Shown here piece by piece: positions 1-64,000 of a DNA stretch of 64,000 nt. The DNA comes from Natrinema pallidum DSM 3751 (lineage in GTDB: Archaea > Halobacteriota > Halobacteria > Halobacteriales > Natrialbaceae). The position numbers and the translations under genes were made by a program. Position 1 is the stretch's first letter. Each line of letters begins with the position of its first letter. Below the pieces are notes generated by a model. That model had not been told where the DNA came from and searched no databases. It saw nothing but the letters and a program-made list of their open reading frames with translations. The stretch covers positions 1 through 64,000 of the forward strand of contig NZ_AOII01000037.1 of assembly GCF_000337615.1 (NCBI RefSeq), written 5' to 3'.

Positions 1-17
1 ATGTGTATAAGAGACAG
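1..17. other. Tn5/Nextera mosaic-end adapter remnant (artefact)
   Basis: The 17 bases are identical to the last 17 bases of the 19-bp Tn5 transposase mosaic end used in tagmentation libraries. The grpE reading frame runs cleanly up to base 18 and the adapter replaces whatever followed. These bases are library sequence at a contig edge, not chromosome. Confidence 0.93.
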
Positions 18-749
18 GTCCTCGAGAATCCGGTCGAACTCGCGTAGCGTCATCTCGACGCCGTCCCGGAGGCTCTCGGCGTCGCCGCTGTCCTCCTCGA
101 GAGCGCGTTTGAGGTTGTCGCGGACGCCGATGAGTCGCTCGACGAGGTCCTCGGCGGCGCGGTCTTTGATCTGTTGTTGGCGCTTTTTCGCGCGTTTCTT
201 GTAATTCTGGAAATCCGCCTGCTTGCGCTTGAGCCGACTTTCGAGGTCCTCGATCTCCTCGCTGTACTCCTCGAGTCGCTCGTCGCGCTCGTTGACGGCC
301 TGCTCGTACTCGTCCAGTTCGTCCTGAAGGTCGCCGATGGTTTCGGCCTGTGACTCGATGCGCTCCGTGAGGTCCTCGAGTTCCTCGCGCTGGTCGTTGA
401 CGGTCCCGTTGAGATTACGGGCCTCCTCGACGATGGAGCCGACCTTGCGGGCGAGTTCGTCGTCGTACTCCGTGACCCGATCGAGCACGTGCTGGATGTC
501 ATCGCTCGTTTCGGGCGCGTCGTCGGCCTCTCCAGCCGTCTCGGTATCCTGTTCCGCGTCGACCGTTCCGTCGGGCGTATCGGCGTCCGCGCTCGTGGCT
601 GCCGATTCCGAGTCGGCCGCCTCGGGAGTCGGTTCCGATTCCCCATCCGTCGACGCCGCGGGACCCACGTCGGTCGGCTCGCCGTCGTCGGAGTCCGTCG
701 CGGACGGGACACCCTGGGCTGACGTGTCCGTGCCCTCGTCTTCGCTCAT
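18..749 (-). CDS. grpE: GrpE, nucleotide exchange factor of DnaK (3' part cut off)
   Basis: 244 codons are visible from the ATG at 749. Residues 1-80 form an Asp/Glu/Ser-rich tail of the kind found on halophilic GrpE. Residues 80-185 are a heptad-rich coiled coil that would form the dimer stalk. The signature follows: FQNYKKRAKKRQQQIK, then an EDLVERLIGVRDNLKRALE-type helix, then GVEMTLREFDRILED, which is the GrpE core. The C-terminal beta domain is missing because adapter bases replace the rest of the gene. GrpE releases ADP from DnaK in the Hsp70 cycle in the cytoplasm; dnaK probably lies beyond the contig edge, as is usual. A TATA-like box sits 26 nt before the ATG. The family call is secure. 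Confidence 0.93.
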
Positions 750-770
750 ATGCCAGTCAACGAACAGCGG

Positions 771-778
771 TAATAAAA
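771..778 (-). promoter_or_regulatory. TATA box of grpE
   Basis: On the minus strand the motif reads CTTTTATTA, centred about 26 nt before the grpE ATG. That spacing fits a leaderless haloarchaeal transcript. Seen in sequence; the function is inferred. Confidence 0.55.
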
Positions 779-926
779 GGGTTGAGGTACCCGGATCACG
801 GTGGCCGAGCGAGAACACGGCGTTGCCGTGCGGGGATGGTAACCGCGATCACCGGTTCGACGGTCGATACTGATAGGGCGCTGCGTCGACGGAAAACATC
901 ATAACCATTGTGTCCGTTCTAGGAGT

Positions 927-1301
927 ATGAGTCAAGATGACAGGGAAATCGTCGCAGACGTAATGTCAACGCCGCTGGAGACGATTTCGGGAGATGAGAC
1001 GGTAATGGAGGCGACGAAACGGATGCGCGAGACGGAGATCAACGCGTTGGTCGTTCGAACCTCGCCGCGGGCGATCATCAGCAGTACGGATGTCCTCGAC
1101 GCCGTCGCTGCCGGCCGAGACGTTTCGGAGTTGACCGTGTCCGACGTGATGACGACCGACGTCGAGACCGCCACCCCGGACCTCTACATGGAAGAGGTCG
1201 CCGCGATGATGACCACCTACGGTATCAAACACCTCCCGGTCGTCGACGACGACTACGTCGGGATGGTCTCCTCGACCGACGTCACCGCCCATCTTTCGTA
1301 A
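927..1301 (+). CDS. CBS domain pair protein
   Basis: This 124-aa cytosolic protein consists almost only of two CBS motifs: VADVMSTPLETI with INALVV and SSTDVLDAVA (residues 9-60), and VSDVMTTDVETA with IKHLPVVDDDYVG and SSTDVTAHL (residues 70-122). CBS pairs form a Bateman module that binds adenine nucleotides or SAM and signals energy state. With no enzymatic domain attached, this one probably acts as a free-standing sensor or regulator; its partner is unknown. It is monocistronic, with a short AT-rich stretch (catcataac) about 25 nt before the ATG. The family is clear; the ligand is not. Confidence 0.88.
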   Translation: MSQDDREIVADVMSTPLETISGDETVMEATKRMRETEINALVVRTSPRAIISSTDVLDAVAAGRDVSELTVSDVMTTDVETATPDLYMEEVAAMMTTYGIKHLPVVDDDYVGMVSSTDVTAHLS

Positions 1302-1382
1302 GGTCGAGCGCGGAGGCAGTTCGCTGCTCTCGATATCACTGACACCGGACAGTATTTGTACGCCCTGCCCCGACTGTGGCCC

Positions 1383-2819
1383 GTGACGAGGGCAGCGAGC
1401 GGCACCGGGACCGTGATCGAACTCCGGTACGAGGACGGGACGATCCGCATCGACGGCCTCGAGGAGTCGTCGGTCTCGCCGTCGACGCTCCGACCGTCGG
1501 TCCCCGCCCTCGAGGCGGACTCACGAACGGACGGCTGGCGGGTTCCCGCCGGCAGCTACGCCGATTTACGGGCCGCCATAGCGGAGACGGCCCTCGCGGT
1601 CGACGATCGCGTCCTCGACCTCGCGTCCGTTCCGGCGCTCCGGTCGGCGTACGAACTCCGCGACTATCAGACGACGGCGCTCGAGACCTGGCTTGCGACC
1701 GACCGCTGGGCCGACGGCCCCGCTCTCGAGTCCGTCGGGCGAGCGCCCGCCGGCGTCCTCGAACTCCCGACCGGCAGCGGGAAGACGGTCATCGCGCTGC
1801 AGGCGATCGAACGGCTCTCGGTCCCGACGCTCGTCGTCGTCCCGACGATTGACCTCCTCGAGCAGTGGGAACGCGAACTCGACCGCGAGTTCGACGTTCC
1901 GATCGGTCGCTTCGGCGGCGGGGAACAGCGCCTCGAACCGATCACCGTCTCGACGTACGATTCGGCGTATCTCAAGGCGGATTCGGTCGGCGACCGGTTC
2001 GGTTGCGTCGTCTTCGACGAGGTCCACCACCTCGGCGGCGAGGGGTATCGCGAAATCCCCCGGCTGCTCGCCGCGCCGGCACGGCTCGGGCTGACCGCGA
2101 CGTTCGAGCGGCCCGACGGTGCCCACGAGGTGATCGAAGAGATCGTCGGCCCGCTGGTCCATCGGGTCGACGTGGACGAACTCGCGGGGGACCACCTCGC
2201 GAACTACGACGTCAAGCGACTCGCGGTCTCGCTCACCCCTGCAGAGCGCGCGGAGTACGACCGGATGCAGGGGATTTTCACGGAGTACCTCGCGAAGTCG
2301 GGTATCGACATGCGGAGCGGATCGGACTATCAGGAACTCGTCAAGCGCTCCGGCACCGATCCCGAGGCTCGCGAGGCGCTGCTCGCTCGCCAGCGCGCGC
2401 GGGAACTCATGCTCGGGAGCGAGAACAAACTCGAGACGCTGGCGGGGATTCTCGACGACCACCGCAGCGAGCGGACGATCGTCTTTACCGCCCACAACGA
2501 CCTCGCATACGACGTCAGCGAGCGGTTTCTGATCCCGACGATCACCCACCAGACCGGTGCCGCGGAGCGCCGGGAGATCTTGGAGCGCTTTCGCGAGGGG
2601 ACCTATACCCGGATCGCGACCTCGAACGTGCTCGACGAGGGCGTCGACGTGCCCGATGCAACCGTCGCTGTCGTGCTCTCCGGCAGCGGCAGCGAGCGCG
2701 AGTTCACGCAGCGACTCGGGCGAATCCTGCGACCGACCGCCGACGGCGGACGCGCGCTGCTCTACGAGGTCGTCAGCGAGGAGACCGGGGAGGAGCGCGT
2801 CGCCGATAGACGCCGGTAA
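1383..2819 (+). CDS. XPB/Rad25-like superfamily 2 DNA helicase
   Basis: An SF2 helicase of about 478 aa. An N-terminal damage-recognition-like region with RDYQTTALETW (Q-motif-like) is followed by motif I PTGSGKTVIAL, motif II DEVHHLGGEGYREIP, motif III GLTATFERPDG, then HTDN-type motif IV, a motif V region SNVLDEGVDVPDA and motif VI QRLGRILRP. DEVHH and the overall size match archaeal XPB, which unwinds DNA during repair. The reading frame is open from a TTG at 1356, but I prefer the GTG at 1383: a TATA-like GTATTTGTA lies 27 nt upstream, giving a leaderless start. A GTG at 1413 would also keep the whole fold. The start is uncertain; the family is not. Confidence 0.88.
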   Translation: MTRAASGTGTVIELRYEDGTIRIDGLEESSVSPSTLRPSVPALEADSRTDGWRVPAGSYADLRAAIAETALAVDDRVLDLASVPALRSAYELRDYQTTALETWLATDRWADGPALESVGRAPAGVLELPTGSGKTVIALQAIERLSVPTLVVVPTIDLLEQWERELDREFDVPIGRFGGGEQRLEPITVSTYDSAYLKADSVGDRFGCVVFDEVHHLGGEGYREIPRLLAAPARLGLTATFERPDGAHEVIEEIVGPLVHRVDVDELAGDHLANYDVKRLAVSLTPAERAEYDRMQGIFTEYLAKSGIDMRSGSDYQELVKRSGTDPEAREALLARQRARELMLGSENKLETLAGILDDHRSERTIVFTAHNDLAYDVSERFLIPTITHQTGAAERREILERFREGTYTRIATSNVLDEGVDVPDATVAVVLSGSGSEREFTQRLGRILRPTADGGRALLYEVVSEETGEERVADRRR

Positions 2820-3015
2820 CGATTTCCCTCCCGGGCTTCCGGTAGCCGTTCGGTTGACGGTTCGGTCGGCATCGATCTCCGTCGACGCGGCCGGTCGTCC
2901 CGCGACCGACGCGGCGCTGCTCGCATCGCTGGACACCGACCGCACTCGAGACGGCGTCGCTGACGGCGATGGGAGCGACACGCGAACGGGTATCCGTAGT
3001 CGTCCGTTCGGCGTC

Positions 3016-3225
3016 TCAGTCCGAGATCGGCTGCACCTCGACTTGATCGGAGCGGGAGGCAACGTAGCGGGCGACTTCGATGTGGGTATGGGTTTCGACG
3101 AGGTGACCCTCGAGCGTCCGGTCGAGTTCGAGTACGTCGCGGCAGATCGGACACTCGACCGGCGGTTTGAATACCATCTGTTCGTCACTCTCCGCCCGGT
3201 CGAGGGAAATCGATACAGCATGCAT
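3016..3225 (-). CDS. Small C2H2-type zinc finger protein
   Basis: A 69-aa protein with one C2H2 finger: CPIC at residues 24-27, then HLVETH with H-x4-H spacing 13 residues later, followed by a polar tail. The ATG at 3225 was chosen because upstream codons lose the acidic character. It is divergent from the uracil-DNA glycosylase gene at 3458, so the two share a 232-nt promoter region. Such small zinc fingers are common in haloarchaea; most lack a known role, and DNA, RNA or protein binding are all possible. Coding is supported by the intact finger and acidic composition. Confidence 0.72.
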   Translation of the reverse strand: MHAVSISLDRAESDEQMVFKPPVECPICRDVLELDRTLEGHLVETHTHIEVARYVASRSDQVEVQPISD

Positions 3226-3457
3226 ATGCCCGCGGATCCGTAATCGGGGTCGGCCGGGACGGACTCGAGCATCCCCGCGGTCGACGCGTCGCGGGCGTCC
3301 TGCTGCCGAAACGTCAATCACTAGTGTCCGCTGGACGGGCAGATGCACAGCACTGAGACGGCGCGAAACGCCGACCGCCGGGACGGCGGTGTTTCGGCCA
3401 GGACGGGAGGAGACGCAGCGAAAAGGCGTTTCCTCGAGCGGGGCGTATTCCGACGGG

Positions 3458-4018
3458 ATGACCGAAGACCCGCCGACCGACTGGCAATTCGAGACGGTGT
3501 TTGCAGACGCGCTCGAGGCGGTTCCGGACGAGCAGTTCGACCGCGACCGATTCGTTCCGGGTGTCGGGCCGCTGTCGGCGGCCGTCGCGCTCGTTGGTGA
3601 GGCACCGGGGAAGCAGGAGGTCACGCAGGGCGAACCCTTCGTCGGGCAGGCGGGGCAGCAACTGGACCGCGCGCTCGAGGCGATCGGCTCCGACCGGCGG
3701 GACCTGTACGTGACCAACCTAGTGAAGGTGCGGCCGCCGGCGAACCGCGACCCCCACGTCGACGAGATCGAGGCCTGGCGGCCGGTGCTCGAAGCCGAAC
3801 TCGAGCGCGTCGATCCGGCCGTGCTCGTCCCGCTGGGGAGTTTCGCGACGGCCGAACTCCTCGGGACCGATGCGACGATCACCGACCTGCACGGGCGAGC
3901 GTTCGAGCGCGGGGGGCGGACCGTTGTCCCGGCGTTTCACCCGGCCGCGGCGCTGTACGATCGCAGCAAGGTCGACGCCGTCGAATCGGATCTCGAGACC
4001 GCTCTCGAGGCGGTGTAG
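3458..4018 (+). CDS. udg: Family 4 uracil-DNA glycosylase
   Basis: A 186-aa enzyme that removes uracil from DNA to start base-excision repair. Motif A GEAPGKQEVTQGEPFVGQAG is the hallmark of family 4, and the C-terminal motif is seen as PAFHPAAALYD (HPAA). The central TNLVKVRPPANRDP matches the conserved TNxVKxRPPxNR segment. In many thermophilic family 4 enzymes four cysteines hold an Fe-S cluster. I see no cysteine in this protein, so it appears to be a cluster-free variant. The ATG at 3458 is preferred over the longer upstream frame, which is basic and unlike halophilic protein. The gene stands alone, divergent from the zinc finger gene. Confidence 0.9.
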   Translation: MTEDPPTDWQFETVFADALEAVPDEQFDRDRFVPGVGPLSAAVALVGEAPGKQEVTQGEPFVGQAGQQLDRALEAIGSDRRDLYVTNLVKVRPPANRDPHVDEIEAWRPVLEAELERVDPAVLVPLGSFATAELLGTDATITDLHGRAFERGGRTVVPAFHPAAALYDRSKVDAVESDLETALEAV

Positions 4019-4135
4019 TGTCCCGGCGTTCGGTTCACCGGTGGTGGTGCGCTTTCGTCCCTGCAGCAGCACCGCACCGGTTCGCTCGTTACGTCCATTG
4101 ATGGCGTTCCCGCACGTACTGTCCCCCGATGACCG

Positions 4136-4423
4136 ATGCGTAAGTCCCATATCGCGGTTCTCGACCGTCTCGTCGACGGCGAGACGGCCGTCCTGCTGCT
4201 CGAGGCCGAGGGGGACGTGGTCGACGAGCGAACCGTCGCCGTCGAGACGCTGCCCGAAACCGGCCGACACGAGGGTGCCGTCTTCGAGGTGACCGTCGCG
4301 GAGGACGCGCTGCTCGAGGCCACGTACCGGGCGGATATCGAACGCGAGCGCCGGGAATCGACGCGGGAGCGGTTCGATCGGCTATCGGAACGGCTGTCGG
4401 ACGCCGATCGCGGCGAGGAGTAG
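4136..4423 (+). CDS. DUF3006 family protein
   Basis: A 95-aa acidic soluble protein. The first 60 residues form a compact beta-rich domain (AVLDRLVDGETAVLLLE, then a DERTVAVETLP segment) that matches DUF3006. The C-terminal 30 residues are a charged helix (DIERERRESTRERFDRLSE). The function of DUF3006 is unknown. Here it lies 117 nt after the uracil-DNA glycosylase gene on the same strand, which may be chance. Confidence 0.78.
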   Translation: MRKSHIAVLDRLVDGETAVLLLEAEGDVVDERTVAVETLPETGRHEGAVFEVTVAEDALLEATYRADIERERRESTRERFDRLSERLSDADRGEE

Positions 4424-4706
4424 CACCACTCGGCCGGACGCGGAATCGAACGGGAGGAGGCCGAACCGGGATGGTTCGGGGGGATGACAGACGGCGACTG
4501 CCGTCCGTGTGGACCGCAGTGTGCCGCCAGCGCCATCTTTCACGGGGGGTGCATTAGCAATGGTGCCAAACTGTATCGGTGGGGAGACTCGTTCGTCTCC
4601 GTTCGGTGCGTGCCCTCCTTCGCTCGACCGAGATACGGATCCGCCGGATGCGATCGGAACGGATCCGATGGGTAGCTTCAAGACGGTTCTCGAGACAGGA
4701 ACGGCT

Positions 4707-5207
4707 ATGTTACGATCGTTCGACGGGACGGAACCGCAGGTAGCCGACTCCGCATACGTCGATGACGCCGCGGTCGTCATCGGCGATGTCGTCATCGAGG
4801 CGGATGCCAGCGTCTGGCCGAACACGACGCTGCGCGGCGATCACGGGACGATCGTCGTCGGCGAGGGGGCCAACGTTCAGGACAACGCCGTCCTCCACGA
4901 GACGGCCGAACTCGCACCCTACTCGACGGTCGGCCACAGTGCGATCGTCCACGACGCAACCGTCGCCGAGCGCGCGCTGGTCGGCATGAACGCGGTCGTC
5001 CTCGACGGTGCACACGTCGGCGAGGGAGCCGTCGTCGCCGCCGGCAGCGTCGTCACCGAAGGCACCGAGATCCCGGCATCGACGCTCGTCGCCGGGTCGC
5101 CCGCGGAACCGAAAACGGAGATCGAGGACGCCCACCTGCAGGCGACGGCCGACCGGTACGTCGACCTCTCGACGGAGCACGCGGAGACGTCCGAACGACT
5201 CGACTGA
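4707..5207 (+). CDS. Gamma-class carbonic anhydrase-like hexapeptide protein
   Basis: A 166-aa left-handed beta-helix protein. Hexapeptide repeats (VIGDVVIEADASVWPNTTL and onward) run through residues 20-135, followed by a C-terminal helix. The zinc ligand pattern of gamma carbonic anhydrases is present: H in VLHE, then H in VGHSAIVHDA, which supplies the paired histidines, and RGDHG before them. The likely reaction is reversible CO2 hydration; some relatives are only structural or act on other substrates. The ATG at 4707 was chosen because the upstream extension is cysteine/proline-rich and not halophilic. Confidence 0.85.
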   Translation: MLRSFDGTEPQVADSAYVDDAAVVIGDVVIEADASVWPNTTLRGDHGTIVVGEGANVQDNAVLHETAELAPYSTVGHSAIVHDATVAERALVGMNAVVLDGAHVGEGAVVAAGSVVTEGTEIPASTLVAGSPAEPKTEIEDAHLQATADRYVDLSTEHAETSERLD

Positions 5208-5225
5208 CAGCGGCTGAAGCCGGCG

Positions 5226-6266
5226 TTAGCGTGTGGCCTCGTCGTCCACACCGAAGATGACCTCGCGAACGTCGTCGACGCCAGCCCGGCGAACCACGGC
5301 CCGGACCGGATCGCGCGCGCCGGCGAGGTTGTCCGAGTCACCGTCGAGGACCAGCAAGCGGGCCTCCCGTCCGGGTTCGACCAGCCCGTACTCGAGACCG
5401 GCGATCTCGGCCCCGTTGATCGTCGCCATCCGGAGGATTTCGGCGGCCGGCAGTGCGGAAAGCTTCGCCAGGAACTCCATCTCGCGGAACATCGACGGCG
5501 AGTTGAGCATCACGTTGTCCGTCCCCAGCGCGAGCGTCGTCCGCTCGTGTAGCTCCGCGTAGGGCGACAGCCCCACGTCGGTCACGAGGTTCGAGCGCGG
5601 GCAGACGACGATCGGTATCTCGCTGTCCGCGATCCGCTCCAGATGCACCCGTTCGGGGTGAACCATGTGTACCAGGAAGTCAGGATCGAGATCCAGCGCC
5701 GGGTTGATGTCGCTCTCGTCGACTTCCCCGGCGTGGATGCCGAACGGCTTGCCCGCCTCGCGCGTCGCCGTCCGTTCCCGATCGAAGCTGTCGTCGTTGG
5801 CCCCGCTCGCGCCGAACCCGTCGCCGGCGTGCATCGCGTCGATCGACCCGCGTGCGAACGACAGCGCGTCGATCGCGAGGTCGCTCGCGGCGTCCTCGAG
5901 CATGCGGACGCCGTCGACGCCCCCCTCCCGGAAGTCCAGACAGGCGGCCGTCCCAGCATCCCGCATGCACCGCAGCGATCGTTCCATCGCGGTCACGAGT
6001 TCGTCCCGGTCGGCGTCCCGGAGCAGCCGGTGTTTCAGGCCGTCGGGCGGCGCGACCAGTTCCTCGAGCGAGAGCCCGCCGCCGGCCTCCTTGGCGATCG
6101 AGTCGCCGATGTGGGTGTGGGCGTTGACGAACGCTGGCAGGATGATATCGTCGCTCTCGACGGACTCCTCCTCGATAGCCTCGATGCGGCCGTCGTCATC
6201 GATGACGACCCGTCCCTCGACGGGTTCGAACTCGCGGCCGCGGAGGATCGTTCCCGTTCGTTCCAT
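5226..6266 (-). CDS. Metal-dependent amidohydrolase (deaminase-like)
   Basis: A 346-aa TIM-barrel amidohydrolase. Residues 1-40 and the C-terminal 40 residues form the beta sandwich typical of the family. Metal-binding elements are AFVNAHTHIGDS (HxH, residues 47-58), FGIHAGEVDE (around 195), VHMVHPERVH (around 215) and the catalytic Asp in LALGTDNVMLNSP (around 268). This layout matches cytosine/adenosine-deaminase-like amidohydrolases; the substrate cannot be read from sequence. It is convergent with the carbonic anhydrase gene (18 nt between stops). Confidence 0.85.
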   Translation of the reverse strand: MERTGTILRGREFEPVEGRVVIDDDGRIEAIEEESVESDDIILPAFVNAHTHIGDSIAKEAGGGLSLEELVAPPDGLKHRLLRDADRDELVTAMERSLRCMRDAGTAACLDFREGGVDGVRMLEDAASDLAIDALSFARGSIDAMHAGDGFGASGANDDSFDRERTATREAGKPFGIHAGEVDESDINPALDLDPDFLVHMVHPERVHLERIADSEIPIVVCPRSNLVTDVGLSPYAELHERTTLALGTDNVMLNSPSMFREMEFLAKLSALPAAEILRMATINGAEIAGLEYGLVEPGREARLLVLDGDSDNLAGARDPVRAVVRRAGVDDVREVIFGVDDEATR

Positions 6267-6456
6267 ACGCGTCAGTTCTCGGTCAGCGCCTTCAACGGTT
6301 CGGGGTGGGATCGACGCGCGGACTCGTCTCTCGGTCTCGATCGATGCGGACGGGGTGGCGAGCGATTCGACCGGCCCCGAAGGGGGAGACGCGAGCCTGA
6401 ATCGGCTCCCCTGCCGCCCCGTCAGGGACGGCGGCCGTCATAGCCGTCTGGTCCCG

Positions 6457-7689
6457 CTACTCGACGAACTGGTCCAGGGTCGCGTCCATCCCGTCCCGGA
6501 CCTCGCTGACCAGCGCCCCGTCGATATCCAGTCCGAGTACGTCCACCGCTGCCCGACCGACTCGGTCGCGCAGATCGCTCGGCGAGTAGACCCCGAGTCG
6601 CCACTGGGAGAACTGGGCCGCCCGGAGCGCCTCCACGAGCGGCGACTGCTGGCCGAGTTGTCGGATCTCGCCGTTGACCATCACGCGGGTCGTCGATTCG
6701 GTCATCGATGGGCGACTCGGCACGTCGAGGATGACGCGTGCCGGATCGACCCCCGCCCGATCGCTGATCTCGCGCTCGAACTCGCGGATCGTTCCGTGAT
6801 CCGACTCGATAATCCCTCCGGGGACGTCGTTCATCTCGGCCCACACCGCCCGCTTGAACAGGTCTCGCTGGTCCAATCGCCGGGAGAACTCGCTCGTCGC
6901 CGCACACGAGCGTAGGGCCGCGATCAGATCGTGATCGTCCATCCGCTGGAGGCTCTCGGCGTCGATGTCCGGCCCGGACGCCTCGAGCAGCCGTTCCGTC
7001 GCCCGGCGGAGCATCGCCTTGCTGATTCGGGCGACGCTGTGGCTGTAGACGGTCGGGTTCATCAGCGCCCGCGCGACCAGCAGGCTCTCGGCGGTCTGGA
7101 CGTTGCCCTCGTCGAGGACGAGTTCGCCGTCGACGAAGGTTAGCTCCCGGACCAGTCGGCCGTGATCGATCGTCCCGTAGGGAACGCCGGTGTGATGCGC
7201 GTCGCGCACCAGGTAGTCCATCCGATCCACGTCGAGTTCGCCCGAGACGAGCTGGCCGAACCGGCCCTCGCCGGCGACCAATCCCGCGACCGCCTCGGGG
7301 TCGAGGTCGTGCTCCCGAAGCACGTCCCCGACGGCCCCGTCGGCGAGCAGGTCGTCGACGTCGTCGTGGTAGCGCCCCGTTCGGCGGTAGGTCAGCGACT
7401 CGAGGTTGTGACTGAACGGGCCATGACCGACGTCGTGGAGCAGGGCGGCGGCGTGAACTCGGCGGGCTTGTCGCCCTTCGATCCCGAGTCGCTCGAGGGC
7501 TTCGCAGGCGAGATGATAGACGCCGAGGCTGTGTTCGAAGCGAGTGTGGTTGGCCGAGGGGTAGACCAGGGAGACGGTGCCGAGTTGGCTGATGTGTCGC
7601 AGCCGCTGTACCGCCGGCGTATCCAGTAGATCACGGGCGACGCCGTCGACCTGGATGTGGTCGTGGACGCTATCCTTGATGATCTTCAT
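6457..7689 (-). CDS. HD-domain phosphohydrolase (dNTPase/SAMHD1-like)
   Basis: A 410-aa cytosolic protein with a metal-dependent HD domain: HTRFEHSLGVYHL (first His), LLHDVGHGPFSH (the HD pair, residues 75-86) and DVDRMDYLVRDAHHTG (fourth ligand region, about 145-160). This is the layout of the YdhJ/SAMHD1-like group, which cleaves dNTPs or other phosphoesters. The C-terminal 180 residues are mixed alpha/beta and typical of the archaeal members. The ATG at 7689 starts MKIIKDSVHDHIQ, the conserved family N-terminus. Substrate unknown. Confidence 0.85.
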   Translation of the reverse strand: MKIIKDSVHDHIQVDGVARDLLDTPAVQRLRHISQLGTVSLVYPSANHTRFEHSLGVYHLACEALERLGIEGRQARRVHAAALLHDVGHGPFSHNLESLTYRRTGRYHDDVDDLLADGAVGDVLREHDLDPEAVAGLVAGEGRFGQLVSGELDVDRMDYLVRDAHHTGVPYGTIDHGRLVRELTFVDGELVLDEGNVQTAESLLVARALMNPTVYSHSVARISKAMLRRATERLLEASGPDIDAESLQRMDDHDLIAALRSCAATSEFSRRLDQRDLFKRAVWAEMNDVPGGIIESDHGTIREFEREISDRAGVDPARVILDVPSRPSMTESTTRVMVNGEIRQLGQQSPLVEALRAAQFSQWRLGVYSPSDLRDRVGRAAVDVLGLDIDGALVSEVRDGMDATLDQFVE

Positions 7690-7777
7690 TGGTTGCAGTT
7701 GGGCCCGTTCGTACAAAAACTGTCGTCTCCTAGTGTCGATCGCGTCGGCTGCGTTGCCGTCGTGTCCGACGGACCGA

Positions 7778-8902
7778 TTACGGCGACACCCACTCCCCGC
7801 GGTCGTCGCTGCGCTCGATCGCGTCGAGTACTTGCTGCGCGGCGAGACCGTCGTCGAAGTTCGGTTCGAACGCGTGTCCGTTTGCGACCGCACTGAGGAA
7901 CTCGTAGTTCTCGTGGACGAAGGTGTGTTCCCAGCCCAGCACGTGGCCCGGCGGCCACCAGTGGTCGACGTAGGGGTCGTTCTCGTCAGTGACCAGGATC
8001 GTCTCGTAGCCGCGGTCGCCCTCGCGGAGCACCTCGAGTTCGTTCAGGCGCTCGAGGGAGAACCGCAGGCTTCCGTTCGAGCCGTGGATCTCGATCGTGT
8101 GGTCGTTCTTGTGGCCCGTCGCGAACCGCGAGGCTTCGATCGTCCCCATCGCACCGTTTTCGAACTCGAGGTGCGCGGAGTAGGCGTCATCGACCGTCAC
8201 CGGTCTCGTTTCACCGTCGTCGTCCTCGACCGGCCGCTCGTCGACGAACGTCTGCAGGTGACCGCTGACCCGTTCGATCCCGCCGGCGAGATCGTCCGAG
8301 CCGACGAGAAAGCGGAGCAGATCGACCGTATGCGCGCCGAGATCACCCAGCGCACCCGATCCCGCGAGTTCCGCGTCGTTGCGCCACGACCACGGGGCGT
8401 CGGGGTCGACCAGCCAGTCCTGCAGGTAGCGGCCGCGGACGTGACGGAGTTCGCCGAGGTCGCCGTCCTCGAGCAGCCGCTTTGCGTACCTGATCGCGGG
8501 CACGAACCGGTAATTGAACGCACAGCCGGCGGGCACGTCGTCGCCCGCCGCGCGCGCCGTCTCGGCCATCACGCCGGCCTCCTCGAGCGTCGGCGCGAGC
8601 GGCTTCTCGCAGAAGACCGGCGTTCCAGCCTCGAGCGCGGCGACCGACGGCTCGCGGTGGACGTGATTGGGGCCGAGATTGTAGAAGACGTCCACGTCGT
8701 CGACGACCTCGACCCAGTCCGTCGAGATCGATGCGAACCCGAGACGGGCGGCGGCCTCGGTAAGCGCGTCCTCGTCGCGACCGACGAGCACGCTGCGTTC
8801 GATCTCGGGCGCGTCCGGGAAGAACATCGGCAGTCGCGCCATCGCGTTCGCGTGTGCCTTGCCCATGAACCGATAGCCGAGCACGCCGACCTCGAGTGTC
8901 AT
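7778..8902 (-). CDS. Gfo/Idh/MocA family NAD(P)-dependent oxidoreductase
   Basis: A 374-aa enzyme. The N-terminal Rossmann domain starts EVGVLGYRFMGKAHANA (a variant GxxxxG dinucleotide site) and carries the family motif CEKPLAPT (EKP, residues 97-104). The C-terminal domain includes GALGDLGAHTVDLLRF (the GGxxxDxGxHxxD-like active site), with His predicted catalytic. The C-terminal GHVLGWEHTFVHENYEF is shared with inositol/sugar dehydrogenase-like members. It probably oxidises a polyol or sugar; the exact substrate cannot be told. It lies 88 nt upstream of the HD hydrolase start, on the same strand. Confidence 0.87.
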   Translation of the reverse strand: MTLEVGVLGYRFMGKAHANAMARLPMFFPDAPEIERSVLVGRDEDALTEAAARLGFASISTDWVEVVDDVDVFYNLGPNHVHREPSVAALEAGTPVFCEKPLAPTLEEAGVMAETARAAGDDVPAGCAFNYRFVPAIRYAKRLLEDGDLGELRHVRGRYLQDWLVDPDAPWSWRNDAELAGSGALGDLGAHTVDLLRFLVGSDDLAGGIERVSGHLQTFVDERPVEDDDGETRPVTVDDAYSAHLEFENGAMGTIEASRFATGHKNDHTIEIHGSNGSLRFSLERLNELEVLREGDRGYETILVTDENDPYVDHWWPPGHVLGWEHTFVHENYEFLSAVANGHAFEPNFDDGLAAQQVLDAIERSDDRGEWVSP

Positions 8903-9058
8903 GAGCGGTCGTTCATCGGCCCCGTAGTTAGCGCTTTGCCGTGTATCGACGGCACCGAGCCGTCGGTCGAGTCGATGACGTGCGCCCCGACGGGACCCAT
9001 CGACGGCCGCCGCAACCGTACGTTCGGAGTGACGGGACCGAACGCGAGCGGGCGTGGC

Positions 9059-9676
9059 TTACTCGAAGCCGCCGCGGTGGAGCGTTTCGGCGAGCGGCTT
9101 GCGATCGCTCGGCTGCTCGCGTTCCTGTAACTCCTCCGGGAGCGTTTCGGGGGGTGCGCGATCGCCGATCGCGACCATCGCCTCGACCGCGTACTCGTCG
9201 GGGACGTCGAGCACGTCGGCCGCCTGCTCGTAATCGAACCCGGCCATCCCGTGGACTGCCAGCCCGCGGCGTGCGCCCTCGAGCGCGAGGTTCTCCCAGG
9301 CCGCACCGGTGTCGAAGGAGTGGACGGGGGCCGGTTCGCCGTTGTGGTCGAAGGTCGTCTTCGAGACGATGACCGCGAGGACGGCGGCGTCGCTCGCCCA
9401 CGTTCGGTTGTTTTCCGAAAGGAGATCGAGGAACGTCTCCCACTCGTCGTCTTCGCGGCTCGCGTAGATGAACCGCCAGTGCTGGTTGTTGAACGCGGAG
9501 GGGGCCCAGCGGGCCGCCTCGAACAGCGGGAGGTACTCCGCCGCGTCGAGCGAGTCGCCGGTCATCGCGCGCGGCGACCAGCGGTTGACGAACAGCGGAT
9601 CGATATCGTGGTCGGGTTCGCGGTGCTCGGCGACTTCGTCACTGAGTTCGCGTCCAGTCTCGAAAGAGTCTTGCAT
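9059..9676 (-). CDS. Nitroreductase-family flavoprotein
   Basis: A 205-aa FMN-dependent oxidoreductase. Evidence: NRWSPRAM near the N-terminus (FMN phosphate contact), ARWAPSAFNNQHWRFIY (residues 57-73, the SxxNxQPW-like segment), and DTGAAWENLALEGARRGLAVHGMAGFD (residues 118-144, helix with G-x-N-L-x-L). Members reduce nitro groups, quinones or flavins with NAD(P)H. The gene stands alone and carries a strong bipartite palindrome just upstream of its TATA box, so it is probably controlled by a dedicated repressor. Confidence 0.87.
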   Translation of the reverse strand: MQDSFETGRELSDEVAEHREPDHDIDPLFVNRWSPRAMTGDSLDAAEYLPLFEAARWAPSAFNNQHWRFIYASREDDEWETFLDLLSENNRTWASDAAVLAVIVSKTTFDHNGEPAPVHSFDTGAAWENLALEGARRGLAVHGMAGFDYEQAADVLDVPDEYAVEAMVAIGDRAPPETLPEELQEREQPSDRKPLAETLHRGGFE

Positions 9677-9699
9677 CGACCGTTTATTTGTGCCCCACC

Positions 9700-9748
9700 T
9701 ATGTATATATTATCGGACAAACAGGTTACCAGGTAACACTCGTGTCCG
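9700..9748 (-). promoter_or_regulatory. Nitroreductase promoter with bipartite palindromic operator
   Basis: A long AT stretch (tatgtatatattat, 9700-9713) gives a TATA box about 30 nt before the nitroreductase ATG. Directly upstream lies a symmetric element: CGGACA, 5 nt, GTTACC, A, GGTAAC, 5 nt, TGTCCG (9714-9748, centre 9731). All 12 arm positions pair perfectly. A further partial half-site, ggtttaccag, follows near 9762. This looks like an operator for a dimeric or tetrameric HTH regulator. No regulator gene is adjacent. Confidence 0.65.
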
Positions 9749-9875
9749 GTTCATGATGTTTGGTTTACCAGTTCCGTCGCCGACACGGTGTGTGGTAACT
9801 CGAGAAAGTAGCGGCCCCGGCGACAATCTCGGCAGGCGAGCACCCGCCGGCCGAACGTAGTGAGGGGACGATCGG

Positions 9876-10952
9876 TCAGTCGTCGGCCGGTGTCGGCGCA
9901 CCGCGCTCGATGTCGATCTCGCCTGCATCGAGATCGGCTTCGACGTTGCGGGCCGCCTGCACCATGTTCGCCATCTTGCCGTAGGCGACGTCGCGGGGCA
10001 GTAGTTTCACGCCGCAGTCCGGCGAGATGACCAGCTGCTCGGGGGGGACGACCTCCAGCCCCTTCTTGATGTTTTCCTCGATCCGCTCGACGGACTCGAC
10101 CTCGGCGACGTGAGCGTCGCAGACGCCGAGGGCGAGGTCCTTGGAGAACGCGGGGTCTTTGAAGACGTCCAGCTGATCGTAGTCGCCGTTGGCGAGCTCG
10201 AGGTCGAACTCGTCGACCGGGAACTCCAGAATCTCGGGGTAGATCCGGGAGTAGTCGCCGTAACAGACGTGGAGCCCGATGCGGACGTCGTCGGGAATGT
10301 CCGCGACGATGTGCTCGAGCGCTTCGCCGACGATGGCGTGGTCGTCGGGCGTGGTCGCGAGCGCAGGCTCGTCGATCTGGATGTATCGCGCGCCGGCGTC
10401 GACGAGTTTCTCGATTTCCTCGTTGACGAGGTCGGCCAGCTCCAAGGTGAGTTCGTCGTCGTCCTCGTAGGCCTCGTTGAACGACCAGTTCGCGAGGGTG
10501 TACGGCCCCGTGATCGGGACTTTGACCGGGCGGTCGCTCGCGTCGGCGGTGAACTCGTACTCGTCGACCAGCCACGACTCGTCGTACTCGACCTCGCTGA
10601 CGACGCTTGGTTTGTCGAAGTAGTTGTGGCCCCAGACCTTGACGGGGCCGTTGAACTCGTAGCCCTCGATGCGGTGGGCGAAGAACTCGACCATCTCGTT
10701 GCGCCGCATCTCGCCGTCGACGACGACGTCGAGGCCGGCGCGCTCGTGTTCGTCCGTAATCAGGCGGGCCGCGTCGTCTTTCGCTTCCTGCCAGTTGTCC
10801 TCGTCGAAGTCGCTGTCCTCGTCCTCGTACAGATCCTTCGCCCGATTGAGCCACTTGGGCTTGGGGTAGGAGCCGACGACGGTCGTCAGCAGGAAGTGGT
10901 CGTGCTCGTGGTCGGGCTGTCGGAACTGATCCTTGTTCTCGTTCGTGCTCAT
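9876..10952 (-). CDS. metE: MetE-type methionine synthase, zinc-bearing catalytic half
   Basis: A 358-aa protein matching the C-terminal barrel of cobalamin-independent methionine synthase, which makes methionine from homocysteine and a methyl donor. It starts TTVVGSYPKP, the family entry motif. Zinc ligands are visible: HVC in RIGLHVCYGDYSR (about residue 220) and Cys in ISPDCGVKLLPR (about 318). YIQIDEPALA is the conserved substrate-binding Asp/Glu motif. The ATG at 10952 overlaps the stop of the upstream metE-like gene by 4 nt (ATGA), so the two are translationally coupled. In archaea the methyl donor is probably not polyglutamyl methyl-THF. Confidence 0.9.
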   Translation of the reverse strand: MSTNENKDQFRQPDHEHDHFLLTTVVGSYPKPKWLNRAKDLYEDEDSDFDEDNWQEAKDDAARLITDEHERAGLDVVVDGEMRRNEMVEFFAHRIEGYEFNGPVKVWGHNYFDKPSVVSEVEYDESWLVDEYEFTADASDRPVKVPITGPYTLANWSFNEAYEDDDELTLELADLVNEEIEKLVDAGARYIQIDEPALATTPDDHAIVGEALEHIVADIPDDVRIGLHVCYGDYSRIYPEILEFPVDEFDLELANGDYDQLDVFKDPAFSKDLALGVCDAHVAEVESVERIEENIKKGLEVVPPEQLVISPDCGVKLLPRDVAYGKMANMVQAARNVEADLDAGEIDIERGAPTPADD

Positions 10953-11953
10953 GCTGCTTTCACCTCCGCGAGGTCCGCGGCTTCGGCAAGGACCTCGAGT
11001 TTCGCCACGTACTTGCCGTAGGGCAGGTAGAACGTCTCGGTGTTCGTCGTCAAATACACCGTCTCGAACTCGGTGACGCCGAGTTGGCCTTCGACCCACT
11101 CGGTTCGGTCGCGGATCGCCTCGGGGTCCTCGACGAGGGTGTTCTGGCCGTCCGCGAGGCCGAGCGCGACGTCGTCCGTCGTGCCGTACTCCTGGATGTT
11201 GTAGAGGTTGTCGTCCTGGTTCGCGACGAAGTCGAAGCCGACCGCGTCGATGTCGGCATCGAGCAGGTGTGCGTAGACCTTCTCTTCGAGTGCGCCCCAG
11301 TAGGGCTGGACCACGACATCGGCGTCGGTCGCGTTCGCGACCCGATCGATCGCCTCGCTTGCACGCGCGTCTTCCCCGTCCGCGGGTGGGTTCTCGACCA
11401 GCGACGGCTCGAGCAGGAACAGCGTCTCGTGGGCCGGGAAGGCGTCGACCTCGGCTTCGAGAAACGCCGCGATCGCCGCGAGGAAGTCGCCGTCGTCGCC
11501 GTAGTACTCGTCAGTCGCGAGATCGTAAAGCGAGTACGGGCCGGGGAGGACGGCCTGGAGATCGTCGCTACCAACCCGCTCCACCGTCGCCTCGAGTTCC
11601 GATGCGATGTCACCGGTCGGCTCGAGGTCGTCGGTGACGACCGGCTCCCGATAGAAGTTGTTGTTGTCGTAGTAGCGGACGATGCCGCGGGTTTCGACGG
11701 CGTCGGCGACGGCCAGCGGGTGAGCGAGCATGTCGTCCCAGCGCAGTTGGCCCTCCACGATGCGGTCGAGGCCGGCGTCTTGCTGGACGCCGATCACTTC
11801 TTCGCGGGCCTCCTCGTAGGCGGCGGTGATTTCCTCGCCTTCGTCGCCGCTGACGAGGTCGTGTTTCTGGTGGCCCTTGAGATCGGAGAGGTCGTCTTTC
11901 GCCCAGTCCGGAAGCGGATACAGCCCCGGCGTGGTCGAAACGTACTCAGTCAT
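10949..11953 (-). CDS. MetE-like protein without zinc ligands (N-terminal-half partner)
   Basis: A 334-aa protein with the same barrel fold pattern as MetE (STTPGLYPLPDWAK start; QAVLPGPYSLYDLA; VVQPYWGALEEKVY; DAVGFDF). The HxC and PDCG zinc motifs of its downstream partner are absent. In bacterial MetE the N-terminal half is likewise a decayed duplicate of the catalytic barrel. Here the two halves are separate, overlapping genes, so this protein most likely binds the methyl donor or scaffolds the catalytic subunit (inference). The ATG at 11953 was chosen over longer in-frame starts because a TATA box at 11982-11990 puts transcription start only a few nt upstream. Confidence 0.82.
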   Translation of the reverse strand: MTEYVSTTPGLYPLPDWAKDDLSDLKGHQKHDLVSGDEGEEITAAYEEAREEVIGVQQDAGLDRIVEGQLRWDDMLAHPLAVADAVETRGIVRYYDNNNFYREPVVTDDLEPTGDIASELEATVERVGSDDLQAVLPGPYSLYDLATDEYYGDDGDFLAAIAAFLEAEVDAFPAHETLFLLEPSLVENPPADGEDARASEAIDRVANATDADVVVQPYWGALEEKVYAHLLDADIDAVGFDFVANQDDNLYNIQEYGTTDDVALGLADGQNTLVEDPEAIRDRTEWVEGQLGVTEFETVYLTTNTETFYLPYGKYVAKLEVLAEAADLAEVKAA

Positions 11954-11981
11954 CGTAGACTCGGATAGGATATACCGATGC

Positions 11982-12019
11982 TTAATATTTTTCATCCAGT
12001 CCAATAACTCTAAGTTATT
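11982..12019 (-). promoter_or_regulatory. Promoter of the metE pair with a 17-bp palindrome
   Basis: TATA box TTAATATTT (11982-11990, read as AAATATTAA on the transcribed strand) lies about 30 nt before the first metE-like ATG. A perfect palindrome AATAACT-CTA-AGTTATT (12003-12019) sits 12 bp further upstream, just beyond the expected TFB-contact region. This suggests an activator or methionine-responsive regulator site. No SAM riboswitch-like structure could fit the very short leader. Confidence 0.6.
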
Positions 12020-12102
12020 TTAGTTGCGACGGGTTCCAGAGATCTTCCTACCGGACATCGGTGGCGAAAAACGGGCTGAACCGCTCGAAAATTCGTGATC
12101 GC

Positions 12103-12675
12103 TTACCGAAGCAACTCGAGCACCGTCAGCGTCTCGAAGGGGAACGACTCGTCGGCGACGGCCACGGCACTGAACCCGTGGTCGCCGGCCTCTTCGACCA
12201 CCCCGTCGACCCCCGTCAGGCTACTCACGAGCAGGTAGACGACGCCGTCAGGTGTGAGCACGCGGCCGACACGCTCGAGGAAGGGATCGATGACGGCCCG
12301 ACCGTCCTCGCCCCCCGAGAGCGCGTGCTCCATCCAGTCGTCCCACTCGTTTTCGGGATCGGTCGGCAGATACGGCGGATTGAATGCGACCGCGTCGAAC
12401 GCCCCGTCTCGAAACGGCGAGACGAGATCCGCCCGGACCGTCTCGACGCCCTCGGTGCGAGCCTGGCGGACGGCGTGTGGGTTCAGGTCCGACGCGACGA
12501 CCCGAGCGGCCGTCTCGTCGGCGATCCGTGCGGCGATATAGCCCGAACCGGTGCCCACCTCGAGCACCGTCTCGCTCCCCGCGAGGCGCTCGCAGGCTGC
12601 CTCGGCCAGCAGCTTGGAGTCCTCGGCGGGCTGGTAGACGTCCGGTTGGTCGTCGCGTCGTTCCTCGAGCGTCAT
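12103..12675 (-). CDS. HemK2/Mtq2-like protein-glutamine methyltransferase
   Basis: A 190-aa class I SAM methyltransferase. SAM motif I is VLEVGTGSGYIAARI (residues 37-51), VVASDLNPHAV is motif II, and AFNPPYLP carries the NPPY catalytic tetrad that orients a glutamine side chain. The N-terminal VYQPAEDSKLL is typical of the Mtq2/HemK2 group, which methylates the GGQ glutamine of class I release factor (aRF1). It is the last gene of the rpl21e-ksgA group and overlaps mscS by 4 nt. Confidence 0.88.
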   Translation of the reverse strand: MTLEERRDDQPDVYQPAEDSKLLAEAACERLAGSETVLEVGTGSGYIAARIADETAARVVASDLNPHAVRQARTEGVETVRADLVSPFRDGAFDAVAFNPPYLPTDPENEWDDWMEHALSGGEDGRAVIDPFLERVGRVLTPDGVVYLLVSSLTGVDGVVEEAGDHGFSAVAVADESFPFETLTVLELLR

Positions 12676-13832
12676 TCGTTCTCCTCCAGTGTCGTCATAC
12701 GGTGTTCTCGTCCTGTCTCGTCGCGTCCGTCGGATGCCGATCTCTCGTCTGCGATCCGGAACCCACCGCTCTCGGCTCGCCCGGAGAGTTCGCGCTGCGG
12801 GAACGGGATCTTGATGTCTTCGCCTTCGAAGGTCCGCTTGATCGCATCGATCGCGGCGGTTCGAGCCATCCAGTAGCGTCTGGCGCTCGGCTTGTCGATC
12901 CAGAACCGCACGCCGAGCACCACCGCGGAGTCACCGAAGGACTTCCCCACGACCTGCGGCGACGGCGCGGACAGCACCTCGTCTATGTCGGCGACCGCGT
13001 CCTCGGCGAGGTCGGCGGCCCGTTCCACGTCCGTCCCGTAGTCGACGCCGACCTCGACCTCGAGTCGCAGACGGCCCCGCTTCGAGCGATTCGTCACCAT
13101 ACTCGAGGCGATCACGTCGTTGGGGATCATGATGTACTCGCCGTCGAACGACCGGACGCGGGTGTTGACGATCGAGATGTCGGTGACGATCCCCTCGTCG
13201 TCTTCGATCTCGATCCAGTCACCGATCTCGAAGGGGCGAGCGAACATCAACACGAACCCCGCGAGCACGGTGCCGAGCGTCTGTCTGGCGGCCATCCCGA
13301 GGACGATCCCGAGGAAGCCGGCCCCGACGAGCAGGCTCCCGAGGTCTTCGATCCAGATGCCCAGGATCACGACGAGCGAGACCGACCAGATGATCACCTG
13401 CGAGAGGCGGTGGGTGACCTGTCGCTGGTGCTCGGTGACGGCCGCCGTCGAGTCCATTACCTCCTCGATCACCCGGCGGACGAACCGCGTCACGATGACC
13501 GTCAATACGAGCAAAATGAACGAAAAGACAGCACGCGGAACGGCGTCTCCGCCCGGATCGAGTTCCGTATAGAGCCGTTGGATTTCGTCGCCGCGACCCC
13601 ACACGCCCGTGACGACGGCGGTGCTGACCGCACACGCGCTGATGAGCAGCGCCATCGCGACGATGTCGGCGTACAGCGGCCGCGCTCGCTCGGCCACCCA
13701 CGCGTGAATCCGCTGATAGGCGAGCAACATGGCGACGACGAGGCCGACCGCTCCGACCGACACCGCGATTTTGAGGGTCGTCGTCGGAAACAGGTCCGAC
13801 AACCAGTCGAACCCCGTCACTAATCCGAGCAT
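12672..13832 (-). CDS. MscS-family mechanosensitive channel
   Basis: A 386-aa membrane protein. Hydrophobic segments appear at about residues 18-38, 55-80, 100-122 and 140-190. The last includes the pore helix LLVGAGFLGIVLGMAARQTLGTVLAGF, matching TM3 of MscS, followed by the beta domain FEIGDWIEIEDDEGIVTDISIVNTRVRSFDG and PNDVI. It would open under membrane tension to release solutes on hypo-osmotic shock, which fits a halophile. It lies between ksgA and the HemK2 gene and overlaps the latter by 4 nt (ATGA), so it is translationally coupled to a translation-factor modifier. Confidence 0.9.
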   Translation of the reverse strand: MLGLVTGFDWLSDLFPTTTLKIAVSVGAVGLVVAMLLAYQRIHAWVAERARPLYADIVAMALLISACAVSTAVVTGVWGRGDEIQRLYTELDPGGDAVPRAVFSFILLVLTVIVTRFVRRVIEEVMDSTAAVTEHQRQVTHRLSQVIIWSVSLVVILGIWIEDLGSLLVGAGFLGIVLGMAARQTLGTVLAGFVLMFARPFEIGDWIEIEDDEGIVTDISIVNTRVRSFDGEYIMIPNDVIASSMVTNRSKRGRLRLEVEVGVDYGTDVERAADLAEDAVADIDEVLSAPSPQVVGKSFGDSAVVLGVRFWIDKPSARRYWMARTAAIDAIKRTFEGEDIKIPFPQRELSGRAESGGFRIADERSASDGRDETGREHRMTTLEENE

Positions 13833-13937
13833 GCGTTCGTCTCTCGAGTTCGTCGGCAGCGCAGCTTTGTGTATCCGTTGGTTGGTTCGTTCCGTTCACG
13901 GCCCCAACGAGCGGTCCCTCTCGGAGCCGCGGGAGAC

Positions 13938-14777
13938 TTACTCGTCAGCGGGCTCGCCGACGTCTCTCGCGAGTTGGGCCAGCGCGGCGAACTCGGCGGG
14001 AGCCATCGCCCCGGCTCGCTTTCCCAACACGTCCTCGTCGGCCGCATCGACGACCGCCTCCGGCTCCGCGAGCCCGGAAATGTGTGCCGTGTTCCGGATG
14101 GCGTTGCGGATCGTCTTCCGTCGCTGGGTGAACAGCGCCTTGACGAACCGCAGGAAGAACGCCTCGTTTTCGACCGCGTAGTCGGGGTCGCGCGGAACCG
14201 CCCGAACCACCGCGCTCTGAACCGCCGGCGGCGGCGAGAACGCCTCCTTCGGGATCGACTCGACGAGTTCGACATCCGCGTAGTGCTGACTCGAGACCGA
14301 GAGCCGGCCGTACTCCGAGGTGCCCGGGTCGGCCACCATCCGCTCGGCGAATTCCTGTTGGAACATCATGACGAGCGGCTGCTTCTCGGGGAAGAGTCGA
14401 AACGCGATCTCGCTCGAGACGCCGTAGGGAAGGTTCGACACCGATGCGGTAAAGTCGGGCAGGTCGACCTCGAGGGCGTCACCCTCGATGACGGTCAGTT
14501 CCCCGGCGTCGATCTCCCCGGCGAACTCCTCGCGCAGAAAGGCGGCGAGGTCGCGGTCCCGCTCGACGACGGTGACCTCGTCGCCGATCGCGAGCAGTCG
14601 ATCCGTCAGCGCGCCCGTTCCGCCGCCGATCTCGAGCAGGTGGCTCGTATCGGCGTCGGTTTCGTCGAGATAGGTCGGCAGGCGGTCCAGCACCCGGTCG
14701 TCGACGAGGAAGTGTTGATCGCGGTCCGGATCGCCGCGGACGCCGGCCCGGGCGATCAGTCCGTCTGGATCTCTCAT
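13938..14777 (-). CDS. ksgA: 16S rRNA adenine dimethyltransferase KsgA
   Basis: A 279-aa SAM-dependent enzyme that dimethylates two adjacent adenosines in helix 45 of 16S rRNA during small-subunit maturation. QHFLVDDRVLDRLP is the entry motif, LEIGGGTGALTDRLL is SAM motif I and VSNLPYGVSSEIAF holds the catalytic NLPY. The C-terminal helical domain (residues 190-279) is intact. It lies downstream of DUF655, rpoF and rpl21e, a conserved archaeal gene order. A weak TATA-like GTTTACAC is seen about 26 nt before the ATG. Confidence 0.94.
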   Translation of the reverse strand: MRDPDGLIARAGVRGDPDRDQHFLVDDRVLDRLPTYLDETDADTSHLLEIGGGTGALTDRLLAIGDEVTVVERDRDLAAFLREEFAGEIDAGELTVIEGDALEVDLPDFTASVSNLPYGVSSEIAFRLFPEKQPLVMMFQQEFAERMVADPGTSEYGRLSVSSQHYADVELVESIPKEAFSPPPAVQSAVVRAVPRDPDYAVENEAFFLRFVKALFTQRRKTIRNAIRNTAHISGLAEPEAVVDAADEDVLGKRAGAMAPAEFAALAQLARDVGEPADE

Positions 14778-14942
14778 TGCCGACGCTTCGGCCGGGCCCG
14801 GTGTAAACGCACCGTCTCAGACGTCTCGGTCCGTCAGGGCACCCGTGCCCGGCGGCTGTTCGAGTCGCCTGCGAAAGCCACGCTAACGGTTGCCGTCGGT
14901 TCCGGGCTCGTCCCGCTGCCGTTCCGCGGGCTTGGAATCGCG

Positions 14943-15539
14943 TTACTGATTCTGCTCCTGCTCGCGTCGCCCCACGAACGTCTGGTACTTCAGATCGTCG
15001 TCGCGAAGCTCCTCGAGAATGCGATCGACGAGGATCTCGTCGGGATCGTGCAGTCCCGAGACGCGCTCGGACAACTCGTCGAAACTCTCGAAGGGCTTGC
15101 GCTTTCGTTCGTCGAGGATGCCGTTGCGGAGTTTCTTCCCGATCCCTGGCAGCAGGTTCAGCTGGTGGAGTCGCAGCGTGATCGGTTGGGCGTCGTTGTA
15201 GAAGTCGACGAACCGCTCCTCGTTCTCCTCGACGAGGTCGGCGACGACGTACTCGAGTTCCGATTGGGCCCCCGACGAGAGGTCGTCGTACTCGACGCGG
15301 TGGCACTCGGTGACGACCCCCCGCTCGGCGGGCGGTTCGACGACGACTTCGCTACCGATCGTGAGCCGCTCGTCCTCGTCGAACGCGACCTGATAGAGCT
15401 GGAAGTCCTCGATCCCGACAGCGTAGCCCGCCGGTGACTTCGCGTACTGCGGTCGGCCATCGTCCGACAGCCCGTGTGCCAGATAGTCCAACACGACCGC
15501 GCGCCGAACGTCCGTCTCGTCGCCATCGGCTTCGCTCAT
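14943..15539 (-). CDS. DUF655 family RNA-binding-like protein
   Basis: A 198-aa acidic protein of the archaeal DUF655 family. The N-terminal 85 residues carry an OB-like segment (AVVLDYLAHGL, EDFQLYQVAFDEDERLTIGSEVVV). The C-terminal part has a helix-hairpin-helix (LNLLPGIGKKLRNGILDERKRKPFESFDEL, near residues 128-160), which suggests nucleic-acid binding. It is nearly always next to rpl21e, rpoF and ksgA in archaea, as here, so a role in rRNA maturation or translation is likely. TACTTAAA at 15563-15570 gives it its own TATA box. Confidence 0.88.
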   Translation of the reverse strand: MSEADGDETDVRRAVVLDYLAHGLSDDGRPQYAKSPAGYAVGIEDFQLYQVAFDEDERLTIGSEVVVEPPAERGVVTECHRVEYDDLSSGAQSELEYVVADLVEENEERFVDFYNDAQPITLRLHQLNLLPGIGKKLRNGILDERKRKPFESFDELSERVSGLHDPDEILVDRILEELRDDDLKYQTFVGRREQEQNQ

Positions 15540-15562
15540 TGGTTTACGCTACGGCGACGGCG

Positions 15563-15570
15563 TACTTAAA
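15563..15570 (-). promoter_or_regulatory. TATA box of the DUF655 gene
   Basis: It reads TTTAAGTA on the transcribed strand, about 27 nt before the DUF655 ATG, which fits a leaderless mRNA. It suggests that DUF655-ksgA can be transcribed separately from rpl21e-rpoF. Confidence 0.5.
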
Positions 15571-15658
15571 GAGTCGGCTCGCTTTCAGACGACCGAACAT
15601 CGAAGGGTTCCGTCGCGTCCGCCCTCGAACCGTCGATCGGTTTCGACTGGCGGTCGTC

Positions 15659-16015
15659 TCAGGCGTATTTGGCGACGACGTTGAGAATCTCGTCGAGTTC
15701 CTCCCCCGACAGCGAGTACCGCTGCTGTGCGTACACCGATCGGAGCTCGTCCCGATCCCGCGGCAGCAGGTTGGCGATCTTGTAGGCCGTCGGTTCGTCG
15801 ACCTTTTCGATGTCCTGCAGGTCGTCGACGAGCGCCTGGGCCTCCTCGGGCTCGAGGACGGCGAATCGGTTCGCGTGTTCGATCGCTCGCGCGAGCTCGT
15901 AGCGCAGCTCGCGATCCTCGTCCATCGCGCGTTCGGCTTCGATGTCGGCGAGCAGCTCCTTCGTTTCCGAGACCGTCAGGAACTCCTCGTCGACGATCTC
16001 TTTGAAGATCGTCAT
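15659..16015 (-). CDS. rpoF: RNA polymerase subunit Rpo4 (RpoF)
   Basis: A 118-aa protein that matches archaeal RpoF/Rpb4 in length and pattern: EEFLTVSETKELLADI at the N-terminus and the HRDC-like helical domain with DEPTAYKIANLLPRDRDELRSVYAQQR. RpoF pairs with RpoE to form the stalk of RNA polymerase, which binds nascent RNA. It lies 7 nt after the rpl21e stop in one operon. Confidence 0.95.
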   Translation of the reverse strand: MTIFKEIVDEEFLTVSETKELLADIEAERAMDEDRELRYELARAIEHANRFAVLEPEEAQALVDDLQDIEKVDEPTAYKIANLLPRDRDELRSVYAQQRYSLSGEELDEILNVVAKYA

Positions 16016-16022
16016 CCTGCGG

Positions 16023-16331
16023 TTAGATCCGGCTCTTTTCCTGGTTCTGTGCGCGCATGTGGGCGGCGGTCACGAGCAGCGTTTTCTCCTTCCCGCCGTC
16101 GACGATCTCGACCTTGAAGGCGTCGCCCTGTTTCCCGACGACCTCACCGGTGCGACCGTCGAATCGCGGGTGGAAGCGACCGTCCGGGGTGCTCGGATCG
16201 ATCTTCAGGTGGACTTTCTCCCCTTCCTCGTACTCCTGAATCGCACGCTGTGGCGGCGAGGTACCGCGGTCTCGAGGATCGTTCGCGAGCTTTCTCCGGG
16301 TTCCCTGACGAGGGCCATTAGATTTCGGCAT
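16023..16331 (-). CDS. rpl21e: Ribosomal protein eL21
   Basis: A 102-aa ribosomal large-subunit protein. The N-terminus [20 protein letters not shown] and the SH3-like core ([30 protein letters not shown]) match archaeal L21e. The ATG at 16331 gives this exact family start; an in-frame upstream ATG would add non-homologous residues. It heads the rpl21e-rpoF unit behind a good TATA box at 16361-16368. Confidence 0.96.
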
Positions 16332-16360
16332 AGTCGTACGACCGCTTTGTCCGGTGACGG

Positions 16361-16368
16361 TTATAAAA
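16361..16368 (-). promoter_or_regulatory. TATA box of rpl21e-rpoF
   Basis: It reads TTTTATAA on the transcribed strand, about 33 nt before the rpl21e ATG, and would place the start of transcription 5-8 nt upstream of the gene. Confidence 0.6.
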
Positions 16369-16478
16369 CACACGTATTCCACCCACCGGATTCCGTCGGG
16401 GGCTGGGCGTACGCCGCTCGCACGATATCGGGAGGGGCAGTCGGAGTATCGCCTCCTGAACGTCCGGGTCCGGGACGC

Positions 16479-17840
16479 TCACGCGTGGAGGAAACTCATC
16501 GCGTAGAACAGCGACCGCTCGTAGACATCCGGTTCGATCGAGAACCCCAGATGCGAGCCGATGTAGGCGTTGTTGAAGTGGGCGTGCCGCGGTCCCTTCA
16601 GGATTCGCAGCGTCAGCCGGGGGTCCATCTCCATCCGGACTCGTCGCCGATCGGTTCGCTCCGGGAGCCCGTCGGTGATTTCGTGCTCGCCGCCGTCGGC
16701 CGTAAACCGCAGGTAGCGGTCGTCGACCAGCGAGAGGACGACCTCGGTCTCCGACTCGAACCCGATCTCGCGGCGCTTCGCGTCGAAGTTCTCGTAGGCC
16801 GCGGGCACGTACTCCCGGAACTCCGCCGGCGTCGGCATCGGATCCGACTCGTAGGTGAACTCCCGGTCCGCCAGTTCGGTGTCGATGTACTCCCGGCGCG
16901 CGTCGGGATCGACGGGCTCGTAGGGGTCGGATTGCTCGCCGGCGGCGACATCGAACCAGTCGCCGCTGTTGAGGAGCACGCACTCGGCGTCGTCGTCGAC
17001 CCGGTCCTCCTCCGCGAAGTAGTCCCGCGCCTGCGTTCGCGTCGACCGCGCGACGTACTCGTTCAGGTCCGCGAGGTCGCCCGCGAGCGTGTAACTCCCC
17101 GCGAAGGGCATGTAGTAGTCGGGCTCGAGCAGTTCGAGGAAGCCGACGGCGTTGTCCAGCGACTGGAGCCGGCGCTCCTCGCGTTCGGCGAGCAGTTTCT
17201 CGTGGGAGTAGTCGATCCGGCCCTGCGGATAGCCGCCGGCGAAGGTGTACTGCAGCATCGCGAGATCGATCTCGCCGTACTGCTGTTTCACGCGGCCGGC
17301 GGCGTGTCGGGACATCGGCCAGCGACAGTCGTTCAGATTGAGGACGGTGTGCTCGCCGTCGTCGAAGACCGCCATGGAGTCGATCTGCGTCGAGCCGTCG
17401 ATCCCCTGCGTGCTCGCGTCCTCGGCCATCCACGGACAGGCAAAGTGGTTCCCACAAACCTCGGGGTCGCAGTCGTCCGACGCGAGCACGTTCACGTACA
17501 GGTCCCCGCCGAGGTGAACCCGCTCGTCGTGTGGGAGTTCGCGGACGCCGAACCCGGCCGCTTCGACGTTGTGTTTGAGGAAGTCCCAGTTGTAGTCGTG
17601 TATCAGAACCGGAATGTCGGAGTCGAGGCGCTCGAGCGTCGCCCGATGACAGTGATCCGGATGAATGTGCGAGATGTAGATGTAATCGACGTGATTGAGG
17701 TCTTCGGGGTCGAGTTCGACTGGCGGATAGTGTGCCCAGGCACCGTAGAACGCGCCGTCGACGATCCAGGGGTCACAGAGGACTGCCGTGTCTTCCGATT
17801 CGACGAGAACGGTTGACGATTTGATGTGCCGAACGCGCAT
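16479..17840 (-). CDS. Metallo-beta-lactamase fold hydrolase (CMP-NeuAc hydroxylase-like)
   Basis: A 453-aa protein. The MBL fold occupies residues 1-230: VDYIYISHIHPDHCHRATLERL gives the HxHxDH metal motif, and later ligands are in LNLNDCRW and FAGSYTLAG. The size, the MRVRHIKSSTVLVE start and the C-terminal domain (PRHAHFNNAYIGSHLGF) resemble the CMAH/UlaG-like branch rather than beta-lactamases or RNases. It has no Rieske cluster, so true CMP-sialic acid hydroxylation is unlikely. The substrate is unknown. It is divergent from the cystathionine synthase/lyase gene, with its own TATA box at 17865-17871. Confidence 0.78.
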   Translation of the reverse strand: MRVRHIKSSTVLVESEDTAVLCDPWIVDGAFYGAWAHYPPVELDPEDLNHVDYIYISHIHPDHCHRATLERLDSDIPVLIHDYNWDFLKHNVEAAGFGVRELPHDERVHLGGDLYVNVLASDDCDPEVCGNHFACPWMAEDASTQGIDGSTQIDSMAVFDDGEHTVLNLNDCRWPMSRHAAGRVKQQYGEIDLAMLQYTFAGGYPQGRIDYSHEKLLAEREERRLQSLDNAVGFLELLEPDYYMPFAGSYTLAGDLADLNEYVARSTRTQARDYFAEEDRVDDDAECVLLNSGDWFDVAAGEQSDPYEPVDPDARREYIDTELADREFTYESDPMPTPAEFREYVPAAYENFDAKRREIGFESETEVVLSLVDDRYLRFTADGGEHEITDGLPERTDRRRVRMEMDPRLTLRILKGPRHAHFNNAYIGSHLGFSIEPDVYERSLFYAMSFLHA

Positions 17841-17864
17841 ATGGCTTGAAATGACAATCGGACG

Positions 17865-17871
17865 GATATAC
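17865..17871 (-). promoter_or_regulatory. TATA box of the MBL-fold gene
   Basis: GGATATA, read as TATATCC on the transcribed strand, lies 27 nt before the ATG at 17840, a leaderless arrangement. Confidence 0.5.
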
Positions 17872-18001
17872 GCTCGCAGGAGCTACACAGTCTGAGAACG
17901 AATCCGCCGTCGAGAACGAACGGAGTCGAGCCGCCGGCGGGACCGTCGATGCCTCGGCCGAGAGAGCAAGAGTAACCCCGCTCGATTTCGTTGGGGTCGG
18001 T

Positions 18002-19168
18002 ATGGACGACGACTCCGACCGACGAATCGAGACCAGATCGATCCACGCCGGCCAGAACCCGGACGAGGAAACCGGCGCGCTGATGACCCCGATCCACGCC
18101 AACTCGACCTATAAACAGGACGCCCCTGGCGCACATCGTGGCTACGAGTACTCCCGGACCGGCAACCCGACCCGAACGGACCTCGAGGCGAACCTCGCGA
18201 GCCTGGAACACGCCGAGTACGGCCGGGCGTTCGCCAGCGGGATGGCCGCGATCAACACCGTCCTCAATCTGCTCGAGGCCGGCGACCACGTCATCACCGG
18301 CAACGACGTCTACGGCGGCACCCACCGCATCTTCACACAGGTCTACGAGGACTACGATATCGAGTTCTCGTTCGTCGATATGACCGACCTCGACGAGATC
18401 GACGCGGCGTTTCGCGAGGAGACGGCACTGCTCTGGCTCGAGACGCCGACGAACCCGCTCATGTCGATCGTCGATATCGCGGGCGCGGCCGAGATCGCCC
18501 ACGACAACGACGCGCTCTGTGCGATCGACAACACCTTCGCGACGCCGTATCTCCAGCGGCCGCTCGACCTCGGGGCGGACATCGTCTCCCACTCGCTGAC
18601 CAAGTACCTCGGGGGCCACTCGGACGTGGTCGGCGGCGCGCTCCTGACGAACGACGAGGAGTTAGACGAACGGTTCGGCTTCTACCAGAATTCCGTCGGC
18701 GCGACGCCCGGCCCATTCGAATCCTTCCTCGTCCTCCGAGGCACCAAGACCCTGCCCGTCCGCATGGACCGCCACTGCGAGAACGCCCGCGCGATCGCCG
18801 AGTGGCTCGACGATCATCCCGACGTCGAGCGGGTCTACTACCCGGGCCTCGAGTCCCACCCCGGCCACGAGATCGCCGCCGAACAGATGGACGACTTCGG
18901 CGGCATGTTGAGTTTCGAACTCGACGCGACCCTTGAGGAAGCGAGCGAGGTCGTCTCGAACACCGAGGTGTTCACGCTCGCGGAGAGCCTCGGCGGGGTC
19001 GAGAGCCTGATCGAACAGCCCGCACCGATGACCCACGCCGCGATTCCCCGCGAGGAGCGCATCGAGGCCGGACTCACGGACAGCCTGATCCGTGCGAGCG
19101 TCGGCATCGAGCACGTCGACGACCTGATCGCCGACCTCGAAAGCGCGATCGACGCCGTTCTGGCGTAA
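18002..19168 (+). CDS. Cystathionine gamma-synthase / gamma-lyase (PLP)
   Basis: A 388-aa fold-type I PLP enzyme of the Cys/Met metabolism family. TRSIHAGQNPDEETGA is the family start, YEYSRTGNPTR contacts PLP phosphate, and SHSLTKYLGGHSDVVGG has the PLP-binding Lys (about residue 202). EQPAPMTHAAIPREERIEAGLTDSLIRASVGIEH is the C-terminal substrate-binding region. Synthases make cystathionine from an activated homoserine and cysteine; lyases break cystathionine to cysteine. Sequence alone does not separate the two. It is monocistronic. Confidence 0.93.
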   Translation: MDDDSDRRIETRSIHAGQNPDEETGALMTPIHANSTYKQDAPGAHRGYEYSRTGNPTRTDLEANLASLEHAEYGRAFASGMAAINTVLNLLEAGDHVITGNDVYGGTHRIFTQVYEDYDIEFSFVDMTDLDEIDAAFREETALLWLETPTNPLMSIVDIAGAAEIAHDNDALCAIDNTFATPYLQRPLDLGADIVSHSLTKYLGGHSDVVGGALLTNDEELDERFGFYQNSVGATPGPFESFLVLRGTKTLPVRMDRHCENARAIAEWLDDHPDVERVYYPGLESHPGHEIAAEQMDDFGGMLSFELDATLEEASEVVSNTEVFTLAESLGGVESLIEQPAPMTHAAIPREERIEAGLTDSLIRASVGIEHVDDLIADLESAIDAVLA

Positions 19169-19275
19169 CCGAGCGACCGACGCCGGCCATCTCCGGGGTC
19201 CCGACGGCCGAAATCCAGCCGCGTGCCCGTCCAAACGGCCAGTGAACTTTACATGGTTGACCTTCGAGTTTATCC

Positions 19276-21018
19276 ATGGTCCTCGGGACGGGAATCGACC
19301 TCATTCAGGCAATCTACGCGATCGTCGCCGTCAATAGCCTCGTGCTCGCCGCCGTCCTCTACCGACACCGCGAGCGGATCGGCGCGATCCCGTTACTCGT
19401 GAACGTCCTGGCGACGGGGCTGTGGGCCGCATCGCTGTTGGCCAGAACGGCCGTCGACCCGGAGAGCGCCCTCGCCCACGCACTGTTGGTGAGCCTCTTT
19501 CTCGGCGTCGGACTGTATCTGCTGACACTGCTCGTGTTCACGCTCGAGTATACCGGACGGGAACAGTTTGTCAGGCCGTCGACGATCGCGATACTCTCGA
19601 TCGAGCCGCTACTGGTACTCGCCTTCATCGCCGTGAATCCCGGACAGCGGTTCTTCACCGTGGTCGACGGCACCGTCGAGTGGGGGATCGTGTTCTGGGC
19701 ACACGTGGTCTACGCCTACGCGATTCTGACCGTCGCCACGGTGTTGATCGTCGGCCTCCTCTATCGTTCGCAGTCCCTCTACCGGGGCCAGACCGCCACG
19801 CTGGTCGTCGGGACGGTCGCGGCCTGGGCCGCGAACGCCCTCTACGTCTTCGGCCCCGTCGATGTCGAGGTCTCGCCGGTCGGGTTCCTCGTGACCGGGG
19901 CCCTGTACGCGGTCGCGATCACGCGCTACCGGCTGACCGATATCGTCCCGATCGCTCGCGACCGCGTGCTGGCGACCGTTTCGGACGCCGTCTTCGTCGT
20001 CGACGAGCAGGAACGGTTGATCGATCTGAACCCCGTCGGCCGGGACCTGCTCGAGGACATCGACTCGTCCCCGATCGGGGCGGACATCGACGCGCTGCTG
20101 GCCGATCGTCCCGAACTCAGGGAGGGCTACCGGGACCTGACCGCCACGCCGACGCGGGGCGACCGCGAGTTCGAACTCAGTGACGGGCACTATCACGTCC
20201 GGACGACGCCGATCGAGGACGGCCGCGACCGTCAGGTCGGCTGGCTCGTTATGATCCGAGACATTACGGACCGCAAGCGTCGGGAAGCACAACTCGAGCG
20301 ACAGAACGAGCGCCTCGAGCAGTTCGCCGACCTGGTCTCCCACGATCTTCGCAATCCCTTGAACGTCGCGAACGGCTACCTCGACCTCGCTCGGGAAGCC
20401 GACGACGACGCGGCGTATCTGGCGGAAATCGAGCAGTCCCACGACCGGATGGAAACCATCATCGAGGACGTCCTCACGCTCGCTCGCGAGGGGGCAGACG
20501 TGACCGATCCGGAGCCGGTCGCGCTGGCTGCCATCGCCGGCCGGGCGTGGAGCGGCGTCGATACCGGCGCGACGTCGATCACGATCGACGCCGACGTCAC
20601 GGTTCTTGCCGATCCCGAGCGGACCACGCGACTGCTCGAGAACCTGTTTCGCAATGCGATCGAGCACGGAAGCGAGCGTGGAGACAGTGCCGACCTCGAA
20701 ATCACGGTGGGAACGCTCGCAGACGCGCCCGGCGGCTCGGTCACGGGGTTTTACGTCGCGGACGACGGCGTCGGGATTCCACCAGCCAAGCGCGAGCACG
20801 TCTTCGAGGGGGGCTACACGACCGACGAGGACGGAACGGGGCTCGGGCTCTCGATCGTCTCCGAGATCGCGACGGCCCACGAGTGGACCGCATCCGTCAC
20901 CGAAAGCGAGACCGGCGGTGCCCGATTCGAGTTCCGCGGCGTCGAGACGACCGCGGACGCGCCGGCCTCGAACGGCGGTTCGGAACCCGACCTCGAGTCC
21001 GACTCGGTAGAGCCCTAA
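19276..21018 (+). CDS. Sensor histidine kinase with 7TM and PAS domains
   Basis: A 580-aa membrane kinase. Residues 1-225 contain seven hydrophobic segments (a HisKA_7TM-type sensor). Residues 235-330 form a PAS domain (LATVSDAVFVVDEQERLIDLNPVG and MIRDITDRKR). The kinase core has the H-box FADLVSHDLRNPLNVANGYL (His about 356), N-box LFRNAIEHG, G1 ADDGVGIPP and G2 GTGLGLSI. It should autophosphorylate in response to a membrane or light/redox cue and pass phosphate to a receiver not found nearby. CTTTACAT about 26 nt upstream is a TATA candidate. The signal is unknown. Confidence 0.92.
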   Translation: MVLGTGIDLIQAIYAIVAVNSLVLAAVLYRHRERIGAIPLLVNVLATGLWAASLLARTAVDPESALAHALLVSLFLGVGLYLLTLLVFTLEYTGREQFVRPSTIAILSIEPLLVLAFIAVNPGQRFFTVVDGTVEWGIVFWAHVVYAYAILTVATVLIVGLLYRSQSLYRGQTATLVVGTVAAWAANALYVFGPVDVEVSPVGFLVTGALYAVAITRYRLTDIVPIARDRVLATVSDAVFVVDEQERLIDLNPVGRDLLEDIDSSPIGADIDALLADRPELREGYRDLTATPTRGDREFELSDGHYHVRTTPIEDGRDRQVGWLVMIRDITDRKRREAQLERQNERLEQFADLVSHDLRNPLNVANGYLDLAREADDDAAYLAEIEQSHDRMETIIEDVLTLAREGADVTDPEPVALAAIAGRAWSGVDTGATSITIDADVTVLADPERTTRLLENLFRNAIEHGSERGDSADLEITVGTLADAPGGSVTGFYVADDGVGIPPAKREHVFEGGYTTDEDGTGLGLSIVSEIATAHEWTASVTESETGGARFEFRGVETTADAPASNGGSEPDLESDSVEP

Positions 21019-21064
21019 CCGGTCGCGGACTCGCTGGATTCCTCACGAAGCGGAGTCGGTTCCG

Positions 21065-22204
21065 TCACTCGTCGCGGGTGCCACCGTCCAGATAGTACTG
21101 AATCCGGTCTCGGCTCGATTCGGCCACTTTCACGAACGCGACGACGCGCTCGTCGTCCTCGCGGCGGTCGAACCGACGGTCGATCGTCAGCGACTGGTCG
21201 TCTAGGTGCTCGAACAGCGCGTCGATCGCGTCGGGGTCGCCCCTGACGGTATGGCGTTCCCCGACCTGATCGCCGTCTCGAACGTCGCGAATGGTCGAGA
21301 CCATCGGGTGGAGGATCGATTCGCCGAGGTCTCGCGCTCGCTCACGGAGTCGGTCGTCGGAGTCGCCCGATTCGACGGCCTGAAACGCGTCACGAACGAT
21401 CCGGGAGAAGACGAAGTCCCGGCCGTGTTCGAAGGGGAGCGAGAACGCGTAGGCGAGTTCCGCGTGATGGTGGGACTCCGTCGTGTACTTGATCATCGAC
21501 TCGCCGTCCGCCGATTTGACGACGACGCCCTCCCGTCCCGCCGCATCGAGTTCGTCGATGGCGTCTCGCACCGTCTCCACGGCGGCGGACGGCTCCGAGC
21601 GCCCGAACCACCGCGGCTGGCCGACGCTGTACTCCGCACAGAGGGTCCGTCGGTCGGCCACGGGAACGGGATCGCCGGACTCCCGGTCCCGAACGTCGAA
21701 CACCCGAAACTCGTGGGAGTCGATGTCCTCGTAGTCGTGGCTCGTGTAGGGCGTCTCCGGCCCGATCAGCTCGGTACAGAGGACTTTCGTCGGATGCTCC
21801 GCGAAGAAAGCAGCCAACGGAAGCCGGTCGCGCGCTCGTGCCGTCGTATACGGACAGACGTAGCCGCCCCTAGTGAACGCAAGGGGAGCATCACCGTCGT
21901 CTCCGGCGACCGCGATGCGGACGTTGAACCCGTCCAATTTCTCCTCGATGGCGACGCTATCGGTCCCCTGGAAGAACGAGGGGATACCGGGCTCGAGCAC
22001 GAGGACCCGCGGAATGCTTGGATAGCCGCGGACGACGGCGTCGCTCTCCTCGACGATGACCGTTCCGCGCTCGACGCCGTGGCGGGCGGCGGTCAGCACG
22101 TGGTGGGTCCGACCGCCCACCGACCGCTGCTCGAAGTGTTCGAAGAGGTCAGCGGGCTCGTCGGTGGTGGCCCCGAGCCGCTCGAGGTAGTCCTCGCGGT
22201 CCAT
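21065..22204 (-). CDS. ATP-dependent RNA ligase, Rnl3 family
   Basis: A 379-aa enzyme of the archaeal Rnl3 type (Pab1020-like). Nucleotidyltransferase motif I is IEEKLDGFNVRIA (Lys about 103, the adenylation site), motif Ia GGYVCPYTTAR, motif III-like FRVFDVRDR, motif IV GREGVVVKSADG and motif V MIKYTT. The C-terminal 130 residues form the helical dimer domain seen in this family. It joins RNA 5'-phosphate and 3'-OH ends or circularises RNA. The ATG at 22204 gives MDREDYLERL; the longer frame is basic. It is divergent from the PIN partner gene at 22337, and this pairing is a recurrent archaeal feature. Confidence 0.88.
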   Translation of the reverse strand: MDREDYLERLGATTDEPADLFEHFEQRSVGGRTHHVLTAARHGVERGTVIVEESDAVVRGYPSIPRVLVLEPGIPSFFQGTDSVAIEEKLDGFNVRIAVAGDDGDAPLAFTRGGYVCPYTTARARDRLPLAAFFAEHPTKVLCTELIGPETPYTSHDYEDIDSHEFRVFDVRDRESGDPVPVADRRTLCAEYSVGQPRWFGRSEPSAAVETVRDAIDELDAAGREGVVVKSADGESMIKYTTESHHHAELAYAFSLPFEHGRDFVFSRIVRDAFQAVESGDSDDRLRERARDLGESILHPMVSTIRDVRDGDQVGERHTVRGDPDAIDALFEHLDDQSLTIDRRFDRREDDERVVAFVKVAESSRDRIQYYLDGGTRDE

Positions 22205-22336
22205 GCGTCGTTCGACCACGTTCCCGGTAAAAAACACCGGGCCGGGTGTCGATCGGTTGCGGAGACGATCGGTCACACCGGCCGAGAGCCGGTCGCCGGG
22301 ACGAGACCTATGTAGCGCCCCGTGCAACGTCCGACC

Positions 22337-23023
22337 ATGCCCGGGGAACTGCCGCGCCAACAGTTCGTCCTCGACACGTCGCTGTTCATCACCGAGGAGA
22401 TCCGGCGGGACGACGACTCGCTCGAGGACGCCGTCGTCCGGTTACTCGAACGTATCGCGACCGCGCGGCTCGAACTCAACATCTCCTGTTACGTGCCGCC
22501 GTCGATTCACGACGAACTCGCGACGATGTTACGCGAACGCGCCGTCGACGAGGCGGTGTTCTCGCGGCTCGACACGTGGGTCGTCCGCAAGAGCCCGGAC
22601 CGGTACGGCGTCACGATCCCGGCGGACATCGTCTACGACTTCATCGACGAGATGAGCGATCGGGTCGACCGCGGTCTCCGCGTCTCGGAGAAGGCGATCC
22701 GCGAGGTCGAACAACTCGATCCCGAGGCGCTCGCCGGCGGGTCGAACGACGACGGCCGCGAGGAGTACATGACCGACGCCGACCGCATCCTCTCGGATAT
22801 GCGTGACAAGTACCGCAGCGCGCTCCGCCAGGGCGTCCTCGACTCCCGTGAGGACTTCGACCTCCTGATCCTCGCTCGCGAACTCGACGCCGGCGTCGTC
22901 ACTGAGGATCGGGGGATCATCTCCTGGGCCGACGAGTTCGGCCTGCGCTACGTCCGGGGCGGGCAGTTCCCGACGCTGCTCGAGGAGTACCTGCGCGCGG
23001 CCGGCGTCGAGGACGAGGCGTGA
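22337..23023 (+). CDS. RNA ligase partner protein (PIN domain)
   Basis: A 228-aa protein with PIN nuclease features: [16 protein letters not shown] (first acidic residue, 10-25), [35 protein letters not shown] (late acidic triad, 175-210). It matches the archaeal family named RNA-ligase partner, found beside Rnl3 ligases. The catalytic acids look intact, so it may cut RNA whose ends the ligase then joins; this has not been shown, as far as I know. The ATG at 22337 precedes the conserved [10 protein letters not shown]. The two genes are 132 nt apart and divergent. Confidence 0.85.
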
Positions 23024-23293
23024 GTTATATTTCCACGAGCGACGACCCCGCGCCACGTGGCGGGTGCGGGCCGTCGTGGTCGGCCGGAACGCCTCGCTGT
23101 CCCCTCTCCGTCTTGACGCTCGAGGGTCGCTGCTGTCCCGATTCCCGGCCGTCGCCGACGCTGCCGTCCGCAGCGACAATATTGGGTAGGGGGTCGTTCC
23201 CTCTACGGGTAACTCAGCGGAGCAACCGACAGTCTTCGTGAGACCCGGCGATAAAAAGGCGCGATCAACTGGCTCGTCGCTGTTGCCGGCGAG

Positions 23294-23896
23294 CTACTCG
23301 AAGTGGTCGAGGCAGGTCTGGTACTCCTCTTCGGCCTTCTCCCAGTTGACGACGTCGAAGAAGGCGTCGATGAAGTCCCCGCGGTCCGGACCGTAATCGT
23401 AGTAGTAGGAGTGCTCCCAGACGTCCAGCGCGAGCACTGGATGTGCGCCCCAGAGCGCGCCCTGGTCGTGCTTGTCGACCGCGACGTTGCGAAGTTGCTT
23501 CGAAACCGGATCGTACACCAGCAGTGCCCAGCCACCGGCGGCACCGGCAGCGGCCTCGAACTCGCCCTTCCAGCCCTCGTAGGACCCGAAGTCCTCTTCG
23601 ATGCGGTCGGCGAGGTCGCCGTCCGGCTCGCCGCCGCCGTTGGGGGACATGTTCTCCCAGAACAGCGTGTGGAGATAGTGACCACAGCCGTTGTGAGTGA
23701 CGTTTTTGAGGGCTCCGGGCGTCGAGCCGAAGTCATTCTCCTCGCGGTTCTCCGCGAGCGTCTCCTCGGCGGCGTTGAGGCCGTTGACGTAGCCCTGGTG
23801 GTGCGTATCGTGATGCCAGGTCAGTACCTGTTCGGACAGTGCCGGTTCGAGCGCATCGTAATCGTACGGGAGTGGTGGAAGTTCGTGATCAGTCAT
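23294..23896 (-). CDS. sod: Superoxide dismutase (Mn/Fe)
   Basis: A 200-aa Mn/Fe superoxide dismutase that converts superoxide to oxygen and peroxide. Metal ligands: His in VLTWHHDTHHQGYVNGL (residue about 29), His in GHYLHTLFWENMSP (about 77), and Asp/His in LALDVWEHSYYYDYG (about 162 and 166). KHDQGALWG carries the Gln typical of the Mn form. The ATG at 23896 has a Shine-Dalgarno-like GAGGUG 8 nt upstream. Haloarchaeal homologues are Mn enzymes. Confidence 0.95.
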   Translation of the reverse strand: MTDHELPPLPYDYDALEPALSEQVLTWHHDTHHQGYVNGLNAAEETLAENREENDFGSTPGALKNVTHNGCGHYLHTLFWENMSPNGGGEPDGDLADRIEEDFGSYEGWKGEFEAAAGAAGGWALLVYDPVSKQLRNVAVDKHDQGALWGAHPVLALDVWEHSYYYDYGPDRGDFIDAFFDVVNWEKAEEEYQTCLDHFE

Positions 23897-23991
23897 AGTA
23901 TGCACCTCACGTTCCGTATCGGTATCTCGCCTGTTAAGTTTTGAGGAGTGAGACGATATCACACCCCATAAATGCATGGCCGTCCTGTCTC

Positions 23992-24020
23992 GTGGGTTCC
24001 CGACACTTCAGTGAACCCAC
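23992..24020. repeat. 8-bp inverted repeat upstream of sod
   Basis: GTGGGTTC (23992-23999) and GAACCCAC (24013-24020) are perfect inverted copies around a 13-nt loop, with a small inner CACttcaGTG. It lies between the stop of the DUF7344 gene and the sod promoter on the same strand, about 100 nt before sod. It has no U-tract, so an operator or a non-canonical terminator is possible. Confidence 0.55.
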
Positions 24021-24104
24021 TACGAACTGCGTATTAAACCTTTCAGCAACGACCTCATACTGTGCTTCCGTCGCGCAAGCGTGCGTAACAGTTCCGTCCC
24101 CGAC

Positions 24105-24512
24105 TCACTCGAACTCCTTGTGGTGGGCGTGCTCGAGCCACTCTTCCAGCGACGGTTGGGTCCAGTACCGAACCGTCTCGCTCCGTCGGTCGTGTTCGAG
24201 GACCCCCGCGTCCTCGAGTTTCGGCAGGTGGACGTGCTGGAGTTCCAGTTGCACTCCCGTTCGCTGATCCGTCGCATCCGAGTCGGCCGTCGAACCCGTG
24301 GTCGACTCCCCATCGGCGGTGTCACATGCCGTCGCCTCCTCGAGGGCGATGACGTTTTCGGTGAGGTTTTCGATCGTTGCGACGCCGTCCGGCCGGTCGT
24401 TGAGGTCGTAGAGGACGTATCGCCGCCGACTGTTCGAAAGCAAGTCGAAAACGAGGTCCAGCGACGGCGGTACGGCCGCCGTCAACGCGGTCGCTCCCTC
24501 CTGTTCACGCAT
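24105..24512 (-). CDS. DUF7344 winged-helix (ArsR-like) regulator
   Basis: A 135-aa haloarchaeal regulator. SLDLVFDLLSNSRRRYVLYDL starts a winged helix, and LQHVHLPKLEDAGVLEHDRRSETVRYW is the recognition helix plus wing. A 30-residue Ser/Thr/Asp-rich insert (about residues 62-92) lies inside the domain. The family is abundant in haloarchaea as free-standing transcription factors. It lies upstream of sod on the same strand, with a perfect inverted repeat 31-51 nt before its start codon that could be an autoregulatory site. Confidence 0.82.
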   Translation of the reverse strand: MREQEGATALTAAVPPSLDLVFDLLSNSRRRYVLYDLNDRPDGVATIENLTENVIALEEATACDTADGESTTGSTADSDATDQRTGVQLELQHVHLPKLEDAGVLEHDRRSETVRYWTQPSLEEWLEHAHHKEFE

Positions 24513-24971
24513 CCACGAACCACCTACCGTGTGTTACCATTCGAAACCACCATGAGTGGTTTCAATAGCCGACACATTAGGCCTTACGTCTCCCTAGAAA
24601 AATACCTGTGTTCTATTCGTGCGCAATAGTTTAGATTATAACTCCCAGGTCGCTCCGCTCTCGTCTTCGAACGACCGGCGCTGAAGGCCGTTGCGGCGGT
24701 AATGCCCCGTTCGATTGGGGTTGTCGAGCCGTTGTTTCATCCGACCGCCGCACTGACGCGGCCCGGAACGCCGGCATCCGACCGGCCGTTCGCAGATGGC
24801 GCTGCGGCTCCGAACGCGAGACGAGCGCAGACACCCGACCGAGAGAGGCGACTGTACGTTCTGTTGGCACTCTCGAAGTGAGTCGATAAAGACGGACCGA
24901 TAAACCGACTCGGCCTCGTCGTCCCGCGGGCGGGTTGCCGCTCGAGCGGGGAGGCCGCTACTGCGGCGGCG
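24513..24971. other. 459-nt gap without a convincing gene
   Basis: It holds the inverted repeat at 24543-24563, an AT-rich patch at 24597-24645 (GAAAAATACC; TTTAGATTATAAC) and the ndk downstream region. The longest frames here are arginine/serine-rich and lack the acidic composition of halophilic proteins. I see no RNA gene signature. Confidence 0.6.
24543..24563. repeat. 8-bp inverted repeat before the DUF7344 gene
   Basis: GAAACCAC-catga-GTGGTTTC is perfect. It lies either over the core promoter (about -31 to -51 from the ATG) or, if the TATA-like GGTATTTTT at about 24596-24604 is used, in the 5' leader as an RNA hairpin. Either would suit control of the regulator by itself. Confidence 0.6.
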
Positions 24972-25436
24972 TTACTCGTAGAGCCACTCGGCGTCGTGCT
25001 GCTCGTAGTCGATCAGCTCGTCGTCGTCGAAGTGGATCGCGATTTCGCGTTCGTTCGCGCCCTCGTCCTCGTGGTCGGCCGCGTGCACGACGTTCCGGCC
25101 GAGATCGAGCGCGTAATCGCCCCGGATCGTTCCGGGGGCAGCCTCGAGCGGGTCGGTCTCGCCGATCATCTGGCGGACCTGGCGGGTCGCGTCCTGACCC
25201 TCCCAGACCATCGGGACGACTGGTCCCGAGGTGATGAAGTCCACGAGGTCGTCGTAAAACGGCTTGTCCTCGTGTTCGCCGTAGTGTTCTTCCGCCCGTT
25301 CCCGGGGCATGTTCTCGACTTTGATGCCGACGAGCTTGAGCCCGCGGTCCTCGAGTCGAGAGACGACTTCGCCCACGAGTCCGCGCGCGAAGGCGTCGGG
25401 CTTGACCATCACGAAGGTGCGTTCGTGATCGCTCAT
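24972..25436 (-). CDS. ndk: Nucleoside diphosphate kinase
   Basis: A 154-aa enzyme that moves phosphate from ATP to other NDPs. It starts [19 protein letters not shown], the family signature. The catalytic histidine is in [19 protein letters not shown]. The usual HGSD/HASD Ser is Ala here, and the acidic insertion DHEDEGANE is haloarchaeal. The ATG overlaps the rpl24e stop by 3 nt (ATGA), so it is co-translated with ribosomal proteins L7Ae, S28e and L24e, a conserved archaeal operon. Confidence 0.95.
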
Positions 25437-25768
25437 GCCTCTTCAGCCTCGGTTTCGGCGTCTTCGGTTTCGTCGGTCTCGTCGACCGTCTCGTCACCGG
25501 CGGGCGTCTCTTCCTCGTCGTCGGCCGCGTCGGCCTCCGTCTCGAGGTCCTCGTCCTCGTCGGCAGGCGTGTCCGCCTGTGCGGGACCCTTGCCGCGACG
25601 ACCCTCTTCGGTCCACTCGAGATCGCGCGGTTCGCGCCCGAGCTTGTAGTTTTTCTCCGCTTTGGAGTCGACGAAGTGGAGCACGGTGCCGTCGTTTTTG
25701 ACGTACATGATGCCCGTGCCGGGTTCGATCTCTTCGCCCGTGTAGTCGCAGGTTCGTTTCTCGACCAT
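25433..25768 (-). CDS. rpl24e: Ribosomal protein eL24, zinc-less form with acidic tail
   Basis: A 111-aa protein. Residues 1-60 are the L24e fold ([44 protein letters not shown]). Of the four zinc-binding cysteines of classic L24e only Cys7 remains: the positions read CxxT, FV and KA in place of CxxC, FC and KC. Residues 62-111 are an almost pure Asp/Glu/Ala/Thr tail, so the protein is nearly double the usual length. It overlaps ndk and touches rps28e by 1 nt. The tail probably aids solubility or contacts at high salt. Confidence 0.9.
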
Positions 25769-25992
25769 TATTGTCCTCCGATGGAGTCGGCCTCGCGGGC
25801 GGTCTCGCGAAGTTGGAGTACGTCCCCTTCGCGGACCGGCCCGAGGCAGTTACGGGTAATGATGCGTCCCTGGTTCTCGCCCTCCTTGATTCGGCATTTG
25901 ACCTGCATGGCTTCGCCGTGCATGCCGGTCTTGCCGACGACCTCGATGACCTCGGCGGGCGTAGAGCCGCTTTCTTCCTCTTCAGCACTCAT
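25768..25992 (-). CDS. rps28e: Ribosomal protein eS28
   Basis: A 74-aa small-subunit protein. [25 protein letters not shown] and [27 protein letters not shown] match S28e end to end. A short acidic N-terminal extension (residues 2-9) is halophilic. It lies between rpl7ae (11 nt upstream) and rpl24e (1-nt overlap). Confidence 0.95.
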
Positions 25993-26003
25993 CTCTGATC
26001 ACC

Positions 26004-26366
26004 TCAGTCGAGATCCTCGACCTTGTCGGCGATGTCCTCGACGTCGTCTGCTGCCTCACCGGCGTCGACGACCGCCGCGGCGGCCGAGCCGACCTCGAGG
26101 CCGGCGGCGTGGCCGACGTCGTCCTGGGTCTCGATGAAAACGACGGGAATGCCTTTCTCCTCGGCGAGTTCGGGGAGATGCATGACGATCTCCTCGGGGG
26201 AGACGTCCTCGGCGACGTAGACGAGCTCGGCGTTGCCGCGCTCGATCGCCTTCGTGGTTTCGTTCGTTCCTTTCTTTACTCGTCCGGTGTCTCGTGCGAC
26301 CTCGAGCGCCTCAAGCGCGTCGTCGGCGAGGTCGGCTGGGATGTCGGTGGTTACGTAAACTGACAT
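26004..26366 (-). CDS. rpl7ae: Ribosomal protein L7Ae, K-turn binding
   Basis: A 120-aa protein of the L7Ae/L30e fold: [54 protein letters not shown]. It binds kink-turns in 23S rRNA, box C/D and H/ACA guide RNAs and RNase P RNA. The start codon is preceded by a good Shine-Dalgarno GAGGUGA, unlike the leaderless genes around it, and by a structured leader of about 125 nt. It heads the rpl7ae-rps28e-rpl24e-ndk operon. Confidence 0.96.
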
Positions 26367-26524
26367 TGGTTGTTCACCTCTCCTACACGTGGGCTCGCGC
26401 TCCCCTGCCGTCCGGGCACTGGGTACCCGTGCCGGGCCGATCCCGGCGGAAGTCCTGTGAAGCTAGGAGCATCATCAACCCCGCGTAGGGTGTACACTCG
26501 AATAGCGCTGCCCCCCTTAAAAGC
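26367..26524 (-). promoter_or_regulatory. TATA box and structured leader of the rpl7ae operon
   Basis: CTTTTAAGG (26515-26523) is a TATA box; transcription would start near 26492, giving a leader of about 125 nt. The leader ends can pair: GGUUG (26480-26476) with CAACC (26372-26368), then an internal loop AUGAUG against AGGUGAA, then CUCCUA (26469-26464) with UAGGAG (26385-26380). This would bury the Shine-Dalgarno. The loop carries GA dinucleotides on both sides, as in kink-turns. The inner leader has a GCCGGG/CCCGGC hairpin. The kink-turn reading is inference. Confidence 0.55.
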
Positions 26525-26689
26525 GTGTTCAAACGGCTGGCGAAGTGAGAGACATCCGCACGGACAGGACCCGTTCGGATCGGCGTACTGTTCCGGGAAC
26601 TGACAGGATTCGGTCGGTCGTGTTCGATCGATCCAGCCGAAACGGTTCCGCGCCGACGACGCTGCCGGCGAGCGATCGGCCTGCAGTGA

Positions 26690-28288
26690 CTATCTGAACG
26701 CGGCTTTCGCGGCTTCGACGAGGACGTCGGGTTCGTACTGATGCGTGCTCACCGGCGGAACCTTCCGGTCGACGTCCAGCAGGTCGTAGACGGCAGTCAT
26801 CGCGGACCGCACCGAATACTCGACGGTGAACACCACGTCCCGGGGCTGCTCGGCGAACTGGCCGATAAACGCCAGGTTGTTCGATCCCGGCGGGACGACG
26901 TCCGGCCGGTCGCCGGCGGTCCGCGGCATGAACTGGCTCGTAATAAACGGCATATTGCAGGGGATACAGTTCGCGTCCTCGAGAACGGACGGGAGTTCGT
27001 CGAGGTAGCCGAGGTGATAACAGAGTTCCTCGAGTATCTCCTCGCCGGTACAGTGCTCCATCTTTTTCTCGACGTGATTCCCTTTCTCCTCGGGGAACAG
27101 TCCGTAGCCCCAGAAGACCTTCACGTCGTCGGGCTGGTCCGCGAAGTGGGGCTGGGCCGCGACGACGATGGACATCAACCAGTTCGACTCGGTGAAGGTG
27201 ATCAATCCGTTTCCGGGCGCTTCGCCGGTGACCTCGACGATGTGCTCGAGCAGGTCGGGCTCGTGGAGCGTGACGGTATACGACGGCCACTTCGTCTCCG
27301 GAACGTTGTCGGCAAACGCCGACGGTGTCCCGAACTCGGGGTTGTCCTCGACGATGGTCTTCCACAGTTCGAACGACGCCCCCGTCGTGTTCAGTTCGGG
27401 CGCTTCGGTCATCGATCCGAGATCCGAGCCGTCGGTCATCGAGCCGTTAGTCACGAAGACGAGATCGGTCGGGTCGACGTCGATCGTCTCGGTGGCCCCA
27501 TCCGTCTCGTAGTGGATCGTTTCGACGGTCTTGCCCTTGCGGCCGGGCACGATATCCATGTCAGTCACTTCACAGCCGCCCCGGAATTCGACGCCGTGGT
27601 CTTCCAGCCACCGCCGAATGGGTCGGACCATCGAGTCGTACTGGTTGTACTTGGTCCGATGGATTCCCCCCATGGTGTTCAGCCGGGGGAACTCGTGCAG
27701 GAACCGGTGCATGTACCGGCGCATCTCCGCGACGCTGTGCCAGGGCTGGAAGGCGAACGTCGTGGCCCAGATGTACCAGAACGGCGTCTCGAAGAACGAG
27801 TCCGAAAACCACTCTTCGATCCGCGTGTCACCCAGTTGCGCCTCGGGTGTCAACGCCAGCTGGAGTAGCGAGAGTCGATGGTCCATTTCGAACCCGTACG
27901 ACGAGACGTCGAGCACCTCCTGGTCGTCGCCCAGCAATCGCGCGACCGCGTACGTCTGGTTCGCTTCGTTAAACTCGTCCATCACGTCTTTGACCGACCG
28001 TTCCCGGTCCTCGAGCGACGGGATCGACTCCAGCAGATCCCACGTACACTCGTACGTCGGGAAGTTGAACATCCGGCCGCCGCGAACGACGTACCCGTCC
28101 TCCGGCGAGCCGGCTCCGTCGAGTGCCCCGCCCATCACGTCCAGTTTCTCCAGTACGTGGACGTTCTCGCCCGGCAGTTCGCTGTCGCGAACGAGGAACG
28201 CGGCCCCGGCGAGGGACGCAATCCCGCCGCCGACGAAGTACGCCTCCCGGTCGGAGCCGGCCTGCCGTCGGGTCCCGTCGTTACTCAT
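26690..28288 (-). CDS. ohyA: Oleate hydratase (myosin cross-reactive antigen family)
   Basis: A 532-aa FAD-dependent enzyme that adds water to the cis-9 double bond of fatty acids to give hydroxy acids. AYFVGGGIASLAGAAFLVRD is the FAD-binding GxGxxG start; GRMFNFPTYECTWDLL, YNQYDSMVRPIRRWL, NGSMTDGSDLGS and the C-terminal FIGQFAEQPRDVVFTVEYSVRSA are hallmark segments. The length fits the family. The ATG at 28288 gives the family start. Haloarchaeal membranes are made of isoprenoid ethers, so the substrate is probably exogenous fatty acid. It looks like a gene acquired from bacteria, judging by function only. It has no operon partner. Confidence 0.92.
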   Translation of the reverse strand: MSNDGTRRQAGSDREAYFVGGGIASLAGAAFLVRDSELPGENVHVLEKLDVMGGALDGAGSPEDGYVVRGGRMFNFPTYECTWDLLESIPSLEDRERSVKDVMDEFNEANQTYAVARLLGDDQEVLDVSSYGFEMDHRLSLLQLALTPEAQLGDTRIEEWFSDSFFETPFWYIWATTFAFQPWHSVAEMRRYMHRFLHEFPRLNTMGGIHRTKYNQYDSMVRPIRRWLEDHGVEFRGGCEVTDMDIVPGRKGKTVETIHYETDGATETIDVDPTDLVFVTNGSMTDGSDLGSMTEAPELNTTGASFELWKTIVEDNPEFGTPSAFADNVPETKWPSYTVTLHEPDLLEHIVEVTGEAPGNGLITFTESNWLMSIVVAAQPHFADQPDDVKVFWGYGLFPEEKGNHVEKKMEHCTGEEILEELCYHLGYLDELPSVLEDANCIPCNMPFITSQFMPRTAGDRPDVVPPGSNNLAFIGQFAEQPRDVVFTVEYSVRSAMTAVYDLLDVDRKVPPVSTHQYEPDVLVEAAKAAFR

Positions 28289-28641
28289 GCGACTTGCCCT
28301 CCGTGCTCTCGACCGTCGGCTCGGTGTGTCTGTATGGCCAGTACGCTTCCGTATTGGTGTCCATTGCGAATCACATTCAACGAGTTGATACGAACGGTAT
28401 TGAACACGGACAGTGATTCTCACGTTCCGGAAATCATAAATCAATTATATGTTTTCGGACTTGACTGTCCTAGCCGGCGGCGTCTCTATCGATAAGCAAG
28501 GCGAGTGCCTCGAGGTCAAGTCCCGAGGCGGCTCACGTAACGTTTCACCGGCTCGGTGGTCGACACGTCGGCCGTCGACGGCCCCGACGGCGGGAGTCCC
28601 ACAGACGAGAGTAATTATATGCGAGCACACAAAGCGACCCT
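28289..28641. other. Divergent promoter region of ohyA and tmcA
   Basis: 353 nt without a gene. It holds an AT-rich stretch (tcataaatcaattatat, 28434-28450) flanked by an imperfectly placed 7-bp inverted pair GGACAGT (28408-28414) and ACTGTCC (28464-28470), which may serve ohyA. The tmcA TATA box TAATTATAT (28612-28620) lies 26 nt before the tmcA ATG, a leaderless layout. Confidence 0.55.
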
Positions 28642-30930
28642 ATGAACGCGGATGCGGACGCCGTTTCACTCGCGCGAGCGCTCCAGGCCGAAGCCGATCG
28701 TGCCAACGAGCGACGGGTGCTGGTTCTTGCAGGGAGCCGGCACCGCGGCTACGACCGTCTCGAGTCGATCCTCGACGCCCTCCCGGTTCCGATCACCGGC
28801 ACGACGCTCGTCGGTCCCGAGGACCGACTCCGGTGTGAACAGTGCCGACAGGTCGACGCGAGCGACCTTCTCGGGACTACGCGGGACGTCATCGCCGTCG
28901 ACAGTCACGACGAACTCCAGCCGAACGCGCTCGGCAAAGTCACCGGCGCGGTCGACGGCGGCGGCCTCCTCGTCCTGCTGACGCCGCCGCTCGAGGCGTG
29001 GCCGGAGCGCCGCGGTGCGTTCGCCGACTCGCTTGCCGTCCCCCCGTTCGAACTGGACGACGTTACGGGTCGATTCAAACGCCGTCTCGTCCGGACGCTG
29101 CGGGCCCACCGTGGCATCGCGATCGTCGACCTCGAACGGGACCGATGCGAGGCCGACGGACTCACCGATCCGGCCCCGCGGCTGGCGACGGAGCCCCCGA
29201 CTCCGCCCTCGGACCACCGGTTTCCGACCGCCGCCTACGAGGCGTGTCTCACGGCCGATCAGGTCGCCGCCGTCGCCGCCTTCGAGTCGCTTCACGGGAC
29301 CGAGCGGGCCGTCGTGCTCGAGGCCGATCGCGGCCGCGGGAAGTCGAGCGCCGCGGGACTGGCCGCGGGAGCGCTCGCCCTCGACGGCGAGGACGTGCTG
29401 GTAACCGCTCCTGCCGTCCGGAACGCCGCGGAACTGTTCGATCGCGCGGGAGCGCTCTGTGAGCGACTCGAGGGTGACGCCGCGACCGTCGATTCCCGTC
29501 GGATCGAGACGGCCGCCGGCGGTTCGATCGAATTCCGCGAGCCGACCGCAGCCGTCGACATCCTCGAGTCGGCCGACATCGTCATCGTCGACGAGGCCGC
29601 GGCACTGCCGGTCGCGACGCTCGAGTCGCTGCTCGCGGCCGACCGGATCGCCTTCGCGACGACGATCCACGGCTACGAGGGCGCGGGACGGGGCTTCTCC
29701 GTCCGGTTCCGGGATCGACTCGCCGAGAGCGAGCACGCGGTGACCGACCGTACGCTGGTCGAGCCGATCCGGTACGCGGCGGGCGATCCCGTCGAAGCGT
29801 GGGCCTTCCGCGCACTGTTGCTCGACGCCCGGCCGCCGGTCGACCAGCTCGTGACCGACGCGACGCCCGAGACGGTCGAGTACCGACGGCTCGAGCCGGA
29901 CGCGCTGCTCGCGGATGAGCGGCTGCTCCGGGAGGCCTTCGGCCTGCTCGTCCTCGCCCACTACCGGACCGAGCCGAACGACCTCGCGCGCCTGCTCGAC
30001 GCCCCCAACCTCGCTGCGCGCGCGTTACTCCACGACGGCCACGTCGTCAGTGTCGCCCTGCTCGCTCGTGAGGGTGGCCTGTCCCCGGACACTCGCGCGA
30101 TGATGTACGAGGGCGGCCGCGTCCGCGGCAATATGCTCCCGGACGTGCTGACGAGCCAGTTGCGCGACGAGGCGGCGAGCGAACCCGTCGGCCGTCGCGT
30201 CGTCCGGATCGCAACCCACCACGCGGCTCGCTCGCGTGGGCTCGGCTCGCACCTGCTCGAGCGCATCCGCGCGGAGTTCGCCGCCGGGAGCGATGACGGC
30301 GACGGCCCTGCCGGCGTCGACTGGCTAGGGACCGGCTTCGGCACGACGCCCGGCCTCCTCGAGTTCTGGCGCGAGAACGACTATCGGACGGTCCACGTCT
30401 CGACGACGCGTAACGACGCCAGCGGCGAGTACTCCGCGCTCATGCTCGCGCCGACCAGCGACGAGGGCGGGGCACTCCACGACCGGCACGCCGACTGGTT
30501 CGTCCGCCGGTTCGCTGCACTCAGTTCGGACGCGCTCGACGATCTCGCGCCGGACGTCGCTCGAGCGCTCCTCCGAAGCGCCGATGCCGACGCCGGCCCG
30601 TCGCTCTCGATGACGGCCCACGAGTGGCGGGTCATCGCGGGTGCCGCCTACGGCCCGGGACTGTTCGACGTCGATCCCGGGCCGTTCAGGGACCTCGTCG
30701 TCCGCTACCTCGTCGACGATCCCGACACCGTCGACCTGACCGACCGCGAGGAGCGGTTGCTCGTCCTGCGTGCCCTCCAGGGCCACGGCTGGGAGACGGT
30801 CGCGGATCGCCTCGAGTACCACTCGCCGGGCCAGTGTATGCGAGCGCTGGGCGACGCGTTCTGCCCGCTGGTCGACCGCTACGGATCGGACGCAGCGCTC
30901 GAGGTGCGAGCGCGCTTCGTCGACGAGTAA
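28642..30930 (+). CDS. tmcA: tRNA(Met) cytidine acetyltransferase TmcA
   Basis: A 762-aa enzyme that uses acetyl-CoA and ATP to make N4-acetylcytidine in RNA. Residues 1-190 are the DUF1726-like domain. The RecD-type helicase part has Walker A EADRGRGKSSAAGL (about 233) and Walker B IVIVDEAAALPV (about 310). The GNAT domain has VVRIATHHAARSRGLGSHLLERI (about 515-540), and the tRNA-binding C-terminus covers 620-762. In some archaea the homologue acetylates many RNAs, including rRNA. Leaderless start behind TAATTATAT. Confidence 0.95.
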   Translation: MNADADAVSLARALQAEADRANERRVLVLAGSRHRGYDRLESILDALPVPITGTTLVGPEDRLRCEQCRQVDASDLLGTTRDVIAVDSHDELQPNALGKVTGAVDGGGLLVLLTPPLEAWPERRGAFADSLAVPPFELDDVTGRFKRRLVRTLRAHRGIAIVDLERDRCEADGLTDPAPRLATEPPTPPSDHRFPTAAYEACLTADQVAAVAAFESLHGTERAVVLEADRGRGKSSAAGLAAGALALDGEDVLVTAPAVRNAAELFDRAGALCERLEGDAATVDSRRIETAAGGSIEFREPTAAVDILESADIVIVDEAAALPVATLESLLAADRIAFATTIHGYEGAGRGFSVRFRDRLAESEHAVTDRTLVEPIRYAAGDPVEAWAFRALLLDARPPVDQLVTDATPETVEYRRLEPDALLADERLLREAFGLLVLAHYRTEPNDLARLLDAPNLAARALLHDGHVVSVALLAREGGLSPDTRAMMYEGGRVRGNMLPDVLTSQLRDEAASEPVGRRVVRIATHHAARSRGLGSHLLERIRAEFAAGSDDGDGPAGVDWLGTGFGTTPGLLEFWRENDYRTVHVSTTRNDASGEYSALMLAPTSDEGGALHDRHADWFVRRFAALSSDALDDLAPDVARALLRSADADAGPSLSMTAHEWRVIAGAAYGPGLFDVDPGPFRDLVVRYLVDDPDTVDLTDREERLLVLRALQGHGWETVADRLEYHSPGQCMRALGDAFCPLVDRYGSDAALEVRARFVDE

Positions 30931-31017
30931 GCAGCCACGGCCGTCCCGACTGGAACACGGCACGCGGTGGCACACGCTGGGCTGTGGTGAGCCGCTGGCC
31001 CCATATCGAGCGGCGAC

Positions 31018-31569
31018 TCAGAACAGTCGTCGAAGCAGCCACTCCGGAGCGAAGTCCACGAGCCACGCGATGGCCCGCCATCGTCGCGTCACGTAGGCGT
31101 GTTGCTGTGCAGTACGAATCGCTCGAGCGATCTGCTCGGCCGCCGTCTCGGGCGAACACTCCCAGAATCCGCCCAGCGAGAGCTTGGTGTCGACGAACCC
31201 CGGCTCGATGGTCGTGATCGTCACGTCGGCGTCCCGATCGGCCCCTCGATAGCGAAGCCCTTCGAGATACCTCGAGACGTAGGCCTTGGAGGCGTTGTAC
31301 GCCGGCGCGTCGCCGTTACCGACGTGGGCTGCGACCGACGGCATCGCCTCGGCCAGTTCGACAAAGCGGTCTCGAGCCTCCGCGGAGTCGGTGACGTCCA
31401 TCGCCGCGACGTATGATTTGGTCGGCAGGTCCGCGCCGATCTCCCGTAGTCGCTCCACTCGCCGCGCCGCCAGGCCGATCTCGTAGCCGTCCGCCGCGAG
31501 TCGCCGGGCCAGCGCTTCCCCGATGCCCGACGACGCGCCGATGATGATCGCTCCGCGACCAGTTGTCAT
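31018..31569 (-). CDS. Short-chain dehydrogenase with an internal deletion
   Basis: A 183-aa protein; SDRs are usually 240-260 aa. The start GAIIIGASSGIGEALARRLA is the TGxxxGxG-type cofactor site. The end keeps SVAAHVGNGDAPAYNASKAYVSRYLEGLRYR, with catalytic Ser, Tyr (+13) and Lys (+4), and the IEPGFVDTKL segment. In between, VELAEAMP runs straight into SVAAH: the stretch with the NNAG motif, beta-4 and helix E (about 60 residues) is absent, with the frame kept. The enzyme is probably inactive or misfolded, unless the gap is an assembly error. ATG at 31569. Confidence 0.8.
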   Translation of the reverse strand: MTTGRGAIIIGASSGIGEALARRLAADGYEIGLAARRVERLREIGADLPTKSYVAAMDVTDSAEARDRFVELAEAMPSVAAHVGNGDAPAYNASKAYVSRYLEGLRYRGADRDADVTITTIEPGFVDTKLSLGGFWECSPETAAEQIARAIRTAQQHAYVTRRWRAIAWLVDFAPEWLLRRLF

Positions 31570-31644
31570 TGCCACATGTTTGGGGAAGCCATCTAATGCT
31601 ACTGAAGGCGGTACGCCTTTGCCGCGGTCAGTCGTCCCCCCGAT

Positions 31645-32130
31645 ATGGTCGATGCCGTTCTCGTCGTCGCCATCGCGTTGCTCGTGGGTGCAATCGTCGG
31701 CGCGGCCGTCCCGATGGTGCCAAGCGGCCTGCTCTCGCTGGCCGGTCTCGGCGTCTACTGGTGGGGGGCCGGACTCGCGGCCCTGAGCGCGCTCACCTTC
31801 GCCGTCCTCGTCTTTATCGCCGTCGTCACTGCACTCGTCGAGTTTTTCGGCGGCTCGATCGCCGCCCGGGCCGGCGGCGCGTCCTGGCTGACCACCGCCG
31901 TCGCCGCCGTCGTCGGAATCGTCCTCATGCTCGCCACCGGCCCGTTGGGACTGCTTGCTGGCCTCTTCGGGACCGTGTTCGCCCTCGAGTTCATTCGAAA
32001 CGGAGAACTCGAGGGCAGTGCGCGCTCGGCGGGTTACACGACCGTCGGGGTCCTCGCGTCGACGGCGATCCAGGTCCTGTTGACGGCGTCGATCCTGCTC
32101 GGATTCGTCGTCGCTGTTTTCCTGCTCTGA
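31645..32130 (+). CDS. DUF456 family membrane protein
   Basis: A 161-aa protein with four or five hydrophobic segments (about 5-40, 45-70, 80-110, 125-160) and the glycine-rich pattern of DUF456 (VPSGLLSLAGLGVYWWG; LATGPLGLLAGLFGTVFALEF). It sits in the cell membrane; function unknown. It is divergent from the deleted SDR gene. Confidence 0.82.
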   Translation: MVDAVLVVAIALLVGAIVGAAVPMVPSGLLSLAGLGVYWWGAGLAALSALTFAVLVFIAVVTALVEFFGGSIAARAGGASWLTTAVAAVVGIVLMLATGPLGLLAGLFGTVFALEFIRNGELEGSARSAGYTTVGVLASTAIQVLLTASILLGFVVAVFLL

Positions 32131-32173
32131 ACACCGGAACGACTGAATCCGTGGGCGGCGTTTATACGACCGA

Positions 32174-32338
32174 ATGGAGTGTTCCGAATCCGACTGCGAG
32201 CGTCCCGCCGCGGTCGAGTTACACGTGCCCTGGGCCGAGAACCGGTTCGTCTGTGCTGCCCACGCCCGCGTGCTGGGTCAACGGGACGGTATCGTCGCGG
32301 ACCCGCTTCCCGACCGGAGCGAGGACTTACTCGAGTGA
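32174..32338 (+). CDS. 54-aa zinc-ribbon-like microprotein
   Basis: ATG at 32174 to TGA at 32338, 54 codons. The product has CSESDC near the N-terminus and CAAH about 20 residues later (C-x4-C and C-x2-H), a plausible zinc site, plus an acidic C-terminus (LPDRSEDLLE). Codon third positions are GC-rich as in neighbouring genes. It lies 43 nt after the DUF456 stop on the same strand, with TTTATA just upstream. Function unknown; small zinc-finger proteins are common in haloarchaea. Confidence 0.66.
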   Translation: MECSESDCERPAAVELHVPWAENRFVCAAHARVLGQRDGIVADPLPDRSEDLLE

Positions 32339-32358
32339 GGTCGCGTCGCCGGGCGCGG

Positions 32359-33384
32359 CTACTGGCGGCGGACGACAGCCAGCGCCGCGAGCCCGCCGAC
32401 GACGACCGCGAACCAGTAGGTGGTCAGCCGATAGAGGAGCGCGACCGCGTAGGCGTTCGCCGAGGACAGGCCGACGAGTGCGACGAGGAGCGCAGTCAGC
32501 GCGACCTCGATGCTCCCGAGCCCGCCCGGCGAGGGGACGTATCCGGCGAGCATGCTCGCCGAGACGGCAAACGAGACGACGACGGGGTCAACGGCCAGCC
32601 CGAGCGCGCGCCCGGCGAGGAACAGCGGCAGGACGAACAGCGTCCAGCCGAGCACGGAGAACGCGAACGCCCGCCCGAGCGCTCGAGGGTCGGCGGCGAG
32701 CCGATCGAACGCCGCCCGTAGTTCGCCCAGCCGCTCTCGAACCCCGTCGACCGTCAGCTTGGGGACCAGTCGGCCGATCGGTGCCACCAGTTTCGTCAGC
32801 GACCGCTCAACGGTCGTCCGGAACCGAATCGCGACCGTCGCGACCGCCAGTACGCTCGCGGCCGCGACGACCAGCCCGCCAGCGATCGGGGCGAGCGCGG
32901 TCGGGAGTTCGGACCGCCAGACGAGGACGCCCAGGCTGAGAAGCGCCATCCCGATCGACGCGATCAGGTTCAGCAGATCCGCGGTGACGACGCTCGCGAG
33001 ACTTTCCTCGTAGCTCGCCTCCGTCTCCCGGGAGAGCACGTACGCGATGAACGGCTCGCCGCCCGCCTGTCCCATCGGCGTGACGTAGTTGGCGAACGTC
33101 GCCGCCGCGTAGGTCACGAGCAGCGTCCGATACGACTCGTCGACGCCGGTAACGCCGAGAATGACCTGCCAACTGCGTGTCCAGAGACAGAGACACAGAC
33201 ACATCGAGCAACAGGCCGCGAGGAGCCAGCCGGGACTGGCCGTCGCGAGCGCCCCTCGCACTTCGTCGACGCCGACGCCGGCGGCGATGACTGCCAGCAG
33301 CACGCCCGCGACGGCGAATCCGGCGGCGATCCGTCCCACCTGCGACCGGGACACGCCGCTCGGGGTCTCCTCGGTCGCCGTCAC
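32359..33384 (-). CDS. UPF0104 / flippase-like integral membrane protein
   Basis: A 341-aa protein with about eight membrane helices and the family landmarks YAAATFANYVTPMGQAGGEPFIAY and GYVPSPGGLGSIEVALTALL. It belongs to the lysylphosphatidylglycerol synthase TM/UPF0104 group (AglD/YbhN-like). Haloarchaeal relatives sit near glycosyltransferases and may move lipid-linked sugars; this one has no such neighbour. It starts with GTG at 33384. The gene ends 20 nt from the microprotein stop, convergent. Confidence 0.82.
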   Translation of the reverse strand: MTATEETPSGVSRSQVGRIAAGFAVAGVLLAVIAAGVGVDEVRGALATASPGWLLAACCSMCLCLCLWTRSWQVILGVTGVDESYRTLLVTYAAATFANYVTPMGQAGGEPFIAYVLSRETEASYEESLASVVTADLLNLIASIGMALLSLGVLVWRSELPTALAPIAGGLVVAAASVLAVATVAIRFRTTVERSLTKLVAPIGRLVPKLTVDGVRERLGELRAAFDRLAADPRALGRAFAFSVLGWTLFVLPLFLAGRALGLAVDPVVVSFAVSASMLAGYVPSPGGLGSIEVALTALLVALVGLSSANAYAVALLYRLTTYWFAVVVGGLAALAVVRRQ

Positions 33385-33609
33385 GGGTCGCGGGTGGTCG
33401 CGTCCTGGGATCGGTTCGATCGGCGGGGCCGGGCGACCTCGAGACCGCGCCGTGTTGATGCGAGCGAACGCCCCGTGTATCCGGCGGCGATGCCGTCGCT
33501 GGTCGATCTCTCGCAGCCGACTATCTGCGGCCGTGACATGTTCTACTACTCGAGACTGAGGGTGGCAGTACGGTTCTTTCGGTGCACGTCCGGCGGCGCG
33601 GACGGGGCG

Positions 33610-35349
33610 TCAGGGGTGTGCGTAGTACGCGACCGTCTCCGCGTCTTCGCCATCCCCGTGTCGGTCGATCCGTGCGAACCCGACCCGCTCGAACTGGACC
33701 ATGTCGTCGGCCGCGAGATCGCCGACGCCGGGTTCGGCGTACCCCGTCACGTCGCCGTCCATCGTTCGCATTCGGACCGGAACGCTCCCGTCGGCGGGCA
33801 CCCAGTGGACGACGTCGACGCCGCCCTCCCGGACCACGTCGATGTCGTCGGCAGTGTATCGGAGGACGCCGTCGTCGAACCGGAAACAGCCGAACCCTTT
33901 CAGCCAGATGCGCTGCTCCCCGTTCTCGTCCGCATCGGGAATGTCCCCGACCTCGAGCATGACGGCATCGCCGACGGGGATCTCGCGAACCCCGCGGTCC
34001 TCGTGGTTGGGGTGCAGCGGCGGGCTCGCTTCGGCAGGCGGGTCCCCAGCGAGGGGAACCTGATTGCCGTCGCGGACGAAAAAGCGGCGGTCGGTCTCCT
34101 CGTCGATCAGATCCCGGTTGTTCGCGTAGATCGAACTCATCGCGAGGTCGACGTCGGTGGTCGAGGTCCCGAGGCCGGTCATCGCTTCGACGATCGCCTC
34201 GCCACGGATGCCGCGTCGGCGCAGACTCCCGAGCGTCGGGGCTCGCGGATCGTCCCAGCCGTCGAGTTGCCCCTCGTCGATCAGTTCCGAGATGGTCGAC
34301 GTGCTCATCTTTACGTCGTAGTCGTCGAGCTGAACGTGGCCCCAGTGAATGACTTCGGGGTAGTCCCAGTCGAAGTAATCGTAGACGAACTGCTGGCGCT
34401 TCGCGGAGTCCTGTAGGTCGATGCCGCGGATGATGTGCGTAATCCCAATCAGGTGGTCGTCGATCCCCGACTGGAAGTCGAGCATCGGCCAGCAGCGGTA
34501 CTCGCTGGCCTCCTCGCGGGGGTGTGGCGTGTCGATCATTCGGAAGGCGACCCAGTCGCGCAGCGCCGGGTTCTTGTGTTCGATGTCGGTCTTGACCCGC
34601 AGCACCATCTCGCCGCTACTGTACTCCCCAGCGATCATGGCCTCGAACTCCTCCGTAACGGTCTCTACGTCTTTGTCACGGTGCGGGCAGGGCTCGCCCG
34701 AATTCTTCAGGTCCGAGAACGCCTCACCCGAACACGAGCAGGTGTAGGCTCCGCCCATCTCGATCAGATCGCGGGCGTGGTCGTAGTAGGTCTCGAGTCG
34801 GTCACTTGCCTTGTAGGTCGCGTCGGGCTCGAAGCCGAGGTAGTCGAGATCGTCGAGGATCGCGTCGTAGGCCTCGAGATCGGGGCGCTTGGTCTCGGGG
34901 TCGGTGTCGTCGAAACGCACGCAGAACCAACCGTCGTAGCGTTCGCGGTAGGTGCCGATGACGGCGGGCATCCGGGCGTGGCCGACGTGCCACGGGCCGT
35001 TGGGATTCGGGGCACACCGCATTCGAATCTCGTCGTACTCGTCGGCGTTCGGCAGGTCCGGCAGATCGTGTTCGTCCTCTTCCTCCTCGGCCTCGATCTC
35101 GGCGAGTTCCTCGGGTGCGAGGTCCTCGAGGCGGGCTCGTTTCTCCTCGTAGTCGAGATCGTTGACGCGACTCACGACACCGCCGACGACGCCGGGGACG
35201 GCGTCAGAGTGCTCTCGAAAGTCCGGGTTATCGCCCATCAGCGGCCCCATGACGGCACCGACCGCGGCGTCGCTCTCGTGTTTGACGGCGTTCAACAGCG
35301 CGTGCTTTTCTGCCTCGCGCTCGACGCGCTCGCGTAACTCGTCGTTCAT
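33610..35349 (-). CDS. gltX: Glutamyl-tRNA synthetase
   Basis: A 579-aa class I synthetase that charges tRNA-Glu, and in archaea also tRNA-Gln for later amidation by GatDE. RCAPNPNGPWHVGHARMP carries the HIGH box (HVGH), and DYDVKMSTSTISELI carries KMSTS. Residues 1-100 are the archaeal N-terminal extension, with EEEEDEHDLPDLP as an acidic linker. The C-terminal 180 residues are the beta-barrel anticodon domains of the archaeal/GlnRS type. It lies in the region downstream of idsA and RNase J, on the same strand. Confidence 0.95.
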   Translation of the reverse strand: MNDELRERVEREAEKHALLNAVKHESDAAVGAVMGPLMGDNPDFREHSDAVPGVVGGVVSRVNDLDYEEKRARLEDLAPEELAEIEAEEEEDEHDLPDLPNADEYDEIRMRCAPNPNGPWHVGHARMPAVIGTYRERYDGWFCVRFDDTDPETKRPDLEAYDAILDDLDYLGFEPDATYKASDRLETYYDHARDLIEMGGAYTCSCSGEAFSDLKNSGEPCPHRDKDVETVTEEFEAMIAGEYSSGEMVLRVKTDIEHKNPALRDWVAFRMIDTPHPREEASEYRCWPMLDFQSGIDDHLIGITHIIRGIDLQDSAKRQQFVYDYFDWDYPEVIHWGHVQLDDYDVKMSTSTISELIDEGQLDGWDDPRAPTLGSLRRRGIRGEAIVEAMTGLGTSTTDVDLAMSSIYANNRDLIDEETDRRFFVRDGNQVPLAGDPPAEASPPLHPNHEDRGVREIPVGDAVMLEVGDIPDADENGEQRIWLKGFGCFRFDDGVLRYTADDIDVVREGGVDVVHWVPADGSVPVRMRTMDGDVTGYAEPGVGDLAADDMVQFERVGFARIDRHGDGEDAETVAYYAHP

Positions 35350-35497
35350 TACGTTGCGGTATTCGTGCCCGGACCAAAACCTCCGCGATGTCGCTCTGTT
35401 GGTGGATCGGCTCTGATTGGTCCGTCAGCGGGTCACTGTGGCCGCTGACCAATGCCGTCTCCGCCACCGATGCCACTCCGATCCTCGACGTGATCGG

Positions 35498-36040
35498 TCA
35501 CAGATCGGTCACGGACAGAGTGAGTCGGCGGCGGGCGGTCTCGAAACCGAGCTTCTCGTAGAAGGCGACGGCGCGGTCGTTATCGACATCGACATCGAGC
35601 ACGAGTTCGGTGCAGCCAGCCACCCGCGCTCGCTCCGCGGCTCGCCCGACCAACTCGCGTGCCAGACTCGTGCCTCGATGCGGGTCGCGGACGTAGAGAT
35701 CACCGATTCGCAACCGGTCCGGTCGGTCGAAGACGGACGGCGACCTGTCGATCTCGGTCGTAACGAAACCGGCGAGGTCGGCGTTTGGCTCGACGAGAGG
35801 GTTGTCACCCGATAACCGTCACTCGGAATCTGCATTGACGGCGATCCATGCACGATACGCCGGCTCCTCGAGTTGCGCGAGACGGAATTGGACCTCCTCG
35901 GCAACGAGATCGACATCGTCGGCGAGTGTATGGGTGTCGACGCTCGCCTCGAGCTCGTGGTGGTACGGCAGCCACAACTCTTCGACGTAGCGACGGACCG
36001 CGTCCTCGTCGGCCGAGAGCGGGCGAATTTCCATACGCAT
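35498..36040 (-). pseudogene. GNAT acetyltransferase broken by one in-frame TGA
   Basis: Codons 1-73 (36040 to 35822) give MEIRPLSADEDAVRRYVEELW to AWIAVNADSE. A TGA at 35821-35819 is followed without frame change by 106 more codons: DLAGFVTTEID, FDRPDRLRIGDLYVRDPHRGTSLARELV (acetyl-CoA loop, R/Q-x-x-G-x-G/A-like) and NDRAVAFYEKLGFE (C-terminal GNAT motif). Together they make one complete 180-aa GNAT protein. The stop separates the N-terminal helices from the acetyl-CoA site, so the product is non-functional unless the stop is a sequencing error. Confidence 0.85.
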
Positions 36041-36157
36041 ATCTGACGGCGAACTGACTTACGTACGCTCTCAGTACGGAGGCGACGATAGCGGCGACCC
36101 CACGTCATCGATGGTGTACCAAGCGGATCGCCGATCGAGCGCCGGAAACCAAGCGAC

Positions 36158-37210
36158 TCAGTAGCCGCGCTGGATCAGGTAATCCGCGAGTTCACAGAGC
36201 AGTTCGCGGGCCTCGTTGTCCGGCACCACCTCGAGGCGATTCTTCCCCTGCTCAACCAGGTCTCGGGCCGTCTCGTTGGCGTAAGAAATCGAGCCCGCCG
36301 CCTCGAGTTCGGCGACCGCGTCGTCGATTTCGGCCTCGGTGACCGCGTCGACGTCGTCGGTATCGACCAGGCCGTCGACGTCGACACCCTGCTCGCGGGC
36401 GTGCACCGTGATCAGCGTCTGCTTGTTCTCGACCAGGTCGCTGCCGCGCTGTTTGCCGAGTTGCTCGCTTGGGACCGTCAGATCGAGGACGTCGTCCTGG
36501 ATCTGGAACGCGCGGCCGATGTCGAGCCCGTAGCCGTAGAGCGCGTCGATCGTCTCGTCGTCGGCTCCCAGCAGGATCGCGGGGAGACACGCCGATGCGG
36601 CGTAGAGGACGGCCGTTTTCTGCTCGACCATCTCCAGGTACTCGTCGGGCGAGACGTCGATGCGTTCCTCGAAGGTGACGTCAAGCGACTGTCCCTCGCA
36701 GATCTTCGTACAGGTCGTCGCGAGAACGTCCAGCGCCTCGACGATGCGATCCGGTTCGGCGCCCGTCTCGAGCATGATCTCGAAGGCCTTCGAGTAGAGC
36801 GTGTCGCCGGCCAGAATCGCCGTCTCGAGGTCGTACTCCTCGTGGACGGCGGGGACCCCGCGCCGGAGGTCGTCGTCGTCCATGATGTCGTCGTGAATCA
36901 GGGTAAACGACTGGATGACCTCGACGCTGACGGCGGCCGCCATCACGTCGATCGGCCCGCTGTCGTCGAGCGCGGGGAACGAACGGTAGCCCGCCGACAG
37001 CGGCTCGACATCTGCCAGCGCTTCCGCCGTCGTCAGGAGGACCGCCGGCCGCAGTCGCTTGCCGCCCGCGTCCAGCAGGTATCGGGACGCCTCGTAGAGC
37101 CGTTCGGGTCGCTTGATCGGCAACTCCTCCGGAATCGCGTCGTTGACCAGCTCGCGGCGCTTCCGGACCGCCTCGAGCACCGCCTCTTCGCGTGCCTCGG
37201 GGCTCGTCAT
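36158..37210 (-). CDS. idsA: Polyprenyl diphosphate synthase (GGPP/FGPP synthase)
   Basis: A 350-aa trans-prenyltransferase that builds C20 or C25 chains for archaeal ether lipids. The first Asp-rich motif is FTLIHDDIMDDDDLRRG (about 117-133) and the second is FQIQDDVLDLT (about 240). GGKRLRPAVLL is the IPP-binding region. It follows the RNase J gene with a 1-nt gap, a conserved haloarchaeal arrangement with gltX downstream. Confidence 0.94.
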   Translation of the reverse strand: MTSPEAREEAVLEAVRKRRELVNDAIPEELPIKRPERLYEASRYLLDAGGKRLRPAVLLTTAEALADVEPLSAGYRSFPALDDSGPIDVMAAAVSVEVIQSFTLIHDDIMDDDDLRRGVPAVHEEYDLETAILAGDTLYSKAFEIMLETGAEPDRIVEALDVLATTCTKICEGQSLDVTFEERIDVSPDEYLEMVEQKTAVLYAASACLPAILLGADDETIDALYGYGLDIGRAFQIQDDVLDLTVPSEQLGKQRGSDLVENKQTLITVHAREQGVDVDGLVDTDDVDAVTEAEIDDAVAELEAAGSISYANETARDLVEQGKNRLEVVPDNEARELLCELADYLIQRGY

Positions 37211-37211
37211 A

Positions 37212-38564
37212 TCAGTCGACTAGCTGGATGAGGTTCCCGTTGCGCGTGACGTGAAGGTCTCGGCCCATCTTGTACCCCTCGCTCTCACAGAGGTTGACGT
37301 AGCTCGAGTACCCGCTCATGTCCTGGTGGGCCGGAATGATGTGCTGGGGTTGCAGCGCATCGAGCATCTCGTAGTGGCCCTCCTGGTTGAGGTGGCCGGA
37401 GACGTGGATGTCGTCGTAGACGCGCGCGCCCTGCATGCCGAGCAACTTCTCGGCCTGGTAGCGCTGGCCCTCGTTGGTCGGCTCCGGAATGACTCGCGCG
37501 GAGAAGACGACCTTGTCGCCGTCGTCCAGTTCGTACGGCGTCTCGCCGCGGGCCATCCGGGTGAGCATCGCGCGGGGCTCGCCCTGGTGGCCGGTGACGA
37601 TCGGCAGGTAGTTCTCCTTGCCCTCGTTCATGATCCGCTTGAACGTCCGATCGACGGACTTGCGGTGGCCGAACATCCCCAGGTCCGAGGGGAAGTCGAC
37701 GAAGTCCAGTCGCTCCGCAGTGCCGGAGTATTTCTCCATCGACCGCCCCAGCAGGACCGGCTGCCGGCCGATATCGTCGGCGAACTCGACGAGCGACTTG
37801 ACGCGGGCGATGTGACTCGAGAAGGTCGTGGCGACGATACCGCCGTCGTAGTCCTCGATGCTGTAGAGGACGTCGCGGAGGTGTTCACGGGCGACCTTCT
37901 CGGAGGGCGTACGCCCTTTCTTGTTCGCGTTCGTACAGTCCTCGATGTAACAGAGGACGCCGTTGCCCTCGCGACCGATCTCGCGGAACCGCTCCATGTC
38001 GATCGGATCGCCGATGACGGGCGTGTGGTCCATCCGTTTGTCGAGCCCGTAGACGACCGCGCCTTCGGGGGTGTGGAGAACGGGGTTGATCGCGTCGATG
38101 ATCGAGTGCGTGACGTTGACGAACTCGAGGTCGACTGCGCCGGAGTCGCCGATCGACATCGTCTCGCCGGCCTCCATCTTGACGAGGTCGTTCTCGACGC
38201 CGAACTTCTGCTCGCCCTCGATCTGCTGTTTGACGAGTTCGATCGTAAACGGCGTCGCGACGACCGGCGCGTCGTAGCGGTGCGCCAACTTCGAGATGGC
38301 ACCGATGTGGTCCAGGTGACCGTGGGTCGGCACGATGGCCTTGACGTCGCCCTCGAGGTCGCTCATGACCCGGTCGTCCGGGATGGCTCCCATATCGATC
38401 AGGTCGAGGCTGTGCATCCGCTCGGTTTCGACGTTGTCGTGGATCAGGACCTGCGAGAGGTTCAGACCCATGTCGAAGATGACGACGTCGTCGCCGGCAC
38501 GAACGGCAGTCATCTGCCGTCCGACTTCTTCGTAGCCGCCAATGGTTGCGATTTCGATTTCCAT
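37212..38564 (-). CDS. rnj: Archaeal RNase J
   Basis: A 450-aa metallo-beta-lactamase/beta-CASP ribonuclease. [17 protein letters not shown] is the HxHxDH motif, [14 protein letters not shown] motif III, and [17 protein letters not shown] and [29 protein letters not shown] are the beta-CASP and final His motifs. It degrades RNA 5' to 3' and shapes mRNA decay and rRNA ends. The ATG at 38564 gives the [15 protein letters not shown] family start. The leader region carries a perfect 18-bp inverted repeat. Confidence 0.93.
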
Positions 38565-38929
38565 GATTCGTAGCACTGAAAGCCGCTGCGTGGACTCTCA
38601 TCGAAACGGTCCGCGGACGCCTAGTCGTACGGCCCCGGCGTCTTGCAGCGCGTCGGCCATCCCGCTATGCGTTCGGTACGACGGCGGTCCCGTCTTCGAT
38701 AGCTTGCGACATCGCAAGCCCCGAACGCACTTGCCCGCGGGTTTCGCTAGTGCCCTGTACACGCCCGGGTGTTAAAAACGCAGTGGGTTGGATCGTCGGC
38801 CGAGACACCGGCCGTCTCGGCGGTTTCCGGCCGTTTGGACGCCGATCGGCGACCGCTCTCTGACACCGCAATTCATTTGCCGGTTGCCCCGAAACGGGTG
38901 TCAATAACGATGCTTTCGGAGGGACCGTC
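38565..38929. other. 365-nt divergent region between RNase J and trkA
   Basis: It holds a TATA candidate for the RNase J side (TTTTTAAC on the minus strand, near 38768-38778), which would give a leader of about 180 nt, and a perfect inverted repeat GCTTGCGA-CA-TCGCAAGC at 38702-38719 inside that leader. A GGAGGG lies 8-12 nt before the trkA GTG. No convincing gene; short frames are 15-25 codons. Confidence 0.55.
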
Positions 38930-40261
38930 GTGTACGTAATTATCGTCGGTGCTGGCGAGGTCGGCCGTTCGATCGCCGCGAACCTCGAGGGAGCCCACGA
39001 CGTGGTCGTGGTCGACCGCGACGCCGACGTAGTCGAGGAACTCACCTACTCGCTCGATGTGCTTACGATTCACGGCGACGGAACCGATCTCGACACCCTG
39101 CGGGAAGCCGCCCTCGAGCAGGCGGACCTGGTGATCGCCTGTACGGACAACGACGAGACCAACGCGGTCGTCTGTGGCGCGGCAAAGGCCGCCACAAACG
39201 CGTTCACCGTCGCACGGGTCCGCCGACGGACGCTGCTCGAGACGTGGCAGGAATCACAGGGGGCGTTCGGCGTCGACTTCATGGTCTGTACCGATCTGCT
39301 GACCGCGCGAACGATCTTCCGGATCTCCGGACTGCCGAGCGCACACGACGTCGATACGTTCGCGAGCGGGCTCATCCGCATGGCCGAGTTCGATATTCCG
39401 GCGGCCAGCCCGCTCGCGGACCGAACCGTCAGTGAGGCTGACTGTTACGATTCGCTCACCTTCGCCGCGATCTTCCGGGACGACGAAATGGTCGTCACCC
39501 GGGGCGACACTGTCATCCGGGGTGGCGATCGGGTCGTCGTCATCGGGAGCCCGGACTCGATCAACGACTTCGCCGACGAGGTCGCGACGATGCCCGAGGA
39601 GGCCGAAGAGGTCGTCATCGTCGGTGCCAGCGAGATCGGGTTCCAGACCGCCCGCGAGTTCGAGGATCACGGCTTCCGCCCGCGTTTGATCGAGCGGGAC
39701 CCCGACCGGGCCCGCGAGGTTGCCGAAGCGCTGCCGAACACGATGGTCATGGAGAGCGACGCGACCAACGCCGAGTTCCTCGCCCGCGAACACGTCGGCG
39801 AGGCCGATGTCGTGATCGCCGCCCTCGACAGCGACGAGAAGAACCTGCTCGTTTCCCTGCTTGCCGACCGGATCGGCGTCGACCGCACCGTTGCGATCAT
39901 CGAAACGCCCGAGTACGCCGACCTCTTCGAGACCGTCGGCGTCGATGTCGCCGTCAACCCTCGCGAGGAGACCGCCGAGGAGATCATCCGCTTTACCCGG
40001 ACCGACCACACCGAGAAAGTGGCGATGCTCGAGCACGACCGCGCGGAGGTCATCGAAATCGAAGTCGGTCCCGAGAGCGTCCTCGTCGGGCGGGAAATCG
40101 CCGACGCGACCGACGACTTGCCGCCGGGCGTCGTCATCGGTGCGATCTCGCGAGCGGGCGACCACATCACGCCCCGTGGCTCGACGGTCGTCCAGCCCGA
40201 GGACCACGTGATCGTCTTCGTCGATGCGGCCGTCCTCGACGATGTCGTCGACCTCATTTAG
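38930..40261 (+). CDS. trkA: TrkA, cytosolic gating subunit of K+ uptake (double RCK)
   Basis: A 443-aa protein made of two RCK units. Each starts with a Rossmann NAD/ATP site: IIVGAGEVGRSIAANL (residue 3) and VIVGASEIGFQTAREF (about 224), and each ends with a TrkA-C domain. Double TrkA proteins gate TrkH pores in response to nucleotides. It starts with GTG at 38930 behind a GGAGG. It is convergent with the 67-aa/TrkH pair, so it stands in the same locus but is transcribed separately. Confidence 0.93.
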   Translation: MYVIIVGAGEVGRSIAANLEGAHDVVVVDRDADVVEELTYSLDVLTIHGDGTDLDTLREAALEQADLVIACTDNDETNAVVCGAAKAATNAFTVARVRRRTLLETWQESQGAFGVDFMVCTDLLTARTIFRISGLPSAHDVDTFASGLIRMAEFDIPAASPLADRTVSEADCYDSLTFAAIFRDDEMVVTRGDTVIRGGDRVVVIGSPDSINDFADEVATMPEEAEEVVIVGASEIGFQTAREFEDHGFRPRLIERDPDRAREVAEALPNTMVMESDATNAEFLAREHVGEADVVIAALDSDEKNLLVSLLADRIGVDRTVAIIETPEYADLFETVGVDVAVNPREETAEEIIRFTRTDHTEKVAMLEHDRAEVIEIEVGPESVLVGREIADATDDLPPGVVIGAISRAGDHITPRGSTVVQPEDHVIVFVDAAVLDDVVDLI

Positions 40262-40312
40262 GCCGAGACGGCCGGTCGCTGCTGTCGCGTTGGGCCGAGT
40301 GGAACCGCCCCG

Positions 40313-40516
40313 TCAGTTACTGATGCCGCGATAGCCGACGTACGCGACGAAAAACAGGACGTACGCGATCGCGATACCGGTCGTGACGGTTGACCGGCCG
40401 ACGATGGCGATACCCGCGATGAGAACCGGCCCGATGAGCAAGAGCGAATCGAAGACCCGGTCGTTGGCACCCGATTCGAACACTTCTTCGACGATCGGGA
40501 GTTCGCTCAGCTTCAT
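40313..40516 (-). CDS. 67-aa two-helix membrane microprotein coupled to trkH
   Basis: A soluble amphipathic N-terminus (MKLSELPIVEEVFESGANDR) is followed by two hydrophobic segments at about 22-41 and 46-62 that make a helical hairpin. The ATG overlaps the trkH stop by 4 nt (ATGA), so it is made with the pore at a matched ratio. No known domain. It is a candidate small subunit or assembly factor of this TrkH. The coding call rests on coupling and amphipathic design. Confidence 0.75.
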   Translation of the reverse strand: MKLSELPIVEEVFESGANDRVFDSLLLIGPVLIAGIAIVGRSTVTTGIAIAYVLFFVAYVGYRGISN

Positions 40517-42063
40517 TGATAGATCCCTCCGCGGCGGAAGACCGCACGTAACGTAACCAACACCGGAATGATCTCGAGGCGGCCGATCCACATGTTGAAC
40601 AGGAACATGAGTTTGCCCAGCGTCGGCAGCGACTCGGGGCCGGTGATCCCTGCGGAGAGGCCGACGTTGCCCTGTGCGCTCGCGACCTCGAAGATGACGT
40701 TCTCGAGCGTGTATTCGCCCTGCGGGAGGATCATGAGGAGGACGAAGATCCCGATCGCGAGGAAGGCCCCCCACAGCATCGTGATGATCGCCGCTTCCTC
40801 GAACTCCTGACGGATCTCCCGTTCGTTGAGACGGCGACCGTTGATGTTCAGCCGCCGGACGGCCGTCTCGGGGTAGAAGACGTCCGAGATGCGATGCCGA
40901 ACGCCTTTCAAGAGCGTAAGCGCCCGAATCAGTTTAATTCCGCCGACCGTCGACCCGGCCGCGCCACCGATGACCATGCCGAAGGTAACGGTGAGTTGGG
41001 CCTGGGCCGACCACCGTCCCAGCGCGACGTTGGTCGTGTCGACAGCGGTCTGGAAGCCGGCACAGGTCGCCGCCGAGACGAACTGGAACGAACCGTATCG
41101 GAACGCGGTAAACAGCGAGTCGTACGTGTCGCCGACGTAGACGAGCGTGGTCAGCACGAACGTTCCGAGGCTCATGTAGATGAACACCCACCGAGTCTGC
41201 AAGTCCGCATAGAGGTTCCGCAGGTCGCCCTGTAGGATGAGATAGTGGACCGGGAACGCGATGCTACCCAACAGCATGATCGGGAGGAGCGCGAAGTCGA
41301 TGGCGGCGCTGTCGTAGGTCGCGATCGAGTTATCCGTAATCGAGAACCCGCCGGTCGAGAGCCCCGTCATGGCGTGATTGATCGCCCCCCAGAGCGGCAT
41401 GCCGACGATCCAGAGGAGGAGGATCGAGACGAACGTAAAGAGGATGAAGATCCACCAGATGGTCTGGACCGTCGAGACGATACTCGGATGGATGCGCTCC
41501 GAGCGGGCCTCGCTCTTGTAGAGGGTCAGCGAGCCACTCCCGGGGCGTGCCAGAATCGCCGTCGTGAGGACGATCACGCCCACGCCGCCGGTCCACTCGA
41601 TGAACGAGCGCCACCACTGGAGGGTCCGCGGCAGGACTTCCTCGTTGTCCGTCATCGTCAGCCCGGTGCCGGTAAAGCCGCTCATGCTCTCGAACAGCGC
41701 GTTGATCGGCTGTGTAAACGCTGCGAGCGTCGACGTCTGCGACGGATCGCCGAGGATCGGCGGCGCGAGTTCGACCGTCCACGCGATGAGAAAGAACGGC
41801 AGCGAGCCGAAAATCGCGACGCAGAACCATCCCAGCGCGGCGATGATCATCCCGTGGAGTTTGCCGGGTTTGGCCGCCTCCCGAAACCGCGAGGTCAGGA
41901 GACGACCGATCGCAAACGGGAGCACTCCGGAGACGACCAGGGCCGGAATCGCGTAGTACTCCCCCCAGATAAGCGGGATGAGGACGGAGACGAACAGGAG
42001 CCCGGCCAGCGCCTGAAACATGCGCCCCAGGTCCCGCCCGATCGTTTTCGTCGCCTCGTTCAT
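40513..42063 (-). CDS. trkH: TrkH-family potassium uptake pore
   Basis: A 516-aa membrane protein with four M1-P-M2 repeats. The four selectivity-filter loops are seen as MSGFTGTGLTM, GLSTGGFSITD, ATCAGFQTAV and AQGNVGLSAGI; each has the single conserved glycine of Trk/Ktr channels. It works with TrkA to bring K+ into the cell, central for a salt-in osmotic strategy. It lies 112 nt after the 228-aa trkA gene on the same strand, so a trkA-trkH-microprotein operon is likely. Confidence 0.94.
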   Translation of the reverse strand: MNEATKTIGRDLGRMFQALAGLLFVSVLIPLIWGEYYAIPALVVSGVLPFAIGRLLTSRFREAAKPGKLHGMIIAALGWFCVAIFGSLPFFLIAWTVELAPPILGDPSQTSTLAAFTQPINALFESMSGFTGTGLTMTDNEEVLPRTLQWWRSFIEWTGGVGVIVLTTAILARPGSGSLTLYKSEARSERIHPSIVSTVQTIWWIFILFTFVSILLLWIVGMPLWGAINHAMTGLSTGGFSITDNSIATYDSAAIDFALLPIMLLGSIAFPVHYLILQGDLRNLYADLQTRWVFIYMSLGTFVLTTLVYVGDTYDSLFTAFRYGSFQFVSAATCAGFQTAVDTTNVALGRWSAQAQLTVTFGMVIGGAAGSTVGGIKLIRALTLLKGVRHRISDVFYPETAVRRLNINGRRLNEREIRQEFEEAAIITMLWGAFLAIGIFVLLMILPQGEYTLENVIFEVASAQGNVGLSAGITGPESLPTLGKLMFLFNMWIGRLEIIPVLVTLRAVFRRGGIYQ

Positions 42064-42175
42064 TCGTCACCCTCCGTCCGAGACGCGTCCAGGGACATTT
42101 CGACGGACCGATCCCGTACTCGAGACGGAATACCCGACGGCGACCCTCGGAGCCGCGCTCCACGTCGTCCGATCA

Positions 42176-42862
42176 TCATTGAACCCGGTCTTCCGAGTGG
42201 CCGAACACGTCCGTGAGCTTGGGTTCCGCTCCGAACGCCGAATAGACGGTGAGAAGATCGTCGGCCTCGATCGTCGTGTTCCCGCGCGGCGTGATCGGGG
42301 GGTCCTCCCCTTCGCGCTCGATCGCGACGATGAGGACGTCCTCGGGGAGGAGTCCTTCCTCGGCGGCCTCCGTGAGCGATTTCCCGTCGATCGGTGCGCC
42401 TTCAGTGACCACGATTTCGAACACCTCCGCCGTCTCCCCGATTCGCATGTAGTCGACGATCGCGGGGCGGGCGACCGCTCGATAGAGGTATTCGGCGATG
42501 AGTTCCTGCGGGTTTTCCATCGTGTTGACGCCGATCTGGCGAAACACGTTCATGTGTTCCGGGTCGTGGACAACCGACACGATGTTGGGGACCTCGTGTT
42601 CTTGGGCGAGCAGACAGACCATGATATTGGTCGCGTCACGGTCGGTCGTGCTGATCATCGCATCGGCGGTCTCGATTCCGGCGTCCAGCAGCGCATCGTG
42701 AGCCGTCGCATCGTCGTTGAGTACTAGACAGTCGTATTCACCGGCAACTCGGTCCGCCCGCTCGGGGTCGTTCTCGATGACGACGACTTCGTTTCCCGAC
42801 CGGGTTGCGATATCGATGAGCGGCATTCCGATATCGCCCGCACCGACGATGACGATATACAT
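42176..42862 (-). CDS. trkA: TrkA-like K+ regulator, single RCK
   Basis: A 228-aa protein: Rossmann RCK-N (IVIVGAGDIGMPLIDIA; acidic ENDPERAD) followed by a TrkA-C domain (VFEIVVTEGAPIDGKSL). It has half the length of the other TrkA at 38930 and is placed directly upstream of trkH on the same strand, so it is the likely gating partner of that pore. A TATA box (AAATATAT, 42890-42898) lies about 30 nt before its ATG. Confidence 0.92.
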   Translation of the reverse strand: MYIVIVGAGDIGMPLIDIATRSGNEVVVIENDPERADRVAGEYDCLVLNDDATAHDALLDAGIETADAMISTTDRDATNIMVCLLAQEHEVPNIVSVVHDPEHMNVFRQIGVNTMENPQELIAEYLYRAVARPAIVDYMRIGETAEVFEIVVTEGAPIDGKSLTEAAEEGLLPEDVLIVAIEREGEDPPITPRGNTTIEADDLLTVYSAFGAEPKLTDVFGHSEDRVQ

Positions 42863-42889
42863 TGCGTCGGTGTTGCTGCGTGATCGTTG

Positions 42890-42898
42890 AAAATATAT
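42890..42898 (-). promoter_or_regulatory. TATA box of the trkA-trkH unit
   Basis: AAAATATAT read on the + strand (ATATATTTT on the transcribed strand), about 30 nt before the 228-aa trkA ATG. It probably drives trkA, trkH and the 67-aa microprotein. Confidence 0.55.
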
Positions 42899-43002
42899 CG
42901 TTTTAGTGATCTCAACCACGCCGTCCCGACTCGAGCAGTCACCGGCGAGAGCCCGCCCTCGAGCGACCGTGACGGACGACGATCCGCGCTATCGCGACGG
43001 AC

Positions 43003-43248
43003 TCACTTCCAGGGTCGGTTCCGTTGCTGTTGCCGTCTCGCTCGTTCTTTGGACTCGCCGAGGATTCGTTCGATCGCCCAGCCGGCCCACAGGAAAACGA
43101 CCGTCATGAAGACGGCCGTCTCGAGCCGGACGATCGACCCGTACCGGACGGCGAGGACGAGGGCCATGATCGCCACTGCGGCGGCAACGACGCCGAAGAC
43201 GTCGTAAAACGAGTGCGGGTGGCGAACGCTTGGTAATCGAACGCTCAT
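43003..43248 (-). CDS. 81-aa two-helix membrane microprotein
   Basis: Two hydrophobic segments (about 19-36 and 42-60) are followed by a basic tail ERARRQQQRNRPWK. A TATA box TATATA (43271-43277) sits exactly 26 nt before its ATG, a leaderless start, which supports real expression. It lies between the 228-aa trkA and the second trkH, divergent from the latter. No known family; it may be a second Trk-associated small protein. Confidence 0.7.
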   Translation of the reverse strand: MSVRLPSVRHPHSFYDVFGVVAAAVAIMALVLAVRYGSIVRLETAVFMTVVFLWAGWAIERILGESKERARRQQQRNRPWK

Positions 43249-43461
43249 AGCGCATGCTACGCACGGTTCGTATATAGAACCTCGTCTCGGGGCCGGGGAG
43301 CGACGGGTGTGACGTGACCTCGGCCGGACCCGTGACACGTTTCCAGTCGCCCTATGACCGAGACGCCGACGATGGAGGCTCGCTTACGATGGATTAATAC
43401 GACTTACACCAAATGCCGTTAATACCGTGTCTAGACGCAGCCCTTTCAGCGGGGTGTTTCT

Positions 43462-45006
43462 ATGAGGATCCGCGCCGACTGGCGCGCCAGTTTCGCGCTC
43501 GTCGGAACCGTACTCAAGTACCTCTCCGTCCCGCTCGTGATCCCTCTCGTCGTGGCGCTCATCTATACCGAACCCGTGTTTCCGTTCCTCGCGACGATCG
43601 CGATCACGGTCGCCGTCGGTCACGGCCTCGAGCAGCTGTGCCCGGACCCGGACTTGCAGGTCCGGGAGGCCATGCTCTTCGTCGCCATATCGTGGTTAGC
43701 CGTCGCGATGGTCGGTGCAGTCCCCTACGTGATCGCGGGCTGGGGGACGGAATCGACGCTCGCCCATCCCGTCAACGCCCTGTTCGAGTCGATGTCCGGG
43801 TTCACCACGACCGGGGCGACGGTCCTCGGCAAGATCTCAGTTGAGGATCACTCACACGCGATCATGATGTGGCGACAGCTCACCCAGTGGCTCGGTGGGA
43901 TGGGGATCATCGTGTTGATGGTCGCGATCCTCCCCGAGCTGGCGGTCAGCGGTGCACAACTCGTCGAGTCGGAAGCGCCGGGGCCGCAGTTACAGAAACT
44001 CACGCCGCGAATCGCCGAGACGGCACGTATCCTCTGGCTCGTCTACTTCGCGTTCACTGTTCTCTACATCGCCATTCTCTACGGACTCCACCAGGCGGGG
44101 ATGGCTGACAACATGACGCTCTACAATTCCATCGCTCATGGATTCACCACCCTTCCGACGGGCGGGTTTTCGCCGGAGGCCGACAGCGTCGCGAAATTCT
44201 CCGCGATCGTCCAGTGGACTGCCATCCCGTTCATGATCATCGCCGGGACCAACTTCGCTCTGTTCTGGCACGTCTTCAGCGGCGATGGCCATCGCTTCGT
44301 TCGCAACTCCGAGTTTCGGGCTTATATCGGCGCGATTGCCGGTTTAACCGTCTTGCTCGCAGGCATCCTCTATACTGGTGCCGCACCGCCACTCGGGGAC
44401 CTCGGCGGCGTGACGGCGGGTGTGTTCGAGAACTCGTTACGACAGAGCGCCTTCCAGATCGTGTCGCTGTTGACCTCGACCGGCTACGCGACCAGCGATT
44501 TCGCCGACTGGAGCTCGACGGGCCAAATCGTGCTCCTCTTTGCAATGCTCGTCGGCGGCTGTGCCGGCTCGACCGGTGGTGGTGTCAAGGTCGTCCGATG
44601 GCTGATCGTGTTCAAAGTGTTGCGCCGGGAGCTGTTTACGGCCTCCCATCCCGAGGTCGTCCGGCCGATTCGACTCGGTGGAAACATCGTCGACGAAGAC
44701 GCCATTCGTGGCGTTCTCGGGTTCTCGTTCATGTACCTGGTTATCTTTGCCCTCGCGACGCTGGTTATCGCACTGGATGTCAGCCGCGTCGCCGCCATCG
44801 AGGAGTTCACCGCACTCGAGGCCTTCAGTGCCAGTCTCGCGACCATCGGGAACATCGGCCCCGGATTCGGGTTCCTCGGTCCCTTCGGCAATTACAACGA
44901 TTTCCCGATCCCGTCGAAACTCCTGATGGTCTTCCTGATGTGGATCGGCCGCCTCGAGATCATTCCCGTCCTCGTCATGTTCACCGGCGGCTTCTGGACC
45001 CGCTGA
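43462..45006 (+). CDS. trkH: Second TrkH-family potassium uptake pore
   Basis: A 514-aa membrane protein with four filter loops: MSGFTTTGATV, HGFTTLPTGGFS, TSTGYATSDF and TIGNIGPGFG. Its sequence differs widely from the 516-aa TrkH, so this is an old paralogue and not a recent copy. It is divergent from the 81-aa microprotein gene. Two TTAATAC motifs at 43394-43400 and 43419-43425 precede the ATG and may be TATA elements. It has no adjacent trkA on its strand. Confidence 0.93.
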   Translation: MRIRADWRASFALVGTVLKYLSVPLVIPLVVALIYTEPVFPFLATIAITVAVGHGLEQLCPDPDLQVREAMLFVAISWLAVAMVGAVPYVIAGWGTESTLAHPVNALFESMSGFTTTGATVLGKISVEDHSHAIMMWRQLTQWLGGMGIIVLMVAILPELAVSGAQLVESEAPGPQLQKLTPRIAETARILWLVYFAFTVLYIAILYGLHQAGMADNMTLYNSIAHGFTTLPTGGFSPEADSVAKFSAIVQWTAIPFMIIAGTNFALFWHVFSGDGHRFVRNSEFRAYIGAIAGLTVLLAGILYTGAAPPLGDLGGVTAGVFENSLRQSAFQIVSLLTSTGYATSDFADWSSTGQIVLLFAMLVGGCAGSTGGGVKVVRWLIVFKVLRRELFTASHPEVVRPIRLGGNIVDEDAIRGVLGFSFMYLVIFALATLVIALDVSRVAAIEEFTALEAFSASLATIGNIGPGFGFLGPFGNYNDFPIPSKLLMVFLMWIGRLEIIPVLVMFTGGFWTR

Positions 45007-45048
45007 AAACGCCTCGCCGTTTCTTCGCCCGATGCTCCGCTCCCGCGC

Positions 45049-45789
45049 TCAGTCGATCGTCGTCCCCGGGTTCTCGCCGTCGAGGAACGACGCGAGTGAC
45101 GCGAGATCGAAGACCGACGCCGCGGCCTCGAGATCGAGCAGCGTCCGCACCTTGCCGGCCATTCCGCCGGTTACGTCGGTCGCCTCGCTGGCTCCGAGCA
45201 CGTCGGCGACCGTCTCGAAGTCGTCGATCCGGTCGATAACCGCGTCCTCGTCGTCCAGTACGCCGGGCACCGTCGAGCAGAGCCCGACCCGATCGGCGTC
45301 GAGGGTGCGGGCGAGCGCCGCGACGAGTTCGTCGCCGCTGACGACGGTCGCGCCCGCGCCGGCGTGGGCGATCACGTCGCCGTGGAGGACGGGGACGAAC
45401 CCCTCCGCGAGCATCGTTTCGACCTGTCCGGTCGGCAGGTCGAGGGTTCCGTCGCCGTCGCGGTGGGCCGTCGAAAAGGGGTGAACCGGCACCGCCTGCA
45501 CGTCGCGCTCGAGCAGTCGCCCCAAAACGAACCGGTTCAACGTCGTCATCGCACCGTGGATGTCGAGCGCCGCGTTCGCGTCGCGGGTCCCCTCGGTCGT
45601 GGTGACGCCGTGTTCGCTGGCGTTGTGATGGCCGAAGCTCCCGCCGCCGTGGACGACGACGAGGTCCGCGCCGCCGTCCGCTCGTGCCGCCGCGATCGCG
45701 TCGGCCGCGCGCTCGAGGGCTTCCCCGTCGAGGGTCTCCGCACGATCCTTTTCCGTGATGACGCTGCCGCCGAGTTTCAGCACGATCAT
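45049..45789 (-). CDS. ipk: Isopentenyl phosphate kinase
   Basis: A 246-aa amino-acid-kinase-fold enzyme that turns isopentenyl phosphate into IPP, the last step of the archaeal mevalonate pathway. VLKLGGSVITEK is the ATP-binding start. VVHGGGSFGHHNASEHG holds the catalytic histidine that marks IPK within the fold. TDVTGGMAGKVRTLL is near the C-terminus. Its ATG overlaps the mevalonate kinase stop by 4 nt. Confidence 0.95.
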   Translation of the reverse strand: MIVLKLGGSVITEKDRAETLDGEALERAADAIAAARADGGADLVVVHGGGSFGHHNASEHGVTTTEGTRDANAALDIHGAMTTLNRFVLGRLLERDVQAVPVHPFSTAHRDGDGTLDLPTGQVETMLAEGFVPVLHGDVIAHAGAGATVVSGDELVAALARTLDADRVGLCSTVPGVLDDEDAVIDRIDDFETVADVLGASEATDVTGGMAGKVRTLLDLEAAASVFDLASLASFLDGENPGTTID

Positions 45790-46772
45790 TCGAGCCGTTT
45801 CACCCCGCTGTCGGCGAGTTCCGCGCGGAAGGCGTCTTCACAGCCCGGGGTAAAGGAGAGAGCCGTCTCGGTCTCCGGCGTCGGGTCCAACGCGGCGATA
45901 CAGCCGCCCCCGCCGGCCCCAATGAGCTTCGCGCCGTACGCGCCCGCGTCGCGGGCCGCCCAGACCATCGTGTCCAGGGAGCGCGAGGAGACGCCCAGCG
46001 CCGATAGCAGCCCGTGATTGAAGTTCATCAGCCGGCCGAGTTCCTCGAGATCGCCGTCGGCAAGCGCCGCCTCGCCGTTACGCACGACATCACCGATCGC
46101 AGCGATCGTGTCGGCAGCGAACTCGTACTCGTCGCGCAGGGATCGGACCCCCGCCACTAGTTGCCCAGTATCGCCCGCACCGCCGTCGAACCCGATCACG
46201 ATCGGCAGGTCCGGTGCCGCGAGCGAGCGACAGTCGTCGCCCTCGACGCGGACCGCGCCGCCGGTCGCCGAACAGAACGTGTCCGCACGCGAGGCCTGCC
46301 CGTTCTGGACCTGGTACTCCGTTCGATAGGCTCGCTCGGCGAGTTCGTCGGTCTCGAGGGTGACGCCGAGTTCGCGGGTGGCGGCGTCGATAGCCGCCAC
46401 GACGACCGCGGCCGACGACCCGAGTCCCGCACCCAGGGGGATGTCGCTCTCGATGGTCACGTCGAACCCGACCTCGTCGTTTCCGGTGACATCCCGGACC
46501 TGCTCGATCGCGCCGTCGACGTACCCCATCGCGGCGTCGAGCAGCGATTCCGAGACATCGATGTCCGGCCCCTCGTCGGCCGACCCGTCGTACTCGACCG
46601 TGAACCCGTCCAGACTGAGATCTTCGGCGTTGACTCGGAGTTTCCCGTCGTCGCGTCGCTGTACGCCGACCCGCGCCCGCTGTTCGATCGCACACAGGAC
46701 CGTCGGCTCGCCGTAGACCACCGCGTGCTCCCCGAGTAGATACACTTTGCCGGGAGCGCTCGAAAGTGTCAT
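45786..46772 (-). CDS. mvk: Mevalonate kinase
   Basis: A 328-aa GHMP kinase that phosphorylates mevalonate. SSAPGKVYLLGEHAVVYGEP is the N-terminal substrate motif, IPLGAGLGSSAAVVVAAI the ATP loop and GAYGAKLIGAGGGGCIAAL the C-terminal motif. It is co-translated with IPK (ATGA overlap), so two steps of isoprenoid synthesis are made together. The gene is divergent from thiR. Confidence 0.95.
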   Translation of the reverse strand: MTLSSAPGKVYLLGEHAVVYGEPTVLCAIEQRARVGVQRRDDGKLRVNAEDLSLDGFTVEYDGSADEGPDIDVSESLLDAAMGYVDGAIEQVRDVTGNDEVGFDVTIESDIPLGAGLGSSAAVVVAAIDAATRELGVTLETDELAERAYRTEYQVQNGQASRADTFCSATGGAVRVEGDDCRSLAAPDLPIVIGFDGGAGDTGQLVAGVRSLRDEYEFAADTIAAIGDVVRNGEAALADGDLEELGRLMNFNHGLLSALGVSSRSLDTMVWAARDAGAYGAKLIGAGGGGCIAALDPTPETETALSFTPGCEDAFRAELADSGVKRLE

Positions 46773-46859
46773 GCCCGGCCGTTCGTCCGACGATGGTTAA
46801 TAGCTATCTTTGTCGCCGTCCGATGGTCATCGGGCCACCGCGGTCGAATCGGAGGCGGA

Positions 46860-46866
46860 CTTATAT
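46860..46866 (+). promoter_or_regulatory. TATA box of thiR
   Basis: CTTATAT centred 27 nt before the thiR ATG; leaderless layout. Confidence 0.6.
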
Positions 46867-46889
46867 CCCTGCAGTCGAACGTCGGTCGT

Positions 46890-47816
46890 ATGTCGCTGGT
46901 CTTGCCGAGCGAACTCGTCGTCGATCGGTTCCTACCGACCGTCCGGGCAATGCTGGCCGTACGCCTCGCGGATCTCGGGCTAACCCAACGGGAGATCGCC
47001 ACCGAACTCGGCGTCACCCAGGCCGCGGTCAGCAAGTACGTCGGCAGCGACAGCGGCGGCGACGCTCGCTTTCGCGACGATCCAGAGACCGTCGCTACCG
47101 TCGACCGCATCGCGAACGGACTGGCGGCCGGCGAGATGGATGGCTACGACGCCCTCGCCGAACTCCTCTCGCTCGTCCGCACCCTCGAGGATCGGGGTCC
47201 GATCTGCGAACTCCACGAGGAGGAGATGCCCGAACTGCGCGGACTCGGCTGCGACCTGTGCGTTCGCGGCCTCGATTCCGACGTACGCGCCGAACGGGAC
47301 GTCCTCGCGAACGTACGGACGGCTGCACGAACCCTCGCCTCGACCCCCGGGATGGCCGACTTCATCCCGAACGTCGGCACGAACGTCGGGATGTGTCTCC
47401 CCGATCCCCGCGACGAGACCGATGTCGCCGCGGTTCCCGGCCGGATCTACGCCATGGGTGGGCGGATCGAAATCCCCGCGAATCCGGAGTTCGGCGCGTC
47501 GAAACACGTCGCAACGGCGGTCCTCGCTTCGAATTCGGTCGGCTCCGACCGCCGTGCCGCGATCAATATCGCCACCGACGACGACCTGCTCGCGGCCGCG
47601 CGGACGCTGGACATCGATCCCCTCGAGTTCGACGCCGACTACGAGGACCGCGGCGCGCACCTCCGACGCCGGTTCGCGGATCGGGGGGCGGTACCGGCCG
47701 TCGCCTACCACCGTGGGGCGTTCGGTATCGAACCCGCGACGTACGTCTTCGGTGCGACGGCCGTCGACGCCGCCGAACTGGTCGGGGACTTGCTCGAGGA
47801 AGCGTCGTCACCGTGA
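46890..47816 (+). CDS. thiR: ThiR-like thiamine-responsive repressor (HTH plus ThiN)
   Basis: A 308-aa protein. The HTH is LADLGLTQREIATELGVTQAAVSKYV (residues 30-55). The C-terminal ThiN domain (about 150-305) has MADFIPNVGTNVGMCLPDPRDETDVAAVPGRI and KHVATAVLASNSVGSDRRAAINI. In archaea HTH-ThiN proteins repress thiamine synthesis genes when thiamine phosphate binds, in place of a riboswitch. Four cysteines in the linker (CELHEEE, CDLCVRG) may bind metal. No thiamine genes are adjacent. Confidence 0.88.
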   Translation: MSLVLPSELVVDRFLPTVRAMLAVRLADLGLTQREIATELGVTQAAVSKYVGSDSGGDARFRDDPETVATVDRIANGLAAGEMDGYDALAELLSLVRTLEDRGPICELHEEEMPELRGLGCDLCVRGLDSDVRAERDVLANVRTAARTLASTPGMADFIPNVGTNVGMCLPDPRDETDVAAVPGRIYAMGGRIEIPANPEFGASKHVATAVLASNSVGSDRRAAINIATDDDLLAAARTLDIDPLEFDADYEDRGAHLRRRFADRGAVPAVAYHRGAFGIEPATYVFGATAVDAAELVGDLLEEASSP

Positions 47817-48096
47817 CGACGCCGTGTCACCGGTCTCCCGCACTTCACCTGCTCGCGGTTCGATCGAACGCGCGTCAACCCGCTCCCACCGGTTACGACC
47901 GCTCGCTCACGCGAGAGTGAACTGAGTCCCGACCCGACCGCGGCGGGTCGCGCCCCGACTCCCGTGTGAGAGCAGGGGTCGCTAGCGATTCCGTCGCTGC
48001 CGCTTATACTGGGGTACGGATGTGATCACCCGTTGTTGTCGCGTCGCTACGCGGTGCAGGGGTACGAGAAAACGAACAGTGTCGACCGCGACCGAA

Positions 48097-48906
48097 TTAG
48101 ACGCCGCTCTCGAAGTCCTCGAGCGAGTAGGACGGCTCGGCACCGCGTCGATCGAGAACCTCGTTGGCGAGCAGCCAGTAGACGACCGAGAGGGCCTTGC
48201 GACCCTTGTTGTTCGTCGGGACGACCAGGTCGACGTTACTGACTTGGTTGTTCGAGTCACACATTGCGATGACCGGAATCCCGACCGTGATGGCCTCCTT
48301 GACGGCCTGGGCGTCGCCGATCGGGTCGGTGACGACGAGGACGTCCGGTTCGATGTAGCCGTCGTACTTGGGATTGGTCAGCGTGCCCGGGATGAAACGA
48401 CCGGTGCGGGCGCGAGCGCCGACTGCCTCGGCGAACTTCTCCGCCGGGAACCGACCGTACTGGCGGCTCGAGGTGACCAGGATCTGCTCGGGGTCGTAGT
48501 TGGCGAGGAAGTCCGCGGCCGTGCGGATACGGCCGTCGGTCTTCGAGATGTCGAGCACGTAGAGCCCGTCGGTTCGGACGCGGTGGATAAACCGGTCCAT
48601 GTCCGAGGTCTTCTGCTGGGTCCCGATGTGGACACCAGCACCGAGGTAGTCCTCGACGGGGATGAGGAGGTCCGCCTCCTCGTCGGGCATGACGTCGTCG
48701 TCGAGGGTCGGACCGGCGTCCTCCTCGTCGGCGTCGTCGGCTTGTTCGGCGTCGGCCGCGGGTGCTCCCTCGGCGTCGGCGGACTGTTCGTCTACTGGCT
48801 CGACGTCGTCGGCGTCGGCGGCGGGGCCAGCCCCTTCGGCTGGCTCCTCGTCGATCGCCTCCTCGGCGGCGTCGAGCTCTTCCTGGGTTGCGTCGTTCTC
48901 TGTCAT
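48097..48906 (-). CDS. rps2: Ribosomal protein uS2
   Basis: A 269-aa protein. Residues 1-65 are an Asp/Glu/Ala-rich extension not found in other archaea. Residues 70-260 are S2: [62 protein letters not shown] and [23 protein letters not shown]. It is the last gene of the ribosomal/RNA polymerase operon and overlaps the enolase stop by 4 nt. Confidence 0.95.
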
Positions 48907-50108
48907 GTCGCGTCGTCTGCGATTCGAATAAGCTCGTTGAGCTTTGCGGTTCGCTCGCCGCCGACGGCACCCGTCTTGATGAAGGGGGCGTCGGTCGCAA
49001 CGGCGAGGTGTGCGATCGTCGCGTCTTCGGTCTCGCCCGACCGGTGGGAGACGACCGAGTCGTAGCCGTTCTCCGTCGCGAGTTCGATCGCGTCGAAGGC
49101 GTCCGACAGCGTCCCGATCTGGTTTGGCTTGATCAGGATGCTGTTGGCCGCGCCGCGATCGATACCCTCGATGAGCCGATCGGTGTTGGTGACGAACAGG
49201 TCGTCGCCACAGATCAGCGTCTGGTCACCGACCTCGTCGGTGAGGTCGGCGAAGGCGTCGTAGTCGTCCTCGTCGAGCGGGTCCTCGACGTAGACGAGGT
49301 CGTACTCCTCGACCAGATCCGCGATGTAGGCGATCTGTTCCTCGGTGTCGCGGCTCCGGTCGCTGTACTCGTACGTTTCCGAGTCGGAATCGTACAACTC
49401 GGCACCGGCGACGTCCAGCCCGAAGCCGATGTTGAAACCGACCTCGTCCTGAACCATCGAGACCGCCTCGGCGACGATTTCGAAGGCCTCGCCGTCGTCG
49501 ATCGACGGTGCCCACGCGCCCTCGTCGCCCTTGCCACAGGGAACGTCGCGTTCCTCGAGCAGGTCGGCGACGGCGGCGTGGACGGCTGCGTTTGCGAAGA
49601 CGGCGTCAGCGACGCTGGGTGCGCCGACGGGTGCGGCCAGGAACTCCTGAATGTCGGTCGCGTCGGCGGCGTGTTCGCCGCCGCCGACGACGTTGCCGAG
49701 GGGAATCGGGAAGCCGTCGCCGCGGAACGTCCCGCCGAGGTGCTGGAACAGCGGGGCACCAAGCACGTCGGCACCGGCCTTCGCGGCGGCCATCGAGATC
49801 GCGACCGCGCTGTTGGCACCGATCTCCGAGAAGTCGTCGGTTCCGTCGGCGGCGTGGAGCGCGGCGTCGACGTCGCGCTGATTGCCGGCGTAGACCTCGC
49901 CGACGAGTCGGGGAACGGCGTGTTCCCGAGCCGCGGCGATAGCCTCGCTCGGCGGCCGCTCGACGGCCTCGTACTCGCCGGTGCTGGCACCGCTGGGTGC
50001 CGCGGCGCGACCGAAGCCGCCGCTTTCGGTCACGACATCGGCCTCGACCGTCGGATTCCCTCGCGAGTCGAGGATTCGACGGAGCCGGATGTCGGTGATG
50101 AGCGTCAT
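48903..50108 (-). CDS. eno: Enolase
   Basis: A 401-aa glycolytic enzyme (2-phosphoglycerate to phosphoenolpyruvate). [14 protein letters not shown] is the N-terminal motif, and [27 protein letters not shown] (metal Glu), [10 protein letters not shown] (metal Asp), [13 protein letters not shown] (catalytic Lys) and [19 protein letters not shown] follow. It lies inside the rps/rpo operon, between rpoK and rps2, a widespread archaeal gene order. ATGA overlaps occur at both ends. Confidence 0.96.
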
Positions 50109-50290
50109 TTCCGGTCGTACCCCCGCTTGACGGTAAACGGCAGCACGCCGGCGTCGTACTCCTCGGCGGCGATGAGGATCGGTTGGGTCTGCTCCGTCTC
50201 GATCAACACCGGCGCGCCGTAGGATACCTGCAGCGCTCGCGCGCCGAGGATGCGTGCCTTCTCGTAGCGGTTGTGCTGTTGTTGTTGCAT
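50105..50290 (-). CDS. rpoK: RNA polymerase subunit Rpo6 (RpoK)
   Basis: A 61-aa subunit: [25 protein letters not shown] is the Rpb6/omega core, with a short C-terminal KRGYDRK. It supports assembly of the large subunits. Its stop overlaps the enolase ATG and it follows rpoN by 2 nt. Confidence 0.95.
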
Positions 50291-50292
50291 TG

Positions 50293-50487
50293 TTACTGGT
50301 ACGGGGAGACGACGTCGACCAGGTCCTTGTGACTGACGAGCATGCGCCGACAGCAGTAGCGGTCGACGCCGAGTTCGTCGAGCACCTCCTCGGGGTCCTC
50401 GTCGCCTTCGTTCGCTCGCTCGTCGAACTCCTCCCAGTGTTCGGCGACGACGTTACCACAGGTGAAACACCGGACCGGTACCATCAT
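50293..50487 (-). CDS. rpoN: RNA polymerase subunit Rpo10 (RpoN)
   Basis: A 64-aa zinc subunit: [14 protein letters not shown] gives CxxC and [13 protein letters not shown] the CC pair. It joins the Rpo3/Rpo11 assembly platform. Either of two adjacent ATGs (50487 or 50484) could start it. It lies between rps9 and rpoK. Confidence 0.95.
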
Positions 50488-50499
50488 GCGTGGATCACC

Positions 50500-50898
50500 T
50501 CAGCGGTAGGACTTCTGGTAGCGTGCCCGAGCGCCCGGGCCACCCCATTTCTTCGGTTCGGACTGGCGAACGTCGTTGACCAGCAGCGAGCGGTCGAACT
50601 CCATGAACGCGTCGCGGAGTTCGGCGTCGTTCGAGTGCTGGACGATCCCGCGTGCGATCGCGGTCCGAACGGCGTCTGCCTGGCCGCTGATGCCGCCACC
50701 CTCGACACGGACATCGATGTCCATCTCGCCGCGCAGGTCATCGCCGACGATGCGGAACGGCTCAAGCATCTTGAGCCGGGACATCTCCGGTTCGACCAAC
50801 TCGACGGGTTGGGAATTGATTCGAACGCGACCCTCGCCTTCGCGCACCGTGGCGCGAGCGACGGCTGTCTTTTTCTTGCCACTCGTATTGGTTACCAT
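50500..50898 (-). CDS. rps9: Ribosomal protein uS9
   Basis: A 132-aa small-subunit protein. [22 protein letters not shown] is the S9 start, [18 protein letters not shown] the core, and the end [14 protein letters not shown] is the basic tail that reaches the P-site tRNA. Its start overlaps the end of rpl13 by 7 nt. Confidence 0.96.
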
Positions 50899-51341
50899 GT
50901 GACGTTAGCACCTAACTGTTCGGACACTTCGTGTAGGTGGACGAAGCGGATGTTCGACAGGCGATCCAGCGACGTTCCCTCGAGTACGTCCGACTCGTGG
51001 TCGTCGTCGCCCTCGTAGGGGTTGCCGACGTAGACGCGGACGTTGTCGAGTGCCTCGCGGCCACGGGGTTTCTTGTACGGCAGCATCCCGCGAACGGAGC
51101 GCTTGAAGATCGTGTCCGGTCGCTTGGGGTAGTACGGTCCGCGGTCCGAACCCAGTTCCAGCCGCGTGCGGTACGTCTCGAAGATGTCTTCTTTGTCGCC
51201 GGTGATGACTGCGTCCTCTGCGTTGACGATCGCGACGCGGTCGCCGTCCAGCGCGCGCTGGGCGACCTCGCTTGCGACGCGACCGAGGATACAGTCACCG
51301 GCATCGACGACGAGATCTGCGTCGAACTCTGCGAGACTCAT
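50892..51341 (-). CDS. rpl13: Ribosomal protein uL13
   Basis: A 149-aa large-subunit protein: [59 protein letters not shown] and [11 protein letters not shown] match archaeal L13. The ATG overlaps the rpl18e stop by 4 nt. Archaeal L13 is part of the large-subunit core. Confidence 0.96.
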
Positions 51342-51691
51342 CGGATCACCCGGACGTTTGCCCCTTCGGGGTTCTCTTCGAGCGCTTGCTCGAGCGGTAC
51401 CGGTTCGCCGACCTGATCGATCTTCGTCTCCGCGGACGAAGAGAAGTTGACGGCGGCGACGGTAACGTTCTTCTGTAGTGCGCCGGAGCCCAGCACTTTG
51501 CCGGGAACGACGACAGTCTCTTCTTCGCGTGCGTATCGCTCGATGCGGCCCAGGTTTACCTCAGCGTGGGTGCGCCGGGGCTTCTCGAGTCGATCCGCAA
51601 CGTCTCGCCAGACGTCGGCGTCCGCTTCGCGGGACGTCGACTTCAGCTCGGCGATAAGATCGTTGAGCCTCGGATTAGTCTTGCTACTCAT
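51338..51691 (-). CDS. rpl18e: Ribosomal protein eL18
   Basis: A 117-aa protein: [49 protein letters not shown] matches L18e. A GGAGGAU Shine-Dalgarno lies 5 nt before the ATG. It follows tRNA-Leu on the same strand and starts the tightly overlapping half of the operon (rpl18e to rps2). Confidence 0.95.
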
Positions 51692-51845
51692 TGGTATCCT
51701 CCAACTGCTAACTGATCGGCGACGCGAGGAACCGCGCCGTCGACTGTGGAATCGAAATTGTTGTACTGCCGAACGGGCCGTGTCGTGAACCGGTCGGATA
51801 CTGCCCGACCGCTTCCTGACTGTCGTTCGGTCGTAGAGAAGTGAT

Positions 51846-51929
51846 GCAGGGAGCAGGATTTGAACCTGCGGACTCCTACGAGACAGCGCCCTGAACGCTG
51901 CGCCGTTGGCCTGACTTGGCTATCCCTGC
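51846..51929 (-). tRNA. tRNA-Leu (CAG)
   Basis: 84 nt, class II. On the minus strand the acceptor GCAGGGA pairs with TCCCTGC, the anticodon arm is CAGCG-TTCAGGG-CGCTG with anticodon CAG, the long variable arm is TCTCGTAGGAG-like, and the T arm is GCAGG-TTCAAAT-CCTGC. It reads CUG. CCA is not encoded and there is no intron. It lies between rpoD and rpl18e inside the ribosomal operon. Confidence 0.95.
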
Positions 51930-52058
51930 TCGCACTTCCGTCTACCCGTCGCCCCTTCAAACCCCTTTCGATTCCGTCGGACGCGCGATCGCCGGTCTCG
52001 TCGTTCACGGCGTCGGCGAGCGGCGCGTCCTGCGTGGGTTTGGGGCGTCGGTTCATAT

Positions 52059-52808
52059 CTACAGCTGTACTGCGTCTTCGAGTTCGGTCGCGCGTTCCGC
52101 GATCGTGTCCGCGGCCCGCGTGACGAGTTCCTCAATGGGGAACGAGCCGTCGGTTTCGACGTGGAAGACGAAGGCGTTCGGCACGTCCTCGATCCGGACC
52201 TCCTTGCCCGGATACCGGTTCGAGAGGTCGTGATCGAACTCGCTCGTGGACACGAGTTCGCCGTCGTCTTCGATGACGCCGCGGATGATCCGACGCTCCT
52301 CGTCCTCGAACTCCGGCAGGTCACCCTCAACCTCCACGCGCTGGAGGTGTCGGTAGCCGACCGCGACCCCGCCCTGATGTTTGGCGTGGTCTTTCCCGCG
52401 GTCGATGACGGCGTCGGCCTCGGCCTCGAGACGCTGGCCGTCCTTGAGTTCGATGATCGGGACGTTCTCGTCGGCGGGTTGGACGAGATCGTCGCTGGAA
52501 ACGAGGTCGCCGGAGTACGCGGTGGCCGGCCCTTCGACGTCGATCGAGAGCGTGACGGTCTCGTCCTCGCCGAACTCGCCGACCGGCGGCGTCGTCAGTG
52601 GGACGAGGCCGAGTCGCAAGGCGAGTTGCTCGTCGAACATGACCGACGAGTTCTCGACGAACCGGACGGTATCGATCGCCATCGTCGGTACGTCGGCGAC
52701 CATCGCTCGACGAATACCGTTGGCGAACCCGGGTGTCACGCCGCGAACGAGGAACCGTGCCTCACGATCCTCGCGTTCGACGAACTCGACGTCGTACTCT
52801 GTACTCAT
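52059..52808 (-). CDS. rpoD: RNA polymerase subunit Rpo3 (RpoD)
   Basis: A 249-aa alpha-like subunit: [32 protein letters not shown] is the dimerisation motif, [11 protein letters not shown] and [16 protein letters not shown] the insert domain. The protein has no cysteine at all, so it cannot bind the Fe-S cluster seen in Rpo3 of some other archaea. It pairs with Rpo11. It follows rps11 by 3 nt. Confidence 0.95.
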
Positions 52809-52811
52809 GAT

Positions 52812-53201
52812 CTAGTAGCCGCCCTTCCCTTTGGGAGCGCGCGATCCGTCGTGTGGGATCGGCGTGACGTCCTCGATGCGCCCGATCTCGATGCCCGAGC
52901 GGGCGAGCGCACGAATCGTCGCCTGTGCGCCCGGACCGGGGGACTTCTGAAGGTTGCCACCGGGGCCGCGCACGTGAACGTGCAGGCCCGTGATGCCGGC
53001 CGCTTTGACCTCTTCGGCGACGGACTCGGCCATCTGCATGGCCGCGTACGGCGACGCCTCGTCGCGGTTCTGCTTGACCGCCGTCCCACCGGAGGACTTG
53101 GCGATCGTCTCCGCGCCCGTGAGGTCGGTCACGGTCATGACGGTGTTGTTGAACGATGCGTGTACGTGGGCAATGCCCCATTTTTCGTCGTCCTGACTCA
53201 T
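52812..53201 (-). CDS. rps11: Ribosomal protein uS11
   Basis: A 129-aa protein: [32 protein letters not shown] and [46 protein letters not shown] match archaeal S11, part of the platform near the mRNA exit. The ATG at 53201 gives MSQDDEKWG; the longer frame reads into rps4 out of frame. It lies 1 nt after rps4. Confidence 0.96.
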
Positions 53202-53202
53202 G

Positions 53203-53724
53203 TTACTGACCCTCCGCGCGTTCGGGGTGGAGGTCGTCCGCGAGCGGGCTGTTCTCGTCGAAGGCCACCAGGTCCTCCTCGTCGATGTCGACGACGTAGG
53301 AGGGAACGAGGTGGCGCTGCCCGTCGACCACGATGTGGCCGTGCGTGATGAACTGCCGAGCCTGCTGGGCCGTGTTTGCCAGCCCGTTGCGGTAGACGAC
53401 CGTCTGCAGTCGGCGCTCGAGGATGTCTTCGATCTCGAGCGACAGGATGTCGCCGAGTTCGTCGGTTTCGTCGAGGATGCCGACACGTTTGAGCCGACCG
53501 AGGAACTCCTCGGAGCGGCGGACGACGGTGTCGTCGTCCTGGGCCTGGCCGAGCAGTTCGCGGGCCTCGCGCCGGTAGGAGCGAAGCTCGGACTGGGCAC
53601 GCCAGAGCTCTTCCTTGTTGGAGAGCCCGTAGCGGTCGACGAGGGAGTGTTCGGAGGCAATGCGTTCACCCTGGTAGGGGTGGTTCGGCGTCTCGTATTG
53701 CTTGGTGTCAGTGCCGAGTGGCAT
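53203..53724 (-). CDS. rps4: Ribosomal protein uS4
   Basis: A 173-aa primary rRNA-binding protein: [39 protein letters not shown] is the N-terminal domain, and [32 protein letters not shown] is the S4 RNA-binding fold. Its ATG overlaps the rps13 stop by 1 nt. Confidence 0.96.
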
Positions 53725-54248
53725 TATTCACCCTCGCCCTCTTCTTCGGCGGCCTCTTCGGCCTGTTCTTCGCGGATCTCTTCGACATTGACTCCGATGG
53801 TGCCCTCCGTACGACCGGTGGACTTGGTTCGCTGACCGCGAACCTTCTGGCCGCGCTTGTGGCGCGTGCCCTTGTAGGAGTCGATCATCTTCATCCGGTT
53901 GATGTCGTGCTGTCGAGTCAACTGGAGATCGTTGCCGATCTCGTGGGTCGTTTCGCCGCTGTAGAAGTCGTCCTGACGGTTGTTGAGCCAGTCCGGGACT
54001 TCGTCGGCGTAGTTCTCGACGACTTCGATGACGCCATCGATGACGTCGTCGTCGAGCCGGCCGAACGTCGCCGTTCGGTCGACACCCGCTTCCTCGGCGA
54101 TGAGTCGGGCGGTTCGGCGACCGATCCCGTTCATCTCCGAGAGCGAGCGCTCGACGGACTTCGTCCCATCGAGGTCGGTTTGCCCGATGCGGACGAAGTA
54201 TCGAAGATCTTCGTCGTCTTCTTGTTCTTGAGGTTCTTCGGCGCTCAT
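53724..54248 (-). CDS. rps13: Ribosomal protein uS13
   Basis: A 174-aa protein. After an acidic start ([12 protein letters not shown]), [40 protein letters not shown] is the S13 helix-two-turn-helix, and [34 protein letters not shown] is the rRNA/tRNA-contact tail, followed by a 25-residue acidic end that is typical of haloarchaea. It heads the rps13-rps4-rps11-rpoD block, 72 nt after tRNA-Ser. Confidence 0.95.
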
Positions 54249-54289
54249 GTGTCGTGTATCTGTGTCTGGTCTGCCTGCGTTGCAAATGA

Positions 54290-54307
54290 CTGGCGGGAAA
54301 ACGCCAG
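54290..54307 (-). other. Hairpin between tRNA-Ser and rps13
   Basis: CTGGCG (54290-54295) and CGCCAG (54302-54307) form a 6-bp stem with a 6-nt loop that is U-rich (UUUUCC) on the transcript. It lies 13 nt after the tRNA 3' end and before rps13, so it may be a tRNA-end processing signal or an attenuator-like element. Confidence 0.45.
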
Positions 54308-54320
54308 CGAAGTGTCCGAC

Positions 54321-54402
54321 GTTGTGGCGGGGATTCGAACCCCGGAGGCTTGACGCCACATGGTTAGCAACCATGCGCCTTGGGCCGCTTGGCTACCACA
54401 AC
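54321..54402 (-). tRNA. tRNA-Ser (GCU)
   Basis: 82 nt, class II. The acceptor GTTGTGG pairs with CCACAAC, the anticodon arm is CATGG-TTGCTAA-CCATG with anticodon GCT, the variable arm is TGGCGTCAAGCCT, and the T arm is CGGGG-TTCGAAT-CCCCG. It reads AGC/AGU. CCA is not encoded. A TATA-like CCTTAAG lies about 85 nt upstream (54484-54490) and may start a transcript that continues into the rps13 operon. Confidence 0.95.
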
Positions 54403-54586
54403 ACCGTTCGTCTATCATCGCCCTCCCGGACTCGGGGATCGCTCCCCTGCACGTATTGCACCCGAACGTACCCCCGTCTACTACTTAAGGGCAACGAAAG
54501 GGCGCGACGGCTCGTGTGCCCCTCTCACCCGCGTCACTCCGCTCGCGTCGACGAACGACTGGACGACGGCTGCGGCCGCGGCGGTG

Positions 54587-55606
54587 CTACGCGCCGGCGT
54601 ACTCTTCGATGTACTTCTCGTTGATCTCCCACTGGCCGTCGTCGTTTTGGACCATGTACTCCCCGTAGTAGGGGACTCGATCGGCGACGGTCTCGCGGAA
54701 CGCCTCGCGGATCTCCGGTTTCGTCATCTCACCCATCGACTTGAGGTCGTCGTTACGGTTGAGACAGCCCTTGAGGTAACCCTCGTGGGTGACCCGAACG
54801 CGGTGACAGTTCGCACAGAAGGTGGGGTTCTCGACGGGATCGACGATTTCGACCATTCCGGACGAGTTCGACGAGGCGTCGCTCGCCTCGCCGTCGTCGG
54901 CTGCGCTCCCGCCGACCCAGTACCGTTTCCGGTCGTGCATCTCGCGATGTTCGATCTCGGTGGCCCGCTCGGCCAGCCAGTCGTGGACGCGCTGGATGTC
55001 GATGTTCCACTCGGGCTTGCCCGTCAGTTCGGGCATGTACTCGATCAACTGCAACTGGAGTCCGTCGTTGTCCGCGACGTGATCGACCATCTCCGGTACG
55101 TACCCTGCCGTGTGCTCGAAGACGACCATGTTGAGTTTGACCGGGTCGAGTCCCGCGTCCAGCGCCGCTTCGACGCCCTCGAGCACTTTCTCGTAGGCCC
55201 CGCTTTTCGTCACGGCGGCGAAGTCCGCCGGGTCGAGCGCGTCCTGGGAGACGTTGACCCGCTCGAGGCCGGCGTCGACGAGCTCCTCGGCGCGGCCGGG
55301 GAGGAACGTCCCGTTCGTGGTCAGCGAGACTTCCATCCGATCCGGGGTGCGCTCGATGATCTCCGCTAAATCCTGCCGGAGCATGGGTTCCCCGCCGGTG
55401 AACTTGACCGCGTCGACGCCGAACTCGGCGGCGACCTCGAGAAACCGGACGACGTCGTCGGTCGACATCTCGTCGTCCTGTGGGTCCATCGGTCCGCGAG
55501 TGTCCCCCAGCCCCTCGTTGTGACAGTAGACGCAGTCGAAATTACACCGATCGGTGAGGGAGACGCGCACCCCGGTGACCTCCCGTCCGAACTCGTCGGT
55601 GAGCAT
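54587..55606 (-). CDS. moaA: GTP 3',8-cyclase MoaA
   Basis: A 339-aa radical SAM enzyme, first step of molybdopterin synthesis from [20 protein letters not shown] is the CxxxCxxC cluster motif, [13 protein letters not shown] the SAM motif, and [23 protein letters not shown] holds the second cluster cysteines. A Ser/Asp-rich linker (about residues 240-260) is a halophilic insertion. The ATG at 55606 is 28 nt from TTTAAG, a leaderless start. The longer frame lacks homology. Confidence 0.93.
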
Positions 55607-55630
55607 GCGTCCGAGTTGCAGACGGATCCG

Positions 55631-55638
55631 CTTAAACA
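55631..55638 (-). promoter_or_regulatory. TATA box of moaA
   Basis: CTTAAACA, read TGTTTAAG on the transcribed strand, 26-28 nt before the moaA ATG. Confidence 0.55.
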
Positions 55639-55814
55639 CGCCGGGAATTCCGACGCCGCGTAACCGATTTCGGTTTGCAGACCCTGTCAACCCGCTATGA
55701 TGAGTGCCGACGCCGGTCGCCGTGCCGCCAGTGTCGAACGGCGGATCGATCGTGGCATCGGTTCGTGCACTGATCGGCGGAAGAGCTACCACGCTCGCGC
55801 TCGAACCGCGGGCC

Positions 55815-56024
55815 ATGGACGAGGACATGCTCGCGGACCAGCGACGGCTGGTCGAACTCGTCGAGGCGGAGGGATGGGACGTGACCGACCTCGAGATCTC
55901 GGCCTACGATAGCCCGTGGGCCGACGAGGATGACCCCGAGGCAACGGTGACGATCACCGCGCGGAAACCCTACGAGAACGAGGGCGACGATGAGGACGAG
56001 GACAGTCCGTACCGGCTGAAGTGA
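55815..56024 (+). CDS. Small acidic haloarchaeal protein
   Basis: A 69-aa protein starting [21 protein letters not shown], with a short helix, a beta segment ([11 protein letters not shown]) and an acidic tail ([13 protein letters not shown]). About a third of residues are Asp/Glu, and the third codon positions are GC-rich, as in real haloarchaeal genes. No known domain. It is divergent from moaA and convergent with rtcB. The frame stays open upstream to 55704 but that part is not acidic, so the ATG at 55815 is preferred. Confidence 0.68.
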
Positions 56025-56152
56025 ACGCAAGCCCGACGATCGGTTTCGCTCTTCGAGTTCGTCGGCCGTCTTCTCGCTCTTTCGTGCTTCTTCGCGAAGG
56101 GCCTCGAGCGGGTCGATAGGAGTGCGATGGGAAAATAGCGGATCGTTCCCAA

Positions 56153-57619
56153 CTAGCCCTTGATGTTACACACGGGGAACGTCCGCGCGACCCTGTCGCC
56201 GATCCCGAGTTCGTCGGAGACGCGGACGACCTCGTCGACGTCCTTGTAGACGCCCGGCGCTTCCTCGGCGATCGTGGCTCCGGACTGGGCCTTGACGTGG
56301 ATCTCCTGCTGGTCCGCGAGGTCCTGTTGGACGTCGCCGCCCCAGAACTCGTCTTTGGCCTGCGTACGGCTCATCAGCCGGCCGGCACCGTGGGCGGTGG
56401 AGCCGAACGTCAGGTCCATCGAATTCTCGCCGCCTCGGAGGACGTAGCTGCCAGCGCCCATGCTGCCGGGGATGATCACCGGTTGGCCGACATCACGGTA
56501 GGCCGACGGGACTTCGGGATGGCCGGCGGGGAACGCCCGCGTCGCCCCCTTGCGGTGGACGTAGAGTTCGCGCTCTTCCCCGTCCGCCCCGACCGTGTGG
56601 GTCTCCTTCTTCGCGATGTTGTGGGCCACGTCGTACAGCAGTTCCATCTCCATCTCCTCCCACGAGCGATCGAACACGCGCTCGAAGACCTGCCGCGTGC
56701 GGTGCATGATCAGCTGCCGGTTGACCCACGCGAAGTTGATCGCCGCGTTCATCGCGCCGTAGTAGTCCTCAGCCAGCTGTGAACCCGCAGGCGCGGCCGC
56801 GAGTTCCTTGTCGGGCAACTGGTCCAGCAGTCCCTGGTGCTGCTGTTCGATCTTCCGCAGGTAGTCGTTGCAGGTTTGATGCCCCAGACCGCGGGAGCCA
56901 CAGTGGATCAACACGACGATCCGGTCTTCCTCGAGCCCGTAGGCCTCGCCTACGTCCGCATCGAAGACATCGGTCACGCGCTGGACCTCGAGGAAGTGGT
57001 TGCCCGATCCCAGCGAGCCGATCTGGTTCTTTCCGCGGTCTTTGGCTTTCTGGCTCACTTTCTCGGGCTCTGCGCCCTCGCGCATCCCTTCGTCCTCACA
57101 GTGTAGCAGGTCGTCCTCGACGGCGTGGCCGTTCTCGAGCGCCCAGTCGACGCCGCGGGCGAGGATTTCGTCGACGGTGTCGACGCCGGCCTCGACGATG
57201 CCGCCGCCGCCGAGCCCCGACGGAACGTTGGCGAACAGCGAGTCGACGAGTTCCTCCTCGTGGCCCCGCACCTCGTCGTAGGTCAGGTTCGTCCGCATCA
57301 TTCGGACGCCACAATTGATGTCGTAACCGACTGCGCCCGGCGAAATACAGCCGTTTTCGGCGTCGAGTGCGCCGACCCCGCCGACCGGGAAGCCGTAGCC
57401 CTGATGTCCGTCGGGCATGCAAATCGCGTAGTTCGTGATTCCCGGCAGGTGAGTCGTATTTTTGATCTGTTCGAGGGTCTTGTCCTCCTTGATCTCCTCG
57501 AGCAGCGCTTCGCTCGCCAGTACCCGTGCGGGAACACGCATGTCCCCGTCCTGGGGGATCTCCCAGACGTACTCGCGCACCCGCTCGAGCGTGATGCCGT
57601 CGGCGTCGAAGGTGGTCAT
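56153..57619 (-). CDS. rtcB: RNA ligase RtcB (tRNA-splicing ligase)
   Basis: A 488-aa Mn/GTP-dependent ligase that joins RNA 2',3'-cyclic phosphate or 3'-phosphate ends to 5'-OH ends, mainly after tRNA intron removal. CMPDGHQGYGFPVGGVGA, AVGYDINCGVRM (metal Cys), GSLGSGNHFLEVQ, IHCGSRGLGHQ, STAHGAGRLMSR (guanylated His) and the C-terminal FPVCNIKG are all intact. No intein is present. The archease gene lies two genes upstream on the same strand. Confidence 0.96.
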   Translation of the reverse strand: MTTFDADGITLERVREYVWEIPQDGDMRVPARVLASEALLEEIKEDKTLEQIKNTTHLPGITNYAICMPDGHQGYGFPVGGVGALDAENGCISPGAVGYDINCGVRMMRTNLTYDEVRGHEEELVDSLFANVPSGLGGGGIVEAGVDTVDEILARGVDWALENGHAVEDDLLHCEDEGMREGAEPEKVSQKAKDRGKNQIGSLGSGNHFLEVQRVTDVFDADVGEAYGLEEDRIVVLIHCGSRGLGHQTCNDYLRKIEQQHQGLLDQLPDKELAAAPAGSQLAEDYYGAMNAAINFAWVNRQLIMHRTRQVFERVFDRSWEEMEMELLYDVAHNIAKKETHTVGADGEERELYVHRKGATRAFPAGHPEVPSAYRDVGQPVIIPGSMGAGSYVLRGGENSMDLTFGSTAHGAGRLMSRTQAKDEFWGGDVQQDLADQQEIHVKAQSGATIAEEAPGVYKDVDEVVRVSDELGIGDRVARTFPVCNIKG

Positions 57620-57710
57620 ACATGGAAGTCGGCCCGCAGCGATGAAAGGTGTTCGTCTCTTCAACGCCTTCGACAGTCACTAGCACTGTCGAATCGCGGG
57701 CGCACCCCGT

Positions 57711-58811
57711 TTACGCGGGCTCCAGTACCCCGTCGGCGCGTTCGTCGGTCACGCGGGCCTCGAGCCATCGATCGACGGCGTACGGGCCGCTGCCGGTGAT
57801 GAGCAACACCGACGCCAGGCCGAAGAGGCCGACGTGGGCGAGGACGGGATCGTCGGGCAGCGCGAAGAGCGTGAGCGCGAACACGCCGATCGCCGTCGCT
57901 GCGCTCGCCCGCGTGCCAAACCCGACCAGGAGCGCGAGACCGAGCCCCACCTCGGCCACCCCCGCGCCGAGGACCCACAGCGCGGGACTGGCGGGGACGA
58001 CCGCGGTCAGATCGTACCGGCCGACGACCGCAAGCGCGATGCCGGGTCGCAGCAGCTTCTGGCCCAGCCCGAGGGAGACGAACGTACAGCCGAGGCCGAT
58101 ACGAACGATCGTCGGCACGAAGGGGCGGTACCCACGAACCCGCTCCTGAAACGTGCGAGCGCGGTCGGATACCGGATCGAGCCGGCCGTAGACGGTCCCC
58201 GAGGTGCCGGCGACCCGCTGGAGAACGTGATCCGCGCTCGGTTGCCCGCTTCCGATCAGGACGATGGCGAGCATGCCGCCGACGTACTCGAGTTGCAACA
58301 GCAGGATCGGCCGGAGCGTGAGACCGACGAGGTAGGCAGCGAGCGTGACCAGCGCGACGACGCGCGTCGCCAGGCCGAACAGAAGGAGAAAGCCGAGCGC
58401 GACCTGGAGAAGCCGCAGTTCGACATGGAGCGCGGGACTGATGAAGTAGCCGCCGAACCCGGCACCGATCAGCGGGATACCGAAGGAGATCCGGAGCAGC
58501 CAGGGAACGAACAGGGTGTACTCCCGCATGGCGGCCCGGAACGCGGCGAGATCCCGCTGCAGCGGGCGAACGAAGAGGTAGATCGCGATCGCGACGGTGA
58601 CGGCGAACGCACCCGCCAAGAGCGGGCCGACGACGAACGGATCGCGCAACGACTCGGCGAGGAACTCGCCGACGGCGATGTCGCGCTCCTCGTCGACGAC
58701 GTACTCCTCGTGAGCCCGGGCCGTCCCCATTACCACACCCGAAGCCGCGAGGAGAGCCACCACTGCCCCGACGAGTCGCCGTTTTCGAACGCGTCGGCAT
58801 CCGTCCCCCAT
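57711..58811 (-). CDS. DoxX-like membrane protein with signal peptide
   Basis: A 366-aa protein. Residues 1-35 look like a signal peptide (RRLVGAVVALLAASG then TARA-HEEY). It is followed by one helix at about 62-82 and then two four-helix DoxX-like bundles (about 100-200 and 245-345; RISFGIPLIGAGFGGYF and RIGLGCTFVSLGLGQKLL). DoxX proteins are linked to thiol or sulfur redox in membranes. The position between archease and rtcB on the same strand is curious; a link with RNA ligation is not evident. The ATG at 58811 was chosen for the basic n-region of the signal. Confidence 0.78.
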   Translation of the reverse strand: MGDGCRRVRKRRLVGAVVALLAASGVVMGTARAHEEYVVDEERDIAVGEFLAESLRDPFVVGPLLAGAFAVTVAIAIYLFVRPLQRDLAAFRAAMREYTLFVPWLLRISFGIPLIGAGFGGYFISPALHVELRLLQVALGFLLLFGLATRVVALVTLAAYLVGLTLRPILLLQLEYVGGMLAIVLIGSGQPSADHVLQRVAGTSGTVYGRLDPVSDRARTFQERVRGYRPFVPTIVRIGLGCTFVSLGLGQKLLRPGIALAVVGRYDLTAVVPASPALWVLGAGVAEVGLGLALLVGFGTRASAATAIGVFALTLFALPDDPVLAHVGLFGLASVLLITGSGPYAVDRWLEARVTDERADGVLEPA

Positions 58812-58893
58812 CACCGTGCGGTACGGTCCGGGAGAGGAAAATACGACCACCTGATTGATCACACGTGCGCCGACCGCCCGCGGCCACAGCCGG

Positions 58894-59340
58894 TCAAACG
58901 TCGAAGACGACGTACGCCTCCCAGCCCCCGTCGTCACCGTCCGTACCGACGCGCTCGAGGCGCATCTCCGAGTACGTCACCGCCTTCACCTCACGAGCGT
59001 CGATTTCGGAGAGCGGAACGCCGCGGGCGCTGGCCGCGAGCTGCCACTCGTCCGCGCCGCCGCTCGCGGCCGACGGCGTCTCGATCGAGTCGACGCGGTG
59101 GTCGACCGGGAGTGCCGCCCGAACGTCTCGCAGATAGATCAGTTCGTCGAGGTAGTCGAACAGCAGCGCCTCGCGGTTTTCGGCCGTCACGGCGAGCGAA
59201 AAGCGGTCCCCGGCATCGGCGATCTCGTCGCACGAGGCGGCTGCGAGGCCGTTTGCCACCGCTGCGAAGACGTTCGCGAGCGAGTCACCGGTCGCCGCCA
59301 CGGCGACGTCGGCCGTGTGGTCGCGCAGTTCGTACCCCAT
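58894..59340 (-). CDS. Archease, RtcB activator
   Basis: A 148-aa protein: GYELRDHTADVAVAATGDSLANVFAAVANGL is the archease start with its metal-binding Asp, and LLFDYLDELIYLRD, REVKAVTYSEM and the last residues AYVVFDV complete the fold. Archease speeds GTP-dependent guanylylation of RtcB and its turnover. It is 82 nt upstream of the DoxX gene and on the rtcB strand. Confidence 0.93.
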   Translation of the reverse strand: MGYELRDHTADVAVAATGDSLANVFAAVANGLAAASCDEIADAGDRFSLAVTAENREALLFDYLDELIYLRDVRAALPVDHRVDSIETPSAASGGADEWQLAASARGVPLSEIDAREVKAVTYSEMRLERVGTDGDDGGWEAYVVFDV

Positions 59341-59473
59341 TGGGGCCGGTTTGTTCGGCTGGGGTTCTATGCCCGTCGGTTCGAGCGCATTGTCGCCGGA
59401 CGGTTGTCAGGTCGAATCGATGGCCCCCCGGACGCGTCGGCCGCTCCGACGGTCCGCACGTCGACTGCCGGTG

Positions 59474-59482
59474 GAATTATAT
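59474..59482 (+). promoter_or_regulatory. TATA box of the GNAT gene at 59507
   Basis: AATTATATT, centred 28 nt before the GTG start; leaderless layout. Confidence 0.6.
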
Positions 59483-59506
59483 TGACGACGCTGGTAGACT
59501 GTCGTA

Positions 59507-59983
59507 GTGAGCGTCAATATCGACAGTCGCGTCGTCGCGCCGGGGAGCGACGATTTCGTCGACGACGCCTGGCAGCTAAAGGAGGAGATCAACCGTCAGG
59601 AGGATGTGCTCAAACAACGGTACGACTTCTTTACGGACGCGTATCGACGGTCGAAGGTCCACTGTTACGTCCAAGACGGTGCGCTCATCGGGTTCGCTGC
59701 CGTTCGACGCGACGGCTACATTCTCTTTCTGGCGGTGAGTCCGGACGTCCGCGGCGAAGGGATCGGCAAACGACTCGTCGCCCACGTCGCGGGCGATCAC
59801 GACACGATCACGTGCCACGCTCGGACGAGTAACGAGAACGCGCTCCAGTTCTACGAACACCTCGGCTTCGAGATCAAGCGCCGGATCGACGACTACTACG
59901 AGGACGGCGGCGACGCCTACTACCTGAAACTCGGGGCCGACGTCGGTATCGCTGACCGGATTTCCGATCTGATACGGCGCTGA
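59507..59983 (+). CDS. GNAT N-acetyltransferase (RimI-like)
   Basis: A 158-aa acetyltransferase: ILFLAVSPDVRGEGIGKRLVAHVA holds the acetyl-CoA R/Q-x-x-G-x-G/A loop (RGEGIG), and ARTSNENALQFYEHLGFEIKRRIDDYYEDGGDAYYLKL is the C-terminal GNAT half. RimI-like enzymes acetylate protein N-termini, common in haloarchaea. It starts with GTG, supported by the TATA box at 59474-59482. Confidence 0.9.
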   Translation: MSVNIDSRVVAPGSDDFVDDAWQLKEEINRQEDVLKQRYDFFTDAYRRSKVHCYVQDGALIGFAAVRRDGYILFLAVSPDVRGEGIGKRLVAHVAGDHDTITCHARTSNENALQFYEHLGFEIKRRIDDYYEDGGDAYYLKLGADVGIADRISDLIRR

Positions 59984-60026
59984 AACGGGACGCTACTGAT
60001 TGCCGAGACGGATCGGACGGTCGGAA

Positions 60027-60227
60027 CTACTGTCCGGGATCGTCTCGAAGGGTCCCCGCCACGAACGCCCGCCGAAGGATCGTCAACAGCAGGTACGTCT
60101 CGTACTTCTGGCTTCGACAGTGTTCACAGGGAGCCATCCCGTCGGCGATCCGCTCTAACGTGTCGCCGTGGTTCGTCTCGAGGTCCGCGACGAGCGCTGC
60201 GATGTCGGGTGCGAGGTCCCGCGCCAT
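60027..60227 (-). CDS. Hypothetical protein with CxxC, probably 5'-truncated
   Basis: 66 aa from the ATG at 60227: helical, with CEHCRSQKYETYLLLTILRRAF near the end. The same frame stays open upstream to 60311 and reads RCLHHFYSTALPEDARAAVDS, which is coherent, acidic protein, but has no start codon before a TGA at 60312-60314. So the gene seems to have lost its N-terminus where the AT-rich patch begins. Family not recognised. Confidence 0.5.
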   Translation of the reverse strand: MARDLAPDIAALVADLETNHGDTLERIADGMAPCEHCRSQKYETYLLLTILRRAFVAGTLRDDPGQ

Positions 60228-60403
60228 CGAGTCGACGGCCGCCCGTGCGTCCTCGGGCAGCGCGGTTGAATAGAAGTGGTGGAGGCAGCGGCGAACGGGA
60301 CGAATTGCACTTCAGAGGCTAACGAGCAGAAAATAACGGGCGAGAGACAGCGTCACCATGTAAAGCCCAATAACCTGAGAAATTCATGCCGATATCATCG
60401 CAG

Positions 60404-60616
60404 CTAATTGAACCATGTAGTATTTTCCGTTGCTAGTATCAATTCTAGAATTTCAATGAAAATATATGCAAATATTGCTGTTGTTATAATATAAAACATA
60501 ATATTTGACACACCTATTAATCGATTTACGGTCTCAGATACTTGCACGGCAATTGTTACCCCCACAATATGAGGTAATGTTCTCCTTGACCAAAATTTTC
60601 TTCTGTCTGATCCCAT
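60404..60616 (-). CDS. AT-rich 70-aa membrane protein in the accessory patch
   Basis: A hydrophobic segment of about 20-25 residues (GVSNIMFYIITTAIFAYIFI) and a basic N-terminus (GSDRRKFWSRR). The DNA around it (60380-60720) is clearly AT-rich, in contrast to the GC-rich chromosome, and the protein is not acidic. It was probably brought in by transfer. AAATAAG-like promoter sequence lies just upstream. Function unknown. Confidence 0.5.
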   Translation of the reverse strand: MGSDRRKFWSRRTLPHIVGVTIAVQVSETVNRLIGVSNIMFYIITTAIFAYIFIEILELILATENTTWFN

Positions 60617-60706
60617 AGTGTCTATCTTATTTAGTTTACTGGACGTTTAATGTTTTGAACTGCTTCTAGATCAATATATTTTCATGTCTACTACATATCA
60701 CATCTG

Positions 60707-60962
60707 CTATGACCAGTCACATCTGCTGCTATGCCCACGCTTTGTCGCCACCTCAATAAGTCCACTTTTACCTGGTTTCCAAGGACCAATACCGTAGCCT
60801 GCCGAAACCATCTTCTCTGATCCAATTTTATAGTTAAGGTCATAATCGTAGTATGCAAGTGAGAGTGAATTGTCGACCAATTGGCTAGCTACTGCTCCAA
60901 CGACTATCTCAACAGTGTTACTTCCAAAGATAGCTGCAAGCGTTCCAGATCCAGATGCGGCC
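60707..60962 (-). pseudogene. 3' remnant of a gene cut by an IS element
   Basis: The frame encodes a Gly/Ala/Val-rich segment (SGSGTLAAIFGSNTVEIVVGA), then an aromatic and charged tail (AYYDYDLNYKIGSEKM, GYGIGPWKPGKSG, ending CDWS). It is open into the adjacent IS, and the only ATG (60989-60991) lies in IS sequence, so the true 5' end is missing. The composition, a hydrophobic stretch then an aromatic tail, resembles small secreted peptides, but I do not recognise the family. Confidence 0.5.
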
Positions 60963-61858
60963 AACGCTCCTTGGATTGTCTCCTCGTTCATAATTGGTGA
61001 TCGAAACAACGAGACGGAGACAAGAGCAAGAAACACCCGCGCTCGTGCATGGACGCGGCCTCGGGCTCGAACGTGCCCGAGGCCGCAGTCCTTGACTGCA
61101 TTGTTGGTTCGTTCGACTCCTGTACGGCGGTTGTACGTCTCGTCTAACGTCGACTGCTTCAGCTGAACATCCTTGCTGTGCTCGGTGACGCGGTCTTCGA
61201 CCCTGTACTCGATGTCTTTCGGGTCGTCAGTGTTTCGTGCGTTGTACGGAGCGACTGGCACGACCCCTGCAGTCAGCAGGTGGTCGTGCCAGTCAAGCGT
61301 GTCGTAGCCATTATCACCGACCATCCAGATCGGCTGTTCAATCTTTTGTCCGGCCGAGACGATCGTACAGCCGTAGCCGTAGTAGTATTCTTCGGCGGTT
61401 GGATCGTAGCATTTCGACGCATCCTGATCGGCTGGCATCGTTCTCACGTCAGTCGAATCGATGCAGTAGGTCAAGTCGAGCAAGCCGAGGCGGGCGGCCT
61501 GCTCGACGAGGTGGTCAAAGATTTCGTCAACGACGTGTTCGAGATCGGTGAGAAAGCGATCGACCGCGTCTCTCGACGGCGGTCGATCGAAGCCACAACT
61601 GAGCCAGGCAACTGTATTCTGAAGCTCTCGTTCAACGGGGCAGATGCCGTAGCTGTCTTTGTAGTAGCAATGGAGGAAGCTACGCATCAGCTCTGGTGGC
61701 TCGTGATCTCGTGTTCGCCCCGTCTCCGCCGGGGCGAACACGTCGAACTCTTCGAGAAACTCGAATGAAAGGTGCTCAAGCAACGCTAGCGTCTCTGTCT
61801 CCACGACATTGAAGAACGTCTCTACCGAAGAATGCTCTTGCAGGGTCGCTGGGCTCAT
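60963..61858 (-). pseudogene. DDE transposase pseudogene with frameshift
   Basis: The frame starts SPATLQEHSSVETFFN. DDE elements are CIDSTDVR (first Asp), WMVGDNGYDTLDWHDHL (second Asp) and YNRRTGVERTN (Glu). Near 61020 the frame shifts: the original continues in the next frame as LRLVV-ITNYERGDN, while the visible frame runs on into the neighbouring remnant. The first and second Asp blocks are only about 48 residues apart, which suggests an internal deletion. The gene is inactive. Confidence 0.75.
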
Positions 61859-61871
61859 CCACCACAGCGTT
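60963..61871 (-). mobile_element. Decayed IS element (IS4/IS5-like DDE)
   Basis: About 0.9 kb. The ends carry similar inverted sequences: AACGCTCCTTGGAT at the left, and AACGCTGTGGTGGAT when the right end is read inward. I see no clear target duplication. The single gene inside is a damaged DDE transposase. The end positions are approximate. Confidence 0.6.
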
Positions 61872-62012
61872 CACCCTGCTCTTTGGTGTGCTACTCGTTC
61901 TATGACACCCTCGACAACTGCTAAGCGAGCGCGGCGCGAAGCAACACGGGACACGCACCGCTCTCGGTCGGAACCCCTGTGTCGTCCCCCCACGAGGTCG
62001 AACATTCGGCAA

Positions 62013-62020
62013 GATTATAC
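62013..62020 (+). promoter_or_regulatory. TATA box of priS-GINS
   Basis: GATTATAC, about 30 nt before the priS ATG, inside the short GC-rich gap that follows the IS end. Confidence 0.5.
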
Positions 62021-62047
62021 GCGCCCATCCACGACCACTCGAGTCGT

Positions 62048-63223
62048 ATGGAGGAGCGAACGAGGGCCTATCTGCGGGGGCGATTCCGCGACCACTATCG
62101 ACGGACGGAGATCACGCCGCCGCCCGCGGCCAACGAACGCGAGTGGGGGTACATCCCCTGGACCGAGGGACCGGACACGACGATGGTCCGCCACCGTTCG
62201 CTGCTCGAGTTGGGCGACCTCTCCGAATTCCTCGTCCGAAAGCGCCCGCAACACGTCTACTTCTCCGCGGGACGCTTTCGCGATCCCGGCGCGAGTTCGA
62301 TGCACGAGAAAGAGTGGCAGTCCGCCGATCTCGTCTTCGATCTCGACGCCGACCACCTGCCCAGCGTGACGCTGGGTGAAGACAGCTATGGCGAGATGCT
62401 CGCGAAGTGTCAGGACGCCCTGCGCCGCCTGCTCGAGTTCCTCGAGAACGACTTCGCCTTCGAGGACCTCGAGATCGTCTTCTCGGGCGGTCGCGGGTAT
62501 CACGTCCACGTCCGCGACGAGAACGTCCTGCACTTAGAGCGCGAGCACCGCCGTGAGATCGTCGACTACGTCCGCGGCATCGGCCTCGAGTTCGACGACT
62601 TGATCGAAACCGAGACGGTAGCCGGGTTGGGGCGGAAGACCCCGACGGAGCGGCGTACGCTGCGGACCGAAGGTGGTTGGGGCGCTCGGACCCACGATCA
62701 CTTCATGGCGTTCGTCGACGAGTTGCTCGACCTCGAGGAAGACGCCGCCCTCGAGCGACTCCAGTCGTTCGACGGCATCGGCGAGGGGAAGGCCGAGGCC
62801 ACGCTGAACGCGGCCCGCAACAATCGCGAACAACTCGAGGCGGGTAACGTCACCGTCCACACCGCCGTCGCGCAGTTGGCCGAACGGTTCACGAGTCTGG
62901 CCGTCGAGCGGGACAACGCGCCGATCGACGAACCGGTCACGACCGACACGAACCGACTCATCCGCCTCCCCGGGAGCCTCCACGGCGGAAGCGGACTGCA
63001 AACGGTGCGACTCGAGCGCGACGAGATCGCCGACTTCGATCCGCTGGTCGACGCCGTCCCGGAGACGTTCGAGGGCCACGAGATCACCGTCGATGTCAGT
63101 GACGGTGGCGTGGTCGAACTCGGAGGAGATAGCTTTACGGTCGCGGAGGGTGACCAGTCACTACCCGAATACGTCGCCGTGTTCCTGATGGCACGCGGCC
63201 GCGCCGAGAAGGAGAAAGAATGA
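62048..63223 (+). CDS. priS: DNA primase small (catalytic) subunit PriS
   Basis: A 391-aa primase: SADLVFDLDADHLP carries the catalytic DxD, FSGGRGYHVHVRDE the SGxRG motif, RLIRLPGSLHGGSGL a nucleotide-binding segment. The N-terminal KRPQHVYFSAGRFRDP is typical of archaeal PriS. It makes primers with PriL. The ATG at 62048 gives MEERTRAYLRGRF. It overlaps the GINS gene by 4 nt (ATGA). Confidence 0.95.
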   Translation: MEERTRAYLRGRFRDHYRRTEITPPPAANEREWGYIPWTEGPDTTMVRHRSLLELGDLSEFLVRKRPQHVYFSAGRFRDPGASSMHEKEWQSADLVFDLDADHLPSVTLGEDSYGEMLAKCQDALRRLLEFLENDFAFEDLEIVFSGGRGYHVHVRDENVLHLEREHRREIVDYVRGIGLEFDDLIETETVAGLGRKTPTERRTLRTEGGWGARTHDHFMAFVDELLDLEEDAALERLQSFDGIGEGKAEATLNAARNNREQLEAGNVTVHTAVAQLAERFTSLAVERDNAPIDEPVTTDTNRLIRLPGSLHGGSGLQTVRLERDEIADFDPLVDAVPETFEGHEITVDVSDGGVVELGGDSFTVAEGDQSLPEYVAVFLMARGRAEKEKE

Positions 63224-64000
63224 ATTTAGACGAACTGCGTTCGGTCCAGAGCAAGGAGCGCCAGAAGGACAGCCTCCAGAACCTGCGCCCCGCCTTCTAT
63301 CAGGAGGTCGGCGAGTACATCGCCGATCTCGAGGACGAACGCGACCGCGTCGCCGAGCAGGCGGACGACCCCTTTTCGTCGCCCGACGTCAGCCGCCTGA
63401 CCGACGAGATCGAGACCGCCAAAGACGTCGTCGAAGCGATCTACGAGCGTCGGATGGGAAAACTCGTCAAACAGGCCAGTCTCGCGGCGGCCGGAATGCC
63501 GGCCGACGACGAGGGCCTGACCGCCGAGGAGGGCGATCTGTTCGACGATCTCGTCGAACGGATCGGATCGAACAAGAGCCGCGTCCTCGACGTTCTCGAG
63601 GGCGTCGAGGAGTCAGTCACCGAGACGGACGCGGGCGCTGGCTCGCCGCCCACGTCCGATGTACCGCCGACCGCCGACGCCGGCGGTCTCGAGGCGCGAA
63701 CCGAGACTCAGCCAGCCGGCGACGCGACCGCGGACGACGCGCCGCCAGCACCGCCCGACGCACCGTCGCCGGCCGTCGACTCTGCGGCAGACGCGGCCGC
63801 GGACGACTCGAGCGGCGTCTCCGCCGCAGACGTCATGGGCGGGGCCGAGCCGTCGGTCGGAGCGACTGATGGGACGGGAGCGGATCGAACCGATGGCACC
63901 GGCCCGGCGGACCAGCCACTGAGTGCGGTGTCCGATTCCGGTGCCGACCGTCCCGTCGACTCGCCGGCCGCGGACGCCGATGCTGCGCCGGCGACCGACG
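63220..64000 (+). CDS. GINS complex protein (3' part beyond the window)
   Basis: 260 codons are visible. Residues 1-130 are the archaeal GINS helical domain: NLDELRSVQSKERQKDSLQNLRPAFYQEVGEYI and VVEAIYERRMGKLVKQASLAA. From about residue 140 a long Ala/Asp/Pro/Thr-rich disordered linker begins; the expected C-terminal B domain lies beyond the window. GINS activates the MCM helicase with Cdc45/GAN. It is co-translated with PriS, a widespread archaeal pair. Confidence 0.9.
   Translation, partial: MNLDELRSVQSKERQKDSLQNLRPAFYQEVGEYIADLEDERDRVAEQADDPFSSPDVSRLTDEIETAKDVVEAIYERRMGKLVKQASLAAAGMPADDEGLTAEEGDLFDDLVERIGSNKSRVLDVLEGVEESVTETDAGAGSPPTSDVPPTADAGGLEARTETQPAGDATADDAPPAPPDAPSPAVDSAADAAADDSSGVSAADVMGGAEPSVGATDGTGADRTDGTGPADQPLSAVSDSGADRPVDSPAADADAAPATD

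Follow-up and report, generated by a model that had tools for sequence, protein, structure and literature searches.

In the usual account, a Trk channel consists of TrkH and TrkA. The potassium locus at positions 38930-45006 of a 64-kb stretch of Natrinema pallidum DSM 3751 DNA (the whole of this stretch is referred to here as the window) encodes a pair of TrkH pores, a pair of TrkA gating proteins and, in addition, two short proteins of two helices each, SMP67 and SMP81, and raises the question of whether the short proteins belong to the transporters. The features are as follows.

38930..40261, + strand: TrkA443, gating protein (PF02254 twice, PF02080 twice; NF007034 TrkA)
40313..40516, - strand: SMP67, 67-aa two-helix membrane microprotein (homologue context, profile A1, selection, model)
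40513..42063, - strand: TrkH1, 516-aa K+ pore subunit (PF02386, 269 bits)
40526..40530, - strand: GGAGG, Shine-Dalgarno-like, within the end of trkH1 and 9 nt ahead of the SMP67 ATG
42176..42862, - strand: TrkA228, 228-aa gating protein, ATG at 42862 (Pfam; PDB TrkA 4j9u_E; neighbourhoods)
43003..43248, - strand: SMP81, 81-aa two-helix membrane microprotein, divergent from TrkH2 (profile A2; TrkH2 context)
43271..43276, - strand: TATATA box, putative leaderless-type promoter of SMP81, -28 to -23 from its ATG
43462..45006, + strand: TrkH2, 514-aa K+ pore subunit (PF02386, 244 bits)

The first-pass annotation had listed TrkA and TrkH paralogues, and Pfam and NCBIfam identify two of each. The TrkH domain scores above the Pfam cut-off of 27 in both pores, which are 31 % identical to one another; TrkH1 matches the PDB TrkH structures 3pjz and 4j9u (E about 1e-40) and TrkA228 matches TrkA chain 4j9u_E (E about 1e-35). 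TrkA443 contains two copies of the TrkA_N plus TrkA_C unit and TrkA228 contains one. At this locus, TrkH1, TrkA228 and SMP67 are jointly missing from four Natrinema genomes, and TrkA443 remains beside TrkH2 in Natrinema genomes without the TrkH1 module (L205-L208).

The two small proteins of 67 and 81 aa were found where they had been annotated and each is predicted to form a two-helix hairpin, with a pLDDT of 79 for SMP67 (helices at 7-39 and 43-66) and an only moderate 67 for SMP81 (helices at 11-36 and 39-76). In the window, the wrong strand often carries long open frames, and short ORFs could be spurious readings of GC-rich DNA. This explanation has next to no chance of being right and is in practice refuted by frame-specific purifying selection, conserved start positions and residues conserved across many genera (profiles A1 for SMP67 and A2 for SMP81). 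Within Natrinema, the median pN/pS was 0.41 for SMP67 (55 pairs) and 0.42 for SMP81 (91 pairs), and a shifted-frame control on the same DNA gave 1.1 to 2.2 in both other frames. Both are conserved as proteins in this genus, beyond chance. Many of their homologues carry the annotation 'hypothetical protein', and a literature search found no paper describing either one.

Conservation beside trkH in other species, the lack of which the first-pass annotation had named as refuting its idea of unrecognised Trk subunits, was found for both. As candidate Trk-associated proteins the two are well supported, SMP67 far more so than SMP81, and as subunits tuning K+ uptake they are putative. In a sample of 293 Halobacteriales genomes, 86 of 87 SMP67 places lie directly 3' of a trkH gene from a single subfamily (TrkH1), mostly with a 4-nt ATGA overlap. 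Counted in reverse, SMP67 follows 77 of the 79 trkH genes that are at least 62 % identical to TrkH1 and, among the matches listed, 2 of 71 that fall below this level. When SMP67 presence was mapped on a TrkH tree of 109 rows, three changes were required, compared with 23.6 in shuffles, none of 500 of which was as low. The position of SMP67 3' of trkH1 is kept whether trkA228 precedes the pair, trails it or sits elsewhere, and the same genome has a second TrkH with the SMP67 arrangement (L002). There are exceptions, namely a TrkH1 gene at 64 % identity that has no SMP67 (G026, L126) and an SMP67 located 5' of trkH in G186 (L071). Many TrkH, close cousins among them, occur without SMP67. A small two-helix ORF was absent after the more distant TrkH in 19 of 20 loci examined, and at the remaining locus (L140) a hydrophobic small ORF is present but is not matched by the SMP67 profile. 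Among the ORFs scanned, neither small protein was fused to TrkH or TrkA.

The reported 4-nt overlap with the trkH stop was confirmed, the ATG of SMP67 and the TGA of trkH sharing the junction CAATGA. The last 30 nt of trkH include GGAGG in 45 of 83 ends with SMP67 (one locus being counted twice) versus 0 of 27 without, and the motif is not confined to a single trkH reading frame, as it also occurs outside the Gly-Gly frame (L084, L086 and L097). At the level of sequence, the comparison establishes GGAGG as a selected, Shine-Dalgarno-like site for SMP67, the translation of which would be coupled to that of trkH1.

Helix 2 of SMP67 is conserved on one side only (permutation P 0.0002), the conserved face comprising T45, A49, Y52, F56, Y59 and Y62. 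On the side of the pore, 81 TrkH rows with SMP67 were compared with 25 rows without, leaving out the very divergent L116 and L119 (both with SMP67) as well as any row no longer than 400 aa, and 14 positions separate the two sets. They include W204, L208, W218 and W33, with W at position 204 in 100 % of those with SMP67 and K in 86 % of those without. Because the two sets are nearly clades, these 14 positions mark, at best, a possible contact site for SMP67.

Neither small protein has a match above the curated cut-off in Pfam or NCBIfam, and Pfam searches with 30 members of each family gave weak and scattered matches only, among them those of the SMP81 family to MerC (3/30, best E 5e-4) and DUF373 (7/30, best E 0.0012). 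Treating SMP67 and SMP81 as one family was rejected (hhalign probability 0.4 %), as was an origin of either as a duplicated TrkH helix hairpin (0.1 % and 0.2 %). Against PDB chains, profile A1 found HIV-1 protease over short stretches at E 0.047 or worse and A2 found two voltage-sensor chains (E 0.17 and 0.21), all of which were taken as chance, and a fold search of the PDB started from the SMP67 model returned nothing at E 0.001. A two-subunit TrkA of the TM1088A/B type, in which a subunit with TrkA_N alone overlaps one with TrkA_N plus TrkA_C, was also rejected, as TrkA228 has both TrkA_N and TrkA_C and SMP67 has neither. KdpF is a single helix for which Pfam includes a model, and KdpF identity was rejected for both proteins, KdpF being absent from their Pfam and NCBIfam matches.

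Several known systems can be compared. The Vibrio TrkAH structures (PDB 4j9u, 3pjz) likewise combine a TrkH pore with a TrkA gating ring but include no small subunit among the matches listed, and the SMP67 and SMP81 profiles have no convincing PDB match. KdpF, according to PMC3618439 a peptide of 30 aa that shares its transcript with kdpABC and is presumed to keep the complex stable, is also a small hydrophobic protein encoded within a K+ uptake operon; however, it is about 30 aa long and serves a pump, whereas SMP67 and SMP81, at 67 and 81 aa, have two helices and lie beside TrkH channels. AcrZ, one of the small membrane regulators of transporters, binds AcrB in its membrane part and alters this transporter (PMC7267776); fold, partner and lineage all differ from those of SMP67 and SMP81, for which binding is putative. 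In Thermotoga maritima, a single message yields two Trk components, TM1088A and TM1088B, whose stop and start codons overlap (PMC4380455), an arrangement similar to that of trkH1 and SMP67. However, both of those are soluble RCK subunits, whereas SMP67 has no RCK domain and resembles a membrane hairpin.

We favour, at a probability of roughly 0.7, an explanation in which two K+ uptake systems adjoin at this locus, SMP67 serves the TrkH1 pore as a dedicated accessory subunit and SMP81 is a probable modulator of TrkH2. So close is the tie of SMP67 to its pore gene across many species that the transporter has probably had a component which went unnoticed. The first system would be a mobile module, TrkA228-TrkH1-SMP67, and the second would consist of the core pair TrkA443/TrkH2 plus SMP81. 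Coupled translation at the 3' end of the trkH1 transcript would produce SMP67, which would insert in the membrane as the predicted helical hairpin. The conserved side of helix 2 may pack on TrkH1, where SMP67 would either stabilise the pore dimer or set the gating of TrkH1 by TrkA228. It is unlikely that SMP67 instead lies outside the working transporter as a factor on which TrkH1 depends for assembly or stability, acting in insertion, folding or turnover. The translational overlap would deliver such a factor at nascent TrkH1 and the genetics would be identical, yet a chaperone could serve all TrkH, while SMP67 is limited to one subfamily whose cousins need none, and a single conserved helix face fits, but does not prove, lasting packing. 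An action on the TrkA228 ring, or in sensing the state of the membrane or ions, rather than binding to the pore is more improbable still: TrkA228 is mostly within the same cluster, but its position varies by lineage whereas that of SMP67 is fixed, and cousin TrkH also adjoin a TrkA228-type gene but lack SMP67.

SMP81 is best read as a partner linked more loosely to TrkH2 than SMP67 is to TrkH1. SMP81 adjoins 27 of the 29 trkH genes that are at least 65 % identical to TrkH2, usually divergently, and 29 of 45 SMP81 homologues are beside TrkH2 (23 of 23 for the closest). The annotated promoter of its own is plausible insofar as TATATA suits the haloarchaeal type, with a TATA-like box, read by eye, at the corresponding position in 13 of the 14 Natrinema homologues (L036-L049), and the leaderless start is presumptive. 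There is a substantial minority chance that SMP81 is a mere neighbour without any Trk tie, a general two-helix membrane protein whose gene and trkH2 have an intergenic region in common, as 15 of the 45 homologues are located away from trkH, the Natrinema genome G208 retains TrkH2 without SMP81, and its Pfam similarities are only weak and scattered. However, a fixed shared promoter does not explain the divergent, convergent and same-strand layouts seen at TrkH2, nor does mere adjacency sit easily with the 27 of 29. One TrkH2 of G273 (L175) also lacks SMP81, and the SMP81 helices show no significant one-sided conservation (P 0.35 and 0.10). As a TrkH2 modulator with its own promoter-like site, SMP81 would probably be dispensable. 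The first-pass annotation had missed both the pairing of each microprotein with one particular pore and the lack of any relationship between the two.

K+ uptake underlies haloarchaeal salt tolerance. More tentatively, and with the odds somewhat against it, a whole Trk subfamily in archaea may be a three-part machine of pore, gating ring and obligate two-helix auxiliary subunit, with such subunits acquired at least twice by haloarchaea from unrelated proteins, one per pore, setting K+ flux under molar salt. If SMP67 is indeed an auxiliary membrane subunit for one TrkH subfamily, this would change the study of Trk gating, for which TrkH cousins with and without SMP67 provide a clean natural contrast, and would explain what a 'hypothetical protein' found widely in haloarchaea does.

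Domain searches confirmed that the four large proteins encoded at the potassium locus of this 3.9 Mb genome are TrkH and TrkA proteins, with TrkH1 and TrkH2 sharing only 31 % identity, and gave no match above any cut-off for the predicted membrane microproteins SMP67 and SMP81. Reading the ORFs of the window gave the following arrangement:

trkA228, trkH1 and SMP67, in this order, - strand
trkA443, convergent to trkA228-trkH1-SMP67
SMP81 (- strand) and trkH2 (+ strand), a divergent pair

In the window (36158-46772), the genes flanking the Trk cassette are all on the - strand, of the isopentenyl phosphate kinase/mevalonate kinase type on one side and of the RNase J/GGPP synthase type on the other. 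The kinase, RNase J and GGPP synthase genes are found together, with Trk genes absent, in genomes G035 (locus L211) and G012 (L220), and hence an older cluster of isoprenoid genes was probably divided by the Trk cassette.

Across Natrinema, the median pN/pS was 0.41 for SMP67 (55 pairs) and 0.42 for SMP81 (91 pairs), and ranged from 1.1 to 2.2 when the same DNA was read in the two other forward frames, a control limited to equal-length rows (36 and 21 pairs, respectively). Start positions are conserved in both, as are residues including P7, G16, D23, L25-L27, G29, P30, R41, Y52 and F56 in SMP67, and R4, P6, P11, D16, W54, A58 and L63 in SMP81. Judged by these substitution patterns, both ORFs are genes. 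SMP67 is a 'hypothetical protein' beside a 'TrkH family potassium uptake protein' in five of eight plasmid records, only a 'hypothetical protein' in two and unannotated in one, and SMP81 is a 'hypothetical protein' in two of four plasmid annotations. No description of either was found in the accessible portions of the open-access literature on TrkH with small or accessory proteins, haloarchaeal TrkH and haloarchaeal small proteins. Trk islands have been described in Halorubrum ezzemoulense, with a 230-aa TrkA that the authors liken to the two-subunit TrkA of Thermotoga (PMC11078007); no mention of a small protein of haloarchaeal Trk islands was found in the accessible portions of that paper.

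SMP67 was detected in 73 of 293 Halobacteriales genomes by single-sequence search and in 72 by profile search. All neighbourhoods of the pooled 87 places (L002, L006-L035, L066-L120) were read, and in 86 of them a TrkH1-type trkH on the same strand has SMP67 immediately at its 3' side; in the exception, genome G186 (L071), SMP67 lies approximately 160 nt 5' of its trkH. At some places (e.g. L035, L093, L104, L116 and L120) the trkH is broken or divergent, and the SMP67 match at L116 is weak (17 bits). SMP67 also follows a TrkH1-type gene in 24 named loci from Natrinema, Haloferax, Halorussus, Halorubrum, Haladaptatus, Halobellus, Halorhabdus and others, with the trkH match in pieces at L195 and L200. 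A search including 196 genomes of the phylum added one genome beyond the order, G336, in which trkA228-trkH1-SMP67 is intact (L174, contig C6); this archaeal genome is 1.2 Mb and 78 % complete, and gene transfer and a misplaced contig are indistinguishable as the origin of its module.

The relationship also holds in reverse. When trkH matches were ranked by score against TrkH1, 79 rows were at least 62 % identical, separated from remoter ones by a gap from 667 to 613 bits. Their coordinates show SMP67 immediately after 77 of the 79; of the others, that on G186:C4 has SMP67 on its 5' side and that of G026 (L126) has none. SMP67 accompanies two of the further 71 among the matches listed (G241:C14 and G274:C21, mutually identical in the tree), these counts having been made by hand from two listings. 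A TrkH tree of 109 rows, 83 with SMP67 and 26 without, requires 3 changes in SMP67 presence, compared to an average of 23.6 for shuffled labels (as low in 0 of 500); this tree was built quickly, has long branches and does not establish a single gain. Taken together, the neighbourhoods indicate that SMP67 belongs to TrkH1. Elsewhere in the host genome, a second intact trkA-trkH pair is followed by a diverged SMP67 paralogue, approximately 36 % identical (L002, contig C44), and a further TrkH1-like gene (L144, C113:24500-29500) is broken, with an internal TAG and in several pieces, and no SMP67 was found after it.

In the profile alignment, 49 of 83 SMP67 genes start at an exact 4-nt ATGA overlap. 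Among trkH rows with SMP67, 45 of 83 contain GGAGG in their last 30 nt, versus 0 of 27 of those without, and GGNGG occurs there in 68 of 83 versus 3 of 27 (L155 repeats L023 in these counts). In most rows GGAGG is part of the codons for a conserved Arg-Gly-Gly at the TrkH end. Selection on the DNA itself, with GGAGG as a putative SMP67 ribosome-binding site, is the simpler reading because at seven loci (L082, L084, L086, L088, L089, L094 and L097) the motif lies in another reading frame. Haloarchaeal 16S RNA carries a matching anti-Shine-Dalgarno sequence at its end.

Of the 45 places found by the SMP81 profile (40 of 293 genomes), 29 have a TrkH2-type trkH no more than 500 nt away. The closest homologues are all so placed and divergent (23 of 23), and the other six are convergent or same-strand. 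At L146 (G197:C3) the pairing is swapped, with a TrkH1-like gene followed 86 nt beyond its 3' end by an SMP81-like gene (5994-6188), and 15 places, several of them weak matches, are away from any trkH. Eight additional family genomes, selected from those searched, gave ten further places, five adjoining TrkH2. Conversely, SMP81 adjoins 27 of 29 trkH genes at least 65 % identical to TrkH2 (18 in 66 family genomes and 11 in 11 genus genomes), the exceptions being in G208 (L205) and one of those in G273 (L175). A TATA-like box at about -28 was read by eye, with no shuffled control, in 13 of 14 Natrinema copies. The neighbourhoods place SMP81 mainly with TrkH2.

Natural deletions separate the two sets. 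Genomes G055, G179 and G211 retain trkA443-SMP81-trkH2 and lack the TrkH1 module, and G208 has only trkA443-trkH2 at the locus; genome searches found no SMP67 and no close TrkH1 in any of the four. These gene sets indicate that trkA228-trkH1-SMP67 is gained or lost as one unit, and that SMP81 accompanies TrkH2 but is not indispensable.

SMP67 combines tight subfamily-specific linkage, selection on its translation signal and purifying selection. The main rival explanation, that it is an assembly factor for TrkH1, predicts the same traces as a subunit role. Among 95 distinct SMP67 rows, conservation follows a helical period in the second helix (permutation P 0.0002), where T45, A49, Y52, F56, Y59 and Y62 rank among the most conserved residues, and more weakly in the first (P 0.047); SMP81 has no significant periodicity (P 0.35 and 0.10). 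AlphaFold models are two-helix hairpins for both, that of SMP81 less sure (pLDDT 67, versus 79 for SMP67). On the likeliest reading, SMP67 would form the predicted hairpin and pack on TrkH1 as a stoichiometric accessory subunit that stabilises TrkH1 or sets its coupling to TrkA228, and SMP81 may modulate TrkH2.
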